From Desulfobacula toluolica Tol2 (lineage in GTDB: Bacteria > Desulfobacterota > Desulfobacteria > Desulfobacterales > Desulfobacteraceae), in the NCBI RefSeq assembly GCF_000307105.1, contig NC_018645.1, forward strand, positions 1,376,578-1,440,577: a stretch of 64,000 nucleotides of DNA, in the 5' to 3' direction. This document shows positions 1 through 64,000 of the stretch, piece after piece (the first letter of the stretch is position 1; each line of letters begins with the position of its first letter). Below the pieces are notes generated by a model that did no database searches, was not told the origin of the DNA, and saw nothing but the letters and a program-made list of their open reading frames with translations. A program made the translations under genes and the position numbers.

Positions 1-144
1 ACCAGGACAAAAAGAAGAAAAATCTTTGTAATATTTTTTATATCCTTCCCTTGGACGGATGACGCCGGTGGTAATGATGCTTTTTAAATTTTCCGTGTTC
101 GTGGCCATTAAAAATAGTTTTGAATCAAGTTTTGGTTTTGCCAT
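1..144 (-). CDS. Partial CDS of unknown function at left edge
   Basis: An open frame reads leftward from an ATG at 144-142 and is still open at base 1, giving 48 visible residues beginning MAKPKLDSKLFLMATN. A strong Shine-Dalgarno (AAAGGAG, complement of 154-160) lies 9 nt before the ATG. The start is only 3 nt past the stop of the SF1 helicase, so it is probably the next gene of the same operon. The visible part has no signal peptide or membrane segment and I do not recognise the family. By context it could be an accessory component of the DISARM-like locus. No function is claimed. Confidence 0.6.
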   Translation of the reverse strand, partial: MAKPKLDSKLFLMATNTENLKSIITTGVIRPREGYKKYYKDFSSFCPG

Positions 145-147
145 AAA

Positions 148-1287
148 TTAACACTCCTTTTGCTGCCATGTCTTTAAAACTTTTTTGTCATCCGGGAATT
201 CATTCATGATTTTTTTTCTTTTATAGTCATTTGTATTGGCATCCATCAGAAAAAAAAGTCCTTTTCTCGCCCTTGAAATCAAAACATACATCTCTTTTCT
301 AAATCGTTCATCTCCTGGAGCTGCAAGGGGAAAATTATGTAAATCAACGATAAAGACATCATCAAACTCCAGGCCTTTGGCACTTTTTGAATTGATAACA
401 ACAATACCTCCATGGTCAAATTCAATGGGCTTGTTTTTACTCCCCAGATGGTTTGCATATGTGTACAGACAATGGATGCCCAGTATTTCCAGTTGCCTGA
501 AATAATACTGCCTGACCTTGTTGTTCGGCGTTATAATTCCGATCAAATGACCGGGATAGGTTTTGTGCCGACGGGCGATATGGCTGATCATGGCATTTAA
601 GTTATTATATTCAAGCAATAATGGGATCTCGCCATTTTTCTCCGGCAACTTCGGTGGATCGGCTGTTGTAGCGCAATAAAAGTGTTCTGCCAACTCAGCT
701 ATTTGACGGGTGTTTCGATAATTTTTAGTCAGTAAAAAACATTGATCTTTCTCAACATCAAGCCGTTCTCTGATTTGTTTGATGGATGAATTCATCTCAA
801 CAATCTGCTGGTTTTCATCTGCCGATACAATTACTTTTTGAAAGGTTTCATCCATGAATTCATAAAAGCCGGGAGGCATATCCTGTCCCTCGTCAATTAA
901 AATAAAGGTATTATGATCGGTTTTAAGGTCTATTCGATCCAAGATTTCCATGATCATATCCCAGTCATATTCAAAGCTTTTAATCTCAGGCGGCAGCATT
1001 TTAAACTGAAGTTTGAAAAAATGCCAGAACCAGCTGTGCCAGGTTTTTATGGAAATATCATTGGCCAGGCTCAAAGACATTTTTTCCAGAATTTTATTGT
1101 ACAAAAGACATAAACACTCTTTTTTGTTTCGTTTTAATTTGTCCGCCAGAATAAGAAATATGACGGTTTTACCCGTTCCGGGTGCCCCATAGACAAGGGA
1201 TCTGTCTTTTAATTGAGTTTTTCTCAACACCCGGTCCTGCTCTTTGCTCAATTCTTCGTATGTGGGAAGCCTGAAGTTGTTTTTCAT
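148..1287 (-). CDS. Compact superfamily 1 (UvrD/Rep-like) helicase
   Basis: This is a 379-residue SF1 ATPase. Visible motifs, in order: Walker A GAPGTGKT (34-41), Walker B LIDEGQD (130-136), motif III around VSADENQQ (154-161), motif IV-like KNYRNTRQ (188-195), motif V SAKGLEFDD (302-310) and motif VI YVLISRARKG (334-343). All catalytic motifs are present, but the protein is about half the length of UvrD/Rep, so the large 1B/2B insertions are absent. It starts 25 nt after the drmB-like stop and is followed after 3 nt by another ORF, so it is probably the third gene of an operon with drmB. Standard DISARM operons are not described with a small SF1 helicase in this place, so an accessory role in nucleic-acid processing during defence is inference. 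Confidence 0.85.
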   Translation of the reverse strand: MKNNFRLPTYEELSKEQDRVLRKTQLKDRSLVYGAPGTGKTVIFLILADKLKRNKKECLCLLYNKILEKMSLSLANDISIKTWHSWFWHFFKLQFKMLPPEIKSFEYDWDMIMEILDRIDLKTDHNTFILIDEGQDMPPGFYEFMDETFQKVIVSADENQQIVEMNSSIKQIRERLDVEKDQCFLLTKNYRNTRQIAELAEHFYCATTADPPKLPEKNGEIPLLLEYNNLNAMISHIARRHKTYPGHLIGIITPNNKVRQYYFRQLEILGIHCLYTYANHLGSKNKPIEFDHGGIVVINSKSAKGLEFDDVFIVDLHNFPLAAPGDERFRKEMYVLISRARKGLFFLMDANTNDYKRKKIMNEFPDDKKVLKTWQQKEC

Positions 1288-1312
1288 TGAATCAATTTTT
1301 TTATATGATTGC

Positions 1313-3175
1313 TTATGGTTGATTTTGTATGAAACTGATAAATCCTTTCATGTGATTGACACCATTGCCAATAATAAATTGCCGGTCTAAAAGACAGTTG
1401 TTGTAAATACAGCTGACTTCCGGCAACAAAGAGCAACCGTGGCAGGCGGCCCTGTTTAACTGGTCGGGACCCTGTCCCTCATGTTCGGCACATATGGGGT
1501 CATAGGTGCAGTGGTCTGCTTTTGCCATGGCCTTGATCCAGAGTTTAAAAAAGCTGTCGGGTTTTCCATGTTCGGACAATCCCCCTAATGAACCCATTTT
1601 ATTGGGAACGGCAACATAGATTAAAATACCATTGATGGTTTCACTGCAAAAGATTTTTTCTTTTATGGATGATACTGGATAACCTGATGTAAATTCCAGT
1701 TCTCTTATGATTTGATGAGCAATGGTATGCAAAAGAATAAACCTGGGAGTGGCTTTAACCTGATTTTTAACAAAGGCGGAGGTTTTCAGTCTTTTTTGTA
1801 TTGTTTTTGCACGGTCGCGGCACAATGGATCTGATTCCCACTGGCTCACTTTTTTTTCATCCAAAGAAAAGAAAATGCCTTCTCCGTAAAGTTCACATGC
1901 TGGAAGCCAGTCTGTCTTTTTTCCCAGGGCAGGGCCGATCAGATTCCCTCTTGTGCCCACCTGCCGGGTAAATCCGCAAAACACCTGGATTTCCCTTAAC
2001 CGGTTGATAATGATTAATTTTTCTATGGCTTTGCCGGTTTTAATGGTTTTTTCGGGGATATCCTCAGACTCCAGGTAATCTTTCCATTGAGCTGTCTGAT
2101 GTTCGGTGATAAACCGCTCGTGTTGTTGAATATCTTTGTATTCAGTGCAGATGGCCTTATATTCCGCTTCAAGCATCTCATTTTCACTTTTAACTGTATC
2201 TGCCTGGATTCCATAGTTTGGCCATCCTTCATTGAGATCAGTCAGGGCTTTTTTTACTTCATCTTTGCTGGTTTGAAAATGCCTGGCAATTTTTTTGAGT
2301 GTGCGTTTAACGGTCCTTGAGTTATTGTTTTTCAGATCTTTGATAATCTGATAATCATCATGCTGTCTGATTTTTGCCCGGATATCGTGTTCATTGATTC
2401 GGGATTCCGGCGGAATATCCAATGCCGAAGCAATATCTGCAAAATGGATACGGGCATCTGTTAAGGGCATGGCAACGGGCGGGTCGTTTTCCAGATTTTT
2501 TCTTTCCAGCAGCCATGGCTGGCTGCGCATGGTCTGAACACGGTTGGTAAAAAAGTCTTTGTTTCTCAGGCCGCTTAAATTAAGGGGTTGCGACTGGCAG
2601 GCATCACATTTGAGGGTAAGGCGGCCATGGGGATCTCTTTTTAATGTCAGTTGATCCTTTGACCTGCAATTTTTATTTGCAGCTTCGTCATAATGGGCCA
2701 TGTTCGCCCATGGCAGATCATCAAGCCAGCCGTTACCCGATACTAAAACCCAGGTTACAAATTCAAGTTTTCCGTTACAGATTTTTTTTGCACGGCTTGT
2801 ATCACACTTGAGCTCTTCCACAGAGTTGCTTTTTTTTCCCATCCAGGGCAGGTAATGAAGACGGCCGCATTTCTGGCACACCATCCATGACGGAAACCGC
2901 ACTACAGGAATTTTGTTTCCCAGCAGTTTGTTTTTAACATGGGTCAGTGTAGGGGGTTTTAACAGCTCAACATCTTGAAAGCCTTTGTGTTTGAGCCATA
3001 TTTTTAAATGTTCCCGCACAATGGCGATGGGCTTTCCCAGAGGTTTTCCAGCCTTGTCTTTCCAAAAGCTTATGTCGCAAGGCACAAAGCATTCGCTGCC
3101 GGCCCTGCAAATAGCCCCCACCGAACACATCCCTATGGTTTTGGTCTGTCCCACTGTGATGGTGTTCTTATCCAT
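1313..3175 (-). CDS. drmB: DrmB-like DISARM protein (DUF1998 family)
   Basis: This is a 620-residue protein. The N-terminal half has zinc-ribbon-like cysteines (CQKC at 100-103, then C124 and C133, and a later CDAC). The C-terminal half carries the DUF1998 hallmark, a histidine-rich helix ILLHTIAHQIIREL (about 478-491) followed by GYPVSSIKEKIFC and a terminal cysteine cluster (CHGCSLLPEVSC). In DISARM anti-phage systems DrmB (DUF1998) works with the DrmA helicase to recognise and block incoming DNA, and that is the likely role here. The partner drmA-like gene lies about 1.4 kb upstream on the same strand. Other DUF1998 proteins exist (for example fused to SF2 helicases), but the pairing with DrmA favours DrmB. 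No strong Shine-Dalgarno is seen at the ATG. Confidence 0.8.
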   Translation of the reverse strand: MDKNTITVGQTKTIGMCSVGAICRAGSECFVPCDISFWKDKAGKPLGKPIAIVREHLKIWLKHKGFQDVELLKPPTLTHVKNKLLGNKIPVVRFPSWMVCQKCGRLHYLPWMGKKSNSVEELKCDTSRAKKICNGKLEFVTWVLVSGNGWLDDLPWANMAHYDEAANKNCRSKDQLTLKRDPHGRLTLKCDACQSQPLNLSGLRNKDFFTNRVQTMRSQPWLLERKNLENDPPVAMPLTDARIHFADIASALDIPPESRINEHDIRAKIRQHDDYQIIKDLKNNNSRTVKRTLKKIARHFQTSKDEVKKALTDLNEGWPNYGIQADTVKSENEMLEAEYKAICTEYKDIQQHERFITEHQTAQWKDYLESEDIPEKTIKTGKAIEKLIIINRLREIQVFCGFTRQVGTRGNLIGPALGKKTDWLPACELYGEGIFFSLDEKKVSQWESDPLCRDRAKTIQKRLKTSAFVKNQVKATPRFILLHTIAHQIIRELEFTSGYPVSSIKEKIFCSETINGILIYVAVPNKMGSLGGLSEHGKPDSFFKLWIKAMAKADHCTYDPICAEHEGQGPDQLNRAACHGCSLLPEVSCIYNNCLLDRQFIIGNGVNHMKGFISFIQNQP

Positions 3176-3252
3176 TTTATTGCCTGCTTGTTTAAAAAGA
3201 ACAGGATTTCTTGTTTAAGGTCGGTTAATTTGAGAAATAAAATGTTTATTTT

Positions 3253-3297
3253 AATCACACAAATCCATACAGTATCATATTATAATCCGTCAAGGAA
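3253..3297 (-). promoter_or_regulatory. 45-bp repeat upstream of drmB (copy 1), putative promoter/operator
   Basis: The 45-bp segment matches 8007-8051 at 43 of 45 positions and lies 78 bp upstream of the drmB start. Similarity continues more weakly on both sides. Read on the minus strand it contains TTGACG and GATTATAAT, plus the small dyad ATAC-A-GTAT, so it could hold promoter elements and a repressor half-site. The only other copy precedes drmA in the same orientation, so a shared cis-regulatory element is the simplest reading. The rest of the 3176-3520 gap shows no gene. Confidence 0.6.
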
Positions 3298-3487
3298 CTT
3301 TCAAAAATCAACAGCATAAAGGTTTGATTCTCATGTGTTTGGGTCAATCATCCTTTAAAATTGATTAAGGTGCTGTTTGAGGTCTTAAATAGTTGTAATA
3401 AATTTTAAAACTAGGGGTTTTTACCTATATACAAAGCTGATTTTGGATGGTAAAAATTTTTTATGGACTTTTTGAGTTGCATCTTAC

Positions 3488-3502
3488 ATGAATAATATTC
3501 AT
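3488..3502. promoter_or_regulatory. Small palindrome before the DUF4405 gene
   Basis: ATGAAT-AAT-ATTCAT is a perfect 6+6 dyad lying 19-33 nt upstream of the ATG at 3521. Its position would suit an operator overlapping the transcript start. In AT-rich DNA such dyads also arise by chance. Confidence 0.25.
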
Positions 3503-3520
3503 AGAATGAGGTAATTTTTA

Positions 3521-4375
3521 ATGAGTATGAGAAGAATTATATCACTTACAGCTTTTTTATCATTTTTTGTTATGCTTCTGACAAGCGTTATTTTGTATAT
3601 CGTTCCTCAAGGCCGTGTTGCCTATTGGGCTGACTGGAGACTTTGGACTCTCTCAAAAGATCAATGGGGAGCAATTCATATAAATGCTGGTTTTCTTTTG
3701 CTTTTGTCAATTATATTGCATATTTATTATAACTGGAAACCAATTGTTCTATATCTTAAAAATCAAGCTAAACAGATAACAATTTTTACAAAAGAATTCA
3801 ATGCAGCTTTGATTTTAACTATAATATTGGTAGTTGGAACATATGTTGAAATCCCTCCTTTTTCAACAATCATAAATATAAGTGATGGTTTTAAAGAATC
3901 AGCGGCAAAGGAATATGGAGAACCTCCATATGGACATGCAGAACTGTCATCAATTAAAACTTTTTCAAAAAAAATGAATATTGATTTGAAAGCCGGAATC
4001 AAATTTTTGGAAGAAGCAGGTTATAAAATCAGTCAAGATACCCAAACCCTGAAAGAAATTGCCAAAGAAAATAACATTTCACCACAACAAATCTATTTGA
4101 TTATCTCCCGAGAATCAAACAAAGAGTCATTATTTTCAGGAAAAACTACTACTCTGCCTGAAAACCCACCTCCAGGAACCGGAAATTTGACTTTAGCGGA
4201 CTTTTGCAGTCAATACAATCTTAATATCAAAATTGTAACAAGGTCATTGAAAGAATCAAATATAGTATCAAAAGCTGATATGACCATCAAAAAAATTGGT
4301 GAAACAAACAAGATAAGTCCAACTGATATCTACGAACAGATAAAATTAATCACAAGCAAGAATCTTGAAAATTAA
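3521..4375 (+). CDS. Membrane protein with DUF4405-like N-terminus and duplicated C-terminal module
   Basis: This is a 284-residue protein. Three hydrophobic segments (about 5-27, 53-70 and 95-112) and conserved histidines in GAIHINAG and LHIYYNW resemble DUF4405 or cytochrome b-like four-helix domains; haem binding is possible but unproven. The soluble C-terminal part holds two related modules of about 58 residues. Each ends in a pattern like T-hydrophobic-K-I-x-x-x-N-x-I-S-P-x-x-I-Y, once near 180-200 and again near 255-275. Start: a GAGG Shine-Dalgarno lies 9 nt before the ATG. It runs opposite to the flanking drmA and drmB genes, so it interrupts what would otherwise be a drmA-drmB operon. 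A redox or membrane-sensing role is speculative. Confidence 0.75.
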   Translation: MSMRRIISLTAFLSFFVMLLTSVILYIVPQGRVAYWADWRLWTLSKDQWGAIHINAGFLLLLSIILHIYYNWKPIVLYLKNQAKQITIFTKEFNAALILTIILVVGTYVEIPPFSTIINISDGFKESAAKEYGEPPYGHAELSSIKTFSKKMNIDLKAGIKFLEEAGYKISQDTQTLKEIAKENNISPQQIYLIISRESNKESLFSGKTTTLPENPPPGTGNLTLADFCSQYNLNIKIVTRSLKESNIVSKADMTIKKIGETNKISPTDIYEQIKLITSKNLEN

Positions 4376-4535
4376 TTTATAAAATTATTTGCAAAAATGT
4401 AATGATGAAAATTTGCAGAAAATGGTTGTTTTTCCTTGGTAAGGCAATAAAGCAAAGCCATATCAAGTCAAACAATTGGGAAACTAAAGTGGACACGGTA
4501 AGGTGCAGAACCGTCAGAATCTGCTGAAAAAAATA

Positions 4536-7500
4536 TCAGCGAGGCACCATAAAATAAATCCCGCATTCATCATCCACCTGCCGCATGGATTGCAGTGTCA
4601 CCCAGCTGTCATCATCTGTTTGCCCCATTTTTTTCTCATTGTGCCGTTTTAATAACGGTTTTTTATCTTTTGAATGGCTTTGATACTGGAGCGGTGCCTT
4701 AAAAAGGCCGTCTCCACCGCTCATGTCATTCCACTCATACAATAAATTTTCAATATGCTCTTTTGTTGTTTTACCCTTTTGAGGTGATGCCATGCTGCAG
4801 CGCCGTGTAAGGCAAAAAGCTGCATGCCTGATCTTGTCATCTTTAAGATTGATTTGATTCGCCATATTGTTGCCCATAAGACCTGCTCCATGGCGCATCA
4901 CAATAACCAAGGCTGCATGCAAAGCTCTTTTCCGGGCAGGTGATGAAAACGGGGTTAAACTGGTCGGTTCAACAAATCTGTAAAAAGATTGATGATAGGC
5001 TTTGAAATTTTCAAAATGGGACATGTCCCGTGCATGATTGCGAAAATAGTGGGTCACCACGATCCCGGGGACATTGTTTCGTCCAACCCGGCTGCCGGCC
5101 TGTATATACTCGCCTGTTGTAAAAGGCTGGCCATTGATGACCATCAACCCCAGCCGGGAGATATCCAGGCCCACAGACACCATATTGGTGCATAACAGAA
5201 CGCAAATAGCCTGGTTGTTTTCTTCTGAATAAGGAATCTCCAGATCATCCAGATATTTTCTGATTTCATTGGCATTTCTATTGCTGGTCAATTCGGCAAT
5301 GCCGCTTTCCGTATATAGCCTTCTTGTGTTTAAAAATGCATTAATGATTTTTCTTTCCCGGTCGTCATCATTTTTGGATACTTTAAATTTTCTGCAAAAC
5401 TCATGAAATCCTCTGGATAAGGGATCTGTTTGACCCTGTTCGTCATCCAATAACCTTCGGATATACAATTCCAGGTATTTTCTGACATCATCCCCGATTA
5501 AATTATGGGTGATTCCAAGTCCCCTTAAACTGCCGTGATAGGCTACCAGGGTCCACCATGCATCCTGAATGCTTTCATCCGAGTAGTTCCAAAGGGAAGG
5601 CGACAGCAAAAGAGCAGCACCCAATGGCGCAAAAGATTCGGTTCGTTTGAGTCCCGGAGAATAATAGCCCAGGTATAAGCGTCCTGGTTTTTCTTTGTCT
5701 ACCCTGGCAAAAAAAGAATCTTTCCAATTGAGTCCAGGAGACGGAAAAATGTTCACATCACGGGCATAAAGCTTTTTAACCTGTTCTTTTGCATTGCGAA
5801 TGGTTGCCGTGGATGCAATATATTTGGGACAGTGGTCTTTGAGTTTTAAAACCGTATCAAATCCGGCTTCGTACACACCTGCAATGGTTCCAATCTCTCC
5901 TGCGATCAGGTGCAGTTCATCTTGAATGATTAAATCCGGTGGCCGAAATGGACCGGTTCCCCGGGACGCATTACCCAGAAAGATGGTGGTATCCTTATTC
6001 CATGCAAACATGGCAAATTTGTCAATTGTGGCAAGCAAAAGCGTGGGCGGATGCTGATACAGGTGTTCATCCACCACATTGATCGGAAGAACCGGGTTGG
6101 TGCTGCCGCCAAAATCACAGCCGCTGTTGGTGCAGCAAAAGTAAAATTGTCCTTTATTTGCACAGAAACCCGATTTTGATATATCCGGGTTTAAGGAGAG
6201 TTTTTTTCCGCACCAGGGACATTGTGTGACGACAAATTTTTCAAGGCCTGTGCCATTGCCCTGTAATGCATCATCCAGTATTTTTTCGGCATCTTTAAAG
6301 TTGTTGGGTGAACTTGCTCCACCCACCCATAATCCGGCTGTTATGGGTTCTGACCCCAGCAGTTGAGGGTTTTTCCTGCGCAAGAGTTCAAGTGCGCACA
6401 TGAGTATGGATGCCCGCTGGAATTGCTGTATGGTAAGAAGCCTTAATGTATATCTCATGATCACAGTGGTTCCTGCCCCGGCTTGGGGAAAGCGCATGCG
6501 CCGGTAGGTGACAAGAAATGCGATGATGGCAAGGTAGGCTTCTGTCTTGCCGCCTCCGGTCTGGAACCATAACAGATCAACCAGATCCCGGTCCGGATTG
6601 TTTTCGTCAATTAACGAGGGAAGGGTTAGCAACAGAAAACCAAGCTGAAAAGGGCGCCACAATGGTTTTTTTACCTTGCGCGTCTGCATATACGAAAGCA
6701 TGGCTTCATGGGCAAAAGAAAACGCTTTTGCCACCATGGGATCATTAAGGCAGTTTATTCCTTGGTTCATTCTCTGTGCTGTTTTTTCAAGCCGCTTTAA
6801 CATTGTGAAGGCTGTATTTTGCTGTCCTAAAGGCAGGGCCTTGGACTCTTTGTATAGCCCTGCTATCCAGGTTTCATAAGCTTTTGTAAACCCGGTCAAG
6901 TTTTTTTGAATTGTTTTTGGCTGGTGTTCGGTTTTGGCAAGGCAGGACAATTGAAGCACTGTATTGTCAATTACACCCACATCCGTTTTCATCAACGGGA
7001 CTTCATAAGAAGGAATAAAACAGGCTTTGATTGAGGTTATGCAGCCATTGTTTTCGGACCAGTCCGGAGAAACGCCATGCCCGATGGCATAAACGGTTTT
7101 GTCTGCGTAAAGCAATTCAAATTCTTTGTCTTCTTGAGCCATTGTATCAATTTCATTGCCGGGATAGGGAAGAACCGTTCCTGCCTGAATATGGCAGTCA
7201 AAAGACAATTGGAACAGATGGGTTTTTTCCCAGGCTTCAGGATTGATTTTTTTTGCAACAGCACAGTTTACAATGGAAACCGTTAAAATATACCCATCCT
7301 GATGATTATTGTCGGGATAAGGCCGCCATTTCACATGAAGTTGAGCAGATGCTTGATTGTCCTGTTCAAGTTCTTGATGGTGCAGTATGGGGATGGGGGT
7401 TTCATCATTCAACTGCTGATCGTTTTCAGGCACTTTGAGTATGATGCAATCTTCGTGATTTGGGTTGTCGTCCGGCAAGGCACACCGTTCCCAGGTTTGC

Positions 7501-7913
7501 CCGGGTTCTTTTGTGTATCTGGCAGCCTTGAGAAGCACTTCTATGACAATGTTTTTGTTTACAAAAAAGCTGAGTCCTACGGCTGAGGGCGGTCGATAAC
7601 GACAAACAGAGGAAGCCTTTTTGGCTTTGTTTTGTTCGATAGGGCTTTCTTCCACGCCAAACACCGGCTTTTCATCTGCCTGGTCATTTAAATCATCAAC
7701 TGAACTACCAACTGAACTACCAACTGAATCACCAGGTGAGAACCATTCATTGGACGGGTCTTCCATGTGCCCGTACAATATACCGCAGGAATACAGGGAG
7801 GAAGGGCGTATCTGGTTTAATTGTTCGTTTGATTCATAAAAAGGGCCTACAAGGCATCGTTTAAGCCAATCTTTTATCTCTTTTCTTGCTTTTGTGAATG
7901 TGTTGTCAGGCAT
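4536..7913 (-). CDS. drmA: DrmA-like DISARM helicase
   Basis: This is an SF2-type helicase of about 1125 residues. Numbering from the upstream ATG at 7964, Walker A is in WFQTGGGKTEAYL (near 465), the DEAH-like box is DELHLIAGEIGT (near 678), motif III is STAT, and the C-terminal RecA lobe has GLDISRLG with the arginine finger QAGSRVGRN (about 930-960). The DELHLI box, the four-Cys zinc-finger insert between the motifs and an N-terminus of the type WLKRCLVGP are typical of DrmA. DISARM DrmA binds DNA and acts with DrmB against phage. Two ATGs (7964 and 7913) are possible and neither has a clear Shine-Dalgarno; 7913 is chosen because the family-like sequence begins just after it. A 12-nt repeat encodes GSSV-GSSV in a variable stretch. 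No DISARM methyltransferase or DrmC is visible in the window. Confidence 0.85.
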   Translation of the reverse strand: MPDNTFTKARKEIKDWLKRCLVGPFYESNEQLNQIRPSSLYSCGILYGHMEDPSNEWFSPGDSVGSSVGSSVDDLNDQADEKPVFGVEESPIEQNKAKKASSVCRYRPPSAVGLSFFVNKNIVIEVLLKAARYTKEPGQTWERCALPDDNPNHEDCIILKVPENDQQLNDETPIPILHHQELEQDNQASAQLHVKWRPYPDNNHQDGYILTVSIVNCAVAKKINPEAWEKTHLFQLSFDCHIQAGTVLPYPGNEIDTMAQEDKEFELLYADKTVYAIGHGVSPDWSENNGCITSIKACFIPSYEVPLMKTDVGVIDNTVLQLSCLAKTEHQPKTIQKNLTGFTKAYETWIAGLYKESKALPLGQQNTAFTMLKRLEKTAQRMNQGINCLNDPMVAKAFSFAHEAMLSYMQTRKVKKPLWRPFQLGFLLLTLPSLIDENNPDRDLVDLLWFQTGGGKTEAYLAIIAFLVTYRRMRFPQAGAGTTVIMRYTLRLLTIQQFQRASILMCALELLRRKNPQLLGSEPITAGLWVGGASSPNNFKDAEKILDDALQGNGTGLEKFVVTQCPWCGKKLSLNPDISKSGFCANKGQFYFCCTNSGCDFGGSTNPVLPINVVDEHLYQHPPTLLLATIDKFAMFAWNKDTTIFLGNASRGTGPFRPPDLIIQDELHLIAGEIGTIAGVYEAGFDTVLKLKDHCPKYIASTATIRNAKEQVKKLYARDVNIFPSPGLNWKDSFFARVDKEKPGRLYLGYYSPGLKRTESFAPLGAALLLSPSLWNYSDESIQDAWWTLVAYHGSLRGLGITHNLIGDDVRKYLELYIRRLLDDEQGQTDPLSRGFHEFCRKFKVSKNDDDRERKIINAFLNTRRLYTESGIAELTSNRNANEIRKYLDDLEIPYSEENNQAICVLLCTNMVSVGLDISRLGLMVINGQPFTTGEYIQAGSRVGRNNVPGIVVTHYFRNHARDMSHFENFKAYHQSFYRFVEPTSLTPFSSPARKRALHAALVIVMRHGAGLMGNNMANQINLKDDKIRHAAFCLTRRCSMASPQKGKTTKEHIENLLYEWNDMSGGDGLFKAPLQYQSHSKDKKPLLKRHNEKKMGQTDDDSWVTLQSMRQVDDECGIYFMVPR

Positions 7914-8006
7914 AAGAATAATAAAATTCTTTATTATTGATTTAAAAAGAACGCAATCCCTCATTGGACGGGGTTAAACTTAAAAAAAATAAAATCTTTG
8001 ATTTTC

Positions 8007-8051
8007 AATCACACAAATCCATACAGTATCGTATTGTAATCCGTCAAGGAA
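8007..8051 (-). promoter_or_regulatory. 45-bp repeat upstream of drmA (copy 2), putative promoter/operator
   Basis: This is the second copy of the element at 3253-3297, in the same orientation. It lies 94 bp before the ATG at 7913 and 43 bp before the alternative ATG at 7964. The two differences from copy 1 are A-to-G changes within the central AT-rich part, which alter TATAAT to TACAAT on the minus strand. The stretch between drmA and the methyltransferase (7914-8352) otherwise shows only a candidate promoter for the rightward gene. Confidence 0.6.
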
Positions 8052-8134
8052 ATTGCAAGATTAACAGGTTTAATCGAAAAAATGAGAAAAAATCGCTAAA
8101 TTAAAAAAGATGAGATGTTTTGATTCCTTCCGGG

Positions 8135-8163
8135 TTGACATTTGAAAAGCATAAATTTACGTT
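8135..8163 (+). promoter_or_regulatory. Candidate sigma70 promoter for the methyltransferase gene
   Basis: A perfect -35 hexamer TTGACA (8135-8140), a 17-bp spacer and a weak -10 TACGTT (8158-8163) stand about 190 bp upstream of the ATG at 8353. Only the -35 is convincing. Confidence 0.3.
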
Positions 8164-8352
8164 AAGGGTTTGATATCGGTCAAACAAAAGCAGAATTTTA
8201 GCCCTGGTTACTGGCTTGAGGTGCTGATGGAAAAGGTGAAAAGAATATGAAAAAGAAAAAATAATACACTGATGAACCAAAATTCAGAGCTGTTTGGCTC
8301 AATTTATTTCATTGGCGATTTTAACATTTTAAATATAAACAAAGGTATATGC

Positions 8353-9297
8353 ATGAAAAAATGGTTGCAGGAACATTTGATATGTCCTGAATGTCTTGAC
8401 TCACAAACAGCATTGACGCTTGAGATACAAGAAGAACACAATGATGATATACTTGAAGGAACATTAAATTGTCCGGGCTGTGGAAGCAGATATTTGATTC
8501 AGGAGGGCGTTGCCGTTATTGTTCCCCAAAAGACACTGCCTCATACCAAGGGGCATACAACATACAATTCCCAAAGCATGATGTCAGCCTATCTGTGGAG
8601 TCATTATTCTGAGTTTTTTAACGGTCCTGATGCCACGGATGCCTACCGAAAATGGGCGTCTTATTTCAAGCAAACAGATGGCTGGGCATTGGATATTGGA
8701 TGTTCTGTGGGGCGCTTGTCCTTTGAGTTGAGCAAAACACACACCTATGTGATTGGAGTGGATACTTCGTTATCTTTTATCAAAAAAGCCCGTCAGCTTT
8801 TATCTGATAAAAAGCTTGAGTTTGATCTCATTGTGGAAGGGCATATCACAGAAGAGCGTGAATGTGAACTGGACCCGGAATACGATTATAACGCCACAGA
8901 ATTTATTGTGGCCGATGCTCTGGCTCTTCCCTTTCGTTCCGATCTTTTTGCCACAGCTGCCTCTGTCAATATTTTGGAAAAGCTGCCTGATCCGATTCAG
9001 CATTTAAAAGAGGTAAACAGAATTTTACAAAAAGAGCAGGCAAACTTTTTATTCTCCGATCCTTTTTCGTGGGATGAAAGTGTTTCAAGTCCGGATCTTT
9101 GGATAAGCGGCCGCAACAAAGGCCCTGGCAAAGGCCGTGGCATGGATAATATTTGCCAATTGATAAAAGGAGAAAACAATGTGTTTGATCCTGGTTTTAT
9201 CATTCAGGAAAAAGGGGATGTGCTTTGGAAAATCAGGAAAACTCAAAATTTATGGGAACATATCACATCCCAGTTTGTCATTGGTAAAAGAGATTAA
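8353..9297 (+). CDS. SAM-dependent methyltransferase with N-terminal Trm112-like zinc ribbon
   Basis: This is a 314-residue protein. Residues 1-60 hold two CxxC knuckles (ICPECL and NCPGCGS) in a Trm112-like arrangement. The class I methyltransferase core begins at LDIGCSVGRLS (glycine-rich SAM loop), followed by the acidic residue in VIGVDTS and a later ADALALPFRSD segment. The start at 8353 is preferred over an in-frame upstream codon at 8272 because AAAGG lies just upstream and the zinc ribbon begins immediately. The substrate is unknown. Nothing resembles the NPPY/DPPY motif of DNA adenine methylases or the PC motif of C5 methylases, so it is probably not the missing DISARM methylase. The molybdopterin enzyme gene follows. 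Confidence 0.8.
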   Translation: MKKWLQEHLICPECLDSQTALTLEIQEEHNDDILEGTLNCPGCGSRYLIQEGVAVIVPQKTLPHTKGHTTYNSQSMMSAYLWSHYSEFFNGPDATDAYRKWASYFKQTDGWALDIGCSVGRLSFELSKTHTYVIGVDTSLSFIKKARQLLSDKKLEFDLIVEGHITEERECELDPEYDYNATEFIVADALALPFRSDLFATAASVNILEKLPDPIQHLKEVNRILQKEQANFLFSDPFSWDESVSSPDLWISGRNKGPGKGRGMDNICQLIKGENNVFDPGFIIQEKGDVLWKIRKTQNLWEHITSQFVIGKRD

Positions 9298-9301
9298 AAA
9301 G

Positions 9302-9384
9302 AACTGCCACGGCAGACCCGTTATTTCATCCATATTTGCCAACAGCAAAGCATGAAAGTCATTGTTGAGATTTTTGAAGACTTT
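9302..9384 (+). repeat. Dispersed intergenic repeat, copy A
   Basis: It begins AACTGCCACGGCAGACC about 5 nt after the methyltransferase stop and runs through TTTGCC-ACA-CAAA and TGAAAGTC to TTTTTGAAGACTTT. It aligns over nearly its whole length with copy D (32361-32440) and with the reverse complement of copy E (48200-48299). It ends 6 nt before the Shine-Dalgarno of the next gene. Confidence 0.7.
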
Positions 9385-9404
9385 AATATAAAGGAGAGTT
9401 TGTT

Positions 9405-11615
9405 TTGGGAAGAAAGCAGGAAGGCATCTGCGGACTGTGTTTTCACAGCCCTGGTTGCGGAGTGATTGTTCATTTTGATGAAGATGATAAAATTGACAGA
9501 TTGACACCTGATCCGGATGCTCCGTTGGGCAGTGTATTGTGTCCTATTGCCGACAGTGCAAAACAGGTTGTCTACTCTGAAAAAAGAATTCAACAGCCAT
9601 TGAAACGGGTAGGGCCAAAGGGGACTTTGAAGTTTGAGCCGATCAGCTGGGATGAGGCCTATGATATTATTGTTGAAAATCTCAATAGCCTGAAACACAA
9701 ATACGGCCCTGAAACCGTTGGATTTTATGCCGGAACCGGTTCGTATGAGCGCTCTTTTAAAGATATATACCAGTTGAAAGGGTCCAAGATCTATCTGGCC
9801 AGCAGTATTTTATTTCCTTTTGGATCACCCAATACTTTTGGAGTCGGTGCCCCCTGCTATACGTCTCTTGGTGTTCTGGCACCTCAATTGACCATGGGAT
9901 GTCTTCATACTGACATGTTTTCAGATGTGGATAATTCAGATCTGATTCTTGTCTGGGGAACAGATCCTTCCACTTCCACGCCTCCTGAAATGTTTGGACG
10001 GCTTATCACGGCAGCCAATGAAGGTGCCCGTATTATCGTAATTGATCCCAGGCGCACAAATGCAGCCAGGCTGCCCGGCAGTGAGTGGCTGCCCATAAGG
10101 CCTGGATCTGATGGCGCTCTTGCACTGGGGTTATCCCATATACTGATCAGGGACGACTGGGTAGATGATGTTTTTGTTGAAGACTGGACATTGGGATATG
10201 ATGAATTTGCAGAGTATGTAAAGGAATTTACTCCTGAATATGTGGCTCAATTGACAGGCATTGAAACTGATCGGATCGAACAGCTGGCTGAGGAAATAGC
10301 AGATTCTGAAGGGGCCAGCTATGTCATGTATACCGGACTGGAATATACCAAAAGCGGTGTCCAGAATCTTCGGGCTGTCATGGTACTCTGGGCCTTGGCA
10401 GGGCAATTTGATGTGGAGGGCGGCCGGTGTTTTGCCAGGCGGGAAAATTTGATTCCTATGGATAAAAGCTGTCAGATTCAAACTCCTGGATATGAAAAAT
10501 CCATTGGAAAGGGCCATTTTCCAGTGTATTCTTATTTTTGCGGCGGAGAACCCCATGCAAACCTTCTGCCCAAAGCCATCCTTGAATCAGAACCTTATAA
10601 AATCCGATCTTTGTTTGTTCTGGGGGCTTCCATTTTGACATCATGGCCAGACCCGCAGTTATGGCAGAATGCGTTTGATGAACTGGATTTCATGGTTTCT
10701 ATTGATCTGCAGCTCACAAGGGATGCTGCCTGGGCTGATATTGTTCTTCCCGCCACAACTGCGTTTGAGCAGGAATCCTATTGTTATTATGGTAATGCGC
10801 TGAGGCTAAGAAAAAAAATCATTGAGCCTGTTGGCCAGAGCAGGTCTTGTTATGATATCCTGGCTGAACTGGCAAATCGTCTGGAATACGGGCATCTTTA
10901 TCCCCAGGACAGCAAGGCGCTTCTTGAACAGATAGTTCAAGGGACCGGGCATACCATGGAGGATCTGGAACAGGCTCCGAAAAATACAGTCCGGGGTAAA
11001 ACTCAACCCATGGTGTATCGAAAGTGGGAAAAAGGATTGCTCAGAAAAGATGGAAAACCGGGATTTGAAACACCCTCCGGGAAATTTGAAATCAAGTCCA
11101 CCATTCTTGAACAATTCGGATACAATGGTTTGCCAAAATATGAAGAGTCCATAGAAACTCCTGTCAGCAATCCGAGGATGCTCAAACGTTATCCCCTGAT
11201 TCTCGGCACCGGCCCTTTTAAACCGGATATGAAGTCCTGCCTGAGAGCCATACCTGATTTTATGGAAAAATATCCTTATCCCATGGTCCAGATGAACCCT
11301 GAGGATGCTGCGGCACGAAATATTAAAACCAAAGATCCGGTAGTGATTAAAACAGCCAGGGGATCGGTTATGATGCGGGCCTATCTCACCGAAGATATCA
11401 TGGAAGGATTTGTCTATGCTCCGGTTGGCGGCGGAGGCCCTCAGGGGACGGATGAATGGAAAAAAGCAAATGTCAATATTTTAACAGACCTTGAACAATT
11501 TGATCCGATTTCAGGATTTCCTGTTTATAAGACCTTGCTGTGTCAGGTTAAAAAGAAAAAACGTCAGCGCAGAGGCATTGCTGTTCAAGATCCCAGTCTG
11601 GGATGTGTAGGGTGA
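9405..11615 (+). CDS. Molybdopterin (Mo/W bis-MGD) oxidoreductase, substrate unknown
   Basis: This 736-residue DMSO-reductase-superfamily enzyme has a [4Fe-4S] site at C9-x2-C12-x5-C18-x27-C46. MGD-binding segments follow (for example WGTDPSTSTPPEMFGRL and VIDPRRTNAARL), then the C-terminal molydopterin-dinucleotide-binding beta-barrel domain. Cys151 in GSPN...GAPCYTS is positioned to be the metal ligand. No Fe-S or membrane-anchor subunit is encoded nearby, so it may be a soluble stand-alone enzyme. Length and layout resemble acetylene hydratase and related small-molecule enzymes, but the substrate cannot be read from sequence. The start is TTG at 9405, supported by AAGGAG at 9391-9396 with an 8-nt spacer. 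There is no Tat signal, so it is probably cytoplasmic. Confidence 0.85.
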   Translation: MGRKQEGICGLCFHSPGCGVIVHFDEDDKIDRLTPDPDAPLGSVLCPIADSAKQVVYSEKRIQQPLKRVGPKGTLKFEPISWDEAYDIIVENLNSLKHKYGPETVGFYAGTGSYERSFKDIYQLKGSKIYLASSILFPFGSPNTFGVGAPCYTSLGVLAPQLTMGCLHTDMFSDVDNSDLILVWGTDPSTSTPPEMFGRLITAANEGARIIVIDPRRTNAARLPGSEWLPIRPGSDGALALGLSHILIRDDWVDDVFVEDWTLGYDEFAEYVKEFTPEYVAQLTGIETDRIEQLAEEIADSEGASYVMYTGLEYTKSGVQNLRAVMVLWALAGQFDVEGGRCFARRENLIPMDKSCQIQTPGYEKSIGKGHFPVYSYFCGGEPHANLLPKAILESEPYKIRSLFVLGASILTSWPDPQLWQNAFDELDFMVSIDLQLTRDAAWADIVLPATTAFEQESYCYYGNALRLRKKIIEPVGQSRSCYDILAELANRLEYGHLYPQDSKALLEQIVQGTGHTMEDLEQAPKNTVRGKTQPMVYRKWEKGLLRKDGKPGFETPSGKFEIKSTILEQFGYNGLPKYEESIETPVSNPRMLKRYPLILGTGPFKPDMKSCLRAIPDFMEKYPYPMVQMNPEDAAARNIKTKDPVVIKTARGSVMMRAYLTEDIMEGFVYAPVGGGGPQGTDEWKKANVNILTDLEQFDPISGFPVYKTLLCQVKKKKRQRRGIAVQDPSLGCVG

Positions 11616-11752
11616 TAAAATAAACTACAATGATGTTTTCAAAAATAAATCGTTCTTCAGGTAGTTTACCATTAAATTGCAGGAAGGTTTATGGTATAGA
11701 TGCGTCAAAGATTTCGGGATAAGAAAATAACAATGGATAATATGATTTAAAT

Positions 11753-12769
11753 ATGAAAATTAATATTGCAATCAACGGGTATGGCAGAATCGGACGTTGT
11801 ATTACCAGGGCTTTGTATGAATCTGAAAAGTTTTATGACAAAATTAATCTTGTGGCTGTCAATGAGATGGCCGATGCAAATACCATCTATCATTTGACCA
11901 AATATGATTCCACACATGGCAGGTTTCCTTTTAATGTTAAAAATGAAAAATCAGCTATGGTGATCAATGAAGATCACATAAAAATATTGCAGGAAAAAAA
12001 TATTGTCAACCTTCCCTGGAAAGACCTGAATATTGATGCCGTACTTGATTGCACAGGAATTTATAATGACAGGCAGGCAGCAGAGCTGCATCTTCTTTCA
12101 GGAGCAAAAAAAGTTGTTTTTTCACAGCCGGCAGCAGATGAAATGGATGCTACCATTGTGTATGGAGTTAATCATCATATATTGAGAAAAGAGCATACTC
12201 TCATCTCAAACGCATCCTGCACCACCAATTGCATTATCCCTGTCCTTCATGTGCTTGACCAGGTACTTAAAATTGAAAGCGGGAGTATCACCACTATTCA
12301 TTCTGCCATGCATGATCAACCCGTAATTGATGCTTACAATCCAGACTTGAGAAAGACCAGATCAGCCCTGCAGTCAATCATTCCTGTGAATACAGCCCTG
12401 GAAAAGGGAATTTCAAAAATATTGCCGTCCATGGAAGGAAGATTTGAAACACTGGCCATCAGGGTGCCCACAACCAATGTGTCCATAATGGATATAACAC
12501 TTCTGGTAAATAAGGATACCAATATCCAGGCTGTAAATAATGCACTGACCCGCGCATCTGAAAACGACTTGAAAAATATTCTTGGGGTGACGGATGAACA
12601 TCTGGTGTCATGTGATTTTAACCATGATCCGAGATCCTCTGTCATTGATCTTCACCAGACCCGGGTCAGCAAAAATAGGCTGGTTAAAATCCAGGCCTGG
12701 TTTGATAATGAATGGGGATACTCAAATCGAATGCTGGATACAACTATTGCTGCATTTGAAGCAAACTAG
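11753..12769 (+). CDS. Erythrose-4-phosphate / glyceraldehyde-3-phosphate dehydrogenase family protein
   Basis: This is a 338-residue NAD-dependent aldehyde dehydrogenase of the GAPDH fold. The N-terminal Rossmann motif is INGYGRIGR, the catalytic cysteine lies in SNASCTTNC (near 153), and WFDNEWGYSNRM closes the fold. Several stretches are of the Epd type rather than classical GapA: AVNEMADA, HSAMHDQPVIDAYNPDLR and CDFNHDPRS. It could therefore oxidise erythrose 4-phosphate in the DXP-dependent pyridoxal phosphate route, though many deltaproteobacterial members are annotated simply as GAPDH. It stands alone between two unrelated clusters. Downstream, convergent to cooC, only a weak stem (12791-12825) is seen. 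Confidence 0.8.
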   Translation: MKINIAINGYGRIGRCITRALYESEKFYDKINLVAVNEMADANTIYHLTKYDSTHGRFPFNVKNEKSAMVINEDHIKILQEKNIVNLPWKDLNIDAVLDCTGIYNDRQAAELHLLSGAKKVVFSQPAADEMDATIVYGVNHHILRKEHTLISNASCTTNCIIPVLHVLDQVLKIESGSITTIHSAMHDQPVIDAYNPDLRKTRSALQSIIPVNTALEKGISKILPSMEGRFETLAIRVPTTNVSIMDITLLVNKDTNIQAVNNALTRASENDLKNILGVTDEHLVSCDFNHDPRSSVIDLHQTRVSKNRLVKIQAWFDNEWGYSNRMLDTTIAAFEAN

Positions 12770-12881
12770 ACTGTACTTGGATTCTTATCTCTGATTTTAG
12801 TGTTGTTTTGGCAAAAAAAATCAGAAAAAGAATCGTTGATTCGATCTTGTCCAGGTTAGGAATTAATTAAATCCGCAGTCC

Positions 12882-13664
12882 TTATGAAGACAGTTTGATC
12901 AATTTTTTTGTGATATCTTTTAATTCTTCCGGTATCTGGTTAATGTCATCAAAGGGCCGTGTTCCATTTCTGTCAGAGGTAACAATTTCATCCATTTCAG
13001 GAATAAATCCCAAAATCTGGTAGCCAGGCATACTGTCTTTGATCAATTGCCTGTCTTCTTCTGATTTTACCCGGTTTCCCAATACCACAATATTTTTAAT
13101 CCCGATATCCTGGCCAAGTTTTCTTATTTTGTCAGCTGCCACCCGGCTTCTTTTGCCAGGGTTAACCACCACAATAAGTGCATCCACAGATCCTGAAGTG
13201 GCTCTTCCCAAATGTTCAACACCTGCTTCCATATCCATTATTACAACTTCATTTCTGGCTAAAACAAGGTGATTCATCAAGGCTTTTAAAATGGTTGATT
13301 CAGGGCATATACATCCTGATCCTCCTTGTTGAACCGTTCCCATGACCAGCAGTTTAACCCCGTCTTTTTCTATGGAAAACCGGTCAGGAATATCATCCAC
13401 CTTTGGATTGAGTGTGAAAAATCCGCCCATGGTGCCGGGCTGAGCCCCGGTTCGTTCTGCAATCAGATCGGATAGTTCTGAAACCGGGGTGATTGGTTTT
13501 GATTCATCAATACCAAGACCGGCAGCAAGATTGGCCACGGGATCAGCATCAATGGCAATGACTTTTGTGTCTTTATCTAATGCGGCAATGCATCGTGCAA
13601 TTAAAGAAGTGATTGTTGTTTTACCAACTCCTCCTTTGCCGCCAATAGCAAGTTTTAAGCTCAA
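12882..13664 (-). CDS. cooC: CooC/AcsF-type nickel-insertion ATPase
   Basis: This is a 260-residue MinD/NifH-like P-loop ATPase with the deviant Walker A GKGGVGKTT (8-16), a switch IDADPVANLA near 39 and the CxC motif in GSGCICPES (near 115-118). In this family CxC binds nickel at the dimer interface. It matures CO dehydrogenase and/or acetyl-CoA synthase by ATP-dependent nickel insertion, which fits its place as the last gene of the acs cluster. The start is TTG at 13664 with AGGAG seven nt upstream; no ATG serves better. Confidence 0.9.
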   Translation of the reverse strand: MSLKLAIGGKGGVGKTTITSLIARCIAALDKDTKVIAIDADPVANLAAGLGIDESKPITPVSELSDLIAERTGAQPGTMGGFFTLNPKVDDIPDRFSIEKDGVKLLVMGTVQQGGSGCICPESTILKALMNHLVLARNEVVIMDMEAGVEHLGRATSGSVDALIVVVNPGKRSRVAADKIRKLGQDIGIKNIVVLGNRVKSEEDRQLIKDSMPGYQILGFIPEMDEIVTSDRNGTRPFDDINQIPEELKDITKKLIKLSS

Positions 13665-13733
13665 AATAGGTCTCCTGAAATTTTAAAAAGTAAATTCTCC
13701 TTGATTTGATCCTGAATTCAATCAGGAATTCAG

Positions 13734-14027
13734 TCAGGATATTTTTTCCAATATGCTTCCCTTATGGTCCAATAAAAAAACGTCATATCCGTTTTTTTGA
13801 GCCTCATTCAAAAGGTCTTCTTTTATAATGGCCTGAGGCTCATATTTTTCGTTGATTATATCCTTGGGCATGATAAGGAAGCATTGCATTGCAATTTCTT
13901 TTGTTGCAAATGCAGGAATAAAAACAGCGTTTGTTTCTTTATCAGTATAACCCACAAATTGTTCGTCTTTAGTCCCGGGATTTTGAACAACAATATAATA
14001 CCAGGTTTCTTTTGTCTGTTCAGTCAA
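13734..14027 (-). CDS. Conserved-looking 97-aa protein of unknown function in the acs cluster
   Basis: This is a small soluble protein with no cysteine pair, membrane segment or signal. It contains WYYIVVQNPGTKDEQFVGY followed by a charged C-terminal half. It starts with TTG at 14027, with AGGAGG about 11 nt upstream. It lies between acsE and cooC on the same strand, so a role linked to the acetyl-CoA pathway (assembly or regulation) is a reasonable guess. I do not recognise the family with confidence; the first half vaguely resembles SseB-like domains. A terminator-like hairpin separates it from acsE, so it may have its own transcript together with cooC. Confidence 0.7.
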   Translation of the reverse strand: MTEQTKETWYYIVVQNPGTKDEQFVGYTDKETNAVFIPAFATKEIAMQCFLIMPKDIINEKYEPQAIIKEDLLNEAQKNGYDVFLLDHKGSILEKIS

Positions 14028-14116
14028 TTTTCTAAATTCCTCCTGAAAGGTTTGTGTCTTTCAAATATAAGCCTATTTTATACAAAATAAAGGTATAAAA
14101 TAGGCAATACAAAGAA

Positions 14117-14154
14117 AAAAAGCCCCTGTCCTTCATACTGGATCAGGGGCTTTT
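14117..14154 (-). terminator. Rho-independent terminator after acsE
   Basis: The arms AAAAGCCCCTG and CAGGGGCTTTT enclose a 16-nt partly paired loop. Read on the minus strand the stem is followed by a run of T, so it should end or attenuate the acs transcript 25 nt after the acsE stop. It is nearly symmetrical and could also stop rightward transcription. Confidence 0.8.
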
Positions 14155-14178
14155 AAAAGCTTTAGGGCTTAGGAGATA

Positions 14179-15084
14179 CTAAATTTCAAGCCATGAATCA
14201 GAATAGAGTGTTTCGCCCATAATGACTTTATAGGTTTTTGCATAATCCTGCAGTTCTTTATCCAGGCCTGCAATATCAGGTTCATTGCCATCCATCATGC
14301 CGTAAATCAGGTCAACGATATCCTGACGCTGGCCTTTGGCAATAGCAGTCAATTGTTTGTCAAGGGGATCAGAAATGACGGATTTCATACCGTATTTTTC
14401 AAGCATAACCATGTAGGTCTGATTGAGAATGCCGCGAAGATGTTCCGGAGGTCCATTGGAGATATTGGAAAGACCGCAGGTAGACTTAGCACCCGGTGCA
14501 ATCTCTTCAAGCATCATCTGGAAATTCATCAGACTCATCAACTGCTGCTGCTGGATATTGACTGGGGTTACAATACCGTCAACCCAGATCCGTTCATTTG
14601 CAACGCCCGCTTCGTTGGCAAAATAAATCAATTCAACGGCAAGGGCGGCTCTTTCATTTTCATCTCTTGGAAGACCTTCCGGACCCCACATCAGTGCAAC
14701 AAAATCAGCATCGTATTGAGCAGCCAGGGGAACCATTTTTTCATATCTTTCAGGACGTGCCATAATAGAATTGATGATATGCGGCTGATCAGCAGGTTTA
14801 CAAACTTTAAGTCCTGCTTCAATGGCATCAATGTTTGATGAGTCAAGAAGAAGGGGCATTCCCGGAACAGCTTCCTGAACAACATTGACAACCCATGGCA
14901 TTAATTCGGTGCCGAATTTTTTTGCAGGCCCCAGGTTGATATCAATATAATCCATTCCCAGTTCTTTTTGTCTTAAAACTTCTTCCTGAATGGGTACTGG
15001 ATTACGTTTGGCGGGATCTGCTTCTTTGAATTCTTTTCCAATAACTCTGGAAATGACATTCAGACTTTCACCAAATAGTATCAT
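14179..15084 (-). CDS. acsE: Methyltetrahydrofolate:corrinoid/iron-sulfur protein methyltransferase
   Basis: This is a 301-residue pterin-binding TIM-barrel protein. Signature segments are YIDINLGPAKK (substrate-binding Asp/Asn of the DxNxG type), PLLLDSSN near 80 and GLSNISNG near 200, as in AcsE and MetH pterin domains. It moves the methyl group between methyl-THF and the cobalt of AcsC/AcsD, joining the methyl and carbonyl branches. It is somewhat longer than classical acetogen AcsE (about 262 residues); the extra length is a C-terminal helical extension. AAAGGAAG precedes the ATG. It is the fifth gene of the acs run. Confidence 0.92.
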   Translation of the reverse strand: MILFGESLNVISRVIGKEFKEADPAKRNPVPIQEEVLRQKELGMDYIDINLGPAKKFGTELMPWVVNVVQEAVPGMPLLLDSSNIDAIEAGLKVCKPADQPHIINSIMARPERYEKMVPLAAQYDADFVALMWGPEGLPRDENERAALAVELIYFANEAGVANERIWVDGIVTPVNIQQQQLMSLMNFQMMLEEIAPGAKSTCGLSNISNGPPEHLRGILNQTYMVMLEKYGMKSVISDPLDKQLTAIAKGQRQDIVDLIYGMMDGNEPDIAGLDKELQDYAKTYKVIMGETLYSDSWLEI

Positions 15085-15122
15085 GTTCTCTTCCTTTTAT
15101 AATTTAAGAATATTTTATTTTT

Positions 15123-15158
15123 AAAGCCGGGGCATTGATTGAAATTGCCCCGGCTTTT
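15123..15158 (-). terminator. GC-rich intercistronic hairpin between acsC and acsE
   Basis: A perfect 12-bp stem (AAAGCCGGGGCA / TGCCCCGGCTTT) has an 11-nt loop and begins 9 nt past the acsC stop. On the minus strand the following tract is TTTAAAAAT, weaker than a normal U-run. A partial terminator, or an mRNA 3'-end stabiliser setting gene dosage, is more likely than full termination. Confidence 0.65.
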
Positions 15159-15166
15159 CGTGAGTC

Positions 15167-16507
15167 TTATTTTGATTTGAGGAATGCAGGCAGATGTGCC
15201 GCTTCCCTTGGTCCGACTGTAATGGTCCAGCCGGGCAGTTCTTCTTCAATATCACCTGCAATAGCTGCAGCATAACCCGGAATAATGAGTTCAGTGTGTT
15301 TTACCTTGTCCATTATGCCGCTTTTCTTAACAAACATGCCCACATCGTCACCGCCGAATTTACCGGCAGCCCATGCAGTCAGAACAGAAAGACCTTCAGA
15401 ATCTTTGATTAATAACCATGCAGGAACTTTACTGGCTTCAATTTCACCTGAAACGATAAAATAGGTCAATGCAAAGTTAGTGGTTACAAGAACCGGAGAA
15501 TTTTCATCCGGGTTCCCAATTTCAAAAATACCTTCAGTTACGGTCATGGGACGCTGGGGATCAGTATAGATATTGAGTCGTTCAAGCAACAAGGGGAACA
15601 AAGATTCTGACGTGAAATCAGACATCACAACAATACCGCCGTATTTTGCAACCATCATGCCGGCAATCAGTGTTTCCATATCAAGGTTGGAAGCCATTTC
15701 GCAGGGGAATGTAATGGTTGGGAAACCCAAGGCTTTGTTGGAAGCTTTAAGAGCAGCACGCCGGATGGCAACCTGATCTTCAAGAGCTTGTTTGATCTCT
15801 CTTGAACCCGGATCAAGGACAAGGTCTTTAAGTCCCATGCCCGTCAGTTTTTCCGTCAAAGGCTGGAGTGCCTCAACTGAATCGGCTTTCACTGCCAGGG
15901 GCAGATCATTGTCTTTTGCCAGAGCGCCCATTTCGTCAGCATTATCAGCAGTTGCAGCATAAAGCAGAGGACGTTTAAAACCGGCAGTTTCAACACCGGC
16001 TTTCATAACATCAATGTCCTGAGTCATCAGAACCAGGTTGAATTCCGATTCTTTGGCAATTTTACCTGCAACAGTTGCAAAAGCTTCAGCACCGTTACCC
16101 GCATCTTTTACAACCAGAAGCTCAGGTCTTAGATTAAGGCCTACACGCTCATACTGGAAAGCATTGTAAATTTTAAGGGTTTTATCAAGTTCTGCCGCAT
16201 CAATGTCTGAAGATACAGTTGCTGCAAGAATTGTTGGGTTAAAAAATGTTTTTTCATGTCTGTAAAGAACTGTTTCTCCACCTGTTGTGGTTTTGCGGAC
16301 ACCTTTACCAAGTGCTACAGGCCGGATAGGTGGTGCTGATGCTTCAGCCAGTTGTTCTTTTGCTTCATCTGAAACATAAGGACAGCTATCAAGTTCAGCC
16401 TTTCCAGATGCAAGATTCATTGCAAAGGCAAGGCATGTAGGAACTCCGCACTCCTTACAATTTGTTTTGGGTAGGAGTTTGAATATCTGTATACCGGTTA
16501 ATGCCAT
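15167..16507 (-). CDS. acsC: Corrinoid/iron-sulfur protein large (gamma) subunit
   Basis: This is a 446-residue protein. The N-terminal [4Fe-4S] motif is C17-x2-C20-x4-C25-x16-C42, the usual arrangement for AcsC/CdhE. A TIM-barrel domain and a C-terminal corrinoid-binding domain follow. Together with AcsD it carries the methyl-cobalt intermediate from AcsE to AcsB; the [4Fe-4S] cluster reactivates Co(II). AAGGAG lies just before the ATG. Hairpins flank the gene on both sides. Confidence 0.93.
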   Translation of the reverse strand: MALTGIQIFKLLPKTNCKECGVPTCLAFAMNLASGKAELDSCPYVSDEAKEQLAEASAPPIRPVALGKGVRKTTTGGETVLYRHEKTFFNPTILAATVSSDIDAAELDKTLKIYNAFQYERVGLNLRPELLVVKDAGNGAEAFATVAGKIAKESEFNLVLMTQDIDVMKAGVETAGFKRPLLYAATADNADEMGALAKDNDLPLAVKADSVEALQPLTEKLTGMGLKDLVLDPGSREIKQALEDQVAIRRAALKASNKALGFPTITFPCEMASNLDMETLIAGMMVAKYGGIVVMSDFTSESLFPLLLERLNIYTDPQRPMTVTEGIFEIGNPDENSPVLVTTNFALTYFIVSGEIEASKVPAWLLIKDSEGLSVLTAWAAGKFGGDDVGMFVKKSGIMDKVKHTELIIPGYAAAIAGDIEEELPGWTITVGPREAAHLPAFLKSK

Positions 16508-16540
16508 TTTTTTCTCCTTAAGTGTTAAAAACCTTATGGT

Positions 16541-16590
16541 AAAGGCCCGGCAGCATTATTTCTGGTGTGAAAAGCTGTCGGGCCTTTTTT
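16541..16590 (-). terminator. GC-rich intercistronic hairpin between acsB and acsC
   Basis: The arms AAAGGCCCGGCAGC and GCTGTCGGGCCTTT pair with one G:T position around a 22-nt loop, starting 10 nt past the acsB stop. The downstream side on the minus strand is only TTTACC, so termination should be partial at most. It resembles the element after acsC. Confidence 0.65.
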
Positions 16591-16599
16591 GTTTAGTTA

Positions 16600-18813
16600 T
16601 TATCCAACAATAGATTCCATATTAAGAGCAGGATGGCCTTTTTCCTGGAGGAACGGAAGAATCTCTTCTTCTGTAATTCCAACAGTTTCATCCGCGATCA
16701 TGTCAAACAGACCTGGAACACCCATCTCTTCTCCACGGGCTACAATACGATCTTTGAGCTCTTCTTTGAGCATCTTGGGCATCCACACCATTCTCAAAAG
16801 ACCACCATCACCTAAGATAAATTTACCCTGGGTGATATTGTGTTTGGAATGACCGACAAAGCCGGGTGAAGAAGCACCACCGCCCATAACACCGGCCAGT
16901 GTGGTAAATTTCATACCGCATGGAGTATCACCTGTGTAATCACGTCCAACAGTCATTACACCGTTACATGCAGGCAGCATGGCAGCAATACATTCGCAGC
17001 AGCCACAGGTGGTCATTGGATCATGAACCATTGAATAGAAGTTGTAATGGGTAACCATACCTCTGGAGGCTTTATAAATAAAATCATTTACCCCTTTAAA
17101 CTGACCCAGTTTAGCATCAATGACCTCGCCCTTTTCGATGGGCTGATTTGGTCCGGTTGGGTTGATTTCATAGGCAGCCTTGCAGTCCATCCAGTTGTAA
17201 GCGCCGCACAGCCCTGTTCTTTCCGGGCTTACAGAGCAGACATGGCTGGGGGCAAAAGACTGGCAGAGTGTACAAGAGTAGAAGATATCCACATCTTCGT
17301 CTTTCATGGTGTCAACACGAGCGTCACGCAACTGGTAGTTCTCTCTTGCAGTGGCGGTCATCTTGTCAACATCTTCAGGATTGGTGTACAGGGTGACTTC
17401 AACCTTGTCCACAATTTTGGTGAAATCCTGATGGAATTTGGCATGGAGAACCGTACCAATATCTTTCAGAGTAAAACCTTTTTCAATTGCGGCTTTAGAA
17501 ATACGGATCCAGGAGATATCCCTTTGTCCGATATGCATGATGGTCTGAATATAATTGATCAGATGATGAATCTGACGTTCCATGATGGGCTCAAAGTCTT
17601 CTTGGAATTCACGACCGGCAATTTGGACAAAAATTCCCAGTGGGAAAGTTCCGCCTTCTTTGATGCCGTCAAGATCAGGACCAACAAGATTTATCTTGCC
17701 GTCTTCGATTTCATTCATGTCCGCCATTTTAACAAGCTCTGTGCATTGGGTCTTTCCACCACCGCACTGGGCATAAAGGTCTGCGCCTCTTACACGCTCA
17801 CCTTCATAAGCCGGACCAAATGCACATGGAATATCAATATCAGCAACCTGTACTTTAAGGCCCCTGACTTCAACTGATTTTTGTACCATGTCTTCATGGG
17901 CAACCGGTGCAACAACATGCTCATATGTACAGATACCTGTTGGTAAAATTTCAGGAATCGGTGTGTCAGCAATTGTCGGGAAACCCCAGTTAACACAACC
18001 GGCTGCTGCAACACCCCATTCGGTTCCAACATCACCCAGGGCGTTGACAAATGCAAATACCCTTTCTTTGTTGTATTTCAGGATGGTTTTGTAATCACCA
18101 GGCTGAACACCACCAAATGCCATGGCTGCTCTGTTGGCAAAACCAAGTGCAAATACGGCAGAAGAAATGTCCGGACCAAACGGTACGATACGGGTGTTCC
18201 ATCCAACCTGCATTCCGGCATCCAGGCATTGCTCAATAATGGTATTGCCATTATGATTGGCAGCACAGAAGATATAAAGGGATCGTTTCTGGTAATCTTC
18301 AACGATCATTTTTGCAATTTCTTTATTGGGCGCTGCACCAACCATGGCTGCAAAACCGGGAGCTGAACCATCAACAAATTCAACACCACGTTTTCTCAAA
18401 ATAGTATCATCAGCAGCACCAACCCAGAGTTTGCCGTTATCAACATCAGGATCTTCCTGAGCAATGTAGAAATCAGGATCATTCAGATATCTTAAAGCTT
18501 CTTTTACTTCATAAGCGATAACACCTGCCATACCGGCATCAAGAAGTGGCCCTAAGTACGGAAGCCAGTTTTTCAATTTCAAATGGGGTGGGAGAAGCCC
18601 TCTTGCAAACGCCAGAGGTGCTTTAAGGTCTTCTATAGTCTCTACTTTAAGTCCGGTCAGTGAATAGATTACCGGCAGATAGTATGCTGTGTTTGGGAAT
18701 CCTACTTTTGTACTTGCATCATAGGTCTGAAGTGCTTTTTCAAGTTCACCTTCAACCTGGGCAACCACTTTGTAACCACCCTGAATGGCAGCAAATGCGA
18801 TCAATTTTGACAT
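16600..18813 (-). CDS. acsB: CO-methylating acetyl-CoA synthase (bacterial ACS, beta subunit)
   Basis: This is a 737-residue protein of the full bacterial three-domain length, including the N-terminal domain that binds CO dehydrogenase. The A-cluster ligands are all present: C514, C517, C526 and C536 for the [4Fe-4S] cluster, with C514 expected to bridge to nickel, and C603-G-C605 for the nickel sites. It condenses CO, a methyl group from AcsCD and CoA to acetyl-CoA, or does the reverse. AAGGAGG precedes the ATG. It follows cooS by 73 nt, as expected for a bifunctional CODH/ACS complex. Frame and length are intact. Confidence 0.96.
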   Translation of the reverse strand: MSKLIAFAAIQGGYKVVAQVEGELEKALQTYDASTKVGFPNTAYYLPVIYSLTGLKVETIEDLKAPLAFARGLLPPHLKLKNWLPYLGPLLDAGMAGVIAYEVKEALRYLNDPDFYIAQEDPDVDNGKLWVGAADDTILRKRGVEFVDGSAPGFAAMVGAAPNKEIAKMIVEDYQKRSLYIFCAANHNGNTIIEQCLDAGMQVGWNTRIVPFGPDISSAVFALGFANRAAMAFGGVQPGDYKTILKYNKERVFAFVNALGDVGTEWGVAAAGCVNWGFPTIADTPIPEILPTGICTYEHVVAPVAHEDMVQKSVEVRGLKVQVADIDIPCAFGPAYEGERVRGADLYAQCGGGKTQCTELVKMADMNEIEDGKINLVGPDLDGIKEGGTFPLGIFVQIAGREFQEDFEPIMERQIHHLINYIQTIMHIGQRDISWIRISKAAIEKGFTLKDIGTVLHAKFHQDFTKIVDKVEVTLYTNPEDVDKMTATARENYQLRDARVDTMKDEDVDIFYSCTLCQSFAPSHVCSVSPERTGLCGAYNWMDCKAAYEINPTGPNQPIEKGEVIDAKLGQFKGVNDFIYKASRGMVTHYNFYSMVHDPMTTCGCCECIAAMLPACNGVMTVGRDYTGDTPCGMKFTTLAGVMGGGASSPGFVGHSKHNITQGKFILGDGGLLRMVWMPKMLKEELKDRIVARGEEMGVPGLFDMIADETVGITEEEILPFLQEKGHPALNMESIVG

Positions 18814-18886
18814 ATTCTGTTCCTCCTTCGTTGAGGATTTAATTTATTATTTTTCTGTGTAAACAGTTTTTTTCCTCTGAAATTAA

Positions 18887-20923
18887 TTATGCTTCAAGGG
18901 CCTGACGGGATGCCATATCCATCATAACTCTTTCTCTTGCCTTATCAATGCCCAGTTCTTTTCTCTTTTTGTCAATATGGGCAATCATGAGTTGTGCATG
19001 TTTAACAGGATCCACTTCAAGATCCCATTTTCCGCCATAAATATTTTCCATTTCTTTGGAGATATAGTCATGGAATACAGGAGCGCCTGATGTGGGCAGA
19101 GTAACACCAAATACAGTGTATACACCTGAAGCAACAAAGTAATGACCAATGGAGATGGCTTTTTCACTCATCCATTCGGGCGCACTTCCTGCAACCGGAA
19201 GATCACAGATATCGTTGCCCAGTCCGCCTGCTTTTACAACTTCTGTTGCAGCAAGAAGGATACGGCTATTGTCTACACAGGAACCCAAGTGAAGAACCGG
19301 TGGAATACCAACAACTTCACAGATTTCAGCAAGTCCGGGACCACAGTGTACTGCAGCGGCTTCAGGAGTCAAAAGTCCTTCCATGGCGCAGGCAATAGCG
19401 TTGCAGCCGGTAGTAAGAACAATAACATCATTTTTGATCAATTCCTTGACCACTCTGACATGACCGTCATTGTGTTTTGTTCTGGCATTGTTACAGCCAA
19501 CCACACCGGCAATACCACGGATACGGCCGTTGATGATATTGTCATTCAAAGTGTAGTAAGTGCCGCGGAATGTCCCGCCAAGGTGATACTGGATGGATTC
19601 AACACCAAAACCGGCAATCTGTGTGGTTTTGTAAGGCGGAATCACAACATCTGTGCCACGGTTTGCAAAATTGTCGATGGACATTTTAACAATTCGTTTG
19701 GCATCTTCCAGGGCATGATGTTCATCAAATTCAATATGGATGACATTATCCTGTTCCATTTTGGCAATAGGATGGGTGGTGATCAATTTTGTATGGAAAC
19801 ATTTTGCCACATTGGCAAGGTTCTGCATGATACACTGGATATCAACAACCATGGCATCACAGGCACCGGTAATGATGGCAAGTTCCTGCTGAAGGAATGT
19901 GGCAGCCGTGGGGATACCGTGGCGCTGGAGGAGCTCATTTGCTGTACAGCAGATACCGCCCAGCTGAATGCCTTTGGCACCTTTTTCTTTTGCATAATCA
20001 ATCATTTCCTGGGACTGGGCAACAGCAACCAGTATTTCGGAAAGAACAGGCTCATGACCATGAACGATGATATTGACATGATCTTCTTTCATGATGCCCA
20101 GATTGGCTTCTGACTGAAGGGGATAGGGAGTTCCGAAAAGAACATCCTGAAGGTCTGTAGCCAGCATGGAACCGCCCCAGCCATCAGCCAGTGCAGCTCT
20201 TGTACCCTGTTTCATGAGGTTTTTATAATCCTGATCAACGCCCATGTGGGTTCTGTGCATGATTTCAACGATTTCCCGGTCAATGTTTCTGGGAAGAACG
20301 CCCTGTTTTTTCCATTTTTCATATAGAGCTTCAGGAGCTCTCTTCATATAAAGAAGTTCACCAGATGGTTTTCCCCATTCGGCCATAGCAACTTCACCAA
20401 CTTCAAGAGCGATTTCATCAATATCTCTGTCTTTTGTTTCTCCATCCACTTCCACGGTTGTTGCAACGCCAAGGTGGGGAGCAATAGCCAGCAGTTTTTC
20501 AGTGTCTTTGATCTGATAGGCTTCTGTTTCTTTTCTGGCTGCTGATAGAAATACTTCTGCCACGCAACGGCCATGATCGGAATGAGCTGATGCACCACCG
20601 GCAATCATCCGGATAAAGTTTCTGGCTGCAATGGTGTTTGCAGTGGCACCGCAAAGACCTTTTCTATCATCTTCGCCCTCAATGCCGCCTTTGGGTAAGG
20701 GAAGTCTGCATGGTCCCATGGAGCAGTTTTTACAGCAGATACCCTGCATACCGATAGCGCAGGGTTTCATGCTAACGGCTCTGTCAAATACCGTATCAAT
20801 ACCTAATTTCTGGGCGCGAGCCAATAATTCCTGGGTTCCCAGGTCAATGGACGCTTCTTTGGGATCAGCCAGTTTGGGCGCTTTTACTGCTTTAGCAACT
20901 TTTGCTTTTTTATCTTCTGCCAT
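18887..20923 (-). CDS. cooS: Ni-CO dehydrogenase catalytic subunit
   Basis: This is a 678-residue bacterial-type CO dehydrogenase (also called AcsA in acetogens). The N-terminal cysteine-rich segment (about 53-75, containing CKNCSMGPC) supplies the B and D clusters. C-cluster segments further on include LGGICCTANELLQRHG, GCNNART and GSCVDNSR. It interconverts CO and CO2 and channels CO to AcsB. A short Lys/Ala-rich N-terminal extension (about residues 4-16) is less usual and echoes the Lys/Ala-rich tail of AcsD next door. GAGGAGG lies 10 nt before the ATG. Confidence 0.95.
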   Translation of the reverse strand: MAEDKKAKVAKAVKAPKLADPKEASIDLGTQELLARAQKLGIDTVFDRAVSMKPCAIGMQGICCKNCSMGPCRLPLPKGGIEGEDDRKGLCGATANTIAARNFIRMIAGGASAHSDHGRCVAEVFLSAARKETEAYQIKDTEKLLAIAPHLGVATTVEVDGETKDRDIDEIALEVGEVAMAEWGKPSGELLYMKRAPEALYEKWKKQGVLPRNIDREIVEIMHRTHMGVDQDYKNLMKQGTRAALADGWGGSMLATDLQDVLFGTPYPLQSEANLGIMKEDHVNIIVHGHEPVLSEILVAVAQSQEMIDYAKEKGAKGIQLGGICCTANELLQRHGIPTAATFLQQELAIITGACDAMVVDIQCIMQNLANVAKCFHTKLITTHPIAKMEQDNVIHIEFDEHHALEDAKRIVKMSIDNFANRGTDVVIPPYKTTQIAGFGVESIQYHLGGTFRGTYYTLNDNIINGRIRGIAGVVGCNNARTKHNDGHVRVVKELIKNDVIVLTTGCNAIACAMEGLLTPEAAAVHCGPGLAEICEVVGIPPVLHLGSCVDNSRILLAATEVVKAGGLGNDICDLPVAGSAPEWMSEKAISIGHYFVASGVYTVFGVTLPTSGAPVFHDYISKEMENIYGGKWDLEVDPVKHAQLMIAHIDKKRKELGIDKARERVMMDMASRQALEA

Positions 20924-20998
20924 TAGAGGTTCCTCCTCTTATTGATTGTGTAATGATTCTTAAAAGATGATCATTTGTGGTATGAATACCATACGTTA

Positions 20999-22546
20999 TC
21001 ATCTTCTATGAGTCCTGTTCAGGCTCTCCATGATTCTGTCAAGTTGTGTCATCTGGATGACTGCAGCCGTCATGCTGACGGTTGTTTTAGGTGCAGTCGC
21101 TCTTGCTGCCGCGGCTTTTTCTCTTTCTGCGGCACGTTTTTCCCGGATTGCCTGTTCTTCTGCTTCACGTTTGTTTACAGCGTCTTTTTCAGCCTTTTTT
21201 TCAGCTTCTATTTTCGCTTTGGCTTCGGCTTCAGCCTTTGCCTTTGCAGCTTCTTCAGCTTTGGCTTTTGCTTCTGCATCAGCCTTTGCTTTTGCTTCCA
21301 GGTCGGCTTTGGCTTTGGCATCGGCTTCAGCCTTTGCTTTAGCTTCTGCTGCCGGATCTATAGCAGGTTCTGCAGCAGCTTCTTTGGGAGCAGCAGCGGT
21401 TTCAGCTTTAGGTGCGGCTGCTTTCGGTGCCGGCGCTGCAGCTGCTTTGGGTGCTTCTTTTTTAGCGGGAGCTGCTTTTTTAGCAGGAGCTGCTTTTTTC
21501 TCTTCCTCAATTGTGAGGTCAGCTTCCGGTGACATGGCTGCAAAATCAATCTCAACATCATCAAGCCGTTTGGTAATTGGAGCAACGTCCATTGCAGAAC
21601 CGCCGTCGGAGATCAAATCAATGAATGACTTTGCAAGTTTGATGGACTCGGGATGACGCATTATCAATATGCTGGAACCGGCCAGAAGATAGGATACTGC
21701 ACCGACAGCTTCCATCAGAATAGCTCTTCTTTCAGGATCACCCAGTTCAGGTGCATCTGCAACCGTCTGTTTGGCTTCTTTACATTTCCAGACTTCATTT
21801 CCAAGGTTGTTGATCATGGGATTCTGGAGTTTGTCATCACCCTGGGTCATGGCTGCCTGTGTGAGGCGTTCCATTACTGAGTAGGAATATTCAAGACCGT
21901 ATCCCAATCCGCCTGTGGTGGGATCGACAATTACTTTGTCAAGGGACATTCCAAGGTTTTCAAGAAGAATGTTAACCTGTTTGGCAAGGTTGACATCAAT
22001 GGGAGAGGAGGAAATGATTGTGTGCCCATATCCCATGGCAGCAGCACCAATCCCTTTGTGGTTTTTTTCTTCTACCGGACCTATGATCAGGTTTTCACCC
22101 TCACACACCTCGGATATTTTTTTCAATACTTCTTCATCCTTGGCAGGGACGGCACATCCCCAGATAATCAGGGGAACATTGATTGCAGCTAAGACATTTT
22201 TAACGGTGGCTGCTGCATCATCCGCACTGGCATCCTTGTCATTCGGATCTGTGCTTTTTAATTGCAGAACAATGGCTTGGGCACCATATTCTTCAACGCA
22301 TTTTTTTGCCCATGCCGCAGTGTCGGACACTACGTCTTTGAACGGTGCAAGGGCTGCTTCCGGCCAGTCTTCGGGGGTTATGTCCCAAATTTCCATTGCA
22401 ATAACTGGTTTATTGGGCATATCTCCTTCGAACTGGTAGAAAGGATAACTGGTTTGGCCGCCGACGGTAAGGGTATTATCACCTTTTCCTATGGTGATGC
22501 CTTTGATACTGCCGGCATAGCTTTCTTTGGTTATTTCAAATCCCAC
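20999..22546 (-). CDS. acsD: Corrinoid/iron-sulfur protein small subunit with long Ala/Lys/Glu-rich tail
   Basis: This is a 515-residue protein starting at GTG (22546) with AGGAGGT just upstream. Residues 1 to about 320 match the usual AcsD/CdhD TIM barrel (for example VIVDPTTGGLGYGLEYSYS and LIMRHPESIKL), which together with AcsC holds the corrinoid. From about 346 to the end is an extra tail of some 170 residues. It begins with a Pro/Ala/Lys linker (repeats of APAKK), continues as a TolA-like run of EAKAKA-type repeats (about 395-465) predicted to form one long helix, and ends in a short non-repetitive segment MTQLDRIMESLNRTH. Known AcsD proteins are about 310-325 residues. The tail may tether or space the corrinoid protein in the complex; that is inference. 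It is the first gene of the acs run. Confidence 0.93.
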   Translation of the reverse strand: MGFEITKESYAGSIKGITIGKGDNTLTVGGQTSYPFYQFEGDMPNKPVIAMEIWDITPEDWPEAALAPFKDVVSDTAAWAKKCVEEYGAQAIVLQLKSTDPNDKDASADDAAATVKNVLAAINVPLIIWGCAVPAKDEEVLKKISEVCEGENLIIGPVEEKNHKGIGAAAMGYGHTIISSSPIDVNLAKQVNILLENLGMSLDKVIVDPTTGGLGYGLEYSYSVMERLTQAAMTQGDDKLQNPMINNLGNEVWKCKEAKQTVADAPELGDPERRAILMEAVGAVSYLLAGSSILIMRHPESIKLAKSFIDLISDGGSAMDVAPITKRLDDVEIDFAAMSPEADLTIEEEKKAAPAKKAAPAKKEAPKAAAAPAPKAAAPKAETAAAPKEAAAEPAIDPAAEAKAKAEADAKAKADLEAKAKADAEAKAKAEEAAKAKAEAEAKAKIEAEKKAEKDAVNKREAEEQAIREKRAAEREKAAAARATAPKTTVSMTAAVIQMTQLDRIMESLNRTHRR

Positions 22547-23031
22547 TTTTACCTCCTAAGATTAAAGATAGTTATGAGTTGGGGGGGGTTAAGATTAAAC
22601 TGACAGGACTTTATCAGAAAAGGACAAATACGAAATGGAAGAGCCAAATCAAACTCAGACAACACTAAATTGATATATAGTCCCATATAAATGTCCTTCA
22701 TAATACACTTAAATTAATTATAATCAGGATATGATTTATAATCTGTAACTTTTTTTGTCAATAGATGAGTTGATTTAATGGTTTTTTGATTCAATCTCCA
22801 AAAACCTTTATGTGGCAGGCATTTTAAAGAATTCTTATAAGGGGCTAAATGGTTGAATGGAATTTAATTAATAAATTTTAATTGTGTCAGCGAAAAAAGT
22901 TGATTTTTTATATTTTATTTAATAGGTAGGATGTTCAGTTAGAATTTTTGATCAATAAAGTATATATTTGTTTCATCATTATTATACTGGCTCATGTTTT
23001 GAGTCCACAGCAATAAAAAAAGGAGTAAATC
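22547..23031. promoter_or_regulatory. Divergent intergenic region between acsD and fhs
   Basis: These 485 bp separate the acs run (leftward) from fhs (rightward) and must hold promoters for both. The stretch is very AT-rich and I see no ORF, riboswitch core or clear -35/-10 pair. A G8 run lies near 22581. TGGCAG at 22812 is not followed by a proper sigma54 -12 element. AAAAAGGAG precedes the fhs ATG. Confidence 0.5.
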
Positions 23032-24807
23032 ATGGCTTTAGATCCAACCAAACATTTAGATTGGGAAATTGCAGAAGATGCAGAAAAAACAATGCTGAAA
23101 ATTTCTGAAATTGGTGAAAAACTGGGATTGACAAAAGAAGAACTTCTTCCCCAGGGTCACTATATTGCAAAAATAGATTTCCAGAAAGTACTTGAACGTC
23201 TTAAGGATAAACCCGACGGAAAATACATTGATGTAACCGCAATTACACCTACACCGCTTGGTGAAGGCAAGTCAACGTCTTCCATGGGGCTTGTCCAGGG
23301 GCTTGGTAAACTTGGAAAAAACGTTTGTGCTGCCATTCGTCAGCCCTCCGGTGGCCCTACCATGAATATCAAGGGATCTGCAGCCGGCGGCGGTCTGGCA
23401 CAATGTATCCCTTTGACCCCGTTTTCACTTGGTTTCACCGGCGACATCAACGCCATTATGAATGCCCATAACCTGGCAATGGTTGCTTTGACCTCCCGTC
23501 TGCAGCATGAAAGAAATTATACTGATGAGCAGTTGGAAAGATTGTCCGGTATGAAAAGAATCGATATTGATCCCACAAAAGTTGAAATGGGATGGATTAT
23601 GGATTTCTGCTGCCAGGCATTAAGAAACATCATTATCGGTATTGACGGTGTAAATGGCAAATCTGACGGTTTCATGATGAAATCAAAATTCGGTATTGCG
23701 GTTTCCTCTGAGGTAATGGCTATTCTTGCCATGGCCAATGATCTTAAAGATATGCGTGAAAGAATGGGCAAAATCGTTGTGGCCTATACCAAGAAAGGTA
23801 AACCTGTAACAACTGAAGATCTTCAGGTCGCCGGTGCCATGACAGCCTGGATGGTGGAGGCACTGAAACCTTCTTTGATGCAGACCCTTGAAGGACAACC
23901 GGTTATTGTTCATGCAGGACCGTTTGCCAATATCGCCATTGGTCAAAGTTCCATTCTTGCAGATAAGGTTGGTCTGAAACTCGCTGACTATCATGTTACG
24001 GAATCCGGTTTTGGAGCGGACATTGGTTTTGAAAAATTCTGGAATCTCAAATGCCGTTATTCAGGCCTTAAACCGGATTGTGCTGTTGTTGTCGCAACTA
24101 TCAGGGCACTTAAATGCCATGGTGGTGCTCCTGTGCCTGTTCCCGGAAAACCCATGCCTGAAGAATACAGCACGGAAAATGTGGAATGGGTTGCCAAAGG
24201 ATGCGCCAACCTGATTCACCATATTAGAAATGTCAGAAAAGCAGGTATTTCTCCTGTTGTCTGTATTAATGCATTTTATACAGATACGGACGCAGAAATC
24301 GCAAAAGTGCGTGAACTGAGTGAAGCAGAAGGTGCAAGAGTGGCCCTTTCCCGTCATTGGGAACAAGGTGGAGACGGTGCAATTGAATTTGCTGAAACCG
24401 TTATCGAAGCCTGTGAAGAGAAAACAGAATTTAAATTTCTTTATGAACTTGATATGCCGATTAAAGAAAGAATTGAGCTTATTGCCAAAGAAGTTTATGG
24501 TGCTGACGGTGTTGATTATTCAGCAGAAGCCGAACAATCTCTTGCCAGAATCCAGGCTGATCCTGAACTGGCTGGCCTTGGCATGTGCATGGTTAAAACT
24601 CATCTGTCTTTGTCTGACAATCCTACACTTAAGGGCGTTCCAACAGGTTGGAGACTGACCATAAGAGAAGTCCTCACCTATGGTGGTGCAGGCTTTATCG
24701 TTCCTGTTGCAGGCGCTATCAGTCTGATGCCGGGGACTGGATCAAATCCTGCCTTTAAGCGTGTGGATGTTGATGTGGAAACAGGTAAAGTACAGGGTGT
24801 ATTCTAA
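23032..24807 (+). CDS. fhs: Formate--tetrahydrofolate ligase
   Basis: This is a 591-residue enzyme. The P-loop TPLGEGKST is near 74-82, followed by [19 protein letters not shown], the conserved stretch of the FTHFS family. It makes 10-formyl-THF from formate, THF and ATP, and is the entry to the methyl branch. In oxidative metabolism it can run in reverse and make ATP. It is slightly longer than the common 556-residue form. The gene is single and divergent from acsD, ends at a strong terminator, and faces folD-fchA. Confidence 0.96.
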
Positions 24808-24849
24808 ATTAAGTTGATCGTGTAAAGAAAATAGCATGAAATAGAAGAA

Positions 24850-24890
24850 AATGGCGTTCAATCCAAGCTGGATTGAACGCCATTTTTATT
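24850..24890 (+). terminator. Rho-independent terminator after fhs
   Basis: A perfect 14-bp stem (ATGGCGTTCAATCC / GGATTGAACGCCAT) with loop AAGCT is followed by TTTTATTTTTAT, 43 nt after the fhs stop. Confidence 0.92.
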
Positions 24891-24930
24891 TTTATATTAA
24901 AGAATTTATAACTTATTGAAATCAGATGTT

Positions 24931-24971
24931 TTTCATATCTTGTTGTGGCAGGTTAATCTGCCATGGCAGTT
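24931..24971 (-). repeat. Dispersed intergenic repeat, copy B (short)
   Basis: Read on the minus strand it starts AACTGCCATGGCAG directly after the folD stop codon and continues GCCACAACAAGATATGAAA. The middle of the longer copies is deleted. It begins at a stop codon in the sense direction, as copies A and E do. Confidence 0.6.
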
Positions 24972-24972
24972 A

Positions 24973-25830
24973 TTATGAATTCTGCATTTCACAGGCCATA
25001 ATGGTATGTTTGCAAAGTACTGATGTGGTGACTGATCCTACTCCCGCCGGAACAGGAGAAATTTTTTCAACAATAGGTTCAGCGTCTGCAAAATTAACAT
25101 CGCCACAGTATTTTCCAGGATTGTCAGGATCGGCATTTATGCCGACATCAATCACAATCTGGCCCGGTTTGACAAAGTCGGCTGTTACCATTTTTGCCCG
25201 TCCTACAGCAGCAACCAGAATGTCAGCATCTTTGCAGACATCAGGTAGGTTTTCCGTTCTTGAATGACAGATGGTTACTGTGCCGTGTTCCCTTAATAGC
25301 AGCATGGCCATGGGCTTTCCAACCACAAGAGATCGACCAAGGACTACGCATTTTTTGCCTTTGATAGGGATATCATAAAAATGAAGCATTTCCATACAGG
25401 CTGTTGGAGTGCAGGGGGGGAATCCTGTGGCATCATCTGTAAAAACTTTTGCGGCACCCCCGACTGTAAGGCAGTCCACATCCTTTTCTACAGGGATGAG
25501 AGATCTGATCTTCCTTTCATCAAGGCTTTTTGGAAGTGGAGAAAACATCAGTATTCCATTGACATCTTTTTTCGCACCAATTTCTGTTACAGCTTTTTCA
25601 AAAGAGGCCTGATCAATATCTTCAGGGTATTCAAATACCTCGGAATCCATTCCAACAATTTGACATGTTTTTTTTGCTCCACCTTCGTAAAACAGATCAT
25701 CCGGACGGGCACCCACTCTTATAATTCCAAGTTTAGGTGTAATCCCTTTTTCTTTAAGAGACGCCACTTTTTCTGTAAGCTCAGCTTTGATTGCGTCCGC
25801 TACTGGTTTTCCTTTTAGACTTTCCGCCAT
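24973..25830 (-). CDS. folD: Methylenetetrahydrofolate dehydrogenase (FolD family, divergent)
   Basis: This 285-residue protein of the usual FolD length has the NADP-binding segment [18 protein letters not shown] and [22 protein letters not shown]. The catalytic lysine region (YEGGAKKTC near 50) is retained. Motifs usual in bifunctional FolD are changed: the VQLPLP motif reads MFSPLP and the GVGPxT loop reads GVGSVT. Such changes fit an enzyme specialised for the dehydrogenase reaction, because a separate cyclohydrolase (FchA) is encoded 13 nt upstream. It converts methylene-THF to methenyl-THF or the reverse. Loss of cyclohydrolase activity is inference. Confidence 0.88.
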
Positions 25831-25843
25831 TTTTTACTTCTCC

Positions 25844-26476
25844 CTATTTCGTTAATTTGGAAACCACAAGGTCAAAGGTTTCATCAGCAATTTTTGATCC
25901 GTCTTTGAGAAGTTGATTCATCTCTTCGCGGGTTTCTTTAACAAATGTCTGATCTTTTATTGCGTTTAAGTTAATAATTACGTTGAGGCTTCCTGAAACC
26001 AGGGCAGCTTTCATAAACGCAACACCGCAGCCTACATCAGAGATGGCGATCATGGTTCCAATCTGACCCATTCTTTCATGGATTTTTATGCCTTGATAGG
26101 CTTTTCTCATGATTTCCATGGGAACGGAACAGGCTGTCTTACAACAGTCTTCCATTGTTTTTTCTTTGTATTCGATCTCTTCGGGAGTTGATCTTGGCAG
26201 TCCATAAGCCTTGGAAAGCGGCTCAAATACTTCAGCATCCTTGTCAACAAGGGTTTCCAGTTCGGCAATAACTTTTGCACCGTTTTCAATCAATTCTTTT
26301 ACTTCGTCTTCCACGTCAGCATATTTTTTTTTACCAACAGTAAGATTTCCAACCATGTTGGAAAGTGCCATACCAATAGCACCTCCCATTGCAGCGGCTC
26401 CGCCACCGCCTGGAACAGCTGCTTTTGATGCCAAAACATCGTTGAAATCTTTACATGATTTATCCAGCATAGACAT
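25844..26476 (-). CDS. fchA: Methenyltetrahydrofolate cyclohydrolase / cyclodeaminase family
   Basis: This is a 210-residue, mostly helical protein of the formiminotransferase-cyclodeaminase family. The N-terminal glycine-rich VPGGGGAAAMGGAIG (near 21-35) binds folate polyglutamate in the family, and IGTMIAISDVGCG is conserved further on. FchA hydrolyses methenyl-THF to 10-formyl-THF in acetogens and autotrophic anaerobes. It is co-directional with folD. AAAGGAG precedes the ATG. Confidence 0.9.
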   Translation of the reverse strand: MSMLDKSCKDFNDVLASKAAVPGGGGAAAMGGAIGMALSNMVGNLTVGKKKYADVEDEVKELIENGAKVIAELETLVDKDAEVFEPLSKAYGLPRSTPEEIEYKEKTMEDCCKTACSVPMEIMRKAYQGIKIHERMGQIGTMIAISDVGCGVAFMKAALVSGSLNVIINLNAIKDQTFVKETREEMNQLLKDGSKIADETFDLVVSKLTK

Positions 26477-26644
26477 TTTTCTGGTTCTCCTTTATATTTT
26501 ATTGATGATAAGTTACTTTTTTACCCAGATCACCTATATCGAACCCCTTTTTATCTGTCAAATCAAATTTCACAAATCAAAGTTCGCCAAAAAATGAAAT
26601 AGATCTGATTCAGCAGTTTGGAAATCCTTTTGTATAAGCTTTAA

Positions 26645-26751
26645 CAGGCAGACCAGGTATTTCATTCGGGGTTGCTCACAACAAAGATTGACTTTCATCT
26701 TTGTTGTGAGTAAACCAAGGTGAAAGACTTGGTCTGCCTGTGGCAGTTATT
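26645..26751. repeat. Dispersed repeat, copy C: two head-to-head copies forming a large inverted repeat
   Basis: The outer arms (CAGGCAGACC at 26645-26654 with GGTCTGCCTG at 26721-26730) and the inner arms (CTCACAACAAAGAT with ATCTTTGTTGTGAG) nest into one long hairpin. The right half read on the minus strand starts AACTGCCACAGGCAGACC and follows the family consensus as far as GATGAAAGTC. The 432-bp gap between fchA and the histidine kinase (26477-26908) holds this element and otherwise nothing recognisable. Confidence 0.75.
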
Positions 26752-26908
26752 AAAAAAAATGGGTGGAAAGCATTGAAACTATTATTCGGTTAAAAAACAA
26801 GGAGTATATCGCTTCGTCCTGAAAACAAGATTATTATGCGGTTTGTGGGTTCATTCAAAAGACATTCGTCGGTAATTTTAAGGAGAATAAGAATTTTTTG
26901 GGGTAACA

Positions 26909-28240
26909 ATGAAATACAGTTTCAAAGAACTGTTTGATCTATCTAAAATGCAAAAGTTAATCAATGAATTTTCCAGGTTCACCTCAATCTCTTTGAGTAT
27001 CATCAGTATGGATGGAGACGTTCTAATCTGTTCGGGATGGCAAAGGATATGTTCGCAATTTCATATGCAAGATCCACAGGCCAGAAAAGAATGTTTAAAA
27101 AGCAATACAAAGATCAGGAGAGAATTTAAGAAGGGAGTTCCTTTTGTTATTTACAATTGTCCGCATGGTTTGGTTGATGCATCGTTTCCAATTGTCATAG
27201 CAGGGAAACATCTTGCCAGTCTGGTTTCAGGTCAGATTTTTCTGGAACCGCCAGATAAAGCCAAAGAAAAACTCTTCAAAGAGCAGGCACGAAAATTTGG
27301 TTTTGATGAGGCATTGTATCTTAAACTGTTTAGTGAAATTCCGGTTTTTACAGAGGAAAAATTTCGATCTGTTCTTTTGTTTCTTGCACAAATAGTACAA
27401 ATTATAACTCAATTGGGAACTTCCAGATTGAATGTGCTGGAAGCTGAAAAGCGTTTGAAATTGTGTGAAACCAAGTTGAAAAGTTCGTTTAAAGAATCTG
27501 CTGAAGCTCTTCATATAAGCCATTTGGCTTCCCTGGGTGAACTTTCCGCCGGAGTTGTTCATGAGATCAATAATCCGATTGCAGGTATCATCAGCATAGC
27601 AGAAATTCTTGTGGATCAATTCCATAAACTTGGCGGGGATAAAAAAATTCCAGAACGAATTGTCCATGAAGGAGAGCGAATTGCAAATATTGTAAAAAAT
27701 ATGCTTTCCTTTGCAACGGACAAAAAGGATGAACGCAATTTCGTATATATTTATGATATCCTTAAGCTGACACTTGAGCTTGTGGAAAAACAGATCATTA
27801 AGGACGGCATAAAATTGTCTGTGAATATCCTGTCTGATTTGCCCGGAATCAATGCATGCAGTCAGGAGATCCAGCAGGTTTTTTTTAATATTATCAGTAA
27901 TGCACGTTATGCATTAAAGAAAAAATATCCAACCCCCCATGAGAATAAAATTTTTGAAATTAAAGGGAAAGTCATTATAAGTGAAGAAAAAAAATATGTG
28001 CGATTGATATTTTATGACAGAGGGCTTGGAATTCCCAGGGATTTTTTGGATAAAGTGACAGATCCTTTTTTTTCAACCAAACCCAGGGGTGAGGGAACCG
28101 GACTTGGGCTTTCCATAAGTCATGGCATTATCGAAGCCCATGGGGGAAAACTTTTGTTTGAAAGCAAAGAAGGTGAATATACAAAAGTCATGGTAGATCT
28201 TCCAATTCATAAAGTGCCAAATCCAGAAGAAAAATTATGA
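26909..28240 (+). CDS. Sensor histidine kinase with PocR ligand-binding domain
   Basis: This is a 443-residue soluble kinase without membrane segments. Residues 1-165 form a PocR-type sensory domain with its cysteines (CSQF, ARKECLKSN, YNCPHGLVDASFPI). A short coiled linker follows, then HisKA with the phospho-accepting histidine in GVVHEINNP (near 218), and a HATPase domain (DRGLGIPRDF, GEGTGLGLSISHGI). PocR domains bind small metabolites such as diols or other carbon compounds, so the kinase likely senses a cytoplasmic metabolite or redox state. It overlaps the following response regulator by 4 nt (ATGA), so the two form a pair. Its position next to the acetyl-CoA pathway genes suggests carbon-source control, unproven. 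Confidence 0.9.
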   Translation: MKYSFKELFDLSKMQKLINEFSRFTSISLSIISMDGDVLICSGWQRICSQFHMQDPQARKECLKSNTKIRREFKKGVPFVIYNCPHGLVDASFPIVIAGKHLASLVSGQIFLEPPDKAKEKLFKEQARKFGFDEALYLKLFSEIPVFTEEKFRSVLLFLAQIVQIITQLGTSRLNVLEAEKRLKLCETKLKSSFKESAEALHISHLASLGELSAGVVHEINNPIAGIISIAEILVDQFHKLGGDKKIPERIVHEGERIANIVKNMLSFATDKKDERNFVYIYDILKLTLELVEKQIIKDGIKLSVNILSDLPGINACSQEIQQVFFNIISNARYALKKKYPTPHENKIFEIKGKVIISEEKKYVRLIFYDRGLGIPRDFLDKVTDPFFSTKPRGEGTGLGLSISHGIIEAHGGKLLFESKEGEYTKVMVDLPIHKVPNPEEKL

Positions 28241-29958
28241 AATCAAAAATTCTTATAATTGATGATGAAGAAAATATCCGTTTTGGTTTTGAAATGATCC
28301 TGTCTGATCAGGGCTATGATGTGATGACAGCCAAAGATTATGATTCTGCGCTTAAGACTATTTCAGGTATTGAACCTGATTTGATAATTACCGATATCAT
28401 CCTTGGGCGGCTTACGGGAATGGACCTTCTTGTTGAAGTAAAAAAAAGAAAATTGCTCTGTCCTGTTATCATGATAACGGGCGAACCGAACCTTGAGACA
28501 TCAACAGATGCCGTCCGGCTGGGGGCATTTGATTACATTCCCAAACCCATTCGAAAAGAGACTTTGTTGCGCATCGCCGGTATGGGACTTCAACACAAAA
28601 AACTTCTGGACAATAAAAGGCAGTTGAAGTTGGAGAACATAAGGGTCCGCCGGAATATGGAGGCCATATTCAGAAGTTTAAAAGATGGAGTTATCACTGT
28701 TAATAATGATTTGCAGGTGATTGAAGCCAATGAATCCGTAAAAAAAATCTGCAGGTTTTCCATCAAAGAGATTGTTGGAAAAAATTTTGAAAAAATTCAA
28801 ACCGATTGCAGCAGGTCTTGTCTTCCTGTTTTGAAAGAGACGTTGAGAACAAAAAAAAGCATTGGGGAATTTAGAGTTGAATGCAGACATCCCGACCAGC
28901 CCCGTCAAGTCGTTCTTTTGACCAGTTCTTCGCTTAGAAGCCATGCCACGCAGTCTCTTGGTGCTGTCCTGGTTGTCAGAGATATCACAAGGCTTACAAC
29001 CCTTGAGCTTGAGTTAAAAGAACGTAATCAATTTCATGGAATTATCGGGAAAAGCAGCAAGATGCAAAATATTTATAACCTCCTGGAAAATCTTGCAGAT
29101 ACGGATACTACGGTTTTGATTACAGGCGAGACCGGAACAGGCAAGGAACTGGTTGCCCATGCCATTCATTATAACAGCCCACGCAAAGAAAATCCGTTTA
29201 TAAAAGTGAACTGCAGTGTTCTGTCTGAAAATCTTCTGGAAAGCGAATTGTTCGGACATGTTAAAGGTGCCTTTACCGGTGCAGTAAAAAACAGGAAGGG
29301 CCGATTTGAAATGGCGGATCACGGCACTATTTTTTTAGACGAAATTGGTGATATTTCTCCTTTAATTCAGCTTAAACTTTTAAGAGTTCTTCAAGAAAGA
29401 GAGTTTGAGCGTGTTGGGGATTCAATCCCGATAAAAATTGATGTGCGTATCATTGCTGCGACAAATTGTAATCTAAAAGAAAAGATAAAGCTTGGAGAAA
29501 TCAGGGAGGATTTATATTATAGAATCAAGGTTGTGGATATTCCTATTCCTTCGCTGAAAGAGAGGCGAGAAGATATACTTCTTTTGTCGGATTATTTTTT
29601 AGATCGTTTTAACAAGCGTTTTAAAAAACAGCTCAGCGGTTTGTCAAATGAAGTGGTTAATGCATTTATGAATTATGCTTGGCCTGGAAATATAAGAGAA
29701 TTAGAACACGCAATAGAGCATGGGTTTGTTTTATGTCAGGGTAAAACCATGAGATTTGATCATTTGCCTTTGGAAATAAAAACTTGTTTAAGGACTGAAA
29801 AACCGGGGCGTTTGGGACAAGTTGCCGTCAATAAAGAAGATCTGATTCAGGCGTTAAAAAAAACCGGTTGGAACAAATCCAAAGCTGCGCGAATTTTAGG
29901 GGTAGGGCGCAGAACAATTTATCGCAAGATCGAACAATATAAAATTTCAATGCCGTAA
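28237..29958 (+). CDS. Sigma54-dependent response regulator (REC-PAS-AAA+-Fis)
   Basis: This is a 573-residue NtrC-type activator. The receiver domain spans about 1-120 (IDDEEN, phospho-Asp in LIITDIIL near 53, KP near 108). A PAS domain is at about 140-260. The AAA+ domain has Walker A GETGTGKE (near 298) and the sigma54-contacting GAFTGA loop (near 344). A Fis-type helix-turn-helix (NKSKAARILGVGRRTIYRK) closes the protein. It should activate sigma54 promoters after phosphorylation by the PocR kinase. I found no convincing -24/-12 site in the window, so its targets may be elsewhere. Confidence 0.93.
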   Translation: MKSKILIIDDEENIRFGFEMILSDQGYDVMTAKDYDSALKTISGIEPDLIITDIILGRLTGMDLLVEVKKRKLLCPVIMITGEPNLETSTDAVRLGAFDYIPKPIRKETLLRIAGMGLQHKKLLDNKRQLKLENIRVRRNMEAIFRSLKDGVITVNNDLQVIEANESVKKICRFSIKEIVGKNFEKIQTDCSRSCLPVLKETLRTKKSIGEFRVECRHPDQPRQVVLLTSSSLRSHATQSLGAVLVVRDITRLTTLELELKERNQFHGIIGKSSKMQNIYNLLENLADTDTTVLITGETGTGKELVAHAIHYNSPRKENPFIKVNCSVLSENLLESELFGHVKGAFTGAVKNRKGRFEMADHGTIFLDEIGDISPLIQLKLLRVLQEREFERVGDSIPIKIDVRIIAATNCNLKEKIKLGEIREDLYYRIKVVDIPIPSLKERREDILLLSDYFLDRFNKRFKKQLSGLSNEVVNAFMNYAWPGNIRELEHAIEHGFVLCQGKTMRFDHLPLEIKTCLRTEKPGRLGQVAVNKEDLIQALKKTGWNKSKAARILGVGRRTIYRKIEQYKISMP

Positions 29959-29969
29959 ATAAATGTGTC

Positions 29970-30002
29970 TGGCACAAGTATGTACGGCACACTTGTGTGC
30001 CA
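29970..30002 (+). terminator. Imperfect hairpin after the response regulator
   Basis: TGGCACAAGT pairs with ACTTGTGTGCCA through a 2-nt bulge, 12 nt past the stop, and outer bases extend the pairing. No U-tract follows, so it may be a weak terminator or an mRNA-end structure. Confidence 0.4.
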
Positions 30003-30164
30003 CGCACACCTTCTTTGCTCTTCTTTGTCTTTTGTTTTGAAAAAAAATCTTAGCTTAACATATTGATATCGTAATGAAATTAATTGTATTTCACCCATCA
30101 TGTCTGGGTGGCATGCAAATTGATATAAAATCCCCCGGTTTTATAAAATTTACGGAACGCCAAT

Positions 30165-30290
30165 ATGGTCGAAATACTTTTAGCCGATGATAAAAAAATT
30201 ATCTTTCGGTTTTTTTTACCATGATAATTGCGGACACAGGGTTTTCAGTTGTATAGCCGGGATATTTGATGGTCTAAAAGACAAGTCGTT
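30165..30290 (+). pseudogene. Possible decayed response-regulator (receiver) fragment
   Basis: ATG at 30165 reads [19 protein letters not shown] and stops. A frame beginning at the overlapping ATG then reads [11 protein letters not shown] and stops, and a third frame gives AGIFDGLK. Placed end to end these match the first 40 residues of a receiver domain (LLADDxxxIR..., L...GFxVxxAxDGxxAL). This looks like the frameshifted start of a lost CheY-like gene just upstream of the chemoreceptor. The fragment is short, so chance is not excluded. Apart from this and the hairpin, the 29959-30366 gap is empty. Confidence 0.35.
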
Positions 30291-30366
30291 TTGTTCAAGT
30301 TATAAAATTTTTGATTTTTACAGTGCATTAACCATAATTGAATTTAAATCAAATAGGAGATTGGGG

Positions 30367-32277
30367 ATGTTTAAAAAAATGAAGCTTGGTACGAAAATTT
30401 TTTCAGGGTTTGCGTTGGTACTTGTTTTTCTTTGTATAGTTACTTTTATTGGTTCTAAAAGTCTGTCAGGCGTTGTTGACAGGGTGGAAAAAGCCGATGA
30501 TGTGAATCGCATAGTTAAAACTATTTTAGAAACACGACAACAGGAAAAGAATTATATTATCCGTGGGGGTGACACCTATATAAGCAAAGTTGAGGCCGAC
30601 ATAAAAAAGTTGCTTGAACAGGCCGCAGAAGCGAAAAATAAATTTACTCAGAACATCGACAAGGCCAATATAGATAAGGTGATTGAAAAAGCAACTGCTT
30701 ATACCAGGGCCTTTAAAGAATATGTTGAACTGGATCATCAAAAGGATAAGGCCATGGAAGAAATGCGGTCCAGAGCAAGGGAAGTTCTGGCACAGAGTGA
30801 GGCCATCCGGGCAGATCAGAAGCAACAGCTGGCTGTAATAATGGACAACGGTGCTGATAATGATCGTATCAACGACAAACTTGAAAAGGCGGATGATGCC
30901 AATAGAATCATCAAATGGTTTATGGATGCTCGTAAAAACGAGAAGGAATTCATCATATCCAAGGGAGAAAATAAATGGCGAAAAAATGTTGAAACCGACT
31001 TGGCAAAGATTTTGGCCTTGTCAACGGATCTGAAATCACGGTTTAAGTTCAACAAAAACATTGAACAGATAAATGCGGTTATTGCAGGCATCCATGCCTA
31101 TGATAAGGCGTTTGATGATTTTGAACAGCTTATGAAGACACAGGAAGCCGCTGATGCTGATATGGTCGCAGCCGCAAGGAGTGTCAATGTGATCTGCACG
31201 GCAGCAAGGGCGGATCAAAAGGCAAAAATGGAACATCAGATTTCAACTGCAAATCATATCATCCTCATGGCAACCTTTATTGCTATTTTTTTGGGTATTT
31301 TATTTGCATTTATCATTACAAGGGCCATTACCAAGCCTTTGAGCATAGTGATTCAGGGTCTGGGCGAAGGAGCCAACCAGGTTGCTTCAGCCTCAGGTCA
31401 GGTATCTTCCGCCAGTCAGTCTCTGGCTGAAGGTTCTTCACAGCAGGCAGCTTCAATAGAAGAGACCTCGTCTTCCATGGAGGAAATGTCTTCAATGACA
31501 AATAAAAATGCTGAAAATGCCAAAGAAGCCCAGAATAAAATGGCTCAAGCCCGCGAGATCGTGGGGAAAGTCAATAGCAATCTGGAAGAGCTGTTTAGCG
31601 CTATTAAGGAGATCAAAACGTCCAGTGATGAAACCGGCAAAATTGTTAAGACCATTGATGAAATTGCGTTTCAAACCAATTTGCTTGCCTTGAACGCGGC
31701 GGTTGAGGCGGCCCGGGCAGGAGAGGCAGGCGCAGGTTTCGCAGTTGTAGCCGATGAAGTCAGGAGTCTTGCCATGCGTGCTGCAGATGCAGCAAAAAAT
31801 ACAACTGAGTTGATTGACAGTACGGTTGCAGCAGTCACAAAAGGCGATAACCTCACAATTAAAACCCAGGAAGCGTTTAAGATTAATATTGAAATTGCAA
31901 TGGCCATAGGAGAGCTTATTGATGAAATTTCAGGAGCATCAAGTGAACAAGCTATTGGTATTGAGCAGGTTAATATTGCCGTTGCCGAGATGGATAAGGT
32001 TGTTCAACAGAATGCTGCCAATGCTGAAGAATCTGCTTCAGCGTCAGAAGAGCTGAATGCCCAGGCAGAACAACTAAAAGATTATGTGGGTGATCTGACA
32101 TCTCTTGTAACAGGTGAAATTAAACAAAAACACACACATTCTCCCGTCTGTATAAAATCCATACCGGTCAACCTTAAAACGGAAAGGGATTCCAGAACCA
32201 GGATGCTGCCTAAACCTAAAAATGAAATAAGGCCTGATCAAGTTATTTTATTTGATGAGAATTTTAAAGATTTTTAA
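30367..32277 (+). CDS. Methyl-accepting chemotaxis protein
   Basis: This is a 636-residue chemoreceptor. TM1 is at about 13-31. The periplasmic sensor (about 35-295) is all-helical with a duplicated pattern ([21 protein letters not shown] and later [21 protein letters not shown]), as in helical-bimodular sensor domains. TM2 is at about 297-320. The signalling domain has the hairpin tip [21 protein letters not shown]. The start at 30367 is chosen because AGGAGA lies 7 nt before it; the frame is open from 30187, but that part looks like a receiver remnant. It couples an unknown ligand to CheA. No other che gene is present. Confidence 0.92.
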
Positions 32278-32360
32278 TATTTGATTTTCCGGTACTGGGT
32301 ATTTTGCTTTGTCTGCCCTGTTTCTCTATTCCTGCTTTGCATTTCAAATGTGAATAATTT

Positions 32361-32440
32361 TCACGGGCAGACCTGGTCTTTCACCCATGTTTGCCCACAA
32401 CAAATATTTAAAGTTTCTGTATGAATTTTTGAAGACTTTC
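32361..32440 (+). repeat. Dispersed intergenic repeat, copy D
   Basis: It runs from CACGGGCAGACCTGGTCTTT through TTTGCCCACAACAAATAT to TTTTTGAAGACTTT. It is the best match to copy A and lies 84 nt past the chemoreceptor stop. Its GGGCAGAC can pair with GTCTGCCC at about 32311-32318. The remaining 32278-32606 gap shows no gene. Confidence 0.7.
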
Positions 32441-32606
32441 AGATAAAAAAACTGCTTGTGATTACATTGCTGTATGAAAGCTTAACATTGCCGATAATTA
32501 TTTATTAGATGATACTATGGACAGATAAGTTCTTTGTTTTATGTTAAGGGCGTTATGAAAGTTTTATAAATATAAATTTTTATTGATAGAATTATCTGGG
32601 GGGAGT

Positions 32607-34733
32607 ATGGACAGGCTGGACGCAATTTTCGCACCTGAAACCATAGCGGTTATTGGGGCGTCAACACAAAAAGGCAAAGTAGGTCACGATATCTTTGCCA
32701 ATATTTTATCCGGAGGGTTTAAGGGAACGCTCTATCCTGTTAATCCAAAAGCAAAATCGGTTTTAAGTGTAAAATGCTATACGCGTATTGCAAGCATTCC
32801 AGATCCCATTGATCTGGCAATGATTATTCTTCCTCCAAAAGCTGCTTTGCCTGCTGTAGCAGATTGTATTGCAAAAGGGGTTAAAGGGATTGTAATTGTA
32901 TCTGCCGGGTTTAAGGAAGTGGGAGGAGAAGGTGCCAGGATTGAAAAAGAAATTAAAGCCTTGTGTGCCAACGCAAAAGTAAGACTGGTGGGACCCAATT
33001 GTCTGGGAGTGATCAATCCTTCTCCCAAAGTGTCGTTGAATGCCAGTTTTTCAGCACGCATGCCCAAGCCCGGAAATGTTTCTTTTATTTCTCAAAGCGG
33101 TGCGCTCTGCACTGCCGTGCTTGACTATGCAGCAGATAAAGGATTTGGTTTTTCAAAATTTATTTCAATTGGAAACAAGGCAGATGTGGATGAGCTGGAT
33201 TTATTAAGATATTATTATAATGATCCTGACACGGATGTGGTGATGATATACATGGAAGAACTCTCTAGGAGCGCTGAAGAATTTATTTCAGAAGTCAGAC
33301 AGATGACTTCTGGAAGCAATCCTACCCATGTGATTGCCATTAAATCAGGTTCCTCTGATGCAGGTGCAAGGGCTGCTGCGTCACATACCGGAGCCCTTGC
33401 CGGTTCTGACGCTTTGTATGATGCAATTTTCAGCATGTCCGGAATTTTGCGGTGTGCGACGGTGAATCAATTGTTTGATTATGCCCAGGCCTTTGCCGCA
33501 AACAAGTATCCAACAGGAGACAAAATTGCCATTATCACCAATGCCGGTGGACCCGGCATTATTGCGACAGACATGAGTGAACAGTCTGGTTTGAAATTGG
33601 CCACATTTTCTGATGAGACCGTTAAAGAATTGAAAAAATATCTGCCGTCCACAGCCAATTTTCATAACCCGGTGGATGTGATCGGTGATGCCGCAAAAGA
33701 TCGGTATGAAAATACACTGGCTACTGTATTAAGTGATCGCGGAGTAGACGCTGCCTTGATCATTTTAACCCCGCAATCCATGACCGATGCCATTGGCACG
33801 GCCGAGGCTATTGTGAAGATTGCCAGGAACAGCATTAAACCTATTGTCTGCTCGTTCATGGGCGTTGTTGATGTATCTGATGGCGTCAAGCTTTTGCAGA
33901 AACATAAAATTCCCGTTTACCAGTTTCCGGAGAGTGCTGCCAGGTCTTTGGGTGCGCTCAGGGAAGGAATGAAGTGGATTTTCAGAAAAATTTTGCCACA
34001 ATATGATCTGGTTTATGATACCGCTAAAGCAAAGCAGATCATTGAAAAATATGTGCAGGAAGGTAGGCTGGTTTTAGGTGAACTGGACGGAAATGAGATT
34101 CTTAAGTGTTATGGATTCAACACATTGCCAATGGAATTGTCTAAAAATAAAACAGAGGCCTGCACAATTGCAGACACACTCGGATACCCGGTTGTCATGA
34201 AGATTGTCTCTCCTGATATTCTTCACAAAACAGATGCCGGTGGTGTTGTGGTGGGGCTTGAAGACAGTGAGAGCGTTGCAGAAGCTTTTGAAACCATCAT
34301 GGAAAAAGCCCGGGATTATAATCCTGATGCCGTGATAGAAGGTGTTCTGATTCAGAAGCTGGCCCCAAAAGGCAAGGAAGTTATTTTGGGATTGTCAAAA
34401 GATCCGGTTTTCGGACATGCTGTTATGTTTGGACTGGGGGGGATTTTTGTTGAAGTTTATAAGGATGTTGTATTCCGCTTGTCTCCCATGGGCAGAAACA
34501 CAGCAAGGAGAATGGTTAAGGCGATAAAAGGATATCCGATTCTTGAGGGGTTGCGGGGTGAGAAGCCGTCGGATATTGAAATTCTGGAAAAACATATTGT
34601 TTCTTTAAAAGCTATGGCTGATAATCATCCCATGATAAAAGAACTGGATATTAATCCCCTGTTTGTACACGAGGAGGGCAAGGGCACAACGGTTGCCGAT
34701 ATTATTATCCGGCTGGAAAATCAGGAGAACTGA
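32607..34733 (+). CDS. Acetate--CoA ligase (ADP-forming), fused alpha-beta subunits
   Basis: This is a 708-residue protein. The N-terminal CoA-binding Rossmann domain (ETIAVIGASTQKGKVG, near 9) and succinyl-CoA-ligase-like domains include the phospho-histidine region SHTGALAGSD (near 257). The C-terminal ATP-grasp domain starts about 480 and contains VVMKIVSPDILHKTDAGGV. It interconverts acetyl-CoA, ADP and phosphate with acetate, CoA and ATP, or acts on other acyl-CoAs. Beside the Wood-Ljungdahl genes it could conserve energy from acetyl-CoA or activate acetate. The ATG at 32607 follows GGGGGGAG; a TTG at 32583 is an alternative. Confidence 0.9.
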   Translation: MDRLDAIFAPETIAVIGASTQKGKVGHDIFANILSGGFKGTLYPVNPKAKSVLSVKCYTRIASIPDPIDLAMIILPPKAALPAVADCIAKGVKGIVIVSAGFKEVGGEGARIEKEIKALCANAKVRLVGPNCLGVINPSPKVSLNASFSARMPKPGNVSFISQSGALCTAVLDYAADKGFGFSKFISIGNKADVDELDLLRYYYNDPDTDVVMIYMEELSRSAEEFISEVRQMTSGSNPTHVIAIKSGSSDAGARAAASHTGALAGSDALYDAIFSMSGILRCATVNQLFDYAQAFAANKYPTGDKIAIITNAGGPGIIATDMSEQSGLKLATFSDETVKELKKYLPSTANFHNPVDVIGDAAKDRYENTLATVLSDRGVDAALIILTPQSMTDAIGTAEAIVKIARNSIKPIVCSFMGVVDVSDGVKLLQKHKIPVYQFPESAARSLGALREGMKWIFRKILPQYDLVYDTAKAKQIIEKYVQEGRLVLGELDGNEILKCYGFNTLPMELSKNKTEACTIADTLGYPVVMKIVSPDILHKTDAGGVVVGLEDSESVAEAFETIMEKARDYNPDAVIEGVLIQKLAPKGKEVILGLSKDPVFGHAVMFGLGGIFVEVYKDVVFRLSPMGRNTARRMVKAIKGYPILEGLRGEKPSDIEILEKHIVSLKAMADNHPMIKELDINPLFVHEEGKGTTVADIIIRLENQEN

Positions 34734-35302
34734 TTATTTTTTTATATCCGGTTATTAAAAAGGTGCCTGAAGACATTCAGGTGTTGAAAAGAAAAAATAA
34801 AGTGGCTGCCTTGAGCCGGTTTGCCATGGAAAGCGCCAAAGCCTCTGCCCTTAAATCAACATTTTTAATAGACAGGTTTATTAAAGATGATCTGGGGGTG
34901 CCTGAACCATCAAATGGTTGTTTCTGGTCTGTCAGCCATAAGCCGGATTTTGTAGCAGGGGTTGTTTCAATTGAAAAAATCGGCATTGATGTGGAACAGA
35001 TTAAAGATGTTTCTGAAGCATTATTTAAAAAAATTGTTGATCCTGATGAAGCTGGATGTTTTAGAGGTCAGGATAAAAAGATTATTTTCTTTCGGGTATT
35101 TACAGCAAAAGAAGCAGTATTAAAGAAAACAACAGACGGGCTTAAAGGGATGTCAAAAGTAAAAATAAAAAAGGTTCATGATGATAACAATATTATTCTT
35201 GAATATTTAAATACAAATTATTTAGTTGAAAATTTTTATTTTGACGGTTACCTTGCATCCGTTACAAAGGATCGTTTTGATGTCCAATGGGCATTGGAAT
35301 AA
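34733..35302 (+). CDS. 4'-phosphopantetheinyl transferase superfamily protein
   Basis: This protein activates carrier proteins by transferring phosphopantetheine from CoA. It has the family motifs FWSVSHKPDFVAGVVS, IGIDVEQI (Mg-binding Asp-x-Glu) and FTAKEAVLKK. The first standard start is GTG at 34763, but it has no Shine-Dalgarno and cuts off a family-like N-terminus (FLYPVIKKVPEDI). AGGAG at 34723-34727 is ideally placed for ATT at 34733 or 34736, overlapping the stop of the CoA ligase gene. I give the longer form (189 residues); the shorter has 179. An ATT start would be rare. Confidence 0.8.
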   Translation: MIFLYPVIKKVPEDIQVLKRKNKVAALSRFAMESAKASALKSTFLIDRFIKDDLGVPEPSNGCFWSVSHKPDFVAGVVSIEKIGIDVEQIKDVSEALFKKIVDPDEAGCFRGQDKKIIFFRVFTAKEAVLKKTTDGLKGMSKVKIKKVHDDNNIILEYLNTNYLVENFYFDGYLASVTKDRFDVQWALE

Positions 35303-35326
35303 GAAATTTATTCAAGGAGAAAGAAA

Positions 35327-35629
35327 ATGGCCAAAGGAAACGGTTTCACAATGAGCAATGATTCTTCAGGCACCAAAGTCTCATTGCCGAAAGTTGATTT
35401 TTCAAGCTTTATCATGTCTTTATATTCATCAGGACTTGTTCAACTTGGCAAGGTTGAGGATCCTTCAACAGGAAAAAAATCCGTTAATTTTGACCTTGCA
35501 AGGCAAACAATAGATATGATTGCCATGCTGGAAGAAAAAACCAAGGGCAATTTAACCGAGGAAGAAAACAACCTGCTCAAGGCACTGCTTGTTGAGATCA
35601 GGATGGCATTTGTCGAGGCAAAAACTTGA
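35327..35629 (+). CDS. DUF1844 family protein
   Basis: This 100-residue soluble protein belongs to the small DUF1844 family: VDFSSFIMSLYSSGLVQLG, then a helical ARQTIDMIAMLEEKTKGNLTEEE segment. The function is unknown. It commonly neighbours ispE-type housekeeping genes in deltaproteobacteria (general knowledge). CAAGGAG stands 8 nt before the ATG. Its stop overlaps the TTG start of ispE. Confidence 0.88.
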   Translation: MAKGNGFTMSNDSSGTKVSLPKVDFSSFIMSLYSSGLVQLGKVEDPSTGKKSVNFDLARQTIDMIAMLEEKTKGNLTEEENNLLKALLVEIRMAFVEAKT

Positions 35630-36504
35630 GACAAAAGTATAAATCCTTTGCAAAGATAAACCTGTTTTTATATGTCACTTCCAGGCGTAAGGATGGATAC
35701 CATAATCTTTATTCATTGATGACACAGATAGATCTGTGTGATGATATTTGTATTGATTTTTCACAAAGAACGATGTCGATTTCCTGTGATCATCCGGGTG
35801 TTCCGGCAGATGAATCAAACATTGCTTTTAGAGCAGCCAGGGTTTTTTATCATCAGTTGAAAATGAATGGGCGTGAAGAAAAAAATGGTCTGTCCATTGA
35901 AATTGTAAAAAAAATTCCCCCGGGCGGAGGGCTGGGCGGAGGAAGCAGCAATGCGGCAACTGTATTAACTGCTTTGAACACACATTTTAAGGCACCGTTT
36001 TCAAAAAAAGAATTGATGAAAATAGGTCTTAGTCTGGGTGCTGATGTCCCTTTTTTTATTTTTGGAAGACCGGCAATTGCCAAAGGTGTTGGGGAAAAAC
36101 TTGAGAAAGCGCCAAATCTTAAATCCTGCTATATTGTATTATGTGATCCAGGGGTAGCTGCCTCAACAGCCAGGGTATATAAAAATATTGATTTTAATTT
36201 GACATCAGAACAAAAATATACTATAAATCCTGGTCTGAATGTGCCGTTACGGGGACAGGGATTTGATTTAAGGGGGCGGATGCACAATGATCTTGAAGAA
36301 TCAGCGTGTCGTTTGTATCCCGAGATCAAGGAAACAAAAGAGGAGATGGAGTTGTTGTTGCAACAAAGGGTGTGTATGACTGGAAGCGGCTCATCTCTTT
36401 TTGCTCTTTTTTCAGAGCGTACAGCTGCAAAAAAAGGCTGTGAAATGCTTTTGGAAAAATGGGCTGGCAGTAAAAGAAAAGTGTTTCTTTCCTCGTTTAA
36501 TTAA
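35626..36504 (+). CDS. ispE: 4-diphosphocytidyl-2-C-methyl-D-erythritol kinase
   Basis: This is a 292-residue GHMP kinase of the non-mevalonate isoprenoid pathway. The N-terminal FAKINLFLYV, the ATP-binding PPGGGLGGGSSNAA (near 103-116) and the C-terminal MTGSGSSLFALF are all present. It phosphorylates CDP-ME at the 2-OH. It starts at TTG (35626) inside the stop of the DUF1844 gene (TTGA overlap), with GAGG seven nt upstream; the next in-frame candidates would cut the conserved N-terminus. Confidence 0.94.
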   Translation: MRQKYKSFAKINLFLYVTSRRKDGYHNLYSLMTQIDLCDDICIDFSQRTMSISCDHPGVPADESNIAFRAARVFYHQLKMNGREEKNGLSIEIVKKIPPGGGLGGGSSNAATVLTALNTHFKAPFSKKELMKIGLSLGADVPFFIFGRPAIAKGVGEKLEKAPNLKSCYIVLCDPGVAASTARVYKNIDFNLTSEQKYTINPGLNVPLRGQGFDLRGRMHNDLEESACRLYPEIKETKEEMELLLQQRVCMTGSGSSLFALFSERTAAKKGCEMLLEKWAGSKRKVFLSSFN

Positions 36505-36536
36505 ATTGTAGGTTTTAAGTGCTTAAGTTAGAATAT

Positions 36537-36611
36537 TGGGGCGTCGTCAAGTGGTAAGACACAGGGTTTTGATCCCTGCATTCAGAGGTTCGAGTCCTCT
36601 CGCCCCAGCCA
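36537..36611 (+). tRNA. tRNA-Gln (anticodon TTG)
   Basis: The acceptor arms TGGGGCG (36537-36543) and CGCCCCA (36601-36607) pair fully. The discriminator is G and CCA is encoded at 36609-36611. The anticodon stem CAGGG/CCCTG holds loop TTTTGAT with anticodon TTG at 36569-36571. The T-arm has GGTTCGAGTCC. The cloverleaf is complete. Confidence 0.97.
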
Positions 36612-36655
36612 AATTTGTATAACCAGATACATAACGGGGAAAAAAGAGATTTGAT

Positions 36656-37594
36656 ATGAAAGGCTTGTCTATTTTTGCAGGAAATTCGAATCCCGTCCTT
36701 TCGGACATGATTTCGGGGTATCTTGCAAAACCGCTAGGAAGATTGAAAGTTGACCGTTTTAGTGACGGCGAAACCCAAGTTGAAATTCAAGAAAATGTCA
36801 GAAAACAGGAAATTTTTGTCATACAATCAACGTGTAATCCTGTGAATGACAATCTTGTTGAGTTGCTTCTTATGATTGATGCATTTAAAAGGTCTTCCGC
36901 CAGTAGAATTACCGCAGTTATTCCTTATTTCGGATATTCACGCCAGGATAAAAAAGTGTCTCCCAGGGTTCCTATCAGCGCTAAACTTGTTGCAGATCTT
37001 CTTGAGAATACAGGTGTTCACAGAGTGATTACAATGGATCTGCATGCCGGACAAATTCAAGGTTTTTTTAATTGTCCTGTGGATAATCTTTATGCCGCCC
37101 CGGTTATTATTGATGATATTAAGGCCCGCTATCCGGAAAACCTAGTTGTTGTATCGCCTGATGCCGGTGGTGTTGAAAGGGCAAGGGCATATGCAAAACG
37201 CCTGAATGCCGGTCTTGCCATTGTCGATAAAAGACGGAGTGCGCCGAACAAGGCAAAAGCAATGGCTATTATCGGAGATGTTCAAGATAAGATAGCTATT
37301 GTTATTGATGATATGGTTGATACGGCAGGAACATTGACAGAGGCTGCAAGTGTTATCGTGGACAACGGTGCAAATGCAGTTCACGCTTACTGCACGCATC
37401 CAGTGCTTTCAGGGCCGGCTATTGATCGAATAAACAAGTCATCTTTAAGTTCTCTTGTTGCAACAGATACTATCCCTTTGTCTGAAGAAGCAAAATTATG
37501 TGGCAAGATTGAGACGCTTTCCATTGCCAAGCTTGTCGGTGAGGCGATTGTACGCAGTTACAGGGGAGATTCTGTAAATTCTCTATTTGTATAA
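36656..37594 (+). CDS. prs: Ribose-phosphate pyrophosphokinase
   Basis: This is a 312-residue class I PRPP synthetase: N-terminal SIFAGNSNPVLS, flexible-loop SRQDKKVSPRVPISAK (near 97-112), and the ribose-5-phosphate/PRPP loop VIDDMVDTAGTL (near 219-230). It makes PRPP from ribose 5-phosphate and ATP for nucleotide, His and Trp synthesis. It lies between tRNA-Gln and rplY, a common order (ispE-prs-rplY-pth) in deltaproteobacteria. Confidence 0.96.
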   Translation: MKGLSIFAGNSNPVLSDMISGYLAKPLGRLKVDRFSDGETQVEIQENVRKQEIFVIQSTCNPVNDNLVELLLMIDAFKRSSASRITAVIPYFGYSRQDKKVSPRVPISAKLVADLLENTGVHRVITMDLHAGQIQGFFNCPVDNLYAAPVIIDDIKARYPENLVVVSPDAGGVERARAYAKRLNAGLAIVDKRRSAPNKAKAMAIIGDVQDKIAIVIDDMVDTAGTLTEAASVIVDNGANAVHAYCTHPVLSGPAIDRINKSSLSSLVATDTIPLSEEAKLCGKIETLSIAKLVGEAIVRSYRGDSVNSLFV

Positions 37595-37650
37595 AATAAT
37601 TGATATATTAGTCTTCTGCATGAATGCATGCAGTTATGGAGGAAATAGCT

Positions 37651-38298
37651 TTGGAATTAATTGAATTAAACGCAAAATTAAGAGAAAAAAGCGGTAAAGG
37701 CGTTGCAAGAAAATTAAGAAGAAATAATGAGATACCTGCGATTGTATATGGGGCTAAAAAAGATTCTATGATGCTCTCCCTTGACACTGTTGCCTTCGAT
37801 AGGATTATTAGGAAAAACGGTTCAATGGGCCTTTTCTTTAATCTCAAGGTTGGTGGGGACTCCGGGGAAGAAAAAATGGTTATGCTTAAAAATATGCAGA
37901 TGGATACATTTGGTTTGAAATATCTGCATATAGATTTGCATGAAATTGATATGGATAATCAGGTTAGCATCACTGTGCCGGTTGAAGCAGTTGGTGATAG
38001 CAAAGGTGTTAAAGAAGGCGGGCTTCTCCAGATTATAAGGCGAGAGCTTGATGTGCTTTGCAAACCGACTGACGCACCAGACAGTATTAAGGTTGACATT
38101 AGTGATCTTGATGTTGGAGATGCTGTTCATGTGGAGGATATTGATCTGGGGGAAGGTATTGAAATTCCTCATGAAGTTAACTTTACCGTTATAACCATTG
38201 TGGCGCCGAGTGTTGATGAAAAAGAAGCTGGAGAAGAGGAAGAAGATCTTGAGGAAGAAGATGTTAAGGCTACTCCGGCTGAGGCAACTGAAGAGTAA
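37651..38298 (+). CDS. rplY: 50S ribosomal protein L25 (CTC form)
   Basis: This is a 215-residue L25/TL5/CTC protein that binds 5S rRNA. The N-terminal L25 domain begins ELIELNAKLREKSGKGVARKLRR, a C-terminal TL5-like beta domain follows, and the protein ends in an acidic tail rich in Glu. The start is TTG at 37651, with GGAGG 8 nt upstream (37638-37642). ATGs at 37624 and 37636 would place the ribosome site inside the gene. Confidence 0.93.
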   Translation: MELIELNAKLREKSGKGVARKLRRNNEIPAIVYGAKKDSMMLSLDTVAFDRIIRKNGSMGLFFNLKVGGDSGEEKMVMLKNMQMDTFGLKYLHIDLHEIDMDNQVSITVPVEAVGDSKGVKEGGLLQIIRRELDVLCKPTDAPDSIKVDISDLDVGDAVHVEDIDLGEGIEIPHEVNFTVITIVAPSVDEKEAGEEEEDLEEEDVKATPAEATEE

Positions 38299-38309
38299 TT
38301 TCATTGTAA

Positions 38310-38891
38310 ATGTCATGTTCAAAATTTAAAATTATTGCGGGTTTGGGAAATCCTGGTAAAGGCTATGCTCAGACTCGCCATAATATCGGTTTTTTAGTTG
38401 TTGAAGCCCTTGCTTCAAAATCCCATCTTACGATTGATAAAACCCGTTTTGAGTCCCATTATGTGAAAGGCAGAATTAAAGACCAGGATGTCTTTATTAT
38501 AAAACCTTTGACTTATATGAACCTAAGTGGGTTCTCCATCCATAGATTTGCCTCATATTATAAGGTTGGTATAGAAGATATTATTATTGTTCATGATGAT
38601 ATGGACCTTGCATTCGGAAAGATAAAGATTGTTAAAAGTCGTGGGCATGGTGGCCATAACGGTGTTAGATCAATCCTTGAGGTGTTTGGTAAAAAGGATT
38701 GTATCCGAATTCGCGTAGGGGTTGGCCATCCAGGGTCAGGAAAGGATGTGACCGGTCATGTCCTTGGTGGTTTTAGCCCGGATGAAATAAAAATTTTGGA
38801 TCATTGTATTGATACTGCTTCAGATGCCTGTCTGTATGTCCTTGAAAATGGTGTTACTTCTGCCATGAATCTATTTAATACCAAATCTTAA
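38310..38891 (+). CDS. pth: Peptidyl-tRNA hydrolase
   Basis: This is a 193-residue enzyme recycling peptidyl-tRNA. It has the conserved GLGNPGKGYAQTRHNIGF with the catalytic His (near 26), PLTYMNLSG, HDDMDLAFGKIK and GHNGVRSI. It lies 11 nt after rplY and ends at a strong hairpin. Confidence 0.95.
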   Translation: MSCSKFKIIAGLGNPGKGYAQTRHNIGFLVVEALASKSHLTIDKTRFESHYVKGRIKDQDVFIIKPLTYMNLSGFSIHRFASYYKVGIEDIIIVHDDMDLAFGKIKIVKSRGHGGHNGVRSILEVFGKKDCIRIRVGVGHPGSGKDVTGHVLGGFSPDEIKILDHCIDTASDACLYVLENGVTSAMNLFNTKS

Positions 38892-38930
38892 AGTGGTTAT
38901 TATGTTCATATAATAACCACTTTCTTTTAT
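38890..38930 (+). terminator. Rho-independent terminator after pth
   Basis: A 14-bp perfect stem (AAAGTGGTTATTAT / ATAATAACCACTTT) with loop GTTCAT, then CTTTTATTATTCTTTTTT. Confidence 0.9.
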
Positions 38931-39000
38931 TATTCTTTTTTAGATATATCACAAAGTGGCCATTTGTTTATCCTAAAGCAAATGCGAGCCATTGTTGATG

Positions 39001-39020
39001 GTTCATAAAATTTTATGAAC
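39001..39020. promoter_or_regulatory. Perfect 20-bp palindrome between pth and carD
   Basis: GTTCATAAAATTTTATGAAC is its own reverse complement. It lies about 400 bp before carD and 110 bp after pth, in a 528-bp gap (38892-39419) without a supported gene. It may be an operator or a remnant of a regulatory region. Confidence 0.35.
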
Positions 39021-39343
39021 GGGCACTGCGTGAATCAAAAACTGATCAGATAATAGAATTGAAAATCTTAAAACAAATTTTTCAAATATGCTTGAAATTG
39101 TCGGCGCAGGATCAACTATGGAGTGTTTTTGGGCTTGAGCTGGATGAACTGTCTGTATTTGCTCAGGGCTTTTATGTTTATGTTGTAGGAAGGAATGATC
39201 TTTGTCTTATAACCAAAACTTGTGTTTGTTCAGGGAGTGATAGTGATGGAAAATGCATTTGTGCTGACGGAAAATAGTGTTGAAAAACTCAATTATTTCA
39301 GGGAAGAGATAGTTTTTCTTTGAGTTTCAATGAATTATTATCA

Positions 39344-39373
39344 TTGACAATATTGTTAAAGTGTGGTTATCTG
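39344..39373 (+). promoter_or_regulatory. Candidate promoter for carD
   Basis: The -35 is a perfect TTGACA (39344-39349). At 18 bp spacing TATCTG (39368-39373) could serve as a poor -10. It lies 47 bp before the carD ATG. Confidence 0.35.
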
Positions 39374-39419
39374 CCTGAGAATGGGATAATTGTTTTTATA
39401 AAAAAAGGTGGGAGATCTA

Positions 39420-39944
39420 ATGGGTGAAAAAACCAATGTAATAAAGGCAGCATCAACCAAAAAAGAATTTTCCAAAGGAGACTTGGCGGTTTATCCTGCT
39501 CATGGAGTTGGCTGTATAGAGTCAATTGAGAGCAAGGAGATAAATGGCGACATCATGAATTTTTACATGATGAAGATTGTTGAAAATGGCATGGTGATAA
39601 TGATTCCGACTTCAAACGTGGAATCTGTCGGCCTGAGGGAAGTGATATCTGAAACAGAGGTTCCACAAGTCTATAAGGTTATGCAGGAAAAGGCACAAGG
39701 TGCTGACAATCAGACTTGGAATCGAAGATACCGGGAATATATGGATAAGATTAAAACCGGTTCCATATATGATGTTGCTGAAGTTTTCAGAGATCTTTTT
39801 CAGTTAAAGCTTGAAAAAGATCTTTCTTTTGGCGAACGCAAGTTGCTTGATACGGCTCAAAATTTATTGGTTCAAGAGTTGTCTACTGCCAAGGATATAG
39901 ATGAAAAAGCAATGATGCAGGAAATTGAGGATCTTTTCAACTAA
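39420..39944 (+). CDS. carD: CarD/CdnL-type RNA polymerase-binding regulator
   Basis: This is a 174-residue protein. The N-terminal RNAP-interacting Tudor-like domain (GDLAVYPAHGVGCIESIESKE) is followed by a helical DNA-binding part (WNRRYREYMDKIKTGSIYDVAEVFRDL). CarD stabilises open complexes, often at rRNA promoters. The ATG at 39420 has GGTGGGAG just upstream; a GTG at 39408 is the longer alternative. It is monocistronic between two hairpins. Confidence 0.92.
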   Translation: MGEKTNVIKAASTKKEFSKGDLAVYPAHGVGCIESIESKEINGDIMNFYMMKIVENGMVIMIPTSNVESVGLREVISETEVPQVYKVMQEKAQGADNQTWNRRYREYMDKIKTGSIYDVAEVFRDLFQLKLEKDLSFGERKLLDTAQNLLVQELSTAKDIDEKAMMQEIEDLFN

Positions 39945-39968
39945 CCCAGTGTATTATCGTACTGATTT

Positions 39969-40004
39969 GAAAACCGGCTTGCAATAAATTGTTCGCCGGT
40001 TTTG
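39969..40004 (+). terminator. Terminator after carD
   Basis: The stem AAAACCGGC / GCCGGTTTT with a 16-nt loop is followed by a short T-containing tract. It ends just before the rluD ATG, so it may also affect rluD initiation. Confidence 0.7.
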
Positions 40005-40010
40005 TATGTT

Positions 40011-40943
40011 ATGAAACTAATAATTCACATAGATGATAATTTAAAAGAAACCCGTTTTGATACAATAGTCGCCAATCACAGTAAAGCTTGCCCTAGAAAC
40101 AAGGCCGCAAATCTTATACGCAATGGCGATATCCTCGTTAATGCTGAAAAAAAAAAGCCCGGATACAAGACAAAACAAGGTGATATCATTACCGGGATTA
40201 TTCCTGATTCAGGTAATGAAGCCATGGTATTGCCGGAGAACATCGAGCTTAATATTAAATTCGAAGATGATCATATCATGCTGATCAATAAAAAGCCGGG
40301 CATGGTTGTTCATCCGGCACCAGGAAATTTTTCCGGGACTCTTGTGAACGCATTATTGTTTTATGATCCAAAAATAAGAAATGTTGGAGAAGACTGCCTT
40401 CGTTCAGGTATCGTTCACAGGCTTGATAAAGATACCAGCGGTTTAATGGTAGTTGCCAAAACAAAATCTGCACTGCATTTTTTGCAAAACGAATTTAAAC
40501 AACGGAGGGTTGAAAAAAAATATCTGGCTCTTGTTTCAGGAAATTTTGCAGATGACCAGGGCGAAATAAATCTTCCTATTGCCCGGCATCCGGTGAAAAG
40601 AAAAATAATGGCCATAGCCCGTGAAAATGGAAAATTTGCCAAGACGTGCTGGAGAGTTAAGAAAAAATTTAAAACAGCATGCTTGGTGGAAGCGCTTTTA
40701 AAGACAGGAAGAACACATCAAATCAGGGTTCATTTTTATGCTATTGATCATCCATTAATTGGAGAGCTTGTCTATCAACCCAGAAGGTATCGTAAAAATA
40801 AGGGGATTGTTGCTCTAAGACAAATGCTGCATTCCTGGCAACTGTCTTTCAGGCATCCTTATTCCGGCAAAAGGATTTTTTTTGAAGCAGAATTACCTGA
40901 AGATTTTTTGCAGACACAGGCATTACTAGAATCAATTCAATAG
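40011..40943 (+). CDS. rluD: RluA/RluD-family 23S rRNA pseudouridine synthase
   Basis: This is a 310-residue protein. An N-terminal S4 RNA-binding domain (about 15-75) is followed by the catalytic domain with HRLDKDTSGLMVVAKT (catalytic Asp near 137) and GRTHQIRVH. It modifies uridines in large-subunit rRNA; the exact RluA/C/D type is not certain. The ATG at 40011 starts the family N-terminus; an in-frame TTG at 40002 lies in the preceding hairpin. Confidence 0.88.
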   Translation: MKLIIHIDDNLKETRFDTIVANHSKACPRNKAANLIRNGDILVNAEKKKPGYKTKQGDIITGIIPDSGNEAMVLPENIELNIKFEDDHIMLINKKPGMVVHPAPGNFSGTLVNALLFYDPKIRNVGEDCLRSGIVHRLDKDTSGLMVVAKTKSALHFLQNEFKQRRVEKKYLALVSGNFADDQGEINLPIARHPVKRKIMAIARENGKFAKTCWRVKKKFKTACLVEALLKTGRTHQIRVHFYAIDHPLIGELVYQPRRYRKNKGIVALRQMLHSWQLSFRHPYSGKRIFFEAELPEDFLQTQALLESIQ

Positions 40944-40950
40944 AAGAGCA

Positions 40951-41003
40951 AAAAAAAGCCAGCAGGCAAGCAGGTATGACCATGCTGCCTATTGGCTTTT
41001 TTT
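40951..41003. terminator. Bidirectional terminator between rluD and fdhA
   Basis: AAAAAAAGCC.GCAGGCA pairs with TGCCT.ATTGGCTTTTTTT, with two mismatches in an 11-bp core. A-run and T-run flanks serve both converging genes. Confidence 0.85.
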
Positions 41004-41024
41004 AGGTACTTAAATTAAACCTGT

Positions 41025-43793
41025 TTAAATTTTGATAGGCTCAATTTTAATGGCGCAGACTTTAAATTCCGGTATTTTTGCTGTTGGATCCAGTTTTGCG
41101 TTTGTCAGTTCATTCGCTGCTGCTTTGGCAAAATGAAATGGAATAAAAACTGTTCCATCTACAGCTTTTGACGACACTTTTAGCTTGGCACTTATTTTGC
41201 CTCTGCGTGAAGATACATCCACTTCAGATCCTGTATCAATACCAAGTTTGCGGGCATCACCGGAAGAAATTTCCACAAAACATTCAGGAGACAGCATGTT
41301 GAGTCCGTTGGTTTTCATGGTCATGGTTCCGGTATGGTAGTGGTATAACACCCTTCCGGTTGTCAGAACATAGGGATAGTTTTTATCAGGCAGTTCTGCG
41401 GGTGGTCTGTGATCAATGGCATGAAAGAGTCCTTTTCCCCTGGCAAATTGAGAAGTATGCAAAATTGGGGTTCCTTCATGGTTTTCATCCGGGCATGGCC
41501 AGTGAATACCGATTTTAGAAATTCTCTCCCAGGTGATGCCTTTGTAGGATGGTGTAAGCGATGTGATTTCCTTGAAGATATCGCGGCTGGTCTCATAAGA
41601 CATCTCATATCCCATTTTACTGGCAATCCCACAGATGATTTCCCAGTCCTGTCTGGCTTCTCCCGGAGCGTTCACCGCTTTTCTGACCCGTTGAACCCGT
41701 CGCTCCGTATTTGTAAAGGTGCCATCTTTTTCTGCAAAACAAAATGCCGGTAAAACCACATCTGCCACCTTTGTTGTTTCTGTCTCAAAGATATCCTGAA
41801 CAACAAAAAAGTCCAGATTTGCAAGGGCTTTTTTTGCATGGTTCAAGTCAGGGTCGGAAATGAGGGGATTTTCTCCAATAACAAAAAGTGATCTAAGATC
41901 TCCTTCATAGGCTTTTTGAATCATCTCAGTAGCTGGCAAGCCAGGTTTTGCCGACATGCCGGTGACATTCCAGGCTTTTTCAAGTTCGCTTCTGACGTCA
42001 TCATCGCCGACAGGCTGGTATGCGGTAAACACATTGGGCAATCCACCCATATCACATGCGCCTTGAACATTGTTCTGACCGCGAAGCGGGTTTACTCCGC
42101 CGCCTGGTTTGCCCAAATGTCCACAAAGCATAGACAGATTGGCAAGGGATTTGACATTGTCCGTACCACAGGTATGCTGGGTAATTCCCATGCAGTATAA
42201 TATTGATGCAGCAGGCGCTTTGGCAAATTGCTCGGCAACTTCAATAAGATCTTCGGCCTTGATGCCGGTGATATTTTCCACATATTCGGGCGTATATTTT
42301 TCAACGGCTTCTTTGAGGGCTTCAAAATTCTGGGTTCTGTTTTCAATAAAATCTTTGTCTTGCAGATCTTTTTTAATAATGACATGCATCAGGCCGTTGA
42401 TCCAGGCAATATCTGTGCCCGGTTCTGGCCTGAGCCATTTGTCGGCATGAGTCGCAAGTGTTACTTTTCGAGGATCAATGACATAGAGCTTTTTCCCCTT
42501 TGCTGCAGCCCGCTTAACAAAACTGGAGAGTACCGGATGATTCTCTGTTGTATTGGACCCTGTCACAAGTATCATGTCGGATGTTTCAATATCCGCTATG
42601 GTATTGGTCATTGCACCGCTTCCAAATGCTGCAGCCAGACCGGCTACGGTGGAGCTGTGTCACAGTCGGGCACAATGGTCAATATTGTTGGTTTTCAGTA
42701 CGGCTCGGGTGAATTTATGGGCAATGTAATTGTCTTCATTGGTGATCCTGGCAGATGTCAAAACCCCGATACTGTCCGGTCCGAATTCATTTTTAATACT
42801 TGACAGCTTTTTTGCCACAAGATCCAGTGCTTCATCCCAGGATGCTTGAACCTGTTTTCCATTTTTTTTAATTAATGGTGTGGTCAACCGTTCGGAAGAT
42901 GCAACAAATTCGTATCCAAACCTGCCCTTGACACACAGGCTTGCATTGTTAGGCGGAAGATCAATATCCGCTCCATCTATCTTAACGATTTTATTATCCT
43001 GAACAAACAGATCCATCTGACAACCTACGCCGCAGAACGAACAGGTCGTTCTGACTTTTTGGGTGTCTTTAAATCTGCCATCCCGGAATGATTTGTCCGG
43101 TATCAGTGCGCCGACAGGGCAGACCTGAAGGCATTCGCCACAAAAGACGCAGTTGGAATCTTTTAGTGCAGCATCTTCTTTTGCAATAATTTTACGATCT
43201 TCACCCGTGTAACCGAACTCAATGGCATTGTTTACCTGTATCTCCCTGCATGCTTTTACACATCTTCCGCAAAGAATACATCGTGAAAAATCCCTGATAA
43301 TAAAAGGATTGGCACGTTCGGTTTCATATTTGCATTCATTTAGCGGCATACCACGGGTTTTAACTTGATACCGGTAGGCGAGGTTTTGGAGTTCACAATC
43401 GCCCCATACCGGACAAAGTTCATCTTTGCCGTCGTTTTTCAGGACACCCATCTGAAATGATGTCCAGTCCGTGGTGTCAAAATCTCTTATGGCACAATTA
43501 TGGTTACCTGAAGCCAGCAGTTTGCTGATATTATCTCTGCGTGCTTCAATGACCTTTGATGATTCCGTAAAAATGATCATATCTTGTTCTGCTTTAGTTG
43601 CGCAAGATTCAACCAGACCCGGATATCCCTTTATTTCAACCAGACATATTCTACATGTCGTAGTTGGAATTGTGTTTTTTAAATGACACAGGGTGGGGAT
43701 ATCAATTTGATTGCGTTGTGCAACTTCAAGAATTGTTTCACCGGATTCAAAGGTCAGTTCATTTTCGTTTATTGTTATAATATTATGTTCCAT
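41025..43793 (-). CDS. fdhA: Selenocysteine-containing formate dehydrogenase alpha subunit (NuoG-like N-terminus)
   Basis: One 922-residue selenoprotein is read through an in-frame UGA at 42662-42660 (Sec378, context HCARL-U-HSSTVAG, the FDH active-site pattern). N-terminal to C-terminal: [2Fe-2S] domain (C36, C47, C50, C64), His/Cys-ligated cluster region, two [4Fe-4S] ferredoxin sites (CILCGRCVKAC, CVFCGECLQVC), FDH [4Fe-4S] (CSFCGVGC), Sec site, MGD-binding domains and the C-terminal beta-barrel. The NuoG-like front end is typical of soluble NAD(P)- or ferredoxin-linked FDH, which reduce CO2 to formate or the reverse. It would feed Fhs. There is no Tat signal, so it is cytoplasmic. No FdhB/HylB (NuoF-like) gene is adjacent; the divergent RnfB-GltD fusion is the nearest candidate electron partner. 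Confidence 0.95.
42631..42662 (-). promoter_or_regulatory. Sec codon UGA and bacterial SECIS hairpin in fdhA
   Basis: UGA lies at 42662-42660. Twelve nt further on, GUAGCC (42647-42642) pairs with GGCUGC (42636-42631) around the 5-nt loop GGUCU. That loop is the same as the SelB-binding loop of the E. coli fdhF SECIS, at a similar spacing. Confidence 0.9.
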
Positions 43794-43854
43794 GTTTATC
43801 CTTCCGGATATTGATGTTATAACAGTTTACTCATTTGCCCTGACAACGACTGAA

Positions 43855-43883
43855 TAAATACACTGTAGTTGAAGTATTGTCAA
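43855..43883 (-). promoter_or_regulatory. Candidate promoter for fdhA
   Basis: Read on the minus strand: TTGACA (43883-43878), 17-bp spacer, TATTTA (43860-43855), about 60 bp before the fdhA ATG. The -35 is perfect and the -10 weak. Confidence 0.4.
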
Positions 43884-44001
43884 TGTGACAAAGAAATTTT
43901 GGTTGATAATATTGACTTTTCTTTTTCCAAAGGGTTATACAGTAAAGGGTATTTTGAGATTAAAACGATTTGATGAAAATACAAAATATAAGGATAGGGT
44001 C

Positions 44002-46074
44002 ATGTTTCAATCTGTTTTAATGATGGGTGGTTTGGGTGTAGCTATTGGTACGGCTTTGGTGATTGCTTCTAAAGCATTTTATGTCTATGAAGATCCAAAG
44101 GTTGTTGCCATTGATGATGCCCTGCCGGGAGCCAATTGCGGCGGATGCGGGTATCCGGGGTGTAATGCCAATGCAGAGGCTATCGTCAATGGACTTTCCG
44201 GTGTGAATTCCTGTGTGGCTGCCGGTGATGATGTTGCAATGGCAATTGCACAGATAATGGGCGTGTCGGTTTCAGATACGGAACCTGAATTTGCCGGACC
44301 CGGGTGCTATTATGGCAAGGATGATGCAGACATGGAATATGACTATCTGGGTATAACCGATTGCAGGGCTGCAGCATTATTGTTTGGTGGGATGAAGGTC
44401 TGCCGGATCGGGTGTCTGGGACTTGGAAGCTGTGTGAAAGCATGTATGTTCGGAGCGTTGTCTATAGGCAGTGACGGGTTGCCTAAAGTTGATCAGGAAA
44501 AATGCACTGGATGCGGTGCCTGCGAGAGAATATGTCCTAAAAATATTATCCGGCTCACATCAGTTACCCGACGGATAATGAGAGAGTACACTACGGAAGA
44601 ATGTGTGACACCCTGTCAGAGGGCTTGTCCCACTGGTATTGATATCAAAGAATATATCCGTTTGATCCGGGAGGGGGATTATGAGGCTTCTGTTCAGGTC
44701 ATTAAAGAAAGAAATCCCTTTCCAACAGTTATTTCAAGGATTTGTCCAGCCCTTTGTGAGTTTAAATGCAGAAGACTTCTACAGGATGAATCGGTTGCCA
44801 TCAATGATTTGAAACGCTTTGTCTGTGATTATGAAATGAATCAGAACAAACGGATATTGCCTTATAAAGCACCTGCAACAGACAAACAGGTTGCCATTAT
44901 CGGCGGTGGTGTTGAGGGATTGTCAGCCGCTTATTTTACGGCAAGACTTGGGCATTCTCCAACTGTATTCGAGGCAACCGATGCCTTGGGAGGAATCCTT
45001 TGTAAGGCTATTGCAAGGGAAAGACTGGTCAAGGATGTGCTTGACTGGGATATTGAAGGAATAAAAGAAATGGGCGTGACTGTCAAAACCCATGTTAAAG
45101 CAGGTAAGGATTTTACAGTTGACGGACTTTTAAAACAAGGATTTCATGCTGTGTTTACAGCCACAGGTGGCTGGGATTCCAGGCTTGCCAGGGGAGGTGT
45201 CGATCAGGCGGAAACCGTTTTTCCCGGGGCCTATTTGTTGATTGATTTGTTAAGAAGTCAATCTGATAAAAATATCACAATTCCTTTGGGAAAAAATGTT
45301 GTGATTGCCGGTGGCGGAATCAGGGTGCCGGATGCAGTGAAGTTGTTAAAACAAAGCGGGTCAAATAAAATTACAATTGTTTCAAGAAAACAGCACGAAG
45401 ACTCCTCTTTTGATCCTGCAGCCATTGATATTTTGGCCAAGGCAGGTGCAACTATTATATATAATGCAGGAGTCACAAGAGTTGTCGGTGAAGAAAGCAA
45501 CTTGACGGCAATTGAATATGCAGCTCTTGATACGGGTGAAAAACAGATGATTGATGCAGATACACTGTTCATTGCTTCCGGAAGATTTCCGGAACTGGTC
45601 TTTGTGCCGGTTAGAGATGATGAGACTGATCATCCACAAAACGGTCAGGAAAAGATAGGGCCTTTGGTCTGGGAAGGTGTTGAACTGCAAAAAAAACCTG
45701 ATACAAACATGGAATTGGGATTGCTTTCAAGTCAGGATGTGATCAGTGAATATCCTTCTGCTGTGGCATCTATCAATGGAGGCAGAAAAGCGGCGGCTGC
45801 TATGCATAATTTGATGTATGGCATCAAGTTTCAAGAATCTTCCAATTTTATTACAGATCAATCAATTCTTCAGGATGTTACAGTGCTTAAAAATGTGGAT
45901 GTTTTGCCCAGAAACATCATTAAATTGAATAAAGAGCAAAAAGGTTCTGCGGGGGGGGGCCGGGTTTCAACCGGTTTTTCAACCGGGTTCTCAACCGAAC
46001 AGGCCCAGGCAGAAGCTGCCAGATGCCTGAGATGCGGTCTTGTCTGTTATGAAAAATCAAAAATAGTCGGATAA
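44002..46074 (+). CDS. RnfB-like Fe-S module fused to a GltD-like FAD/NAD(P) oxidoreductase
   Basis: This is a 690-residue fusion. Residues 1-25 are a hydrophobic anchor. An RnfB-type Fe-S domain follows (ANCGGCGYPGCNANAEAI near 43-60), then [4Fe-4S] ferredoxin cysteines (CTGCGACERICPKN near 168-181). A GltD/DPYD-type domain comes next (CQRACPTGIDIKEYI, CPALCEFKCRR), then FAD binding (VAIIGGGVEGLSAAY near 299) and a second dinucleotide fold (VVIAGGGIRVPDAVKLL). A last CxxC (RCLRCGLVC) closes it. Most likely it moves electrons between NAD(P)H and ferredoxin-like carriers at the membrane, perhaps for the divergent formate dehydrogenase. ATG 44002 (AGGATAGGG upstream) is preferred over GTG 43885. 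A G9 tract and 12-nt repeats occur near the 3' end. Confidence 0.85.
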   Translation: MFQSVLMMGGLGVAIGTALVIASKAFYVYEDPKVVAIDDALPGANCGGCGYPGCNANAEAIVNGLSGVNSCVAAGDDVAMAIAQIMGVSVSDTEPEFAGPGCYYGKDDADMEYDYLGITDCRAAALLFGGMKVCRIGCLGLGSCVKACMFGALSIGSDGLPKVDQEKCTGCGACERICPKNIIRLTSVTRRIMREYTTEECVTPCQRACPTGIDIKEYIRLIREGDYEASVQVIKERNPFPTVISRICPALCEFKCRRLLQDESVAINDLKRFVCDYEMNQNKRILPYKAPATDKQVAIIGGGVEGLSAAYFTARLGHSPTVFEATDALGGILCKAIARERLVKDVLDWDIEGIKEMGVTVKTHVKAGKDFTVDGLLKQGFHAVFTATGGWDSRLARGGVDQAETVFPGAYLLIDLLRSQSDKNITIPLGKNVVIAGGGIRVPDAVKLLKQSGSNKITIVSRKQHEDSSFDPAAIDILAKAGATIIYNAGVTRVVGEESNLTAIEYAALDTGEKQMIDADTLFIASGRFPELVFVPVRDDETDHPQNGQEKIGPLVWEGVELQKKPDTNMELGLLSSQDVISEYPSAVASINGGRKAAAAMHNLMYGIKFQESSNFITDQSILQDVTVLKNVDVLPRNIIKLNKEQKGSAGGGRVSTGFSTGFSTEQAQAEAARCLRCGLVCYEKSKIVG

Positions 46075-46130
46075 GCATTTTTTTTAAAAAAATATTGCCT
46101 CTAACCCTTTAATTCAGATTCGGATAATAT

Positions 46131-48092
46131 ATGAGATCAGAGCAGATACTTGTTGTGGATGATGAAAAAAGGATTGTTGAAAATATTTCTTTTTGTTTGA
46201 AGAGAGAAGGTTTTCAAACGGTAGGAGGATATGACGGAGATCAAGCAATACGGATTTTTGAACAACAGAAGTTTGATCTTGTATTGCTTGATATGAATAT
46301 GCCCGGAAAGAGCGGGTATGATGTCATGGAGCATATTTTAGGAGTTGATGAAGATGTTTTGATTATTATTATTTCAGGATATGCATCCATTGAATCTGCT
46401 GTCAAGGCTCTTAAATTAGGTGCCTGGGATTATCTTAAAAAGCCGTTTGAATATGCGGATTTGATAAAAACCGTAACAAACGCACTTGCTCAAAAGAAAT
46501 TAATTAACGATAAAAAAGCTATATGTGCAAGACTTGAAGCATCTGAGAAACAATATGAATACATGGTGAACAATTCTCCTGATCTTATTTTTACTCTGGA
46601 TCAGGATGGTTGTTTCACATTTGTAAATCATCAGTTTGAAAAATTGCTGGATTTTTCAAGTGAGGATTTGCTAGGAACCCGTTTTAAAGATATTCTTCAC
46701 AATGGAGATATTTCAAAAGCAGCTGACCTGATTAGGTTTGAAAAATATGAACAGCAGATTAATGGCGGTCAATTTATGCATTTCAGGTTCAAAAAAGCAA
46801 AAACAGGAAATTTATGGTCTGATCCATACGAATCCTTTGCTTTTATGGAACTCAAAGCTACGCCGATGCATTTGCCTGCAGGTCATGGTAGAGATGAGTT
46901 CAATGGTGTATACGCAGTTGCCCGGGATGTGACGGAAAGGATAAGTCTTGAAGACCAGCTGCGGCAGGCACAGAAGATGGAAGCCATAGGAACCCTGGCC
47001 GGAGGAATAGCCCATGATTTTAATAATATTCTTATGGGTATTCAGGGTTACGCTTCTCTTGTGAGAAGTGGATTTGACTGTGACAGTGAAGAATATAAAA
47101 GGCTTGCTAATATTGATGAGTATGTTTTCAATGGTGCTGAAATGGCCAGGCAATTATTAGGGTTTTCAATGAAAACATATCAGGAAACCGGTCCTGTCAA
47201 TTTGAATTACCTTTTAAAGATGTCTGCAAAAATGTTCGGCAGAACCAAAAAAGATATTGTAATTAATCAATACCTGGAAAAAGATTTATGGAGTACAATA
47301 GTTGATGAAGGGCAGATTAAACAGGTCTTGCTGAACCTTTTTGTAAATGCATGGCAGGCAATGCCGGATGGTGGTAAGATTACAATCAAATCTGAAAATA
47401 TTGTTATGGATGACTGCGGGTTTGAAAATTTTGGTAAATATGTAAAGGTTACTGTATCAGATACCGGTATAGGAATGGATGATGAGATTATACCCAGAAT
47501 TTTCGATCCCTTTTTTACAACAAAAAACAGGGGGCAGGGTACAGGGCTTGGACTTGCCACCGCCTATGGAATTATTAAAAGTCATAAGGGAATCTTCAAA
47601 GTTGAAAGTAAATCCGGAAAAGGCAGCTCTTTCATGTTTTTTCTGCCGGCCGAGAAAACTAAAGCCAACATTTGTAAAGATCCTGAAGAAAATAAAATAA
47701 TTTTCAGCGGGAAGGGGTCTATCTTATTGGTTGATGACGAAAAAGGGGTGGTTGAAGTATGCTCAGAGATGTTGGAAAGCCTTGGATATCAAGTCAATGC
47801 TGTTTCAAGCGGTAGTGAGGCGATTGAGATTTTGAAAACCGGAAATTTAAAAATAGACCTTATTATTTTGGATATGATTATGCCTCAAATGAATGGCCGG
47901 GAGACCTTTGAAAAAATCAGAGAAATTGATCCTGAAATAAAAGTACTGATATCTTCAGGCTACAGCCGGGAATCTGAAATTGAAAAAATGATGAAGCACA
48001 GTTGCGATAGATTTATTTTCAAACCATTTGATATAACAACATTGTCTGAAAAACTCAATGAGGTGTTCAGCATCCCGGTGAAAAGTTTATAG
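46131..48092 (+). CDS. Hybrid histidine kinase (REC-PAS-HisKA-HATPase-REC)
   Basis: This is a 653-residue cytoplasmic signalling protein. An N-terminal receiver (VVDDEKR, phospho-Asp in LVLLDMNMPG near 54) is followed by PAS (about 140-270), HisKA with the His in GGIAHDFNN (near 294), HATPase (VSDTGIGMDDEI, GQGTGLGLATAYGI) and a second receiver (LLVDDEKGVVEVC, LIILDMIMPQMNG near 580). It starts 56 nt after the fusion oxidoreductase, so it may be co-transcribed and sense redox state. No output regulator adjoins it. Confidence 0.92.
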   Translation: MRSEQILVVDDEKRIVENISFCLKREGFQTVGGYDGDQAIRIFEQQKFDLVLLDMNMPGKSGYDVMEHILGVDEDVLIIIISGYASIESAVKALKLGAWDYLKKPFEYADLIKTVTNALAQKKLINDKKAICARLEASEKQYEYMVNNSPDLIFTLDQDGCFTFVNHQFEKLLDFSSEDLLGTRFKDILHNGDISKAADLIRFEKYEQQINGGQFMHFRFKKAKTGNLWSDPYESFAFMELKATPMHLPAGHGRDEFNGVYAVARDVTERISLEDQLRQAQKMEAIGTLAGGIAHDFNNILMGIQGYASLVRSGFDCDSEEYKRLANIDEYVFNGAEMARQLLGFSMKTYQETGPVNLNYLLKMSAKMFGRTKKDIVINQYLEKDLWSTIVDEGQIKQVLLNLFVNAWQAMPDGGKITIKSENIVMDDCGFENFGKYVKVTVSDTGIGMDDEIIPRIFDPFFTTKNRGQGTGLGLATAYGIIKSHKGIFKVESKSGKGSSFMFFLPAEKTKANICKDPEENKIIFSGKGSILLVDDEKGVVEVCSEMLESLGYQVNAVSSGSEAIEILKTGNLKIDLIILDMIMPQMNGRETFEKIREIDPEIKVLISSGYSRESEIEKMMKHSCDRFIFKPFDITTLSEKLNEVFSIPVKSL

Positions 48093-48137
48093 ATATTTTA
48101 CAGCTTCTAATATCCTAAAGTAATGAGGGGCTGTTAA

Positions 48138-48187
48138 AAATTAAAAGGGGTTGGAAGATGTGCTTCCAACCCCTTTTAATTTTTTTG
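48138..48187. terminator. Strong terminator after the hybrid kinase
   Basis: An 18-bp or longer perfect stem (AATTAAAAGGGGTTGGAAG with CTTCCAACCCCTTTTAATT), loop ATGTG, then a run of seven T. A-rich sequence on the other side lets it act for the opposing ppaC transcript too. Confidence 0.93.
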
Positions 48188-48199
48188 TTTTTCATATGA

Positions 48200-48299
48200 A
48201 AATCTTGAAAAATTTAAACAAAGACTTTCATATTTGTTTGTGGGCAAACCTAATATAACCAAATAGCTGTAGAAAATGGCCAGGCATACCTGTGGCAGT
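48200..48299 (-). repeat. Dispersed intergenic repeat, copy E
   Basis: Read on the minus strand it starts TCACTGCCACAGGTATGCC just after the ppaC stop. It continues TTTGCCCACAAACAAATATGAAAGTC and AATTTTTCAAGATTTTC, matching copies A and D with a longer middle. Confidence 0.65.
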
Positions 48300-48301
48300 G
48301 A

Positions 48302-49222
48302 TTAGCCAAATGTTTTTTCAAGATCAGGAACGATCTGTTTTTTGCGGCTCATAATACCGGGCAACCAGGCTTTTCCATCAGCAGGAGCTACGCCGAATGC
48401 TTTTTCCACAACAGAAGCATCATCGGAAGCAATCAACAGCTCCGTGCCTTCTTTCATGATATCCGTCAGCATAAGGAATACACTGTGATGACCTTTTTCG
48501 TCTTTAAGTGCCTGGATATCTTTTTCAAGATCTGCTTTGATACCGTCAACAATGGAAAGATCAACCAGTTCGAGTTGTCCTACACCAACGCCGTTTCCGC
48601 TCATGTTAAAATCTTTGTAATCACGGAAAACAAGTTCGCGAATCGGTGTGCCTTCTACAGCAGATTTTACCTTGAACATTTCGATTCCCAAGGCTTCCAG
48701 ATCACTTTCACCACAGATTTCAGAAAGCTGTGCGCAGATTTTTTTATCTGCGTCAGTGCATGTGGCGGATTTAAAAATCACTGTATCTGAAAGAATAGCG
48801 CACAGCATGATGCCGGCGATATCTTTTGGTATTTCAACGTCAAAATAGTTGTACATGGACGCAATAACCGTGCAAGTGCAGCCAACAGGCCAGATCCAGC
48901 ATTCAAGCGGCTGTCCGGTAGTGACATCGCCGAGTTTATGGTGATCGACAATGCCAAGAATATTGGCTTCGCCAAGGTCATCAGGACTCTGAGCAAGATC
49001 GGAATGATCCACAAGATATACATCTTTTCCAGCATATGATGTAACAACCTCAGGGCCTGCAACGCCAAATTTTTCAAGTACAAAAGTAGATTCAGGATTC
49101 AATGCTCCCTGCATTGCAGGAACAATATCTTCACCAAGTTTTTTTTTAAGATCTGCCAGTGCGATTGCTGCACAAACTGAATCCGTATCTGGATTTTTGT
49201 GACCAAATACTAAAGTTGACAT
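48302..49222 (-). CDS. ppaC: Manganese-dependent (family II) inorganic pyrophosphatase
   Basis: This is a 306-residue DHH-family enzyme. FGHKNPDTDS (7-16) and the metal-binding DHHKLGD (near 95) mark the DHH domain. The C-terminal DHHA2 domain carries the SRKKQ substrate-binding segment (near 294). It hydrolyses PPi to phosphate; sulfate reducers make much PPi when activating sulfate, which fits the proposed host. TAGGAGG precedes the ATG. The gap to the next gene (49223-49399) holds nothing clear. Confidence 0.96.
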   Translation of the reverse strand: MSTLVFGHKNPDTDSVCAAIALADLKKKLGEDIVPAMQGALNPESTFVLEKFGVAGPEVVTSYAGKDVYLVDHSDLAQSPDDLGEANILGIVDHHKLGDVTTGQPLECWIWPVGCTCTVIASMYNYFDVEIPKDIAGIMLCAILSDTVIFKSATCTDADKKICAQLSEICGESDLEALGIEMFKVKSAVEGTPIRELVFRDYKDFNMSGNGVGVGQLELVDLSIVDGIKADLEKDIQALKDEKGHHSVFLMLTDIMKEGTELLIASDDASVVEKAFGVAPADGKAWLPGIMSRKKQIVPDLEKTFG

Positions 49223-49399
49223 AAAACCTCCTAAAATTTTTATTATTATTTTTATTGTCTGATGATCTTAAACAATTATGATCATCTTATGGTTTTAATT
49301 TTTTTAATACCCATTCAAAAACCGCAATATTTTATAGAATTAATTGGCAAGATAAACAAGGAAAATTTTAAAATTCATTCATCAAAGTCAATTCTTTTT

Positions 49400-51073
49400 T
49401 TAAATACATTTTTTGCAGGTTTTGCAGTCAATCATTGGGCAGGGGGGGGATTTTTTTTCTTGTTTTGCCTTTACAAATTCTTTGGCAAGGAACTGTTTTT
49501 TTATTCGATTGTCAAGAAAGTCCCATGGAAGGGGGGTCTCAACAGATTTTTCCTGATGGATAATCGAATGGCAATAGGCGCTGTTTACTTTTATGGCCGA
49601 TGTCCAGCCTTTTTTTAAGGCTGATTCAATTATATCCGCAGTTTTTTGATCACCAAGGGAAAGCAAAGCATGAATTTTTGCCTTTCTCAGAGATTCAACA
49701 TTCACCTTGACATTGGGGATCTTTTTTAAGCCTTGTTTGATAATGTTGACTTTGTGTTTTAATGCGGTTTGATCCTCCATGGCTGCCCATTGAAAAGGGG
49801 TGGATGGTTTGGGAATAAACGGGTTGACACTCAAGGTGATGGTTCCGATTTTTTTCTTTTTTTTTGATGTTTCAAGAAAAACGGATTTGATTTTTTTAGT
49901 CAATTCCACTATGGCGTGAACATCCTGATCCTCTTCAAATGGCAGTCCTATCATAAAATAGAGCCTTAAATTAATAATTCCTGAATTGACAAGCCTTTGG
50001 GTGGCCGAAAGGATATCGTGTTCATCAATATTTTTATTAATAATATTGCGCATTCGTATCGATCCGGCTTCCGGGGCAATGGTGGCTGTTTTAACTTTTG
50101 AGTTTGACATAGCACCAATAAGTTCATCAGATAGCTTGTCTGCCCTGAGTGATGAAAACGACAATTTGAAATTGTGTTTCAGTCCATAGTTGCAAATTTT
50201 TTTAATATCCGGGTGATCAGCAATAGCGGAACTGACAAATCCTATTTTATCTGTTTTTCCCACAGCTTTATCAATTGCAGCATAAATATTTTTTGCAGGA
50301 TAAATTCTAGGAGGTCTGTATATAAATCCCGAGCTGCAGAACCTGCAGCCGTGGGGGCAGCCTTTAAGTGTCTCAATCAGAAAGGTATCCTTAAACGCGG
50401 TGCCGGAAGTCAGAATACTGGTACTGGTCGTAACCATGTCAAGATTTTCAAGGTATTGCACCTTGATTTGAAATGGGCTTTCCCGTGTGTGAAGGGCGGG
50501 GACATAGGCCCCTGGTATTCTTTTTTCCATGGTTTTTAAGAAAGATTTTTTGTCGATTTTTTTTGAAAACGCATCAAAAAAAGAATCCAGCAGGCATTCT
50601 GCTTCCCCCAGAAGAAAACAGTCTATAAAAGGAGCAATCGGTTCAGGGTTTAAAAAACAGACGACTCCCCCTGCAATTACAAGGGGGTGGGTGTGGTTTC
50701 GATTGCTTGATCTCAATGGGATCTCTGCTTCTTCAAGTAGCTGAACAAGATGTATAAAATCATTTTCAAATGATATTGAAAACAAAATAATATCAAACTG
50801 GTCAATGCTTAATCCGCTTTCAAGACTTTTCGGTCGCTGTACGTTCCGTTGCCCCGGTTCCGATAAAAAAACTCTTTCACACGCTACTGTATGTATCTGG
50901 TTTGCAATCCTGTAAACGGTTTGAAACCCTAATGATGACATACCAGCCTTATAAGAGTTGGGATAGACAAGGGCGGTTTTTATCAGCCCTCTGCCTTTTT
51001 TAATAATGGCCCCTTGTTCAATTACTTCATTTTCTGAGCCATAATTCCGGGGCTGTTTTAGCCGTTTTTTCAT
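49400..51073 (-). CDS. B12-binding-domain radical SAM protein at end of dcw cluster
   Basis: This is a 557-residue protein. The N-terminal part resembles a degenerate cobalamin-binding fold (TALVYPNSYKAGMSSLG). The radical SAM core has C-x3-C-x2-C in GCPHGCRFCSSG (near 240). The C-terminal region holds a cysteine motif CPMIDCKTCKKC at the very end, possibly binding an extra cluster. The family is often annotated as an uncharacterised TIGR03960-like radical SAM enzyme; the substrate is unknown. It begins 3 nt past the ftsZ stop, so it shares the division operon transcript. A G8 run (49442-49449) lies within the final codons. Confidence 0.85.
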   Translation of the reverse strand: MKKRLKQPRNYGSENEVIEQGAIIKKGRGLIKTALVYPNSYKAGMSSLGFQTVYRIANQIHTVACERVFLSEPGQRNVQRPKSLESGLSIDQFDIILFSISFENDFIHLVQLLEEAEIPLRSSNRNHTHPLVIAGGVVCFLNPEPIAPFIDCFLLGEAECLLDSFFDAFSKKIDKKSFLKTMEKRIPGAYVPALHTRESPFQIKVQYLENLDMVTTSTSILTSGTAFKDTFLIETLKGCPHGCRFCSSGFIYRPPRIYPAKNIYAAIDKAVGKTDKIGFVSSAIADHPDIKKICNYGLKHNFKLSFSSLRADKLSDELIGAMSNSKVKTATIAPEAGSIRMRNIINKNIDEHDILSATQRLVNSGIINLRLYFMIGLPFEEDQDVHAIVELTKKIKSVFLETSKKKKKIGTITLSVNPFIPKPSTPFQWAAMEDQTALKHKVNIIKQGLKKIPNVKVNVESLRKAKIHALLSLGDQKTADIIESALKKGWTSAIKVNSAYCHSIIHQEKSVETPLPWDFLDNRIKKQFLAKEFVKAKQEKKSPPCPMIDCKTCKKCI

Positions 51074-51076
51074 TTA

Positions 51077-52327
51077 TTAATCAGCTTTTCGTCTGAGAAA
51101 TGTCGGAACATCCAGGTCATCGTGGTCAAACGGCATTGTGCGGTAATTATGGACGTTTTCGTCGTCCACAGCTTGTTTGTTTTTTATGATGACAGGATTG
51201 TTTGTTTCATCCCAGTTTGCAAGTTCCTGTTGGGTCGGGTGTCTTAATTGTCCTCTGACAATTGGTTCAACCGGTTGAATAACATTCTGGGCTGCAACTC
51301 CCGGTTGCTGATATGTACCGGGTTGGCCCGGAGGATCAAATTGGCGGATAGTATTGGATATTTTGGAGTCTTTAGAATCAATACCAGTAGCAATTACCGT
51401 GATTCTCATTTCATCTCCCAGTGAATCATCAAAGGTCTGTCCCCAGATGATTTCGGCATCATCGCCTACTTCCTGGTATATCCGGTCAGATGCTTCCGTC
51501 ATTTCATCAAGGGTAAGATCGGAACTGGATGTAATATTCATCAACACGCATTTTGCACCGGAAATAGAGATATCCTCAAGAAGCGGATGAGAAATTGCTC
51601 TTTCGGCCGCTTCAACCGCACGGTTTTCCCCGGAGGCAATACCGATACCCATCAAAGCCTTGCCGGCTTTCTGCATGGTAGTCTTGACATCAGCAAAATC
51701 CAGGTTGACATGGCCGGGCATCATAATCAGGTCGGTAATACCCTTTACGGAATGGTGAAGAATTTCATCCGCTTTAATGAACATATCCACCATTTTAGCA
51801 CCTTTGGGAGCAATTCCTCTGAGGCGGTCGTTGGGAATTGTAATTACTGTATCTGTAATTCCGTGAAGCTTTTCAAGACCTTCAAGGGCCTGTCGTTCTC
51901 TTTTTTTGCCTTCAAAGGAGAATGGTTTGGAAGCCACCGCCACTGTCAGTATCCCCAGCTCCTTGCAGATCTCAGCAATAACAGGTGCAGCACCGGTTCC
52001 CGTACCGCCGCCAAACCCGGCCGTAATAAAAACCATATGGCTGTCCTCTAAAACTTCCCTCAGTTCATCCATGCTTTCCAATGCAGCGTCATGGCCTTTG
52101 TTTGGATCAGCGCCTGCGCCAAGTCCCTCTGTCAGTTCTTTTCCGATTTGAATCTTTATTTCAGCCCTGGATGCGTCAAGTGCTTGGATATCTGTGTTTA
52201 CAACAATGAATTTTACACCTTGGAGTTTGGCATCAATCATGTTATTTACCGCATTTCCACCTGCACCGCCAACACCAATAACCTTAATTTTTGCTGAATT
52301 ATCGCTTTCCACATAAGAAAAACTCAT
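51077..52327 (-). CDS. ftsZ: Cell division protein FtsZ
   Basis: This is a 416-residue tubulin homologue. GVGGAGGNAVNNM (N-terminal nucleotide binding), the tubulin signature GGGTGTGAAPVIAE (near 106-119) and NDRL/ALMGIG are intact. A variable linker (about 320-395) leads to the conserved C-terminal peptide DDLDVPTFLRRKAD that binds FtsA. It forms the Z-ring. GGGAGGTTGAG directly precedes the ATG. Confidence 0.98.
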   Translation of the reverse strand: MSFSYVESDNSAKIKVIGVGGAGGNAVNNMIDAKLQGVKFIVVNTDIQALDASRAEIKIQIGKELTEGLGAGADPNKGHDAALESMDELREVLEDSHMVFITAGFGGGTGTGAAPVIAEICKELGILTVAVASKPFSFEGKKRERQALEGLEKLHGITDTVITIPNDRLRGIAPKGAKMVDMFIKADEILHHSVKGITDLIMMPGHVNLDFADVKTTMQKAGKALMGIGIASGENRAVEAAERAISHPLLEDISISGAKCVLMNITSSSDLTLDEMTEASDRIYQEVGDDAEIIWGQTFDDSLGDEMRITVIATGIDSKDSKISNTIRQFDPPGQPGTYQQPGVAAQNVIQPVEPIVRGQLRHPTQQELANWDETNNPVIIKNKQAVDDENVHNYRTMPFDHDDLDVPTFLRRKAD

Positions 52328-52344
52328 CTCAACCTCCCTAAAAA

Positions 52345-53571
52345 TTAAATTATATCTTTAAACCACTGTTTCATTCTGTTTAATATTCCGATAAAACCTT
52401 GAGTGTCTATTTCCTTAAGATTTATTTGACAGCTTGCCTTGGAACCGAAAAGTACAAGCCCTACACCTGTGGCATAGGAAGGGTTTCTGACAATGTCTTT
52501 GAGTCCGCCGATTTTATTTGGTTCGCCGATCCTTACAGGTACGTTGAAAACAGATTCGGCAATTTCAGCGATACCGTCAAGAACTACGCTTCCACCAGTA
52601 AGGACAAAGCCTGCAGGGAATGAATTTTCAAGTCCGTTGGAGAACAGCTCTTTTTTTAAAAGAGAAAAAATTTCTTCTACCCTTGGTTCAAGAATTTCAG
52701 CCAGAATCCCCTTGGAAAGTTTTTTGGGGGCTCTTCCGCCGACAGCCTGCACATCAATTGTATCGCCGGTTTTTACATTTTGCGGAACACAGGTTCCGTG
52801 TTGAATTTTTATTTTTTCAGCTTCCGGAAACGGTGTTCGAAGGCCAATGGAAATATCATTGGTCAGGTTGTGTCCTCCCAGGGTGAGTTCATAGATGAAT
52901 TTTAAATTGTTATCTTTGAAAATGGCAAGATCTGTTGTCCCACCTCCCATGTCTGCTATGAGACATCCGAGCTCCTTTTCTTCATCCGTTAGAACGGCTT
53001 CACCGGAGGCCAATGATTCAAGGGCAATATCACAAACTTCAAGGCCTGCTTTGTTGCAACATTTAACAATATTTCTGGCAGATGATACAGCACCTGTGAC
53101 AATGTGAATTTTGGCTTCAAGCCGGATTGCTGTCATACCCACAGGATTTTGAATGGATTCCATGTCATCCACAATAAATTCCTGGGGGATGACATGAAGA
53201 ATCTCTCTGTCTGTGGGAATAGCAATTGCTTTTGCGGCATCAATGACACGTTCAACATCCTGCTTTGTTATTTCACGGCCTTTGATGGCTATAATCCCAT
53301 GGGAGTTAAGCCCTTTGATATGATTTCCCGCTATGCCCACATAAACGGAAGAGATATCACACCCAGCCATTATTTCCGCCTCTTCAACCGCTTTTTTTAT
53401 TGAGTCAACAGTTGATTCTATATTTACAACCGTGCCTTTCCTAAGTCCGGTGGAGGGATGGGAACCGAAACCAATCACGTTGATATCGTTTTCAAACATC
53501 TCCCCGACAACAGCGGCAATTTTTGTTGTGCCGATATCCAGGCCCACGATTATTTTTTCATTTCCCTGCAA
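52345..53571 (-). CDS. ftsA: Cell division protein FtsA
   Basis: This is a 408-residue actin-fold ATPase that anchors FtsZ. It has VGLDIGTTKIAAVVGE (phosphate 1), the SHS2 1C domain, ADMGGGTTDLAIF (phosphate 2) and a C-terminal amphipathic helix with Trp (RMKQWFKDII). It starts at TTG (53571), 1 nt after the ftsQ stop, with AGGGGG upstream. Confidence 0.96.
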   Translation of the reverse strand: MQGNEKIIVGLDIGTTKIAAVVGEMFENDINVIGFGSHPSTGLRKGTVVNIESTVDSIKKAVEEAEIMAGCDISSVYVGIAGNHIKGLNSHGIIAIKGREITKQDVERVIDAAKAIAIPTDREILHVIPQEFIVDDMESIQNPVGMTAIRLEAKIHIVTGAVSSARNIVKCCNKAGLEVCDIALESLASGEAVLTDEEKELGCLIADMGGGTTDLAIFKDNNLKFIYELTLGGHNLTNDISIGLRTPFPEAEKIKIQHGTCVPQNVKTGDTIDVQAVGGRAPKKLSKGILAEILEPRVEEIFSLLKKELFSNGLENSFPAGFVLTGGSVVLDGIAEIAESVFNVPVRIGEPNKIGGLKDIVRNPSYATGVGLVLFGSKASCQINLKEIDTQGFIGILNRMKQWFKDII

Positions 53572-53572
53572 A

Positions 53573-54457
53573 TCAAACCCCCTTTTCTAAATTGTTGTGC
53601 AGAGCTTCGTTGAGTTTTGTTTTGATAAATACTTTTTCAATATTAAAAAGATCCATGTCGCAAATTATTCTCTCAGGATAGTTTTTATCAATATACCCGC
53701 TTATTTTTTTTGCTTTATTCAGCTTTGCTTTAAAATTGTTAAATCCTAGTTTGATGTGAATGGTTCCGTGATTTTCAGATGGTATAGGGTTGTAAATATC
53801 ATTGGATTCAATGGCAAGGCCTGTGTTTTTATCCGCTTTTATCTGATGGACATTGCCTATAATACCATCTGTTTTTAAAAAATCCATTATGGAGTTGAAC
53901 AACGGGCCGCTGAATACATATTGGCCGTTTTCATTTGCCAGGCCAATTCCGGAAATAACCGGTAGATTTTCAATGGGGTCTTTTGAAGGTTCATATTCTT
54001 TAAACGGTCTGCCCCGGGTGTTAATTAAAATATCTGCCAGGCTTTCAATTTTTACAATGGCCAGAGCTTTTTGCTCAATAACAGATATAAAAAGAACGGA
54101 CGGCAGCTCTCTTTTTACACAAACAGACTGAATCCAGGGGTGGGAAGCAATGCTTTTTTCAATGGAAAACACATTGATTTCAAAAATATTCTCTTCACCG
54201 GTTAAGCCAGCAATCTTAAGAAGGTCTTGTTTCTTAACCTGCTTTGTGCCTGAAATTTCAAGCGTTTTAATCTTAAAAAAGTCTGACTGGGTAATGAAAT
54301 CATACACAAAGATGGATACAAGGCTTAAGACACTTATAAACGCCACGGTCAGGATGCATTTGAGGCAAAAATCAATGCCTGCCCCTGAGTCGGACTGAAA
54401 TGCCTCCTCTTCTCTGTTTTCAGGTTTAAACCTGTTTGGTTTTATTTTCTTGTTCAC
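53573..54457 (-). CDS. ftsQ: Cell division protein FtsQ
   Basis: This is a 294-residue bitopic membrane protein. A cytoplasmic N-terminus of about 33 residues, one TM helix (about 34-55), the POTRA domain (FFKIKTLEISGTKQVKKQDLL, near 61-81) and the FtsQ beta domain follow. It links the divisome to septal wall synthesis. It starts at GTG (54457) inside the end of murB (32-nt overlap), with GAGG 7 nt upstream within murB codons. Confidence 0.9.
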   Translation of the reverse strand: MNKKIKPNRFKPENREEEAFQSDSGAGIDFCLKCILTVAFISVLSLVSIFVYDFITQSDFFKIKTLEISGTKQVKKQDLLKIAGLTGEENIFEINVFSIEKSIASHPWIQSVCVKRELPSVLFISVIEQKALAIVKIESLADILINTRGRPFKEYEPSKDPIENLPVISGIGLANENGQYVFSGPLFNSIMDFLKTDGIIGNVHQIKADKNTGLAIESNDIYNPIPSENHGTIHIKLGFNNFKAKLNKAKKISGYIDKNYPERIICDMDLFNIEKVFIKTKLNEALHNNLEKGV

Positions 54458-55382
54458 CTTCCATCCTCACTTCTGTTTCCAGTTTGATTTGGTATTTTTT
54501 TTGTACGGTATCCTGAATCTGTTGTTGTAATAACAGGATATCTTCACATCGGGCATTGTTTGTATTTACAATATAGTTTGCATGAAGCCGGGATACCATG
54601 GCATCGTTTATTTTCATGCCTTTAAGTTCGGATTTTTCAATCAGTTCTCCGGCAGACATTCCATTGTCAGGATTTTTAAAAAAACATCCGGCACTTGCAA
54701 AGCAAACCGGTTGTGTTGCATTTTTATGATTCAGGTTGTGTTGAAAGGTTGCCTCTATTTTTTGGGGATCTGCGCTCTTTAAGGTTAATTTTGCTGCAAC
54801 AATAATTCCGGACTGATTGAGATGCCGGTATGAAAAATCAAGATCTTTTTTTTCAATAGTTTCAATTTTCAGGGTATCTTGATTCAACACATCAATGGAT
54901 TGAATAATATCTGAGATATTACCTGTGCTTGTTCCCGCATTCATTATAATCGCCCCCCCTATGGTTCCAGGGATTCCCGCTGCAAATTCAAGTCCTGAAA
55001 GCGAATGGCTAATGGCAAACCGGCAGATTGTTGATAACCGCTCCCCTGCCTCGACATAAAGGGCTTTTTCATTAATATTTGTTTCAATTATACGGATTTT
55101 AGATTTTAAACACCTTGTGATTATAACAAGACCTCGTATCCCCTTATCAGTAATTAAAATATTTGTGCCCCCCCCAAACAGGGTAACGCTGATATCAAGA
55201 TTTGATGCTTCTTTTAATAATTGTTTCAACTCCTGTTTGTCTTTGGGCAGAGCAAGAAGATCTGCAGGGCCTCCAACCTTAAAAGAGGTGTGATTTTTCA
55301 AGGGCTCATCAATCAGAAGATCAAATTTTTTGGCCAGAAGGTCAAACCTTTCAGGCAAGTTTGAATGTTTTTTTTCCATCAT
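54426..55382 (-). CDS. murB: UDP-N-acetylenolpyruvoylglucosamine reductase
   Basis: This is a 318-residue flavoenzyme of the short (type II-like) class: HTSFKVGGPADLLALP, GGGTNILI, and AGIPGTIGGAIIMNAG (FAD binding, near 140-155). Where many MurB have the catalytic Ser in GSFFKNP, this one has Cys (AGCFFKNP, near 236). The C-terminal catalytic Glu (LETEVRMEG) is kept. It makes UDP-MurNAc. It has MM at the start; either Met may be used. Confidence 0.94.
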   Translation of the reverse strand: MMEKKHSNLPERFDLLAKKFDLLIDEPLKNHTSFKVGGPADLLALPKDKQELKQLLKEASNLDISVTLFGGGTNILITDKGIRGLVIITRCLKSKIRIIETNINEKALYVEAGERLSTICRFAISHSLSGLEFAAGIPGTIGGAIIMNAGTSTGNISDIIQSIDVLNQDTLKIETIEKKDLDFSYRHLNQSGIIVAAKLTLKSADPQKIEATFQHNLNHKNATQPVCFASAGCFFKNPDNGMSAGELIEKSELKGMKINDAMVSRLHANYIVNTNNARCEDILLLQQQIQDTVQKKYQIKLETEVRMEGEQENKTKQV

Positions 55383-55391
55383 TCGTTGCCG

Positions 55392-56759
55392 TTACAATAT
55401 GTCAATTAATGTTTCTCCAAGGGTGTAGATATCCCCTGCACCCAGTGTCAGTACAATGTCATTATTTTTTACTTTGTGTGTAATCATTGATAGTGCCTGT
55501 GTAAAATCAGGAGCATAAGAGACATCTTTATGCCCATGCTCCATGATACTTTTGCATAGATGTTGTGCATCAACCCCTTTGATTTTTTTTTCACTTGCAG
55601 CATAAATCGGGAGTACAATCAGGATATCAGACTGATAAAAGGATCTGGTAAATTCATGAAACAATCCCTGGGTACGGGTATACCGGTGGGGTTGGAATAC
55701 AACAATCAAGCGTTTGTCTTTATAGCTTTTCCTTATCGCTGTAAGGGTTGCCATGATTTCGGTTGGATGATGACCGTAATCATCCATTACCATGATTTCT
55801 TTTTTTTTGCCTTTGATCTCAAGCCGTCTTTTTACCCCCTCAATTTGTTCCAAGGCTTCTTTGACGGTTTTAAAGGGGATGTTAAGTTCAAGTGCCGTGG
55901 CAATTGCTGCAAGCGCATTGGAGATATTATGGCTCCCGGCAAGATTCAGGCTTATTTCTCCCAAGTGGTTTTCATGGTAAAATACCTGGAAAATGCTTTT
56001 GCTGCCATGAAAAAAGATTTCTCTTGCCTGCAGATCAGACTGGGCTGTCATGCCATAGGTGGTATACCGAACATTTATCCTGGGAAGAATATCTTGAATA
56101 TGCTCATTGTCGAGACATAGAACGGCAAGACCATAAAAGGGAACAGAGTTGATGAATTGAACAAAATTATTTTTAATATCTTCAATGTCTTTGTAAAAAT
56201 CAAGGTGTTCAAGATCTATATTGGTGACTGCTGCAATAGCCGGTGAATACTTTAAAAAAGAGCCGTCGCTTTCGTCTGCTTCGGCAATGATATACTCTCC
56301 TTTGCCATGCAGTGCATTGGTATCAAGTCCTTTGAGAAGGCCGCCAATGATTACTGTAGGATCTAAGCCCGCCGTGTTGAGGATCTGGGCAATCATGGAG
56401 GTGGTTGATGTTTTGCCATGGGCACCTGATACGGCAATGGAATATTTGATTCGCATCAGTTCAGCCAGCATCTCAGCTCTCGGGATAATGGGAACAGACA
56501 GCTCTTTTGCTCGAATCACTTCCGGATTTTCACGGGAAATGGCTGACGAGGTAACTACCACGCTGGCACCTGCCACTTGTTCCTTGCTGTGACCCTGGAA
56601 AATGATTCCGCCATTTTCTTCAAGCCGCCGGGTAATGGGGGAAAGTTTCAGATCAGACCCGGACACCTTGTACCCAAGATGTAAGAGAAGTTCTGCAATT
56701 CCGCTCATGCCTATGCCGCCGATTCCGACAAAATGGATATGGTAATTTTTTTGATACAT
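55392..56759 (-). CDS. murC: UDP-N-acetylmuramate--L-alanine ligase
   Basis: This is a 455-residue Mur ligase. The N-terminal Rossmann motif FVGIGGIGMSGIAELLL, ATP P-loop SGAHGKTSTTSM (near 110-121), central DEADESDGSF-type motif (AEADESDGSFL) and C-terminal domain with DDYGHHPTEI (near 305) are present. It adds the first peptide residue to UDP-MurNAc. It lies 4 nt after murG and 9 nt before murB. Confidence 0.97.
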   Translation of the reverse strand: MYQKNYHIHFVGIGGIGMSGIAELLLHLGYKVSGSDLKLSPITRRLEENGGIIFQGHSKEQVAGASVVVTSSAISRENPEVIRAKELSVPIIPRAEMLAELMRIKYSIAVSGAHGKTSTTSMIAQILNTAGLDPTVIIGGLLKGLDTNALHGKGEYIIAEADESDGSFLKYSPAIAAVTNIDLEHLDFYKDIEDIKNNFVQFINSVPFYGLAVLCLDNEHIQDILPRINVRYTTYGMTAQSDLQAREIFFHGSKSIFQVFYHENHLGEISLNLAGSHNISNALAAIATALELNIPFKTVKEALEQIEGVKRRLEIKGKKKEIMVMDDYGHHPTEIMATLTAIRKSYKDKRLIVVFQPHRYTRTQGLFHEFTRSFYQSDILIVLPIYAASEKKIKGVDAQHLCKSIMEHGHKDVSYAPDFTQALSMITHKVKNNDIVLTLGAGDIYTLGETLIDIL

Positions 56760-56763
56760 TAAT

Positions 56764-57870
56764 TTAGACTTTAATTTCCTTTGTTTTTAAAATACAACTT
56801 GCTATGTTTTCATCAGCATTGGCAATTGCAATGCGCTTTAGCATTTTCGCCATGCGTTCAAGCCTGCTTTTGTCACCAACCAAGCCTTGTATAGTTTTTT
56901 CCAGGGTTTGTCCAGTCAGTTCGTTATCCTTGATCATTACGGCTGCATCATGGTTTTCAAGCGCCATAGCGTTAAAGGTTTGATGGTCATCGGCTGCATG
57001 GGGGAAAGGAACCAGAATGGCCGGCAGACCCATGATACAAAGTTCAAAAACAGTTCCCGCACCAGCTCTTGTGATGGCCAGATCAGCCATCTTTAAAAGT
57101 TGCGGCATGTTATGAAAAAAAGCTTTGACAGTTGCTTTGATGTTCAGGTCATCATATTGTTGCTGAATAGCGGATTCATCATTTATGCCGGTTTGATGGA
57201 TAATATTGAACCGGTCTGTATTTTTCATCATGGCGAGAGCATCCATAAAGGCTTTGTTGATACTGGCAGCCCCCTGGCTTCCGCCTGTGACAAGAAGAGT
57301 GATTTTGTCCGGATTAAAATTATTTGAAGTCAGGCTGGTTGCAGATTCAACGGAATCTGTTTGTCGAACAGGGTTGCCGACATATTTTACTTTTTTGTTT
57401 CCAACCAGTCCCTTTGTTTCTTTAAAAGAGGTAAAAATTGTTTTGGCAAATCTTGATAGCAAGCGGTTTGTCAAACCAGGGATGGCGTTTTGTTCCTGGA
57501 TGGCGGTTGGAATGCCCATGCACCAGGCAGCCAGAACAACCGCAAAAGAAGAAAACCCCCCCACACCAAGAACAAAATCTGGTTTTATGCGTTTCATGAT
57601 CATCATGGCCTGTATCAGGGAAACCAGAAGAATACCGATTGAAAATGCTTTTCTGAAAATACTGCTGCCTTTAATTGGTTTTGAGATGATACTCTTGTGG
57701 GCATATCCATATTTTTCAAGGGTCTGAACTTCAAATGGGGCGTTTGTTCCAACGAAAAGAACGTCTACATTGTCATGTAGTCTTTCAAGGGCTTGGGCAA
57801 CGGCAATGCCCGGAAACAGATGCCCGCCTGTTTTCCCGCCGGCAATGATTATTTTAAACGGTTTATTCAT
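56764..57870 (-). CDS. murG: UDP-GlcNAc:lipid I N-acetylglucosaminyltransferase
   Basis: This is a 368-residue GT28-family glycosyltransferase: AGGKTGGHLFPGIAVAQAL (glycine-rich loop), QEQNAIPGLTNRLL, TGGSQGA, and GAGTVFELCIMGLPAILVPFP (donor binding). It makes lipid II on the inner membrane face. Its start overlaps the ftsW stop by 4 nt. Confidence 0.97.
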   Translation of the reverse strand: MNKPFKIIIAGGKTGGHLFPGIAVAQALERLHDNVDVLFVGTNAPFEVQTLEKYGYAHKSIISKPIKGSSIFRKAFSIGILLVSLIQAMMIMKRIKPDFVLGVGGFSSFAVVLAAWCMGIPTAIQEQNAIPGLTNRLLSRFAKTIFTSFKETKGLVGNKKVKYVGNPVRQTDSVESATSLTSNNFNPDKITLLVTGGSQGAASINKAFMDALAMMKNTDRFNIIHQTGINDESAIQQQYDDLNIKATVKAFFHNMPQLLKMADLAITRAGAGTVFELCIMGLPAILVPFPHAADDHQTFNAMALENHDAAVMIKDNELTGQTLEKTIQGLVGDKSRLERMAKMLKRIAIANADENIASCILKTKEIKV

Positions 57871-58982
57871 TTTTTTTGCGATGCCCCTATATTCATTAAA
57901 ATTCCCATGGCAGCCATATTAACCAGCAGTGATGTTCCCCCGTAACTGATAAACGGCAGGGTAAGCCCTTTTGTGGGAAGTGCCCCTAAGGCGACCCCAG
58001 TGTTGATGATAACCTGTATCCCGATATAAATGGTTATTCCGGAAGCAGTGATGGCCCCGAAAGCAGTGTCTGATGTTTTGGCGATATCAATCCCTTTTAA
58101 TAATAAAACCAAGTACAAGGATAGAACCGTCAGTACACCTGCCAATCCGAATTCTTCTCCGATAATTGAAAAAATAAAGTCTGTGTGGGGTTCCGGAAGA
58201 TAGTGCATTTTTTGCATTCCAAGTCCAAGGCCTTTTCCAAAAATGCCGCCCGAACCAAATGCCTTTAAAGAATGAGTGACCTGGTATCCTGCGTCAGAAG
58301 GATCATTCCATGGGTTTAAAAAAGTCATAATTCTTTCCATACGATATTCAACTTTATACACCCAAAAATAAATCACCGGGATCAGTAAAGGTGTAGGTGA
58401 TAACAGGTGGATGATCTTGACCCCTGCAATAAACATCATTCCCCATGTGATCAGTCCCAATACCACAATGGTTCCAAAATCAGGCTGGAAAATAATTAAA
58501 ACGGCAAGAAAAGAAAAAAGCAGAGCGTGGGGAAAAAATCCAATGAAAAACAATTTTATCATTTCTTGTTTTTTGGACAGGGAATATCCAAGAAAAAGAA
58601 TCAGCAATAATTTTGTCAATTCAGCCGGTTGGAACGTGAACCCCCAAAGGTTCAGCCACCGGTTGGCTCCGCCGGCTTTCATATTCAGTTGTGGAACAAG
58701 TACAGCAACAAGGAGTGCAATGATAAAAAAAAAGATGAGATATGAAAATTTTTTATAAAGATTATAAGGCAAAGAGGCTGTGATAAACATTGCACACAAG
58801 CTTATGCCAAAGAAAAGACACTGTTTTTGCATATAGTAAATTGCTGAGTTGTGGTTTTCCATGCTGATGGCGGAGCTTGCGGAATACACCATGATTATGC
58901 CGATCCCTGAAAGAAGAAGAACTGGGAAAAGAACTTTTCCTTCACTGAAAAACGGATGTATGGTTTTTATTTTTTCCGCCAT
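57867..58982 (-). CDS. ftsW: SEDS glycosyltransferase FtsW
   Basis: This is a 371-residue polytopic membrane protein (about ten TM helices) with FTSW/RODA/SPOVE signatures: GGANRWL near 104, FQPAELTKLLLILFLG, and KGLTLPFISYGGTSLL near the C-terminus. It polymerises glycan for septal wall. The ATG at 58982 is 4 nt past the murD stop; a TTG at 58997 would overlap murD by 11 nt. Confidence 0.95.
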   Translation of the reverse strand: MAEKIKTIHPFFSEGKVLFPVLLLSGIGIIMVYSASSAISMENHNSAIYYMQKQCLFFGISLCAMFITASLPYNLYKKFSYLIFFFIIALLVAVLVPQLNMKAGGANRWLNLWGFTFQPAELTKLLLILFLGYSLSKKQEMIKLFFIGFFPHALLFSFLAVLIIFQPDFGTIVVLGLITWGMMFIAGVKIIHLLSPTPLLIPVIYFWVYKVEYRMERIMTFLNPWNDPSDAGYQVTHSLKAFGSGGIFGKGLGLGMQKMHYLPEPHTDFIFSIIGEEFGLAGVLTVLSLYLVLLLKGIDIAKTSDTAFGAITASGITIYIGIQVIINTGVALGALPTKGLTLPFISYGGTSLLVNMAAMGILMNIGASQKK

Positions 58983-58986
58983 TTTA

Positions 58987-60348
58987 TTAGTTTCCAAGCC
59001 GGGTTACACAATTTACAAAATCATCTCCCCTGCTGGCATAGTTTTCATACATGTCAAAGCTTGCACAGGCCGGGGAGAGAAGGATAATGTCGTTTTTTGC
59101 CGCAGAATCAAAAGCTTTTTGCACGGCATGGTTCATTGTTTGGGCCTTTTTTACTATACAGACAGTTTCAAATGTGTTTTTAATGTGTGTTTTGGATTCG
59201 CCAATGGCAACAATGGTTTTAACCTTTTGTTTCACAGCCTTAATCAGTAAGGAAAAATCCGTGTCTTTTTCTCTTCCTCCCAAAATGAGAATAATATTGT
59301 TATCAAAACACTCCAGAGCCCGGATGACCGCATCCGTATTGGTGGCTTTGGAATCATTATAAAAAGAAATTCCGTTAATGGTTTTAATAAATTCAATTCT
59401 ATGTGCAAGATTTTTAAAGGTTTTCAATCCTTTTAAAATACCACTCATTTTCGCACCAGCGCCAAGGCAGGCAAGAACGGCTGCAGCAATATTTTCCCTG
59501 TTGTGACGGCCCTGAAGTCCTTTGACTTGAGCTGCTTTTATCTTGTGGCTCACATTTTTTGTGATAATATCAATGGTGTCTGAACCGATGTTGGCACCCC
59601 ATTGTGTCTGAATGCTTTTTTGTGATGAAAATGCAAAAATCATGGACTTAAGTTTTTGGGACTTTTTATCAAATTCATTGACTGATTGATTTATTATTGC
59701 TTTGTCGGAAGCGTCCTGGTGTTTAAATATGCGCCATTTGGAATCTTTGTATGCGCTGTAACTATCGTATCTGTCCAGGTGATCTTCTGAGATATTTAAA
59801 AGCACGCCCACATCAGGCTTGAACCGTTTTGCAAGATCCAGTTGGAAACTTGAAATTTCAGCCACGATGATATCCGTGTTTTTTTTGTCCATCAAGTGAT
59901 CAACCAGTGGAGTTCCGATATTGCCTCCCACAAAAGGATTCATGCCGCAGGCCTTGAGCATGTCGCCGATTAAGGTTGTGGTCGTGGTTTTGCCGTTTGT
60001 GCCTGTAATGGCAATTATTGGAAGATCATTGTACCGGGAAAAAATATCCAGTTCGCCTGTTATGCCAACACCATTGTCTGCCGCTGTTTTAATAAATTTA
60101 TTGGTTAAAGGGATACCTGGACTTGGAACCATGACTTTGGCCCTGTTAAAGGTTTCCTGGTTGTGAAAACCGATTTGAGTTTTAATGCCAAGGGCATTGA
60201 GTTGTTTTGCAACATGGCTTCTGCTTGCGTCAATATCTGTGGCAACTACGTTCTTGCCCCTGGAGCTGAGAAATTTGGCCATGGAAAGTCCTGAAGTTCC
60301 AAGACCGATGATCAGAAAATATGGTGATGTTTTTGTTTTCATTGTCAT
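58987..60348 (-). CDS. murD: UDP-N-acetylmuramoylalanine--D-glutamate ligase
   Basis: This is a 453-residue Mur ligase. The N-terminal domain GLGTSGLSMAKFLSSRG, P-loop ITGTNGKTTTTTL (near 113-125), HLDRYDS and the C-terminal FYNDSKATNTDAV and SPACASFDMYENYASRGD are as in MurD. It adds D-Glu. It starts immediately after the mraY stop; ATGs at 60348 and 60342 are both possible. Confidence 0.97.
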   Translation of the reverse strand: MTMKTKTSPYFLIIGLGTSGLSMAKFLSSRGKNVVATDIDASRSHVAKQLNALGIKTQIGFHNQETFNRAKVMVPSPGIPLTNKFIKTAADNGVGITGELDIFSRYNDLPIIAITGTNGKTTTTTLIGDMLKACGMNPFVGGNIGTPLVDHLMDKKNTDIIVAEISSFQLDLAKRFKPDVGVLLNISEDHLDRYDSYSAYKDSKWRIFKHQDASDKAIINQSVNEFDKKSQKLKSMIFAFSSQKSIQTQWGANIGSDTIDIITKNVSHKIKAAQVKGLQGRHNRENIAAAVLACLGAGAKMSGILKGLKTFKNLAHRIEFIKTINGISFYNDSKATNTDAVIRALECFDNNIILILGGREKDTDFSLLIKAVKQKVKTIVAIGESKTHIKNTFETVCIVKKAQTMNHAVQKAFDSAAKNDIILLSPACASFDMYENYASRGDDFVNCVTRLGN

Positions 60349-61428
60349 TTACCTTATTTTCAATGTACTCAACGAGAGTAATGCCAGGGTAATGGAGACA
60401 ATCCAGAACCGCACAATCACTTTTGATTCATGCCAGCCCTTAAGTTCAAAATGGTGATGCAGGGGGGCCATTCTAAACACTCTTTTTCCATGTGTCAGTT
60501 TAAAATAGCCAACTTGAATGATGACTGACAAGGCTTCAATGACAAAGATTCCTCCTACAATCAGCAGCAGGATTTCCTGTTTTGTGATAATGGCAATGGT
60601 TCCTAAAATACCGCCCAGAGGAATGGACCCTGAATCGCCCATGAAAATCTGGGCAGGATGGGCATTAAACCATAGAAATCCTAATCCTGCGCCTGCCAGG
60701 GTTCCGCAGATAACCGCTATTTCACCGGCAGAGGCAATATGCCGGACATGAAGGTAGTCGGCGATCTGGATATGCCCTGCAACATAGGCAAAGAACATAT
60801 AAGTGACACTGGCAACTATATAGGGACCAATGGCCAGGCCGTCAAGCCCATCGGTCAGGTTTACGGCATTGGATGTGCCAACGATGACAAGGCAGGCAAA
60901 AGGAATATACCAGATTCCCAGGTCCGGGGAAATATCTTTTAAAAACGGAATCGTCAGGCTGGAATCAAAATCAGGGCAGAGATAGATAAGATAGCTGATA
61001 ATAAAGCCAAATATTATTTGAATCAAAAATTTGCCTTTGGCCGTAAATCCCATGTTTCTTTTTTTTACCTGCATCAGATAATCATCTATAAATCCGATCA
61101 ATCCGAAAAGTATCAGGGTTAGAAGAAGTATGTTTACATAGTGATTGGTCAGGTTTCCCCAGATCACTGTTGTGGTGAAGATGGAAAAAAGGATCAGGAT
61201 ACCGCCCATGGTCGGCGTGCCTTGTTTTCCCATATGTGATTGGGGCCCATCGGTCTGGATGATCTGACCGATCTGCATTTGGGAAAGTTTTTTAATGACA
61301 AAGGGTCCGAAAAGAAAACAAATCAAAAACGCAGTCAGACCTGCGTAAATTGTTCTAAATGTAATATATCGGAATATATTCAAGAATGTGTAATCAATAT
61401 GGAATGGATATAAAAATTCGTAGAGCAT
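60349..61428 (-). CDS. mraY: Phospho-N-acetylmuramoyl-pentapeptide transferase
   Basis: This is a 359-residue membrane enzyme with about ten TM helices: GTPTMGG, FIDDYLMQ, NAVNLTDGLDGLA (Mg and substrate binding), GDSGSIPLGGILG and HHHFELKGWHE. It makes lipid I from UDP-MurNAc-pentapeptide and undecaprenyl phosphate. It lies 22 nt after the murE-murF gene. Confidence 0.98.
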   Translation of the reverse strand: MLYEFLYPFHIDYTFLNIFRYITFRTIYAGLTAFLICFLFGPFVIKKLSQMQIGQIIQTDGPQSHMGKQGTPTMGGILILFSIFTTTVIWGNLTNHYVNILLLTLILFGLIGFIDDYLMQVKKRNMGFTAKGKFLIQIIFGFIISYLIYLCPDFDSSLTIPFLKDISPDLGIWYIPFACLVIVGTSNAVNLTDGLDGLAIGPYIVASVTYMFFAYVAGHIQIADYLHVRHIASAGEIAVICGTLAGAGLGFLWFNAHPAQIFMGDSGSIPLGGILGTIAIITKQEILLLIVGGIFVIEALSVIIQVGYFKLTHGKRVFRMAPLHHHFELKGWHESKVIVRFWIVSITLALLSLSTLKIR

Positions 61429-61450
61429 ACGTTTTCGCCTTACAGCCCCT

Positions 61451-64000
61451 TTAGTTTAATAGTGTTTGAAGTTTTTGTATGATGTTTTCCATGGCCATAC
61501 CCCTTGACCCTTTTACAAGAATCCAGGTTTCCCGGTCTGACTGTTCCAATATTTTTCGGGCTATTTCATCTTTTGATCCGTGAAATATATTGTCTTCTGA
61601 AAATCCGTTTTCAACTGCACCGTCTATCATGTGCTTTGTCTGGTCTCCGAAAACAAATAATTTGGAAATGCCCGATAGAGCGATTTTTAGTCCGATTTGC
61701 CTATGCAGCCTGTCGGATTTTGTTCCAAGTTCCAGCATATCCCCGAGAACGGCAATGCTGTTTTTGCCGGCACTGACTCTTTGCAGGGTATTTATGGCCT
61801 GGGTGACGGAAGCCGGATTTGCATTATATGTGTCATCAATCATATGGATGGAATCCGACAGCCTGAAAATATTCATCCTGCCGGATACCGGGGTAAAGGC
61901 CCGGAGTCCTTTTTTTATACCTTTCCTGCAAATGCCTGCAATGCTGGCGGCGCAAATTGCCGCAAGACAATTATCCACCATAAACAGGGCAGGGGAGTTG
62001 ATTGAACAGGCAATTTTTTGATCGTTAAATTTGGCGGTAAATTGGGTGGAACCTGCCAAGGTTTTAATATCAGCAGATTGAAAGTCTGCATCATATCCTG
62101 AGCCAAAAAAGAGAACTGTTTTTATGGCGTTATTTTCCCTGGCTTTTGCTTCAAGGATGCAGCGCCTTGGATCATCCGCAAAAAGGATTGCGGTTGCGTT
62201 TTTACGGATGCCTTCAAAAATTTCCGCCTTGGCAGTTGCCACATTCTCAACACTGCCAAGTCCTTCAAGATGAACTCCTGCGGTATTGGTTACCACGGCA
62301 ATATCGGGAAGTGCGATCCGGCTCAGTCTGGAGATTTCACCCGGATGGTTCATGCCCATTTCCACGATAGCCCATTCATGAGCATGGGAAAGATTTAAAA
62401 GAGTCAGTGGTAAACCGATTTCATTGTTAAAATTACCAGTTGTGGCGTGGGTATGATATTGGGTTTTAAATATTTCCTGGGTGATTTTTCTTGTGGTTGT
62501 TTTTCCGCTGGAACCTGTAATTGCAATTAATTTGACGTTTGAGCGCAGCCTTTGATATCGGGCCAGCTGTCCTAAGCCGGTTAAGGTATCCCTGGTTTCA
62601 AAAATAATCAGACTGCTTTGAAAAATTTTTTTTCGAGTGTTTTGATCAAGAGTATCAACAAATCCTTTTTGGGTGATAAATCCTTTTATACCTTGATCAA
62701 TAAGGCGTTTAATAAAAATATGTCCATCAAAAGTTTCTCCTTTAAGTGCAAGGAAAATATGGGTTTGAGCAATAGTTCTTGAATCAGTGGAGATTCCGCT
62801 AAAACTATGATTTTTTTTTATGTTTGAAAAAACAGGATCTGTATTCAATGCACGGGACAGATCTTCTGTTTTCCATGCAATCGGGGTGAATTGGTCTGCA
62901 AATTCAATGGCGGAGTTCTTTAGTTCTTCTTTGTCATCAAAGTGAAGGGTGCCTGTATTGGTAATTTGATAGGTTTCGTGTCCTTTTCCCGCAGCAACAA
63001 TTATATCCCCTGGTTTTGAAATGAATACAGCCTTTTTAAGAGCTTTTTTTCGGTCAACTTCAACCATGTAGCCTTTTTTGAACGGATCAAATGAAAGATC
63101 GTTTTCAGAAAGTTTATCAAAAGTGTCCAACCCTTCACAAATATCATTTATAATTTCATCAGGGTTTTCGGATCTCGGGTTGTCAGAGGTTATAATGGTA
63201 ATGTCACTTGTTTTGCAGGCAATGCAACCCATTAAGGGACGTTTTGAACGGTCCCTGTCGCCACCGCATCCGAAAACAGTGATAATTCTTTTGGGGGCCA
63301 TTTGTTTGAGCGTGGTCAGAATGGATTCAAGTGCGTCAGGCGTGTGAGCATAATCGACAAATATATACCTGTCGATCGGGGTATTGATTTTTTCCAGCCG
63401 GCCCGGAACGGCAGGGCAGTTTTCAAGCCCCTTTTTTATCTGTTCAAGTTTGATATTCAAGGCATGGGCAGCACCGGCAGCACATAAAATATTTTCCAGA
63501 TTAAATTTGCCGGTAAGCGATGTTGTTAAGTTGAATGAACCGCCGGGCAGACAAATGGTTCCTGACAACCCATGGATATCGTCTTTGACACTTTGTGCAA
63601 AAATATCTGTTTTTTTTTTTGTGCTGACAGCAAGGTTTGGACAGGCAAGAGAATTGAATAAGGATTCTCCTTTGGGGTCATCAATGTTCAGGATGGCAGG
63701 AGCATCGTTTTTTCCGTTTGACCCGAGAAACCGAGTGAAAAATCTTTTTTTGCAGTCAAAGTAGGCATCAATGGTTTTGTGATAATCCAGGTGATCCTGG
63801 GTCAGGTTTGTAAATACCCCGGCATCAAACCGGCAGAAGTCCACCCTGTTCAGGTCAAGTCCATGGGAGGAAACTTCCATGATGACATGGGTTACACCGG
63901 CCTGTTTCATGTTATAAAGGTTTTTTTGAAGATCAATGGAATCAGGAGTTGTTACAGGGGTATCAAAAGTCTGATCATTGTACCGGATATTTATGGTTCC
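61451..64000 (-). CDS. murE-murF: MurE-MurF fusion (bifunctional Mur ligase), 5' end outside the window
   Basis: One uninterrupted frame runs from the edge at 64000 to 61451 (849 visible residues). The first part (to about 62890) is MurE: THVIMEVSSHGLDLNRV, HTPDALESIL and the meso-diaminopimelate-selecting DNPRSENP, ending at GKGHETYQ. The second part is MurF: STDSRTIAQTHIFLALKGETFDGH, P-loop ITGSSGKTTTRKI, VEMGMNHPGEI and DDTYNANPAS. The normally separate ligases adding meso-DAP and D-Ala-D-Ala are joined by a short linker. No stop or frameshift lies at the joint. The MurE N-terminal domain lies beyond the window edge; the first visible residues (GTINIRYNDQ, then VTTPDSIDLQ) are MurE-like. 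murF is absent elsewhere in this cluster, which supports a true fusion. Confidence 0.95.
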   Translation of the reverse strand, partial: GTINIRYNDQTFDTPVTTPDSIDLQKNLYNMKQAGVTHVIMEVSSHGLDLNRVDFCRFDAGVFTNLTQDHLDYHKTIDAYFDCKKRFFTRFLGSNGKNDAPAILNIDDPKGESLFNSLACPNLAVSTKKKTDIFAQSVKDDIHGLSGTICLPGGSFNLTTSLTGKFNLENILCAAGAAHALNIKLEQIKKGLENCPAVPGRLEKINTPIDRYIFVDYAHTPDALESILTTLKQMAPKRIITVFGCGGDRDRSKRPLMGCIACKTSDITIITSDNPRSENPDEIINDICEGLDTFDKLSENDLSFDPFKKGYMVEVDRKKALKKAVFISKPGDIIVAAGKGHETYQITNTGTLHFDDKEELKNSAIEFADQFTPIAWKTEDLSRALNTDPVFSNIKKNHSFSGISTDSRTIAQTHIFLALKGETFDGHIFIKRLIDQGIKGFITQKGFVDTLDQNTRKKIFQSSLIIFETRDTLTGLGQLARYQRLRSNVKLIAITGSSGKTTTRKITQEIFKTQYHTHATTGNFNNEIGLPLTLLNLSHAHEWAIVEMGMNHPGEISRLSRIALPDIAVVTNTAGVHLEGLGSVENVATAKAEIFEGIRKNATAILFADDPRRCILEAKARENNAIKTVLFFGSGYDADFQSADIKTLAGSTQFTAKFNDQKIACSINSPALFMVDNCLAAICAASIAGICRKGIKKGLRAFTPVSGRMNIFRLSDSIHMIDDTYNANPASVTQAINTLQRVSAGKNSIAVLGDMLELGTKSDRLHRQIGLKIALSGISKLFVFGDQTKHMIDGAVENGFSEDNIFHGSKDEIARKILEQSDRETWILVKGSRGMAMENIIQKLQTLLN

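Follow-up and report, generated by a model that had tools for sequence, protein, structure and literature searches.

DISARM is seen as a restriction-modification system of which DrmAB is the engine, and its classes are defined by DrmD or DrmE. The left end of the window, that is, the whole stretch of 64,000 nucleotides analyzed here (G000:C1:1376578-1440577, within the single-contig genome of Desulfobacula toluolica Tol2, 5,197,905 bases), encodes DrmA and DrmB with neither DrmC nor DrmD nor a DNA methylase beside them. An earlier note had described the locus as DISARM-like and of non-standard composition, and had placed next to the core a small SF1 helicase, a gene at the edge of the sequence and a membrane protein encoded on the opposite strand. 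The observation itself has been confirmed, and of its interpretation the DrmAB core, the absences beside it and the first two partners were borne out, while the membrane protein was not retained as a part of the system.

Gene content of the locus

The left edge of the window cuts a run of five genes, all of which are seen when the sequence is extended leftward, and which lie on the minus strand in the order, from right to left, drmA, drmB, the SF1 helicase gene, the gene for a protein of 531 aa and a gene for a NERD-nuclease/SF1-helicase. The drmA gene (4536..7964, minus strand) encodes a YprA-family SF2 helicase of 1142 aa that matches the PADLOC DrmA model (E 5.5e-198) and the solved DrmA 7s9v_A (E 3.5e-136), its score against the NCBIfam equivalog DrmAS (832.9 bits) lying below the cut-off of 950. 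The earlier note set its right limit at 7913, which does not reach the start listed for drmA (7964). DrmB, the DUF1998-type partner, is encoded by a separate gene (1313..3175, minus strand; 620 aa) and is recognized by NCBIfam DrmB_fam (305.3 bits, above the cut-off of 240) and by comparison with the solved DrmB 7s9v_B (E 4.4e-42), with no Pfam match at E 0.001. The third gene (148..1287, minus strand) encodes a UvrD-like SF1 helicase of 379 aa (Pfam UvrD_C, 5.1e-8, among others). Only positions 1..144 of the fourth gene fall within the window: it starts at position 144 on the minus strand with MAKPKLDSK, as had been read from the edge, and continues about 1.45 kb past base 1 (whole gene G000:C1:1375126-1376721, minus strand). 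The fifth gene (G000:C1:1373384-1374976, minus strand; 530 aa) is wholly left of the window and was invisible to the earlier note. An ordinary DISARM system with its missing genes to the left was rejected as a candidate, since that flank holds the NERD-helicase gene followed by a molybdopterin oxidoreductase gene on the opposite strand, and neither canonical drmC nor drmM genes.

The fifth protein matches NERD (E 2.5e-10) and, over nearly its full length, the PADLOC model RTasNERD-Hel (7.8e-57); the model takes its name from systems with a reverse transcriptase, but no family of that enzyme matches two or more of the 103 nearest neighbors of the operon. Judged from sequence, the ATPase motifs of all three helicases and the catalytic residues of the NERD domain are intact. 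The rows used for these motifs came from the first nine loci together with length- and score-filtered rows of the best 80 loci of the wide search described below, six records occurring twice. The lysine of the DrmA GGGKT motif was found in 67 of 68 rows, and the D, E and H of DELH, three motif VI residues and each of the seven DrmB cysteines checked in 68/68; in the small SF1 helicase, the Walker A lysine, the two acidic residues of DEGQD and the arginine of motif VI are present in 65/65 rows. In the NERD-helicase, E51, D53, E66, K68 and Q99 occur in all 80 rows and the Walker lysine in 79 of them.

Conservation and distribution of the operon

The 531-aa protein was found in 10 of 389 class genomes, its own genome included. 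Surroundings were examined for eight of the nine others, the match in G132 being a contig-end fragment, and all eight loci carry the five genes on one strand and in the same order. In G110 (L023) gene five is separated from gene four by other genes, about 6.8 kb in all, and in L019 a shortened drmA frame has a 179-aa frame in front of it. A scan of genome contigs with the single 531-aa protein confirmed none of 26 stretches. A wide search seeded on the NERD-helicase alignment confirmed 93 of 266 candidate stretches, of which the best 80 were kept (six of them, L025, L044, L047, L065, L089 and L096, being records among the earlier loci), and their gene content was established by six-frame profile searches. 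All five genes occur on one strand and in the same order in 63 of these best 80 loci, six with a split gene. The SF1 helicase, far from being unconserved with drmAB, is the third gene in all 63 complete loci, and both it and the MAKPKLDSK protein are constant partners of drmAB. Twelve loci cannot be judged, since their first gene lies at most 300 nt from the contig start, and one of these, L102, has the order NERD-helicase, drmA, drmB. The remaining five are otherwise arranged: L042 begins near a contig end, L104 is broken, in L092 the fourth protein has diverged (24 bits, 7.5e-7), L095 carries a natural DrmA-DrmB fusion (DrmA part 2-1090, DrmB part 1105-1709), and in L100 the NERD-helicase comes first and no fourth protein was detected. 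Because it was seeded on the NERD-helicase, this search cannot count drmAB operons of this type that lack that gene.

By record label, the 63 loci belong to Pseudomonadota (43), Thermodesulfobacteriota (8), Myxococcota (3) and, with one locus each, Verrucomicrobiota, Acidobacteriota, Campylobacterota, Armatimonadota, Bacteroidota and Lentisphaerota, three being without a phylum label; this amounts to at least nine phyla by label, of which the single records may be misbinned, since many are metagenome bins. Among the 57 loci in which no gene is split, successive genes are separated by median gaps of -4, -4, -4 and +2 nt. The five genes are one conserved, tightly packed and widely distributed operon. 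Extreme gap values come from start codons placed too far upstream.

The membrane-protein gene and the upstream element

In the window, the space between drmA and drmB is occupied by a gene on the plus strand (3521..4375) for a DUF4405 membrane protein (Pfam DUF4405, E 4.4e-20), which the earlier note had counted with the system. It was rejected as a component, given that no gene stands between drmA and drmB in the eight class loci and that the largest drmA-drmB gap in the 57 loci is 370 nt. A 45% relative of this gene is found on another contig of the same-genus genome G090, and the gene is a local insertion. Upstream of drmA there is a 56-nt element (8003..8058, minus strand) that recurs upstream of drmB (3249..3304, minus strand), the two copies agreeing at 91%, or 88% over 82 nt. 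The nearest relative, Desulfobacula sp. LigF6_bin14 (L089), has the element once, before drmA (about 81% over 125 nt); it was not found between drmA and drmB of that locus, where drmB follows drmA after 24 nt. Since the element is present once in this relative and twice in the window, with the DUF4405 gene in between, the operon is split here, its rear half having a copy of the upstream element, which may hold the operon promoter.

Relation to DISARM and the place of methylation

Like class 1 DISARM, the operon has drmA and drmB as separate, adjoining genes, but it keeps no methylase, DrmD or DrmC and has instead two SF1 helicases, a NERD nuclease and a protein of DarT fold; its DrmA is also shorter (median 1078 versus 1274 aa in the rows used). 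An unrooted DrmA tree of 44 rows, into which 21 of 54 usable five-gene rows were taken, places these 21 on one side of a branch supported at 100/100, and nine class 1 DISARM rows on one side of a branch supported at 100/99, the class 1 label including L123 and L124, for which no drmD was seen. L100, L102, L105, L106, L109 and L114 share the side of the five-gene rows (100/99), and L110-L113 and L115 fall on the class 1 side. The tree label "noMT" denotes only that no methylase lies directly within the drmAB run, L113 having methylase genes nearby on the same strand and L109, L112 and L115 having cytosine methylase genes in the examined stretch; the label "dcmE" covers L116 together with L117 and L125, in which last two no methylase was seen. 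A tree of the NERD-helicases agrees with the DrmA tree for the five-gene group, supporting it at 95/97 (20 of 27 rows), with long branches outside the group.

In the window's genome, no methylase of the DrmMI/DrmMII kind is found in or beside the operon. The fourth protein has no PADLOC match that would make it a DrmD or DrmE, and DrmC, the PLD-type nuclease usual in DISARM, is absent from the window's own locus and from the tally of 103 nearest neighbors. In that tally, which covers families matching at least two of the 103 and leaves single-match families mostly unlisted, the highest Pfam count is 4, neither DNA methylase nor PLD families appear among the Pfam families, and no Drm model, including DrmC, DrmD and DrmE, appears among the PADLOC families. 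As no methylase family matches two or more neighbors, no methylase is kept with the operon. PADLOC mad2 matches two of the 103, and one neighbor, L044:1088-2062, reads like a methylase.

It is nevertheless conceivable, if somewhat doubtful, that the usual DISARM logic holds, with DrmAB sensing methylation written by methylases encoded elsewhere and the NERD-helicase doing no more than replacing DrmC. Passages of PMC9142583 describe activation of DISARM by unmethylated DNA; all five genomes with the operon that were compared carry N6_Mtase and N6_N4_Mtase, with DNA_methylase in two of the five, and G226 has one N6_Mtase match at a distance of about 6 kb on the downstream side of the operon. Methylase genes of this kind are, however, common, PF02384 matching in 13 of 14 control genomes, and the neighbor tally argues against a methylase that travels with these five genes.

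Related operons on plasmids

Operons in which drmAB is joined by one or both of the helicase types, with another gene order or a subset of the genes, occur on plasmids of Deinococcus gobiensis, Rhodococcus, Rhizobium, Azospirillum, Photobacterium and Streptomyces (21 records examined of 85 matched, among the matches listed). The Deinococcus gobiensis plasmid (L109) is the only one of these relatives in which all five members are detectable; the NERD-helicase comes first there, then drmA and drmB, and behind them the SF1 helicase and a protein related to the fourth one (45 bits, 3.3e-13). Two Photobacterium plasmids carry drmA, drmB, the SF1 helicase and a protein that is unconvincing as a relative of the fourth (7.7 bits in L105), and a Streptomyces plasmid carries drmA, drmB and the SF1 helicase; no NERD-helicase is present in the examined stretch of these three plasmids, the DrmA proteins of all three falling on the side of the five-gene rows in the tree. 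The Rhizobium and Azospirillum plasmids have a UvrD helicase, drmA, drmB and a NERD-helicase, with a DarT-family gene (PF14487, 3e-11) directly behind the Azospirillum operon.

The fourth protein and its DarT-like fold

The window's own fourth protein has no match among Pfam, PADLOC or NCBIfam models, and that of L089 has none in Pfam, while the Pfam ADP-ribosyltransferase domain 2CompART is matched by 13 of 53 relatives (best E 1.8e-5). When the L089 protein was modeled with AlphaFold2 (pLDDT 77.4, pTM 0.75) and the model compared with the PDB by Foldseek, DarT accounted for seven of the first eight matches, the remaining one being a tRNA 2'-phosphotransferase, with a probability of 1.00 for the first seven and a best E of 3.0e-3, none being below 1e-3. 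A second model, of the L046 protein, is better (pLDDT 88.1, pTM 0.90). Human ARH3, at rank 12 with probability 0.63 and E 0.71, was too weak to be taken as a relative. At the level of sequence, a profile of the family found no DarT among PDB sequences, and hhalign of the family against nine DarT rows gave a probability of 3% (E 0.015); PF14487 has no match in the window's own genome, and PF22546 has none over 291 class genomes, a scan that carries no information, its controls being silent too. The N-terminal fold of the fourth protein thus seems to be DarT-like, a likeness that rests on modeled structure, and unlike the DarT of DarTG the protein has a long additional helical part.

Catalysis by DarT depends on the roles of a histidine and a glutamate. 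In the weak alignment of the two families, the position that corresponds to the H-x-T-H histidine of DarT holds His in none of 71 rows, and the four strand columns expected to hold the catalytic Glu hold Glu in none of them; neighboring columns do contain such residues (column 12, His 15/71; column 99, Glu 26/71 and Asp 14/71), so that a shifted alignment could hide the catalytic residues. N16, N19, D41 and F53 occur in 71/71 rows and E68 in 66/71. It is unlikely that the protein works as a NAD-dependent ADP-ribosyltransferase whose active site is altered and which marks DNA exposed by DrmAB, even though the 2CompART matches, the place of DarT at the head of the Foldseek list, the constancy of N16, N19, D41 and largely of E68, and the DarT-family gene behind the Azospirillum operon all point that way. 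As the expected His and Glu are missing in the alignment, a non-catalytic DNA reader is favored over an altered enzyme.

Proposed function

With a probability of about 0.7, the five genes form an immune system of the DrmAB type, directed at phages or other invading DNA, that has neither a methylase of its own nor DrmC, and the most likely predicted function is an anti-phage system that destroys DNA by its NERD nuclease. This reading draws on the conservation of the operon, the Deinococcus gobiensis set, the L095 fusion, the intact motifs, the DrmA tree, the DarT-like fold, the related plasmid operons and passages of PMC9142583, according to which DrmAB loads on DNA with a 5' overhang and DrmC is dispensable; the plasmid operons without a NERD-helicase, the gap in G110 and the weak sequence likeness to DarT speak against it. 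That the genes are instead a helicase-nuclease set for DNA repair or housekeeping, like MrfAB of the same family, is very improbable, for although PMC12458937 assigns one of the main branches of the YprA family to repair, DrmA and DrmB are split here and match DISARM models best, the distribution is patchy (the 10 of 389 class genomes above) and related operons lie on plasmids.

In an immune system of the proposed kind, DrmA and DrmB would assemble into a helicase complex of the DISARM type, loading onto DNA that has single-stranded overhangs, and the DarT-fold protein would bind single-stranded DNA as a reader or adaptor without modifying it. Both the NERD-helicase and the small SF1 helicase would translocate on, or unwind, the captured DNA, which the NERD domain would cut, the NERD-helicase probably substituting for the DrmC of ordinary DISARM. 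Self DNA may be spared by the requirement for an unusual DNA structure, such as ends or forks, or by marks of other host methylases. A comparable pairing of a YprA-family with a UvrD-family helicase, acting in direct defense, is described for ARMADA type II in PMC12458937, which also states that the DISARM-like clade contains many uncharacterized classes. In the open-license literature searched, no description of the five-gene composition was found, and the supplementary tables of PMC12458937, which lay outside that search, may contain one.

We would tentatively go one step further and propose a separate class of DrmAB immunity without methylation, in which recognition of DNA structure, a single-stranded DNA reader of DarT fold and destruction by a NERD nuclease-helicase are combined, although we hold this to be somewhat less than an even chance. 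The three rear genes would then act as an effector module open to exchange, alongside the line of DISARM that relies on methylases.

Implications

A widespread relative of DISARM that has another nuclease and no methylase of its own would let one ask what DrmAB recognizes without methylation, and it would bring a protein of DarT fold into the repertoire of helicase-based immunity. For detection tools, the five genes provide a signature, as PADLOC and NCBIfam recognize drmA and drmB and have nothing for the fourth protein.

Gene order around drmA and drmB in other genomes

The drmAB genes occur in several other arrangements. On an Azospirillum ramasamyi plasmid a DarT-family gene (L111:13804-14406) immediately follows an operon of UvrD helicase, drmA, drmB and NERD-helicase genes, and on a Sphingomonas parapaucimobilis plasmid a type I-E CRISPR cas operon comes immediately after drmA and drmB (L121:6731-16961). 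In Psychrobacter sp. I-STPA10 a single frame of 1717 aa (L095:2088-7241) represents DrmA and DrmB fused, and in genome G110 (L023:1929-8365) the fourth and fifth operon genes are set apart by approximately 6.8 kb of other genes.

Splitting of the operon in Desulfobacula toluolica

Adjoining the operon lies a class I methyltransferase gene (8272-9297). Among NCBIfam models the OvoA C-terminal type fits its product best, with a score below the model cut-off, so the product does not resemble a DNA methylase. Within the operon, drmA is separated from drmB by the insertion of a DUF4405 membrane gene on the opposite strand (3521-4375), which has a 31% relative carrying one internal stop in the same genome (G000:C1:3873177-3873788) and a 45% relative in the same-genus genome G090. 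Two near-identical copies of a 56-nt element lie upstream of drmB (3249-3304) and drmA (8003-8058), while in the nearest relative, Desulfobacula sp. LigF6_bin14 (L089), the element is found only upstream of drmA, which suggests that it was duplicated when the operon was split.
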